From a virus, in IMG/VR virus record IMGVR_UViG_3300030382_002302, positions 1 to 20,303 of that record: a stretch of DNA of 20,303 nucleotides, one strand, 5' to 3'. Below are positions 1-20,303 of the stretch, piece after piece (the stretch's first letter is position 1; each line of letters opens with the position of its first letter). The position numbers and the translations under genes were made by a program. The notes under the pieces were generated by a model that was given only the letters and a program-made list of their open reading frames with translations, had not been told where the DNA came from and did not search any database.

Positions 1-1
1 C

Positions 2-1477
2 ATTTGTTGCTAAAGTAAGATCATTCCCATCTGAAGATGTAATTGTATTTGCACCAGTAATACTATTAGCATCTGCGGCGGCCGTTAATGTTACCCATGT
101 ATTACTTGTGTCATTCCACACATATAACTTCTTAGATGTTGAATGCCAGTAAAGAGCACCCTCTATAATAGCATTACCATCATTATCTACTGTTGGTGCA
201 GAACTCTTAGCACCTAAAAACCTATCATCGAAAGTGTCTAATGCTAATTCCGATGCTATTTTAGCAGTTTCAGAAGCCGTAGCTGAAGTGGCTGATGCTG
301 TTGCACTTGTTGCTGATGCAGTAGCACTCGTAGCAGAAGCAGTTGCAGAAGTTGCAGAGGCGGTAGCAGAGGTTGCTGATTCTCCAGCTAATGTTTTAGC
401 AGACTTTTCACTTGTACCATCAGGACTTGATCCATCAACCGCCCATGCCTTTGCTGATCCTCCACTAGCTGTTTCATCACCAGTCGCATATTCCTTAGCG
501 GAATATTCAGATTTATGAGAAGAAGAACCAATAGCCCATTCTTTAGCACTTGCATCTGTTGCAGTACTTGATGGAGTAGAACCCGTTTCAATTGCCCAAT
601 CTTTAGCAGATCCAGCAACATTATCTACACCTGTACCACCTATGGCATAAGCTTTACTGGAAAAATCATCCGCTCCTGTAGATGCACTAACAATCCCATC
701 AACTTTAGTTGCCCAAGCTTTAGACTCTTCAATACCTCCAGTTGCAGTTGCAACATCCAATAATAACGTCCAATTTGCTGTATCATTCTCGGTTAAATAA
801 GAACCTGTTGAATCATGCTTAGCGGTACATATATATATATTACTCTTTGTTACGGAATCACTATCACTATTCTGTTTAACAAGATCCTTTACTACATATG
901 CTGTTCCTGTAACCCAATCTCCTCTATAAATTCCTATATCTCCTGATACCGATATATCACCATTTTCATCAAATCCTACATATTTGTTTGCTCTTGTTGT
1001 TTTGGTTGCTGAAAGTGTTGTTGCTCTATCCTGGCGATTTTCAAAGTTAGTTCCAAGTACAGGATCATCATTGAATTCTGCAGTAGCCAATTCTTTGGCA
1101 AACTTGAATGAATAATCCTTACCATCTGCTAACTGCTGTGTCATTACAGTTATTTTATCTAGTCCTGTCTCTACATTTTCGATATCTAATGCATCATTAT
1201 TGATAAAATTCTGCCCCTGCAAGTAGGGCAATGCTCTAACAATTGTAATAACATCTGAATCTACAGGAAGACTACCTGACACGAATTTAACATTCGCAGT
1301 ATTATCCGATGGATCTATTGTGACAGTATAATTTGTAGTTAATGCCTTTTTAGCACCATTGACATAAACTTCTACATCACTTGTCGCATAAATAGGAGCA
1401 GGAGTATCAAATTCTGTGGATGTTGTAGCTGTCCCAGTTTGGGTATAAGATGTACGGTTGGATTCGCTAGTGATCAT
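2..1477 (-). CDS. Tail fiber protein, N-terminal 492 codons (partial, runs off left edge)
   Basis: Hand translation from ATG at 1477 stays open for 492 codons to the window edge; the distal receptor-binding end is missing. Residues 1-110 follow the T7 gp17-type N-terminal pattern that attaches the fiber to the tail tube (FDTPAPIY, DVEVYVNG, ITIVRALPYLQGQNF, then an ENVETGLDKITVMTQQL helix). Residues 184-238 (YRGDWVTGTAY, YVVKDLV, IYICTAKH, NWTLL) resemble the small CBM5/12-like chitin-binding fold. Residues 252-364 hold seven SAK-x-[WYL]-A motifs and 367-401 five exact copies of SATSATA, probably a coiled or rod segment. Residues 417-464 contain the common phage-fiber pattern DDRFLGA, GALYWHSTSKKLYVWND, W. 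A GGAGG ribosome site lies 9 nt upstream, and the ATG overlaps the preceding stop as ATGA. The fiber role is well supported by sequence and by position after the core genes; the bound sugar or receptor is unknown. Confidence 0.85.
   Translation of the reverse strand, partial: MITSESNRTSYTQTGTATTSTEFDTPAPIYATSDVEVYVNGAKKALTTNYTVTIDPSDNTANVKFVSGSLPVDSDVITIVRALPYLQGQNFINNDALDIENVETGLDKITVMTQQLADGKDYSFKFAKELATAEFNDDPVLGTNFENRQDRATTLSATKTTRANKYVGFDENGDISVSGDIGIYRGDWVTGTAYVVKDLVKQNSDSDSVTKSNIYICTAKHDSTGSYLTENDTANWTLLLDVATATGGIEESKAWATKVDGIVSASTGADDFSSKAYAIGGTGVDNVAGSAKDWAIETGSTPSSTATDASAKEWAIGSSSHKSEYSAKEYATGDETASGGSAKAWAVDGSSPDGTSEKSAKTLAGESATSATASATSATASATSATASATSATASATSATASETAKIASELALDTFDDRFLGAKSSAPTVDNDGNAIIEGALYWHSTSKKLYVWNDTSNTWVTLTAAADANSITGANTITSSDGNDLTLATN
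275..379 (-). repeat. Five tandem copies of a 7-residue SATSATA repeat in the tail fiber
   Basis: Fiber residues 367-401 are five perfect SATSATA units, each encoded by 21 nt. The DNA copies are not identical: serine switches between TCN and AGT, and threonine and alanine third bases vary, while the peptide is unchanged. A sixth, broken unit (SETAKIA) follows. The seven-residue period suits a helical or coiled rod. Confidence 0.9.
386..724 (-). repeat. Seven degenerate SAK-x-[WYL]-A motifs in the tail fiber
   Basis: Fiber residues 252-364 contain SKAWA, SKAYA, SAKDWA, SAKEWA, SAKEYA, SAKAWA and SAKTLA. The lysines are spaced 22, 17, 20, 16, 15 and 18 residues apart, separated by Gly/Ser/Asp-rich links. 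Motifs of this kind recur in fibers of many podoviruses; their structure is not evident from sequence alone. Confidence 0.8.
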
Positions 1478-4062
1478 CGGAATGGACCTCCATGAGAGAC
1501 AAAATTGGTTGGACGTAAGGCATCAATATACTGTTGTTGATCAACACCTTTGCTCCAGTTCTCAACCATCTGGGTATATCCAGGTTGCAGTGTTTCCATT
1601 ACCTGATAGTGGACCAAGTAATTGTATGCTAATTCAGTATAGAACAGGTTCATGAACGGAGTCCGTTCCCTTATCATGTTCCATGCATCAGCAGCACCGT
1701 CCTGCCCAGTCGCCAGTCCCTTACCTAGCGATGCAACGTCCTTAAAGAATTCGTAATGTGGACCAAGTAGAGTTTCATCAAAGGATGAATGATGTCTACC
1801 AACCTCTTCAAGTAAAAAGTCACCAATACCTGCACCAAACCCACTTTGTACTATCGACTGTAATACTGTTTCAAGGTCATCTGGTCTTCTAGGTTCCTTT
1901 CCTTTAATCAAGTCTTTTACTGCAAGCGAAGCATATCCTACTCCAATCATTGGAGTGAGGTGTAGCAAGCTTGGAAGTCCCATTTCCCACATACGTGGCA
2001 GTACTTTCCGTCCCATTACTACTGGATGTGAACGAAATGTAAAGATCATTTGTGCAACTACTGCAGGTACAGTTCCTCTCTGAAAGGTTCTCATCATAAA
2101 TGCACGGTCTGTAGCATCAGGTGTTGGAACAGCCAATCGTGCTTCATTTTGATAGAACCTATCTAGCATGAACCCTAGACGTTCCCCCTTCTTCCCTGGA
2201 ATACGTTCCATAACCCAATCAGAGGTGATAAACCTTTCACTTCCTACATCAGCATTCTTATACTTAGGATCATTTTTAACTCTTTCTTTCAAAGAAAAGG
2301 AACCTGCAGATTGTAATTCAACCCAATCTCGTTCCTGGAATCTATGTTCCTTCAGTGTTTTCTTCAATAATGGATCAAGATCTGCCCACTTTGTATTCAT
2401 TTTATGAGCAAGATGCATTGACATAGACCTACCCCATACTTCCTTCCACATGTTAGTCCACCAATTCAGACCACTCAGATCAAACATCCTTTGTGCAGCA
2501 CGATTCCACCGTTCTCCTAATGCGAATCTACTATGTGTTGTATGAAGCAATCCTTCTAAAGCGACATTCATATGATTTAAGACATATTCTCTTTCTGCTT
2601 TAGTCTTAATTCCATCCAAACGACTACGTAGTCCGTCTATTATGTCTCCATAGGCTCCTAAGAACCCCCTGCCATGACTGTGAAGATTAACAGCAACTGA
2701 AGCAAAATCCCCAAATGATGAAACCATGGATTTACCCATCGTTGTTGTTATCAACCATGACTGCATCCCCCTCATGAATTTGGCTATTGAAGGCCGACCT
2801 ACCACATAGGACTCTCCTGATACCTGTTTCCACATAGAATTCAAATCATCACGTTGTTTCAGATTTAATTTCACAGGTTTTGCTTTTGCTGCATCAGCAT
2901 TTTCCACCATCTCATTCCATTTTGATTTGGCATATACTACCTTCAATTGTGCATCAGGCTCCAATGCTGCGACTTTTGCACTGTCTAAGCTGTCAGGGTG
3001 CTTATCATGCCCATATGCTCTCCATTGACCCTCTAGGTCCATTAAATCAGATTGTTTCCATTCACGTACAATCCCTGCCTTATCTATATAAACCTTCTCT
3101 CCTGACATTCTTCGTTTCAGATAATTGAAAGCTTCTTTGGGATTACTACCAAAAGCTTTCAGAAGAACAACTCTATCATCCATAACATCCATACCCGATA
3201 ACATAGCCTCAACAGGATTTTCATGTCCAAATCGTTTATTGTATGCAAGCCATGATGCTTTATCTTTTAATTGAAGATGTCTACTCAATTGGAGTCTTTT
3301 CCCAAGAGACTTATTCATTATATTCCCAGACCAATCAAATTCGTCAGCACTCTCAGTAAGTGCTTTATATACACCTCGTAAATATCTCTTCTGCCCATTC
3401 TCTGTTAAGGCAGACAATAGATTCCCACGTACATCAAATGATTTATCTAAATCTAAGTGTCCATGTATGAAATCAACCCAATCACCTTCCTTGATGGATT
3501 TAATCCGTATTGGATCATGCCACTGCTGTGTAAGATGATCATCCCTCCAGAGCATTGCTGCTCCATATTGGTTTGCTTCTCCTACTTGTGCCTTCTTTTC
3601 ATGGAAACTTTGTTCACTGAATGCAAAAGCTTCTGAATTATCACTCTTTTGTTTTCCTGTAAAAGGCAGCATTTCTTCTACAGTTGCCTCCTGGAATCCT
3701 TTGTCATTGATCTTCCTACTGAATAACTTCCTTTCAAATGGAAGGTGGTTCATGATTCTTCCTACACGGTTTGACTTACGGGTGTCCTGATCCTTTGCAA
3801 CATTCACTAAGAAATTGTAAATCTTGTCATAGACTTCATTTCCTGACCCAGACATAAGATTCTTAAAGAATGGTATTCTGGATGTTAAATAATTCCTGGC
3901 TACTTGTGTTGAATGAAGACGGAAGGCTTGTCGTTTTGCAGCTTCAGGACCAAGTGCAGTGAGTTTATCTAGACTAACATCTTTTATAGCATCTAAAACA
4001 TCTGCAGCTTCATCAAAACTGATCTTAAACTTCTTTGCTAGATTGCTTGCACAAATACTCAT
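1474..4062 (-). CDS. Large internal virion (ejection) protein, gp16-like C-terminal part, 862 aa
   Basis: Probable core protein that leaves the capsid with the DNA and helps it cross the cell envelope. The clearest signature is near residues 662-680 (RGTVPAVVAQ, then MIFTFRSHPVVM). This resembles the RGT-P...FKSFP stretch in the C-terminal part of gp16-type internal proteins of podoviruses. A hydrophobic, Gly-rich stretch follows (about 698-722, LLHLTPMIGVGYASLAV); the rest looks mainly helical. I chose ATG 4062 over the in-frame TTG at 4080 because it makes an ATGA overlap with the 361-aa gene and has GGAG 9 nt upstream; the TTG start would add six residues. T7 gp16 has about 1318 residues and an N-terminal lytic transglycosylase domain, and neither that domain nor an N-terminal membrane-active region is visible here. 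The preceding 361-aa protein may supply the missing middle part. The gene ends at ATGA with the fiber gene. Confidence 0.7.
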   Translation of the reverse strand: MSICASNLAKKFKISFDEAADVLDAIKDVSLDKLTALGPEAAKRQAFRLHSTQVARNYLTSRIPFFKNLMSGSGNEVYDKIYNFLVNVAKDQDTRKSNRVGRIMNHLPFERKLFSRKINDKGFQEATVEEMLPFTGKQKSDNSEAFAFSEQSFHEKKAQVGEANQYGAAMLWRDDHLTQQWHDPIRIKSIKEGDWVDFIHGHLDLDKSFDVRGNLLSALTENGQKRYLRGVYKALTESADEFDWSGNIMNKSLGKRLQLSRHLQLKDKASWLAYNKRFGHENPVEAMLSGMDVMDDRVVLLKAFGSNPKEAFNYLKRRMSGEKVYIDKAGIVREWKQSDLMDLEGQWRAYGHDKHPDSLDSAKVAALEPDAQLKVVYAKSKWNEMVENADAAKAKPVKLNLKQRDDLNSMWKQVSGESYVVGRPSIAKFMRGMQSWLITTTMGKSMVSSFGDFASVAVNLHSHGRGFLGAYGDIIDGLRSRLDGIKTKAEREYVLNHMNVALEGLLHTTHSRFALGERWNRAAQRMFDLSGLNWWTNMWKEVWGRSMSMHLAHKMNTKWADLDPLLKKTLKEHRFQERDWVELQSAGSFSLKERVKNDPKYKNADVGSERFITSDWVMERIPGKKGERLGFMLDRFYQNEARLAVPTPDATDRAFMMRTFQRGTVPAVVAQMIFTFRSHPVVMGRKVLPRMWEMGLPSLLHLTPMIGVGYASLAVKDLIKGKEPRRPDDLETVLQSIVQSGFGAGIGDFLLEEVGRHHSSFDETLLGPHYEFFKDVASLGKGLATGQDGAADAWNMIRERTPFMNLFYTELAYNYLVHYQVMETLQPGYTQMVENWSKGVDQQQYIDALRPTNFVSHGGPFR
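1487..1491 (-). promoter_or_regulatory. Ribosome binding site of the tail fiber gene
   Basis: GGAGG on the minus strand, 9 nt before the ATG at 1477 and inside the end of the 862-aa gene. It fixes the fiber start at the ATGA overlap. Confidence 0.7.
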
Positions 4063-5144
4063 TGTCCTTTTCTCCAACAACTTGCTGCATAATTAACAAT
4101 CTTTTCAAACTCATCTGCTGTTCTATTGACTACTGATCCTGTGAAATTGACTAATTTGCTTTGAAATTCTGGAGTAACCACACTGTCTATTGCAGTTCCC
4201 AATCCTTCTTCAAAAAGTTCAACAGTTTCATTAGCACGAGCAGCATCTCCTTCCCTTTTAGCCCATGATAATCTCCTATTAGCATCTTCTGATGCTTGTC
4301 TTGCTATACTGGAAGGTTCAATACCATGTTCAGGATACCGTGGTCCTGCTGGTTGGAATGGATTATTAGGATCTCTAGGATTATAGTCATTAGGCATAAC
4401 CGATCCTAGTTCGCCATCGCCAATGTCTTTGGATACCTTTGTTAATGCTCCTGCTCTCCATTTAAACGGAGCCTTTACCACTACTGGTGCAATTTTGGCA
4501 AATGCAGCTAATGATGAACCAGCAGCTATAGAAAACCCAACATCTGCCAGAACCTCTGTAACACCCCATGGTTGTTGCATAATTCGTTTTTTAGGCCAAA
4601 TAATGCTTTCTGCTAGTACTGCATACATCCCTGCTTCAGCACCTACAGAAGCCACATCTCCAATTGGCTTAAACATTTTACTAGCAAAATTTGTATGGAC
4701 TCCTGCATTTACTGCTTTTGCTGTTGCCCCCATACGAGCTACCATTCCTCCAAAAGGGATAGCAACTAATGGATCTAAGACCCCAGACCCTACAAATCCA
4801 CCTATTCTTGATGGTTCCCATGGTCCCACATTTCTTGTAAACCAACTATATGCTCTGTCTCGTTCATGTGTTTTTTTTAAGAGATCTAATTGACCTATTG
4901 TCATCCCTTCTTCATATTGGATATTTAAACCTTCAGTAGCAGATTCAAACTGGTCTTGTCTAATAGGTTCAGATAAATATTTTTGGAGCATATATTCTAC
5001 TAACTCAATACCCTGATACATTGGACTTTCAACAAGTCCCATTTTGGCAGACTCAAAAAAGACTCCATAAGGACTTGGAGTAAATCGATTCAGTCCTTTT
5101 GTGAAGATATCTGGTCTAGCATATCTATGTCTTTGTCTTATCAT
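4059..5144 (-). CDS. Internal virion protein with hydrophobic segments, possible gp16-like middle part, 361 aa
   Basis: No catalytic motif is visible. Three small-residue-rich hydrophobic stretches occur at about residues 114-139 (GFVGSGVLDPLVAIPFGGMV), 162-182 (VASVGAEAGMYAVLAESII) and 196-223 (VLADVGFSIAAGSSLAAFA). The pattern GG-x-GS-LDP followed by Ala/Gly-rich membrane-like helices fits the central membrane-active part of large podovirus ejection proteins. The C-terminal third is charged and helical after a Pro/Asn-rich linker (about 250-275). The gene overlaps its neighbours by ATGA on both sides (5141-5144 and 4059-4062). Inference: with the 862-aa product it makes a two-chain equivalent of gp16 (about 1223 residues in all, near T7 gp16 without its transglycosylase). 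It could instead be an independent core protein. Virion membership is likely from position; the precise role is uncertain. Confidence 0.6.
   Translation of the reverse strand: MIRQRHRYARPDIFTKGLNRFTPSPYGVFFESAKMGLVESPMYQGIELVEYMLQKYLSEPIRQDQFESATEGLNIQYEEGMTIGQLDLLKKTHERDRAYSWFTRNVGPWEPSRIGGFVGSGVLDPLVAIPFGGMVARMGATAKAVNAGVHTNFASKMFKPIGDVASVGAEAGMYAVLAESIIWPKKRIMQQPWGVTEVLADVGFSIAAGSSLAAFAKIAPVVVKAPFKWRAGALTKVSKDIGDGELGSVMPNDYNPRDPNNPFQPAGPRYPEHGIEPSSIARQASEDANRRLSWAKREGDAARANETVELFEEGLGTAIDSVVTPEFQSKLVNFTGSVVNRTADEFEKIVNYAASCWRKGQ
4072..4075 (-). promoter_or_regulatory. Ribosome binding site deciding the start of the 862-aa gene
   Basis: GGAG on the minus strand, 9 nt before ATG 4062 and within the last codons of the 361-aa gene. 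It favours restart at the ATGA overlap rather than the TTG at 4080 or a ribosomal frameshift. No canonical slippery heptamer is in phase here. Confidence 0.55.
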
Positions 5145-6673
5145 GAATCGGGTCTTATGTTCCTGAATTCATTCCACCATTGAACAGGATCAGATTCATA
5201 AAATCCTTCAGGTAAATCAGGTAAATCAGTATGATCTATTTTTAATTTCCTATCTTCTATTTCCTGATCTGTCAAGAAACCAAAACTCCAATCCTTTTTC
5301 AAATATTGACGTAATTGAGTAAACATTCCTCCATGCTTTGCCAATTCATCGCCAAAATACTCTTGAAGTTCTTCATTACTGGGTCTGATACCCATTTGAT
5401 TAGCGAAATGTTCTATTAAAGGCTTTAAAACATAATCTACTTGAGCATGACTAAATTCTTCCATATCAACCAATGGGGACCACCATGCATTGGATTGTTG
5501 TGGGTCTGTATCCATTTTAGAAGGATTATTGTATTCCTTATACCATTCCAACATTTGGTCCCATCCAGTATCCCAAGTTCCTGTTGAAGATGTTTTTGTT
5601 GCAAAATTACTAGCTGCTTTTCGCATTTGGTAAATACCGCTAACGATTTCATCTGTTAAAGCCATCTTTATCCCTTCCTCATGGGATGTAGTTAGCTTGT
5701 TCCCATCTGGTCCTCGTACATATCCTTTGATTTTATTCGGATACCATTCTGTTGGCAAGAACCACCATCTCTGATCTTGAGGTTCAGGTGTATATTGGAT
5801 AATAGCTATTTCCCAATTTTCTGTATCAGCAGAATTAGTAGTAACACAACGATATGAACCACCTCCTCGGAAACATTCTCTCAGGAATATCTCTTCGCTA
5901 TATCCTTGTTTGGATAAATATGCTGGAATTTCGTTACTTCCAGGTTCGTAATGCAGAGTTAATCCTTTATATCCATGTTTTTCAAACTTCTCAATTGTGT
6001 TACGTTGCCCACCAAAAACCACTTGATCCCCGTCTACACCATATTTTGATGTTAAATGGTTTCTAGGTATTCCTAAATACTCCCCAGTATTGGAATCATA
6101 CCCGACTAAATCTTTCCCATAAAATCTAGATATTGTTTCGTCTATAGCTAAATCAGCATTCCTAGTTGCCAAAGGGCTTGTAGATGCGACCGACTGTACC
6201 AGATCCCGTTGCTTTTGCCGATCTCCTCTTTCTCTAAGAAGATGATAACTGGTTGGTCTTCTATTAATCCTGTCCAGAACTCGTTCTTCATTTAACGTAT
6301 CTGATTTAATCGTATCAGTTGATCGAGACTCTAAAATCATTAACTTTGTTTCAGGATCGATTTGATGCCAAATCTGAGCAGTTGCATACACTGACGGATG
6401 TGTTTCACGTAAATTGTTCTCCAATTGCTCCATAAATATATCTGCGACATCTGTTCCTTGTTTACCAAATGTATGTTCTACAGGGTTTAACACATAATCA
6501 TAATTATCTTTTGTAGTTCCTTTTGCAGTCAGTTCTTGTATTGCAGAATCCCAGAACCCTTTATGAAGAAAAGTCCCATCTTGTTTGTAGACATTTCGTA
6601 ATATATCCAACGAACGTGGATCTTCGTTGATTATTGTTGCAAGATTCCTAATTGTTAGATCATCTGGACTCAT
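5141..6673 (-). CDS. Hypothetical protein in the internal-virion-protein block, 510 aa
   Basis: I do not recognise this protein. It is soluble-looking and charged, without a signal peptide or clear membrane helix. The N-terminal half is helical (about 1-180, with Arg/Asp/Glu-rich stretches such as RERGDRQKQRD). A more beta-like, aromatic middle follows (about 210-330, including RECFRGGGSYRCV and QRWWFLPTEWYPNKIKGYV). The C-terminal part is acidic, with Trp-rich spots (SNAWWSPL, PVQWWNEFR). I found no lytic transglycosylase, peptidase, nuclease or zinc-binding motif. ATG 6673 has GAGGG 3 nt upstream and overlaps the end of the 1210-aa gene by 14 nt; the stop makes ATGA with the 361-aa gene. 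Position between the gp15-like and gp16-like genes suggests a virion core component, but this is inference from context only. Confidence 0.55.
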   Translation of the reverse strand: MSPDDLTIRNLATIINEDPRSLDILRNVYKQDGTFLHKGFWDSAIQELTAKGTTKDNYDYVLNPVEHTFGKQGTDVADIFMEQLENNLRETHPSVYATAQIWHQIDPETKLMILESRSTDTIKSDTLNEERVLDRINRRPTSYHLLRERGDRQKQRDLVQSVASTSPLATRNADLAIDETISRFYGKDLVGYDSNTGEYLGIPRNHLTSKYGVDGDQVVFGGQRNTIEKFEKHGYKGLTLHYEPGSNEIPAYLSKQGYSEEIFLRECFRGGGSYRCVTTNSADTENWEIAIIQYTPEPQDQRWWFLPTEWYPNKIKGYVRGPDGNKLTTSHEEGIKMALTDEIVSGIYQMRKAASNFATKTSSTGTWDTGWDQMLEWYKEYNNPSKMDTDPQQSNAWWSPLVDMEEFSHAQVDYVLKPLIEHFANQMGIRPSNEELQEYFGDELAKHGGMFTQLRQYLKKDWSFGFLTDQEIEDRKLKIDHTDLPDLPEGFYESDPVQWWNEFRNIRPDS

Positions 6674-7004
6674 TTGCCCTCATTATTGTATCGAATGTTC
6701 CAACTCCGTTAAAGTCTATGATTGGTGAGAAATTTCTATCTACCATGACTGCATTTAATAACTGATTTTCATTAGTCCATATCCATCCTACATCTCTACC
6801 ATAATGTCCTTTAGGAGCCTTTATAATACGTACTTGAAATCCTGGTTTTTTGAAATAATCTGCTAAAGCTTGTTTCGCTGCTAAACCTGGACCAGAGGTA
6901 GGAGTAACCATTTCTTTTGTGTTAATCCCTCCAAAACGAACACTCCTATAAACACCATCCTCACCTAAAACTTCTATAGTATCCCCATCAATCACTCTTA
7001 TTTT
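6660..7004 (-). other. SNase-like (thermonuclease) domain at the C-terminus of the 1210-aa protein
   Basis: Covers residues about 1097-1210. The order of motifs is DGDT, VRFGGINTKE, GLAAKQAL, HYGRDVGWIW and LLNAVMV, the same order as in the SNase family. The usual R35/E43/R87 catalytic triad is kept; the metal-ligand position Asp40 is Asn. The domain is in frame with, and has no separate start from, the rest of the protein. Confidence 0.85.
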
Positions 7005-10000
7005 CTGAGCTGGTATCCATCTTTTAGAACCTATATTTGTAATATTCGGATCTTCAGGATTTGCTTCTCCGTGGTTTTGATTTTCTATATAAGCATCTAT
7101 GAAAAGTGTCGCTCCACGATTATCAGGCGACAAACTTGCTATTCTATCTTCTGCAAGATCTTTCCACATATTGAGAATAAGCATTTTATGTCGATTCCCT
7201 TTTGCAACTTGATCTAGATCATTCATTTGGCTTCTGATTAAAGAAGGATCTGTCAGCCTTATCGTTTTAAGTGCTTGAAGTTGGATTATATTAGAAAATA
7301 TATCTAAATCCTTAAACTGCTGAATATTTACACCTAAACGTGTTTCTAATGTATGTTTTTCATGATCCTCCATTTGTAAAGGATCTCGTATTGTATTCTT
7401 TGTGAAAAAGGTCTCATTGATGAGATAACGAGCATATTTATTTAATTCAGCGTCCACATTTTCTACAGGATCAGGTGTAAATCTATCAACAGTATCATGA
7501 GCACCTTTCTGGATTTTCAACCAATTTATAGGTGCAATATGCTTATATATGCCTGTTGAGCCTAAAATGCTCTCACCCTTTTGAAGTAATTCTTGAGCAC
7601 CCTCTAATGTATTTAATCTACGTGTCAGTTTTGACCAATCTTCCTGATTGAACCAATGATCCCTAGCTTGTAATGCTGATGTTTTTAATCTCGATAGCCA
7701 TGGTTTGTATTTACTGCCAGCATCCTTTTTGGCTTTGGTATAAGTATCAATCTCTTTTATAGCATCTGACATTTCTTTACTAGATTTACCTGTCTTAATA
7801 ATTCGGTCTATTCTGTCAAAAAATTGTTGTTCCTCAAGATTTTGCGGATCTGGTTTACTTGCATTAGTCTCTAGTTCTAAAGCTTTCAATCTTGCTTGAG
7901 TATTCAAAAGCTCTTTACCCATCTTGCTAAGACCTCCTGGTTGATTATCTTCCCTGATGGATAGATCAACCGATTCTTCTGTTCCTAGATCTGCATAACC
8001 AATCTTTACTGCATCACCTACCTCTAACATTTGCAGAAGCTGTATAATCTTATTCGGATCATCTTGCAACTTAATAAAACTACTAATCTTTTCTGCATTC
8101 AGAGCTTTTTGATTCCTATTCTCTTTCTCACGTTCTGCTTCATAATGTGAAGAATGAACTGTTCTTGCGTCAGTTAGTATTCTTGTTAAATCATCTTTTT
8201 CATGTTGTTCAAGATTAAGAGATTGTATATCAGCAATTATATTGCTGTATAACTCTGCATGTTCTTCTGGTCTTATTCGTGCTGCTTTTAACAGGAATTT
8301 TGATATTAACCCTTTCGTCCGTTCATCATTATCAGAAAGAGTGATTGCTTTTTCAGCAAGCAATCTATTCGTTTTAATAAATGTTTTAGATAATGTAGAA
8401 AGAGCCGTATCTGCATCTATTTCTTCATCAGTAGGCAACTGATCCAAATTCTCTGCTGTTTGAATCTGTCCAGATATTTCTGCTTTCCTCTGAGAATCCT
8501 TTTTAGCTATAGATCTTTCTGTATCTGCTGCTTCTTTTTCTATGTATACTCTTTCCAAATTGCCAAGCTGAGTATCTAAAGCAGTTTTATCATTTTTTGA
8601 TAGATACTTATGGGATTTTAAAGCTACTCTAAGTTTTTTCACTTCATTAGAGGTTCTTACATCAGCAGCTAGATTATTGACTTCTCCAATGTGTCCTGTC
8701 CTCACTATTTCATTCACTTCTCCTGTTGCTTTTTGAAGCAGCCGTGCTGCAGATGCATCCGACATAGATACAATATTTTGTTCCAACGGAGTCATATCAT
8801 CTGTAATCTTTGTTTCAGGATCTTTCAATTTCCCTGATGTATCACGATACTTTTCATACGATTTTAAAAATTCATCCTGTTTATTAGGTGTACTTAGAAA
8901 ATATTCTGCAGATCGTGCAGCAGAATTCTCATTTTCCGAATTACGTGTTTCTTCAATCAAGTAATTCAGATTCAGTCGATCTTGTGGATGAAGATTTTCT
9001 GCTTCTATTTGTTGTTTTGCTTTCTCATACGTTAATCTCCCTAACTTGAAATTGCTTTCTATTCTACTAGCATTTAATAAACGGGTTTCCTGTTCTGAAT
9101 TTTTCTTTTCCTGAATAGCATTTTCTACAATAGATCTAACTTTTGAAACATCAGAAGGGAAATCTTGCTTAAGCTTTATTTGGTTAGGGATGACTTTACC
9201 ATCAACAACCTTAATATATTTTTTATACATACTTTCTTTGGTTGCCATATCATCTTTTAATGTACCTAATGCCAAAGTACTATTATAATTTCTAACTGCA
9301 GCTTTAATCCTTTGATCCACAAGTATTTTGGATTCACTATCTAACACGTTATACCATTGATAGAAATCCCCTGTTTTGTCCTGGATTCTTTGTTTTAATA
9401 AGTATGGTTCTGTTGTCTTGATAACAGTATCAACAATAGTAGATGCTGTATTTTTAGATACTTCTTGTTCTCTTGACCATATTTGTACTAATTTGTCAGC
9501 AAGTGCATTTCCTTTTATATCTTGTTTATCATATGAATATTTTTTCAACACTTGTTCAAGAGTCAGTGCACTAAATGCTTTTGGGTTTTTGTTATAATCC
9601 ATTTCTGCTTGTCCCAAAGCCATAGAATTAACAAGTCCCTTTGCATAATTTTTAATAAGATCTTTCTCAATTAAATTCTGATTAACAAAAGGAGTAAATC
9701 TTTCCGAATAACGAGCAAGTTCATTCTCTGCGACCTTTTGCCAAGGTATTTCTCCTTTTAAGGAATGAATAAGAAACTCAGACAATGCATCTGCACGACC
9801 TATTTCCAATTCTTGTTCAAGACGGAATTTTCTTTCAACATTAATATCTGATAAAGCAGATCCTATAATTCCTTGTCTTTTAAGTTTTAACCGTGTATTT
9901 GCAGATTTATTAATATCTTTATTTTTAGAATATTCGATTGGCTTATCAAACTGATGTGTATTTTTTAAATAGTCAGTCAAACCCTTAGTATTCAGATCTT

Positions 10001-10292
10001 CAGTTTTCCAGTTAGGAATTTGATTATATCGTAGTTCATCTGCTAGTTTTGCAGCATCTATATCCTGCTGACGTTCTATTTCTTTTGTTTTTAATGCTTG
10101 ATTAGATTTCTCAGCCTTTGCAGCAACCCCTCCAAGCTTTGCAAAGAGTCCTTCCATGCTTTCAAAGAGAGACTCTTCTGCTTTTGCACGGCCTGTATCT
10201 GCAGTTCCTCTTTGAGGAGCCTGAGTCATAGGAGCCTGTTGCATCTGTGCTTGAGGAGTCTGCTGATTAAAATACTGTCTTGGAATAATCAT
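6660..10292 (-). CDS. Large gp15-position internal virion protein with C-terminal SNase-like nuclease domain, 1210 aa
   Basis: The N-terminus is Gln/Pro-rich (QQTPQAQMQQAPMTQAPQ), followed by roughly 1000 residues of mostly charged, helix-forming sequence, as in long podovirus core proteins such as T7 gp15 (747 aa). Residues 1098-1190 match the staphylococcal nuclease fold: VIDGDTIEV (1100-1108), VRFGGINTKE (1118-1127), a GLAAKQAL helix and HYGRDVGWIW (1163-1172), then LLNAVMVDRN. By alignment to staphylococcal nuclease, Arg35, Glu43 and Arg87 correspond to R1119, E1127 and R1166, and Asp21 to D1104. Asp40 is replaced by N1124. This fits a metal-dependent phosphodiesterase acting on DNA or RNA. 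ATG 10292 overlaps the previous stop as TAATG and has AGGAG 4 nt upstream. Role in the ejected core is inferred from position; the nuclease domain is well supported, its activity untested. Confidence 0.8.
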   Translation of the reverse strand: MIIPRQYFNQQTPQAQMQQAPMTQAPQRGTADTGRAKAEESLFESMEGLFAKLGGVAAKAEKSNQALKTKEIERQQDIDAAKLADELRYNQIPNWKTEDLNTKGLTDYLKNTHQFDKPIEYSKNKDINKSANTRLKLKRQGIIGSALSDINVERKFRLEQELEIGRADALSEFLIHSLKGEIPWQKVAENELARYSERFTPFVNQNLIEKDLIKNYAKGLVNSMALGQAEMDYNKNPKAFSALTLEQVLKKYSYDKQDIKGNALADKLVQIWSREQEVSKNTASTIVDTVIKTTEPYLLKQRIQDKTGDFYQWYNVLDSESKILVDQRIKAAVRNYNSTLALGTLKDDMATKESMYKKYIKVVDGKVIPNQIKLKQDFPSDVSKVRSIVENAIQEKKNSEQETRLLNASRIESNFKLGRLTYEKAKQQIEAENLHPQDRLNLNYLIEETRNSENENSAARSAEYFLSTPNKQDEFLKSYEKYRDTSGKLKDPETKITDDMTPLEQNIVSMSDASAARLLQKATGEVNEIVRTGHIGEVNNLAADVRTSNEVKKLRVALKSHKYLSKNDKTALDTQLGNLERVYIEKEAADTERSIAKKDSQRKAEISGQIQTAENLDQLPTDEEIDADTALSTLSKTFIKTNRLLAEKAITLSDNDERTKGLISKFLLKAARIRPEEHAELYSNIIADIQSLNLEQHEKDDLTRILTDARTVHSSHYEAEREKENRNQKALNAEKISSFIKLQDDPNKIIQLLQMLEVGDAVKIGYADLGTEESVDLSIREDNQPGGLSKMGKELLNTQARLKALELETNASKPDPQNLEEQQFFDRIDRIIKTGKSSKEMSDAIKEIDTYTKAKKDAGSKYKPWLSRLKTSALQARDHWFNQEDWSKLTRRLNTLEGAQELLQKGESILGSTGIYKHIAPINWLKIQKGAHDTVDRFTPDPVENVDAELNKYARYLINETFFTKNTIRDPLQMEDHEKHTLETRLGVNIQQFKDLDIFSNIIQLQALKTIRLTDPSLIRSQMNDLDQVAKGNRHKMLILNMWKDLAEDRIASLSPDNRGATLFIDAYIENQNHGEANPEDPNITNIGSKRWIPAQKIRVIDGDTIEVLGEDGVYRSVRFGGINTKEMVTPTSGPGLAAKQALADYFKKPGFQVRIIKAPKGHYGRDVGWIWTNENQLLNAVMVDRNFSPIIDFNGVGTFDTIMRANESR

Positions 10293-10855
10293 TATGCTCC
10301 TGCTGCGTAGGTTCCACCTGCACCAGCTAATGATGAGAATATATTAGCACCCCACATATCGTCAGCACCTGATCGTTTGGCTTTAGCCGATGCATAAAGG
10401 TTATTATAGGACATCATGGTTTGTTCATAGTCTGCTTCCATCCATTGGTTGTAACCTCTAGTTGCAGATTCAACATCTGTTTGAGTAGACATAGCAACCT
10501 GTTGTTGGTTATACCATGCATCAAAGGCTTGTTCGACCTGCACATCCTGGGTAGTACCCATCTCAGAGATAGCTCCCGAAGATGTTGTTGCAGTTCTGAC
10601 TTTACCAACTGCCTGATCACCTGCTCTAGCAGCCAACGCCAACTGTTGACCACCCTGATCCATTCTTTTTGTAGTAAAGTCGTAAAGATTATCACGTTGT
10701 CTTTGGACATTACTGAAGTGGTTTCTAAGGATTGCATCAGCATATGCTTCATCGGCATCTGCTTCTGCATAAGAACTTCTTTTAATAGCATTAGCTTTGC
10801 CTACTCCTGAAGCAAATTGAGCAAAAGCTGCTGCACCTAACCACCAAGCTGCCAT
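10292..10855 (-). CDS. gp14-like internal virion protein, 187 aa
   Basis: Likely a core protein analogous to T7 gp14 (196 aa), thought to form a pore in the outer membrane after ejection. Evidence is size, position directly after tail tube B and before the long core proteins, and layout. An N-terminal small-residue hydrophobic stretch (WWLGAAAFAQFASGVG, residues 4-19) is followed by a long Ala/Gln-rich helical middle with many charged residues. The C-terminal tail is Gly/Ala-rich (about 171-187, SSLAGAGGTYAAGA), as at the end of gp14 proteins. ATG 10855 is separated from the tail tube B stop by one base; no strong ribosome site is seen, so coupling to the upstream gene is likely. The stop overlaps the next start as TAATG. 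Sequence identity to T7 gp14 looks low, so the assignment rests mainly on architecture and order. Confidence 0.6.
   Translation of the reverse strand: MAAWWLGAAAFAQFASGVGKANAIKRSSYAEADADEAYADAILRNHFSNVQRQRDNLYDFTTKRMDQGGQQLALAARAGDQAVGKVRTATTSSGAISEMGTTQDVQVEQAFDAWYNQQQVAMSTQTDVESATRGYNQWMEADYEQTMMSYNNLYASAKAKRSGADDMWGANIFSSLAGAGGTYAAGA
10297..10301 (-). promoter_or_regulatory. Ribosome binding site of the 1210-aa gene
   Basis: AGGAG on the minus strand, 4 nt before ATG 10292 and just ahead of the TAATG overlap with the gp14-like gene. Confidence 0.65.
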
Positions 10856-10856
10856 A

Positions 10857-13800
10857 TCAGACGTTCATTTCATGTTCAGAAACAAGAGCAACCAGCGTCA
10901 TTGGAAAAGGCTGATCGCATAGAATCTTGATTTGTTCCTCATCCAAGGATCTGCTCAAGATATTTGCTGTTTTATTACCTGTAAATAAAGGAACCATCGT
11001 ATTCAGATCATCCTGTGTTAAGCGGAAAATGAATTCTTCCAGGTCATCATCATCTTGACCGAATAGTCCTATTTTAACGCCTAGAGTATCGTGTAAGAGA
11101 AGATGAGCCTTTACCACCCTATCCCTACCAACTACAAATAAACTTCCGTCTACAGCCTGTTTAGGAGTCAGACAGGTCAATTCTGAGTTATAAGGTAGTC
11201 CTGCAACCAGTTTTGTAACTGCTGTATTTATTGTAAGAACTCCTGATGAAGAATTAACTGTTGCATTAGGTTGTACTGCTCCATCTCCAAGGATTCTTAG
11301 TTCTTCAGCTTTCAGATGCAGGTAGTTTGCAGTAGTGAATTCTGAAGAATCAGTCTTATAAAGCCCACAATCTACAAAATGTGCAAGATCCTGTGTTGTT
11401 TCAGTAGGTTCATAGAACTTTTCAAGGAATTCGACATATCTGACAGTGGAACCATTTATATCTCTTTTTACTATCATCCATAATTGATCCCGTCCTCCTG
11501 CAGGAATGACTGCCATTGATTCCACAGAACCATAAGCTTTTGAACCATCTTCACCTGCTATTTCATGTTGACCCCATCCTACTACTTCTAATGTGTCCTC
11601 AAAAGACATGGATGCAAGAGTACCATCTTTCATACGGCACCATGTCAAAGAATGAGGTTGTTTCTGATAGACAATCTCTTTTATTTCTTTACCTACCAGT
11701 TCATCTGCCTGATATGAGATCTCTCTGGACTCATATTGGACATCTTCCCCACTGAATGTAAGCAGACGGAGTTTCCGTTTGTTAAACTGTACATAGATCA
11801 TGGCATTACCAATCCTTACAGGCTTAACATCTGCTGCTTCCCAGGATGTATCACGTATGATAGAGAAGTTGGTAGGAGTAATAGTGTAGTTATTCTCTGA
11901 ACCATAGAGATTGAAGACACCTCCAGAAGTACCTAGTGAGAGTTTCTTTCCTTCAGCAATCCAATAGATTTCATCTACAGTATCCGAATCAATGGTTAGA
12001 CTGATGGCATTACTATCTAGAATCTGCTCTCCCATGATCGTTTGACCAATGGAATCAGATGCACCTGTAGAGATACCAATCTTGCTATCAGGTGCAAAAC
12101 TATGGAAATCCCCTGCTTCTGATAACCAAACTGTAGTGGGATATTGGGTCGAAGAACCTACTACAAGACGTTGTTGATGGATTTGGATACAACTAGGCCA
12201 TTCGTAATCTCCTCCCAGAATACCCATCCTCCATTCACGGGTATTGACATCAACAATACCTACCTCACCTTGAGAAGTTGCAGTAATTGATCCGAGTCCT
12301 ACTGCTACTGTTTTTATTTTAAACCATGTCCAGCGTATACCCTTGGTTTTTTCTGCTTCTGACCCTGCAAATACATTGACTCTGATAAGACGTTCAGTAT
12401 CTTCAGCATCAAAAGAGTGTCCATCCGCTGTAATAGTACAGACCTTATCTTTTGCAATGACTTTCTTTTCAAGATCCAACTTACCTGTCCATTCAACGAC
12501 TGATGCATCTCCTATAACGGGCGTTAACTTCGCACCTGTTCCTGATGCATCTACAATGTCAATAGTTGCATTTCCATAATTTCGCCCATTGTTACTAATA
12601 TTAATTGTCCCATCAATTTTACCAGAGGAATTTGTTTCAAAAGTCGCAGCAAACCCAGAGCCTCCAGTAGTGCTAGTAGCAGTTAATTTATTTCCAGTAG
12701 AATCTCCGTGAGCTACATCAGCACCGTATCCTGTTCCTCCTTCTGTGATAGTAACCGAGTCAATCCTAAGATTATTCAGCTTGGAAAGTTTAAACTCTAT
12801 TGGAGATCCACCTGCTTCTATAGCAATCTGGAAAGAAGATGATTGTGCATTTACAACAAAATATTCTGTACCATCAAGTGTTGTAGGATCAGCATCATCA
12901 CTACATGAAGGGAAAGGAGTTTCATCAGATGACGACGAATCTGCAGTAACAAGATTACCTGCAGTCAATCCAGTTCCTGATGGGAACTTAATCTTCATCC
13001 CATTCATAAGACCATGACCAAAAAGAGTAAATCGGTTCTGGGTTGTATCAACACCAACTCCGTCTACTGCTGCCCAAGCATAATCACTTCCTGTTACTGC
13101 TGTAACCTTGACTAATTTGGCATTATCCGTATTGACTTCATCCCATGGACCATCTTCAAAATCAACATCACTTAGGGTCCATACTGTATCATCTGCTGCT
13201 CTCGTTGACTCTGTTGCATCAATGGTTCTAGCTAGTTTTTTAGGTTGGAAATCAGGATGAACAATATAGATTACATCTGCAGATTGTGTGAAATCAAAGG
13301 TCTTGGTCTGTGCTTCTGAAATAGTCGTTGTTTGTTCATAGGGATCATCATTGTCACTACCTAAAGTAGGAGTTAAAGTTGCTCCTGACCCTGAAGAACT
13401 TATTACTATCGTAGGAGCAGAAGTAAAACCTTCCCCAGGATTTGTTATAGTTACAGCATCGATTACTCCTCCAGAAACAGTATAAGTTCCTGCGAATTCG
13501 TTGGAACCGTCAACTCCACCTCCTCCTGTTGCAGTTAGAGTCCCTGCTGTATATGTAGCAAGAGTTGCAACATCACAAGTCGCATTTACAGCACCTCCAA
13601 TGGTATCTTTTGAGATCGTTAAAGTGTCATCAACCGCATAGCTGGTTCCTGCAGTTGTGATCGTCACGGATGCAACTTGATTTGAAGCATTAACAACAAC
13701 CGTTGCAATTGCTCCAGATCCTGTTCCACCAGTTAAGGAAACCTCAGTGTAGGTTGCTTCTGTATGATCACTATTATGGACAATCGTATCGACAGTTGCG

Positions 13801-14144
13801 ATACCAACACCCCCCGCAATTGCTATTGATGCTACAGAACCAGACTCTTTCAACTGACCATTCTGAGTGAAGAATCGGATCTTGTTATTACTGAATTCTA
13901 AAACATAACTATCTGATTCTCCAAAATGGAAAGGAATCAATCTTGAACCCTCTGAAGTGTTTGTTGTGGCATCAGCAGCATAATAAGTTCCAGGTCTTCT
14001 CTTTGCAGGACCTTGAAGAAGAGGAACAAAATTCTTCATCTGTTTAGTCCCCTGTTTGTACAGTTCGGTGTCATACCGACCATACATCTTGGGTGACAGT
14101 TCTCCTGCTGCAAAACTGTTCTGAACCCGATACTTAGTTGCCAT
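10857..14144 (-). CDS. Tail tubular protein B (gp12-like), enlarged, 1095 aa
   Basis: Forms the nozzle of the short tail. The start is diagnostic of the family: NSFAAGELSPKMYGRYD (residues 9-25), NFVPLLQGPAKRRPGTYY (38-55), then the beta-strand pattern SYVLEFSNNKIRFF (79-92). The family step near VIYIVHPDFQPKKLAR (291-306) is also present. The protein is about 300 residues longer than T7 gp12 (794 aa). The extra length appears as two inserts, about 100-268 and 345-550, both rich in Gly/Thr/Ser and made of repeated beta units (VTITTAGTSY, VTITNPGEGF, VTITEGGTGY, INISNNGRNY). Insert two also carries the common phage pattern GHGLMNGMKIKF ... EYFVVNAQSSSFQIA (376-441). The ATG overlaps the tail tube A stop as TGATG; no strong ribosome site is seen. 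Identity is well supported; the function of the inserts (tail-surface decoration, adhesion or stability) is unknown. Confidence 0.88.
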   Translation of the reverse strand: MATKYRVQNSFAAGELSPKMYGRYDTELYKQGTKQMKNFVPLLQGPAKRRPGTYYAADATTNTSEGSRLIPFHFGESDSYVLEFSNNKIRFFTQNGQLKESGSVASIAIAGGVGIATVDTIVHNSDHTEATYTEVSLTGGTGSGAIATVVVNASNQVASVTITTAGTSYAVDDTLTISKDTIGGAVNATCDVATLATYTAGTLTATGGGGVDGSNEFAGTYTVSGGVIDAVTITNPGEGFTSAPTIVISSSGSGATLTPTLGSDNDDPYEQTTTISEAQTKTFDFTQSADVIYIVHPDFQPKKLARTIDATESTRAADDTVWTLSDVDFEDGPWDEVNTDNAKLVKVTAVTGSDYAWAAVDGVGVDTTQNRFTLFGHGLMNGMKIKFPSGTGLTAGNLVTADSSSSDETPFPSCSDDADPTTLDGTEYFVVNAQSSSFQIAIEAGGSPIEFKLSKLNNLRIDSVTITEGGTGYGADVAHGDSTGNKLTATSTTGGSGFAATFETNSSGKIDGTINISNNGRNYGNATIDIVDASGTGAKLTPVIGDASVVEWTGKLDLEKKVIAKDKVCTITADGHSFDAEDTERLIRVNVFAGSEAEKTKGIRWTWFKIKTVAVGLGSITATSQGEVGIVDVNTREWRMGILGGDYEWPSCIQIHQQRLVVGSSTQYPTTVWLSEAGDFHSFAPDSKIGISTGASDSIGQTIMGEQILDSNAISLTIDSDTVDEIYWIAEGKKLSLGTSGGVFNLYGSENNYTITPTNFSIIRDTSWEAADVKPVRIGNAMIYVQFNKRKLRLLTFSGEDVQYESREISYQADELVGKEIKEIVYQKQPHSLTWCRMKDGTLASMSFEDTLEVVGWGQHEIAGEDGSKAYGSVESMAVIPAGGRDQLWMIVKRDINGSTVRYVEFLEKFYEPTETTQDLAHFVDCGLYKTDSSEFTTANYLHLKAEELRILGDGAVQPNATVNSSSGVLTINTAVTKLVAGLPYNSELTCLTPKQAVDGSLFVVGRDRVVKAHLLLHDTLGVKIGLFGQDDDDLEEFIFRLTQDDLNTMVPLFTGNKTANILSRSLDEEQIKILCDQPFPMTLVALVSEHEMNV
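12495..13847 (-). repeat. Degenerate beta-repeat inserts within tail tubular protein B
   Basis: Residues about 100-268 (nt 13847-13341) and 345-550 (nt 13112-12495) contain four variants of V/I-x-V/I-T-I-x-x-x-G-x-x-Y/F, beginning near residues 158, 228, 461 and 510. Each lies next to a G-[ST]-G-[AF]-x-[AL]-T stretch (GTGSGAIATV, GSGATLTPTL, GGSGFAATF, GTGAKLTPVI). Both inserts are thus built of paired copies of the same unit. The segment between them (269-344) is ordinary family sequence. Confidence 0.7.
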
Positions 14145-14761
14145 CAGATTTTAGAATAACCTTCTGCAGGTGCATCAATAGGTTTCCATGGATCAGTGAA
14201 TGCACCCATTCTTCCATCCAACCATGTTGAACCATGAAAATATTCTGGTGTCCCTTCTGTGGCATCCATACTTCTGGTGGTTGCCAACTCTAATGTGAAC
14301 TTCTGCCACATTTCAGTTTTAAGGGCAGTTTTGGCAGTTAGAGGTTCTGCCAACTCCCATGCAAGTCGAATCCCAATGAGATTGACTACATTTGCATCAA
14401 GAACCGTCAAATCAGAAGGTCTTTGAATATACTTCAGTTTTATGGTTCCTGAATCTGTATGGAGTTTTGATCCTTCTATCCTATATGCAATAGTTGCATC
14501 ATGGATTGCAAGGACTCTGATGCAGTCACTAGGTAGTGAATACTGGTAGGTATACCCCCATGCAGGAGTATCTGTGTCTCTGTTTAGGATAGTACGGGCC
14601 GTGACACAATTCCACGGATGGAGTCGCAGCACGGTATCCCGTACGTCATCAAACCTAAGTTTGCTTAGACGGGCACGTTCATTATTCTCATCAAGAGAAA
14701 CAATCTTTTGTTCACCAAGATTGGTCAACGCAATATTGCAAATATCAACAGCACCCGCCAT
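14144..14761 (-). CDS. Tail tubular protein A (gp11-like), 205 aa
   Basis: Adaptor ring between portal and tail nozzle. It has the family pattern from the N-terminus: CNIALTNLGEQKIVSLDE (residues 8-25), then FDDVRDTVLRLHPWNCVTAR (about 37-56), then WGYTYQYSLPSDCIRVL (about 68-84). This matches the gp11 layout of an N-terminal helical bundle with IALT-LG, VRD-LR-HPWN and Y-LPSDC-RVL. Length agrees with T7 gp11 (196 aa). The start is fixed by AAGGAGG 4 nt upstream, which overlaps the TAA of the preceding gene. The stop overlaps the tail tube B start as TGATG, keeping the two tail-tube genes coupled. The C-terminal tail (after about residue 165) is Gly/Trp/Pro-rich. I see nothing unusual in it. 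Confidence 0.9.
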   Translation of the reverse strand: MAGAVDICNIALTNLGEQKIVSLDENNERARLSKLRFDDVRDTVLRLHPWNCVTARTILNRDTDTPAWGYTYQYSLPSDCIRVLAIHDATIAYRIEGSKLHTDSGTIKLKYIQRPSDLTVLDANVVNLIGIRLAWELAEPLTAKTALKTEMWQKFTLELATTRSMDATEGTPEYFHGSTWLDGRMGAFTDPWKPIDAPAEGYSKI

Positions 14762-14765
14762 TTAG

Positions 14766-14772
14766 CCTCCTT
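14766..14772 (-). promoter_or_regulatory. Strong ribosome binding site of tail tubular protein A
   Basis: AAGGAGG on the minus strand, 4 nt before ATG 14761. Its first two A bases are also the end of the TAA stop of the 167-aa gene. Confidence 0.8.
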
Positions 14773-15274
14773 AGTCGATTGTGTACTCTACATACGAGCG
14801 GATCACACCAGTACCACTGGCAGTCGCACCCACAAGCATAAGAGTGATGTAGGATTCAGCAGGAAGTTCAGTACCAGGACTTCCTACTACCATTCCAGAT
14901 ATTCCATCCACCAACCATTGTGCACTTGTAGCAGCAGCAGCAGCCTTAAAGGTTGCGTCTGCACCTGCAGTTGTGCCATCGGTAGGTAAATATCCTACGG
15001 CTAGAGTTGCACCTGAACCAAGAGTAGCTGTTTGATGGATCTTAATACTCCATACTTTAGCCATCTTTGGTAACACAGCAATTGTTGCAAAGTTACCAGT
15101 AGTCCAAGATGCGGAATTGGTTGTGCCTATTGTAATGGTGTCGTACCACATACGCATACGTCCACCACTAGAGGCGACATTTAACATTGTGGGCTTTACA
15201 GCACCACCTTGGGCAGTTTTTGCCATTTCAGTTGCGTGGAACGATGCAGCCGTTCCTGCTACTATTGCAGCCAT
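14771..15274 (-). CDS. Candidate capsid cement/decoration protein, 167 aa
   Basis: A small Ala/Gly/Thr-rich protein with no membrane helix and no catalytic motif. After a helical first 20 residues it shows alternating hydrophobic strands and glycine turns (TITIGTT, ATIAVLPKMAKVWSIKI, LAVGYLP, ESYITLMLVGATASGTGVI, RSYVEYTID), suggesting a beta-sandwich or jelly-roll. In Bordetella phage BPP-1 and relatives, the gene right after the major capsid gene encodes the Bbp16 jelly-roll cement protein, and the gene before it here also fits that module. The role as a cement protein is therefore inferred from fold impression and position; I cannot show homology. The ribosome site AAAGGA lies 5 nt before ATG 15274. 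It sits 15 nt after the capsid gene and 9 nt before tail tube A, so abundant expression together with the capsid is likely. It could also be a head fiber or head-tail joining protein. Confidence 0.6.
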   Translation of the reverse strand: MAAIVAGTAASFHATEMAKTAQGGAVKPTMLNVASSGGRMRMWYDTITIGTTNSASWTTGNFATIAVLPKMAKVWSIKIHQTATLGSGATLAVGYLPTDGTTAGADATFKAAAAATSAQWLVDGISGMVVGSPGTELPAESYITLMLVGATASGTGVIRSYVEYTID

Positions 15275-15289
15275 AATTTTCCTTTCAGA

Positions 15290-16219
15290 TTAAGCGTTTG
15301 CACATTTGATTTTGAGAACACGCTTTTCTTCTAAACGTGTAGCACCCATCGTCATCCGAAAGTAGATGTACTGGCTGAACCGTTTGTCAGGACGTTCATC
15401 TACACGGGCAACAATGTCTTCCCAGATGCAGAGTCCAAGTCCAGCACGATGGAAGCATAAAACATCTTCCACACTGCTTGTGACACTGGTTTTTTCAGTT
15501 CTGATGAAGTTGAATCCCATGAAATGATCCACATCACCTGTATACAGAGCATACAGAGGTGAATAATCACGGTTTTTGTAACTATCATCATTTAACATGC
15601 CTTCAATCTGGGCCGATGAACAAACAATGAAAAGTGGAGAACGTCCACTTGCATCATAGTCATCTGCTTCATTTTGTTGAAGTATGCGTTGTGCTCGGAT
15701 GAGCTTATCGACGGTAAGGGTCTTATTTGTCCCTGTAGTCCCATCTTGCTGAAAATCAACAGCAATATCCTGACTTGCATCTGCAGGCCATACAATTGCT
15801 TCATTGGCATCAGCACCTGCACTCGTTCCAGAACCATATGCAGTTCCATGAGCAGCAGAAAGGACGATGTCATCAATCTTACGTCCCATTGCCATTGCAG
15901 CCGACTCAACGTATGCACTGGTAGGGTCCATAATTAGACGCAATTTATCGGGATTGTCTACAAGCTTACCCCAGTCATAATCTTTCGGTGTTACCCGTCT
16001 GCGATCATGTGGGACATCCATCAGCGGAGAATCCGCATGACGGGATGTGACCTCTACCGCATCGGTAGCATCGACACGATCCATGAAGACCTCTTCACCG
16101 ATCTTGCCTGTTTCAAGGGTTACGGCCCCTCGAAGCCTTGAACCTCTTTGTTGGAGCAGATGCTGCACATTCGCAGAGTACTGCTTCACCATGGAGGTAT
16201 TTATAGCATCATATGCCAT
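15290..16219 (-). CDS. Major capsid protein, 309 aa
   Basis: Main shell protein, expected to have the HK97 fold. The N-terminal pattern (MAYDAINTSMVKQYSANVQH, LLQQRGSRLRGAV, about residues 1-33) resembles capsid proteins of BPP-1-like and phiKMV-like podoviruses. So do RHADSPLMDVPHDRRR (60-75), DYDWGKLVDNPDKLRLIMDP (80-99) and MGRKIDDIVLSAAHGTA (111-127). The C-terminal part has the strand pattern FSQYIYFRMTMGATRLEEKRV. Location between scaffold and tail genes agrees, and the length is in the normal range. ATG 16219 has AAAGG 6 nt upstream. This is the only gene in the block preceded by a sizeable non-coding leader (16220-16362), which contains a promoter-like sequence and hairpins, so extra transcription of the capsid gene is possible. 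I see no frameshifted longer form. Confidence 0.87.
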   Translation of the reverse strand: MAYDAINTSMVKQYSANVQHLLQQRGSRLRGAVTLETGKIGEEVFMDRVDATDAVEVTSRHADSPLMDVPHDRRRVTPKDYDWGKLVDNPDKLRLIMDPTSAYVESAAMAMGRKIDDIVLSAAHGTAYGSGTSAGADANEAIVWPADASQDIAVDFQQDGTTGTNKTLTVDKLIRAQRILQQNEADDYDASGRSPLFIVCSSAQIEGMLNDDSYKNRDYSPLYALYTGDVDHFMGFNFIRTEKTSVTSSVEDVLCFHRAGLGLCIWEDIVARVDERPDKRFSQYIYFRMTMGATRLEEKRVLKIKCANA

Positions 16220-16236
16220 AGGATACCTTTCTAAGT

Positions 16237-16263
16237 AGTTTAAGTTGGGTGTCCAACTGTCAA
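16237..16263 (-). promoter_or_regulatory. Possible sigma70-like promoter ahead of the capsid gene
   Basis: On the minus strand a perfect TTGACA (16263-16258) is followed after 15 nt by TAAACT (16242-16237), four of six matches to TATAAT. The spacer is 2 nt shorter than the optimum. The expected start point would fall almost on the ribosome site, giving a very short leader. It is therefore tentative. Confidence 0.3.
16243..16258. repeat. Perfect inverted repeat AGTTGG-gtgt-CCAACT
   Basis: Six-base arms and a 4-nt loop. It fills the spacer between the two promoter-like boxes and shares its end base with the -35 box. It could be an operator-like site or an RNA hairpin. Confidence 0.6.
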
Positions 16264-16302
16264 AGGGAGTTGCCCATTCCTGGACTCCGAACCCTTCCTA
16301 CA

Positions 16303-16329
16303 GGGAGGTCGCTAAAGCGATTGTCTCCC
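16303..16329 (-). repeat. Two-part hairpin downstream of the scaffold gene
   Basis: GGGAG pairs with CTCCC on the outside and TCGC with GCGA on the inside, around a 4-nt loop and with a small internal loop. It lies 34 nt after the scaffold stop. It could protect or process mRNA; no T-tract follows. Confidence 0.5.
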
Positions 16330-16362
16330 GAAAGGTTTCACATGGACTTCAAGTGCTTCCGA

Positions 16363-17163
16363 TTATTCGTTTGCACTTTGGAACAATCGTGACATCTGCT
16401 TCACTGCAGAATCATGATTTGGATGTTCCTTGTTTAAATACGCTTCATTAAAGTCTTTGTCTCCAAATTTCTCATCAATCTTCTGCTGTGCATTGACTGG
16501 TGAGAGTTGAGTTGGTGAGTCTGTGCCCACTAACAATTGATGTTCAGCAAAACTTTTGCCTATGTTAGACATCATTTTGATGATTTCAGGATGATCTCCA
16601 ATCCTTGTATCTTCTACAAACTGAAGAAGTTCAGGAGTTGCGAACTGTCCAAAAGCACGACGAGCAAATTCCATATTCTTGTCATACTCTTTTCCAGGCC
16701 ATTCCTTCATCAAGGCTTGTTGGCCTTCCATTTCCAGTTGTTCCATATGCTGTTGCTGCATCTTAGAGTTTTGTTGTTGTTCCTGTGAAGAAATTTCCAA
16801 CAATTTCTCTGCCTGATTCTGAGTCAGACCCAACTGGTGTGCTTTGCCTCTGAATTCATCAAACTGTCCTGGCTGATTTTCATAATCATCAAAACTGTAG
16901 CCTGATGGTTCTTCTGGCCTTCCTAGTGCCTGATATACTCCATCCCAAGATTCTCCTGCATTAGGGACTTGGACAAAGTTTTCAGGCGGTGCTCCCATCT
17001 TTCGTACAAGATGGACATAGCTTTGAGCCAACTTATCGACAGAATCGAAGTTACGAAGGCTCGGTTCATCAGCTAAATCTCCAGGGAGACTGGTTGAATC
17101 AAAGGATGGTGAATTATCCGCTGGTACTTCATTCGCAACGGGTTCACTGGTCGGTTCTTCCAT
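16363..17163 (-). CDS. Scaffolding protein, 266 aa
   Basis: Directs assembly of the capsid shell and is normally lost before DNA packaging. The layout is typical: an acidic, disordered N-terminus (first 35 residues rich in Glu, Pro, Ser), then FDSVDKLAQSYVHLVRKMG (about 39-57), a step VYQALGRPEEPSGYSF (about 76-91), and a helical Gln/Glu/Met-rich core (about 115-150, SSQEQQQNSKMQQQHMEQLE). The C-terminus is charged, as expected for capsid contact. The pattern F-S-x-x-x-LA-x-x-Y followed by Y-x-x-LGRPE is common in podovirus scaffolds. ATG 17163 lies 20 nt inside the end of the Bbp19-like gene; AGAAG is the only, weak, ribosome site. Position between portal and capsid supports the call. Confidence 0.85.
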   Translation of the reverse strand: MEEPTSEPVANEVPADNSPSFDSTSLPGDLADEPSLRNFDSVDKLAQSYVHLVRKMGAPPENFVQVPNAGESWDGVYQALGRPEEPSGYSFDDYENQPGQFDEFRGKAHQLGLTQNQAEKLLEISSQEQQQNSKMQQQHMEQLEMEGQQALMKEWPGKEYDKNMEFARRAFGQFATPELLQFVEDTRIGDHPEIIKMMSNIGKSFAEHQLLVGTDSPTQLSPVNAQQKIDEKFGDKDFNEAYLNKEHPNHDSAVKQMSRLFQSANE

Positions 17164-17407
17164 ATTCAGCTTCTAGTTTTTTGATATGTTGCATAACCTC
17201 CTGTGGGGAAGATCCTGCAAGCTGCATTAAACTCATTACAACAGATCGTGCACCTTCCTTAAAGGCAGAAAGATGAGAATCACCTTCCACGAAGGTTGTA
17301 CTGAGTATTTTATAGTTCCTGCTTAGATCAGCTAATACCTCCTTACCAGCAGGACTGTTAAAAAGCTCATAATATAAAGTTCTTCTACGTTCCTCTTTTT
17401 TAAACAT
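17144..17407 (-). CDS. Bbp19-like small protein, 87 aa
   Basis: Resembles the Bbp19 family, small proteins encoded next to the portal and scaffold genes in BPP-1-like podoviruses. The visible pattern is LFNSPAGKEVLADL (about residues 15-28), a variable middle, then SAFKEGARSVVMSLMQL (about 47-63), matching the family's F-x-S/T-P-x-G-x-x-VL-x-DL and aF-x-EG-x-R-x-V signature. The family's molecular role is not well known; it is assumed to act in head assembly. I place the start at ATG 17407, which overlaps the portal stop as TGATG, rather than at the adjacent TTG 17410. The end overlaps the scaffold start by 20 nt. The residual uncertainty is only the function. Confidence 0.72.
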   Translation of the reverse strand: MFKKEERRRTLYYELFNSPAGKEVLADLSRNYKILSTTFVEGDSHLSAFKEGARSVVMSLMQLAGSSPQEVMQHIKKLEAEYGRTDQ

Positions 17408-19056
17408 CAATTAACTCTTCTCTTTGCTTCCGCATCAGCAACATTTTTATCAACTTCAGATGCCATCTGTCCTGCAAGCATCTGTTGTTCTGCCATTTGT
17501 TGTTGTTGCCGTGCTTCCATAATCTGTTGCATTTCCTCATTCGTTCTAATTGCAGATGCAGGAGCACGTAGGATTTCTGCACCCAATTCAGTAATTCTAC
17601 TAATATTGAGTCTTTCAATTGCCATAGGATCAATCTGTGCCAAAGGCATAATGAATTGCATCAATTGTGAAACTGCATTGAGTTCTACTGATCTCATTGA
17701 AACTGATACAGGATTCACATATTCCACCATGAAATCAACCTCCATCATTTCTTCAGGAGGAGGTGGCAGCATCCCAGATCTCATCATCAGCATGAAGGTA
17801 CGTTCAATAAGAGGAGAAAGAAACTCTGCTTCTTGTCTGGCAACAATAGGACCAAGGATAATCAAACGATCCCTTTGTCTCATTGCAATCTCTGTTGCAG
17901 TAAATCGGAGTACATCACCATCACTTGCAGTAGGTCCAGGTAATTCCATCAAGTCCAAATAGAAGGCTTTATCGATAGCTTCTCTGACTTGACCCATCTT
18001 TGCATCTGCATATCTAGGTTCTCCAGTAGGGATCTGACCTATCATATCCTGAGAGGTGAACCCTGCACGGTGAAAGTTGAGTGCCCCAGCATAGGTTTTT
18101 AAGGGTGTTATAAACCCATCATCAGGCAGGGTCAACGCAGGGTCCACCTGCTTCTGAAGACCTTTGAGGTAGGTTTTCTCCATTTCATTGAGCATTCGGA
18201 TATCAGGAAGTGCATCTCCTCCTGGACCTCTCCCATATATTTCCAATGCATTTCTTGACCATCTGCTACATGTGTATGGGAATTGGTCATATCCTCCAAC
18301 ACCAAGGATCTTCTTTTCTTCTTTAAGGATGTGAAGAGAAACCCAAGGTTTTTCAACTGTTTGCAATGCACTAGGTTTAAGAGAATGCCATGGTTTTACA
18401 ACATGGAAACACTCAAAAGTTTCATAGGGTTTTCCAGATTCCATGCTTTTGAGAACCTTCTCTGAAAGCTGTTCTGGAGGAAACTGTTCTATAAGTGCTT
18501 TTGCAGTCTGTTTATGATGCCTGAATACTGTGTCAATTCGTCCTAGATTATTAGTTGCAAGAAGACAATCAGACAGAGGGAAGTTCCTGTACATTGGACC
18601 TTCTCCTGGAACATCCTCTATAAACATAATGGCAGTCCCAAATGCACCTAAGTCTGCATAGTACTCATACACTGCAGGATGGAAGTTGCATTGCGGACGA
18701 GACAGAAACATCTGAATCTGTTTTGTAGTCTCTTCTAACCACAGATTGACATCTCTGTTCTGTTCTAAGGCACGTACTCTAGGTTTTAGAATAAACCAAG
18801 GTGCTGCTGCAGGAGTAAGGATATTATGCATACCTGCTGCAAATCGTGATAATGCACGTACTGGAGTAGAATCAAAGATCTTCTGTCTTCGTTCATTTCC
18901 AGGATTACGGTCTTTATTATGGAAATCTGCTCGTCTTGGAATAACCATTTCAGCAATCTGATTCCATTGACCTTCCCATGCAGATCGGTTGGACTTCAGA
19001 TATTCGTATTCCTGAATAATATCAGATGCAGGATTATCTTGATCTTCGTAAGCCAT
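17407..19056 (-). CDS. Portal (head-to-tail connector) protein, 549 aa
   Basis: Ring at the capsid vertex through which DNA is packaged and ejected. It follows the podovirus head-tail connector family (Pfam Head-tail_con). Residues 24-41 hold RSAWEGQWNQIAEMVIPRR; 59-88 hold KIFDSTPVRALSRFAAGM, then NILTPAAAPWF; about 355-380 hold RYADAKMGQVREAIDKAF. The barrel-adjacent helix pattern FTATEIAMRQRDRL, then LGPIVARQEAEFLSPLIERTF, then RSGMLPPPP follows. The C-terminal tail is Gln/Met-rich (ARQQQQMAEQQMLAGQM), as is common in portal proteins. Length is near T7 gp8 (536 aa). ATG 19056 begins 2 nt after the TAG stop of the preceding gene; the stop overlaps the next start as TGATG. The terminase genes are not in this window. 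Confidence 0.93.
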   Translation of the reverse strand: MAYEDQDNPASDIIQEYEYLKSNRSAWEGQWNQIAEMVIPRRADFHNKDRNPGNERRQKIFDSTPVRALSRFAAGMHNILTPAAAPWFILKPRVRALEQNRDVNLWLEETTKQIQMFLSRPQCNFHPAVYEYYADLGAFGTAIMFIEDVPGEGPMYRNFPLSDCLLATNNLGRIDTVFRHHKQTAKALIEQFPPEQLSEKVLKSMESGKPYETFECFHVVKPWHSLKPSALQTVEKPWVSLHILKEEKKILGVGGYDQFPYTCSRWSRNALEIYGRGPGGDALPDIRMLNEMEKTYLKGLQKQVDPALTLPDDGFITPLKTYAGALNFHRAGFTSQDMIGQIPTGEPRYADAKMGQVREAIDKAFYLDLMELPGPTASDGDVLRFTATEIAMRQRDRLIILGPIVARQEAEFLSPLIERTFMLMMRSGMLPPPPEEMMEVDFMVEYVNPVSVSMRSVELNAVSQLMQFIMPLAQIDPMAIERLNISRITELGAEILRAPASAIRTNEEMQQIMEARQQQQMAEQQMLAGQMASEVDKNVADAEAKRRVN

Positions 19057-19058
19057 GA

Positions 19059-19529
19059 CTAACCTATTCTCCGTGCATTGATTTTAGATGCAGACTGTCC
19101 TATTGTCAGCATGGTTTTCCTCCGTCCTCCTGAAAGCGGATTCATCATATCTTGTCGAATATTAGTTCCTGGTAAAGCTTGTTCTTGCAATGCAGCATTT
19201 GACATGTCCCCTCCAACCATGGGTTGTGCTGTAGTTGGAACTGGTGTGTTTTCAACATATTCGATTTCTGCATCAAGATCATCTGTGTTATCTCCAGTAG
19301 GGAATAAAGAATCTTGTATTGCTTCGAATGTTTTGTCTACATCTGAACCTTGGTATAGGTTGTCAAGTGTTTCAAGAGGTTTTTCAGCAAATGTTTGCAG
19401 ATCGGAACCGCCCCAGACATCTTCTCCTTGAATTGCTGCCTGAGTAACTCTGGCGGGTTCTGTTACTACTTTTTGGACTACTTTCTTAGCTTCTTGTACA
19501 GGACCACCTCCACCTCCACCCATACTCAT
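19059..19529 (-). CDS. Hypothetical glycine-rich-start protein upstream of portal, 156 aa
   Basis: I do not recognise a family. The N-terminus is MSMGGGGGGP, followed by a short helix (VQEAKKVVQKVV) and an acidic, low-complexity middle (Asp/Glu-rich, about 50-100). The C-terminus is basic: GGRRKTMLTIGQSASKINAR (about residues 134-153). That tail closely resembles the tail of the incomplete gene at the right edge (GRSSTLMTRGL, then INARNTA). The G-R-x-x-T-[ML]-x-T-x-G pattern recalls tails of small podovirus proteins encoded near the portal gene, so a packaging or head-completion role is possible but only by context. ATG 19529 overlaps the preceding stop as ATGA and has a strong AAGGAGG ribosome site 4 nt upstream. 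A second ATG two codons later could be used. Confidence 0.6.
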   Translation of the reverse strand: MSMGGGGGGPVQEAKKVVQKVVTEPARVTQAAIQGEDVWGGSDLQTFAEKPLETLDNLYQGSDVDKTFEAIQDSLFPTGDNTDDLDAEIEYVENTPVPTTAQPMVGGDMSNAALQEQALPGTNIRQDMMNPLSGGRRKTMLTIGQSASKINARRIG

Positions 19530-20005
19530 GCTGCCTCCTTCATAGGCAAATAAAAGAAATACCGTGTAATTGCTCCATCCCAGTCCTCTTTGACTTTCTT
19601 GGCAAAGTAGTCGAGATCAGTATATCCGCAAATGCCTTCACAATCGTTCATTTTAGCATATTCTTTAAGACCATTTTCACCTTCTTGGTATGCCTTAACC
19701 ATATCGTTAGTATCGACATCACCGACTTTAGTAGCACTGAACCATAACAGAGTTTTACGTCCTGTAAACTCACAATACTGGATTTGTGTCAAAACGACAT
19801 AATTAAGTCCATCTTCTTCTACCACCCATAATTGCATTGATGAGTTAAAGGGGTTTGTTAATTTTTTATATATATGCCCAAGAACCTTCTTATCCGAGTC
19901 AAACATTGCTTTACTACCAACAGATGCATTGATTGCTTCTGAAATAGCACCTTCATATTCTTCCCAGTTGAATTGGATCTCTTCCTGATCCAGCATTCTA
20001 AACAT
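19526..20005 (-). CDS. Hypothetical protein, weakly GNAT-like, 159 aa
   Basis: Small soluble protein without signal or membrane helix. After an N-terminal helical region (about 1-50), paired strands appear (MQLWVVEEDGLNYVVLTQIQ, about 57-76, and KTLLWFSATKV, about 84-94). A helix follows (EGENGLKEYAKMNDCEGICG, about 107-127), and a last aromatic strand (AITRYFFYLPM). This order is like the small GNAT-related proteins found near portal genes in several phages, in which a cysteine or glycine near the helix-strand turn is followed by a short C-terminal strand. I cannot identify an acetyl-CoA loop with certainty. ATG 20005 overlaps the preceding stop as TAATG; the stop makes ATGA with the next gene. 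The function is unknown; acetyltransferase is a weak hypothesis. Confidence 0.45.
   Translation of the reverse strand: MFRMLDQEEIQFNWEEYEGAISEAINASVGSKAMFDSDKKVLGHIYKKLTNPFNSSMQLWVVEEDGLNYVVLTQIQYCEFTGRKTLLWFSATKVGDVDTNDMVKAYQEGENGLKEYAKMNDCEGICGYTDLDYFAKKVKEDWDGAITRYFFYLPMKEAA
19534..19540 (-). promoter_or_regulatory. Strong ribosome binding site of the 156-aa gene
   Basis: AAGGAGG on the minus strand, 4 nt before ATG 19529 and inside the end of the 159-aa gene. Confidence 0.75.
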
Positions 20006-20303
20006 TATGCTGTATTACGAGCATTTATTTGTTTCTTAGATAATCCTCTTGTCATAAGAGTACTAGACCGACCATCACGGTTTTGGTTCTGTTGTCTGAT
20101 CCAACCTCCTGGAGCTTGTTGGCTGATGTCTCCATACCTTCCAAAGTTAGATCCAGTACCTGCAATCTGGGTTTTTAGTAAGGTATCACCTGGACTTTTG
20201 TTAGAAGTAGAGCGTTTGGGATTTCTTTTCCAACCATAAATATCATCTTGACCTAGTTGACCCTTTATTGCTCCTTCTAGACCTAATATAAGTCCAGCAC
20301 CCC
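20005..20303 (-). CDS. Hypothetical protein, C-terminal part only (start beyond right edge)
   Basis: Open from the right edge to TAA at 20007-20005, giving about 98 residues by hand translation. The readable part begins GAGLILGLEGAIKGQLGQDD and continues through a basic, Gly/Gln/Asn-rich, low-complexity stretch (GWKRNPKRSTSNKS, NFGRYGDISQQAPGGW). It ends in GRSSTLMTRGLSKKQINAR. The tail is like that of the 156-aa protein two genes downstream. I recognise no family; being upstream of the portal fits a head-assembly or packaging accessory. The stop overlaps the next gene as TAATG. Confidence 0.55.
   Translation of the reverse strand, partial: GAGLILGLEGAIKGQLGQDDIYGWKRNPKRSTSNKSPGDTLLKTQIAGTGSNFGRYGDISQQAPGGWIRQQNQNRDGRSSTLMTRGLSKKQINARNTA

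Follow-up and report, generated by a model that had tools for sequence, protein, structure and literature searches.

The 1210-aa protein encoded in the gp15 position of a short-tailed phage contig ends in a divergent SNase-like domain (residues ~1091-1210), which we call on the basis of fold and residues. Our tentative reading, to which we give a probability of about 45%, is that this domain is enzymatic cargo on a DNA-ejection protein and cuts nucleic acid in the envelope zone of the infected cell, with the periplasm as the preferred site.

The window analysed here is the whole IMG/VR contig IMGVR_UViG_3300030382_002302 (20,303 bases), whose minus strand carries structural genes of a short-tailed phage. 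The portal gene matches PF12236 (E = 4e-122), tail tubes A and B were recognized by family match, and the scaffold and capsid genes were placed by their order in annotated relatives only. The closest isolates by portal are HTVC010P-type pelagiphages (~34% identity). The genes are arranged in the order portal, tail-tube families, gp14-position gene, 1210-aa protein, 510-aa protein, 361-aa protein, 868-aa gp16-type protein and fibre family. T7 gp15 and gp16 are large internal virion proteins encoded after gp14, and the 1210-aa gene lies, as a T7-type gp15 does, between the gp14-position and gp16-type internal virion genes; its placement among internal virion (ejection) protein genes, as originally proposed, is supported by this gene order. 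The features are listed below, together with their relation to two other contigs, L002 (3300030329_004293) and L016 (3300008050_000105).

6660..10292, minus strand: 1210-aa gp15-position (internal virion/ejection) protein, an ORF without internal stop, between the gp14-position and gp16-type genes
10101..10292, minus strand: N-terminal 64 codons of gp15, 97% aa identity to L016 over residues 1-60
7023..10100, minus strand: gp15 body, residues 65-1090, exchanged in L016
6660..7022, minus strand: SNase-like domain, residues ~1091-1210 plus stop, from phrog_452, NF047694, Foldseek and VIA
4929..10100, minus strand: recombining cassette (gp15 body, SNase, 510-aa gene and start of the 361-aa gene), from blastn against L016
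5141..6673, minus strand: 510-aa protein without assigned function, 14-bp overlap with the gp15 frame
4059..5144, minus strand: 361-aa gp16-N-position protein, with a homologue upstream of the 868-aa homologue in L002 and L016-L021
1474..4080, minus strand: 868-aa gp16-type internal virion protein, matching phrog_684 (virion structural protein, E = 5.8e-83)
10292..10855, minus strand: 187-aa gp14-position protein, 98% identical to L016
10857-14144, minus strand: tail tube B gene, 1095 aa

The 868-aa protein also matched the 'internal virion protein' of pelagiphages by tblastn, and a scan from six short peptides, which reaches close relatives only, found no relatives of it in genome contigs. 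The tail tube B protein varies in length, with 1095 aa in the window, 1103 aa in L016 and 846 aa in L002. Within its gene, at window positions 13482-13795, two short segments match L016 in swapped order, and the alignment suggests a hypervariable repeat-like insertion.

The C-terminal domain matched phrog_452 ('endonuclease') over residues 1094-1185 (E = 2.3e-10) and the NCBIfam thermonuclease NucI (NF047694) over residues 1096-1187 (E = 3.6e-8), the latter far under the equivalog cut-off of the model. With Pfam PF00565 it scored 15.3 bits (E = 0.028), which is under the 21-bit cut-off, a threshold for naming rather than a biological trait. When PDB was searched by phmmer with residues 1090-1210, the top match was 2of1_A (E = 0.01); with the full 1210-aa protein as query, SNase was the sole match among PDB chains at E <= 1. 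An AlphaFold2 model covering residues 930-1210, built from a five-row alignment that included two stand-alone phage SNases, had a mean pLDDT of 70 and consisted of a helical stretch, a low-confidence linker (residues ~1077-1091) and a barrel domain; ten-residue blocks of the SNase part ranged from 30 to 83, and the last ~20 residues (pLDDT <50) are unreliable. The model matched the SNase crystal structure 1ihz in Foldseek (E = 2.5e-5, TM(target) 0.65) and 5kru in VIA-align (Z = 13.1, 2.5 Å over 116 residues), and the predicted domain has the SNase fold, an OB-type barrel with helices. The SNase-like C-terminal domain of the original prediction therefore holds, as the two families and the predicted fold agree, and the structural comparison with SNase that it had proposed gave a match. 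Its extent of 6660-7004 was nearly right: the domain is present there, but its start is nearer residue 1091, at window position 7022.

Alignments located the catalytic positions at 6795..6989 on the minus strand, counted from 10292, where the ORF begins:

6987-6989, minus strand: D1102, equivalent to D19
6981-6983, minus strand: D1104, equivalent to D21
6936-6938, minus strand: R1119, equivalent to R35
6921-6923, minus strand: N1124, at the D40 position
6912-6914, minus strand: E1127, equivalent to E43
6795-6797, minus strand: R1166, equivalent to R87

The catalytic residues of SNase are R35, E43 and R87. The assignment of R1119, E1127 and R1166 to this triad, made at first by inspection of the window, was confirmed by alignment, and the three residues are the same in L002 and L016. 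The equivalents of T22, T41 and Y85 are T1105, T1125 and Y1164, the Y85 position being occupied by W in L002 and F in L016. D21, D40 and T41 are the calcium ligands of SNase. The equivalents of D21, R35, E43 and R87 are common to the window, L002, L016 and the Aeromonas phage phiA008 described below, whereas at the D40 position the window and L002 have Asn, and L016 and phiA008 have Asp. Because D40 is replaced by Asn in the window, calcium binding and turnover may be altered and the activity may be low, as far as the alignment tells; Asn at this position can still supply a carbonyl oxygen.

An assembly or frame artefact was rejected, because the fused frame is present in other contigs, namely L003/L013 (residues 988-1210, 100% aa identity), L002 and L016. 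Over the whole 1210-aa protein, L002 is 71% identical to the window. Comparison of these two gave 78% aa identity and a dN of 0.157 for the domain versus 70% and 0.202 for the body, with dN as low as 0.135, below that of the SNase domain, in body residues 441-550; by this pairwise measure, the domain appears to be conserved at least as well as the body. We claim no dN/dS, since synonymous sites are near saturation between the window and L002 (dS 1.5-1.9).

The L016 DNA is ~94% identical to the window upstream, as far as gp15 codon ~64. Inside the ~5.2-kb cassette blastn gave no match to L016, and the alignment resumes at 82% identity within the 361-aa gene, with breakpoints at gp15 codon ~64 and codon ~72 of the 361-aa gene. 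Amino-acid identity between the two versions of the cassette is 22% for the gp15 body (residues 61-930), 26% for the aligned part of the 510-aa protein and 35% for the SNase domain, or 32% when counted across 95 aligned columns. Eight of the nine key SNase positions, which were picked and counted by eye, are identical between the window and L016, compared with 30 of the 95 aligned positions overall (hypergeometric P = 3.4e-4). The gp15 body, SNase and 510-aa gene travel together, since they have been swapped as one cassette, and both versions keep the nuclease domain.

Searched by hhalign with shallow profiles, the gp15 body gave no match to the gp15-position proteins of eight groups or to those of four phage records. 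The label gp15 is thus positional, because the body has no detected similarity to other gp15-position proteins. The 510-aa protein had no family match above noise, and its AlphaFold2 model is unreliable (pLDDT 41); it is possibly a partner of the gp15 body. No family match indicated a peptidoglycan-cutting domain in the window gp15, 510-aa or 361-aa proteins. The 510-aa protein is kept in the clade and was swapped together with gp15. In Greip and Ab31, gp15-position proteins bear the annotations 'pesticin domain' and 'endolysin', for which Pfam gave no support at E <= 0.1.

Of the 483 confirmed relatives from a scan with the gp16-type family, the 80 best loci were taken. PHROG 452 matched in 3 of these 80 related virus records (L002, L013 and L016, with L013 near-identical to the window); many of the records are fragments, that of L014 being without the gp15 region, and absence is not proof for any single phage. 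A profile of the SNase domain matched 3 of 30 records (L002, L016 and phiA008) and 0 of 33 further records; phiA008 lay outside the profile and served as the positive control (E = 3e-8). An alignment scan for more relatives found none. In L018 and L019, the nearest relatives in which the gene is complete and gives no SNase match, the gp15-position proteins are 989 and 985 aa long, and the 510-aa gene is absent. L020 and L021 encode an 881-aa gp15-position protein without SNase and a 520-aa gene replacing the 510-aa one, with no homology detected between the 520- and 510-aa proteins. The SNase domain looks like a clade-specific addition rather than a core part, and such phages can do without it, since only 3 of the 80 related records have it.

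Enzyme domains on ejected proteins are known from T7 gp16, T4 Alt and polyvalent proteins. We compared with Pfam a sample of 44 proteins (23 gp16-N-position and 21 gp15-position) from 23 of 72 loci, picked for diversity; the sample excluded two short ORFs that occupy the gp15 slot in L031 and L054. ADP-ribosyltransferase was found in eight of the 44 proteins and ddrB-ParB, Amidase_2, Hydrolase_2, NUDIX and HipA_2 in one each, the amidase and the cell-wall hydrolase being on a single protein, while SNase had no match in the 44 at E <= 0.001. PHROG 342, 'internal virion protein with endolysin domain', matched 17 of them. Seven of the eight ADP-ribosyltransferases were placed, each in the C-terminal half of a gp16-N-position protein (924-1408 aa). 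Alt-like ADPrib_exo_Tox domains were seen on the gp16-N-position proteins of L023, L026, L035, L039, L053, L054 and L055, and T4 Alt-like effectors may be widespread on podovirus ejection proteins. Beyond the 44, GH108, SLT, ART-PolyVal, RadC and ddrB-ParB occur on gp15-position or giant gp16-type proteins of L024, L049 and L076. The giant fused gp16-type proteins are L049:5975-11938 (1988 aa) with ART-PolyVal, L076:4882-11691 (2270 aa) with RadC-like JAB and L024:4664-11935 (2424 aa) with ddrB-ParB; they represent direct fusions of polyvalent-type proteins with the ejection protein.

The ejection proteins of this phage group thus carry varied enzyme domains, with SNase as the nuclease version. 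Like the window protein, the ADP-ribosyltransferase and polyvalent ejection proteins (ADPrib_exo_Tox, ART-PolyVal, ddrB-ParB) and T4 Alt have an effector on an ejection-cassette protein; unlike the SNase, the ADP-ribosyltransferases of the relatives have another chemistry and, in the cases that were placed, are located on gp16-N-position or fused gp16-type proteins. Delivery of the nuclease with the genome is made more plausible by the ADP-ribosyltransferases and cell-wall enzymes on the same protein set of the relatives.

A tblastn search with the L016 domain led to Aeromonas phage phiA008 (E = 7e-5). Its 2050-aa protein UIS74281.1 (L101:5956-12105), annotated as a hypothetical protein, has an SNase at the N-terminus that scores above the cut-off of PF00565 (29.9 bits, E = 8e-7) and keeps the key residues including D40. 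The gene comes after a 681-aa gene without family match, which we took for the gp15 position by order alone. The C-terminal part (residues 1666-2036) aligned with the window gp16-type family in a single hhalign comparison (probability 93%, E = 4e-7), and the C-terminus also aligned with 'virion structural protein' families (E = 1e-31) and with the 'structural protein' of Pseudomonas phage KPP25. phiA008 resembles the window in having an SNase with key residues on a large protein of this cassette, here a gp16-type protein after a putative gp15-position gene, but the SNase is N-terminal on the gp16-type protein instead of C-terminal on the gp15-position protein, the domain identity is 25%, the host is Aeromonas and the genome is 65 kb. 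In two distant phages, an SNase thus lies between the gp15-position and gp16-type bodies, at the tail of one and the head of the other. A six-short-peptide scan, which reaches close relatives only, found no relative of the first 1015 residues of the phiA008 protein in viral or genome contigs. A HELGH zinc-protease-like motif was noticed by eye in the middle of the protein, with no Pfam match; the protein may have two enzyme domains.

The original prediction knew SNases only as separate proteins. Short stand-alone phage SNases do exist, but the 2050-aa fusion of phiA008 is a counterexample. The stand-alone phage SNases of PHROG 452, such as the cyanophage 'endonuclease' and the 'nuclease-like protein' of Methylophilales phage Melnitz, the latter known as a search match only, belong to the same domain family as the window domain; unlike it, they are ~150-200 aa long in the five cases examined (L005-L007, L098 and L100). 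The window domain is 30-33% identical to L098, L100 and two cyanophage-type rows. Except for phiA008, all other phage SNases examined are short, or have 469 aa in the case of the AP45 thermonuclease. MT839905.1 was rejected as a possible fusion, its open frame being at most 192 residues.

A tree of 13 rows placed the window and L002 beside cyanophage-type SNases (95/99). When MT839905 was removed (12 rows), a branch separated the window, L002 and L016 from the other rows (94/94, not starred), and a constraint that kept phiA008 with these three was not rejected (p = 0.25). When phiA008 was removed as well (11 rows), the same three grouped again (87/96, not starred). The trees conflict; with ~100 positions and long branches, they are compatible with one or several acquisitions. 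Residues 1085-1191 of the L002 gp15 weakly matched (E = 1e-4) the middle of phrog_8809, a 2317-position family without assigned function. Since this family also matched 11 of the 14 control genomes, against 1 of the 14 records queried, we give the match no weight; the family may represent a further giant phage protein that contains an SNase-like segment.

As to how a virion-borne SNase might work, we infer its presence in the virion, ejection, activity, calcium control, periplasmic site and benefit. Judging from gene position, as for T7 gp15, the 1210-aa protein would be packed in the head, leave with the genome and help build a trans-envelope tunnel, and the tethered nuclease would cut nucleic acid in the envelope zone of the infected cell. 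SNases need millimolar calcium, and the cytoplasm is without it. The enzyme would be silent during assembly and active around entry, via calcium in the periplasm of cells in calcium-rich water. In T7, the periplasmic tunnel is formed by gp15, which is steadied at the N-terminal domain by gp14 and at the C-terminal domain by gp16-N (PMC8954989). By analogy, the C-terminal nuclease would be located in the periplasm, on the gp16 side. T7 also resembles the window in having an enzyme domain at the gp15/gp16-N junction, the start of T7 gp16 being a lytic transglycosylase, but the T7 domain cuts peptidoglycan whereas that of the window is an SNase. The periplasm is preferred because the gp15 C-terminal domain is held by gp16-N in T7 and because of the calcium requirement. 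The T7 geometry is an analogy, since the gp15 body matched none of the other gp15-position groups compared and no PDB chain except SNase.

The own DNA of the phage would be shielded inside the tunnel. The phage would gain by removing the DNA of rival phages, or other nucleic acid, outside the tunnel, and nucleotides would possibly be salvaged. Capsids let small ions through, and in calcium-rich water the enzyme might attack the packaged DNA; we found nothing that explains how packaged DNA is protected from the nuclease. In T7, the tunnel protects DNA against host nucleases in the periplasm (PMC11440229). A more specific version, which we regard as quite unlikely, is that a ring of calcium-gated nuclease heads on the periplasmic tunnel cuts later-arriving phage DNA before entry while the own DNA is shielded. 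If true, such a ring would amount to superinfection exclusion borne by the virion, effective from the first minute and ahead of any gene expression.

The main rival to periplasmic cutting is an ejected cytoplasmic effector that cuts host DNA or RNA or defence-related nucleic acid for early takeover or counter-defence, like T4 Alt; we consider it possible, though somewhat unlikely. The ADP-ribosyltransferase, HipA-like kinase and NUDIX domains on the same protein set of the relatives would have cytoplasmic targets, and the SNase of phiA008 is on a gp16-type protein, the C-terminal part of which is thought to reach the cytoplasm of T7-infected cells (PMC8954989). However, the window domain is on the gp15-position and not the gp16-type protein, and the own DNA of the phage would be exposed in the cytoplasm. 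The millimolar calcium that SNase needs is also absent there.

Degenerate SNase domains in Tudor-SN bind nucleic acid, and the window domain could likewise be a catalytically weak module whose SNase (OB) fold serves only to hold or guide DNA, either in the ejection tunnel or inside the head. This would remove the self-DNA problem and would fit the Asn at the D40 position of the window and L002. The retention of D21, R35, E43 and R87 in all four proteins is unexpected for binding alone, and L016 and phiA008 retain D40 as well, so we regard this explanation as unlikely. A role in assembly or on the own genome, such as end trimming, clearing DNA from the head or tail, or triggering release, is improbable: the gene is in a structural operon with portal and tail genes and internal proteins adjoin packaged DNA, but SNase was found in only 3 of the 80 related records, so it is dispensable for packaging and ejection in general, and the L002 record has a separate terminase-like ORF, as judged by eye. 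Slightly less probable still is a non-virion protein or a processing event that frees the SNase part as an enzyme. Cleavage in the low-confidence linker is conceivable, and the shortness of the other phage SNases would speak for this, but all three versions retain the fusion, and the body is swapped as one piece with the SNase and the 510-aa gene.

Enzyme domains on ejected proteins are thus already known, and what is apparently new is an SNase-type nuclease in that place. Among the matches listed in a literature search, which covered few subscription journals, no title or opening of an abstract described a nuclease domain carried by an ejection protein or by an internal virion protein. The word 'nuclease' occurs 0 times in PMC8954989, PMC10386132 and PMC13277306 and once in PMC11440229.

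Enzymes inside the phage head act before the expression of any phage gene, and a nuclease is the hard case, since it shares this space with the own DNA of the phage. If real and active, the window protein would provide a directly testable system to study how a virus protects its genome from a nuclease that it carries, and also to study early host attack or superinfection exclusion by the virion. The variety of enzymes on related proteins supports the view that, in short-tailed phages, the ejection cassette is a modular effector carrier.
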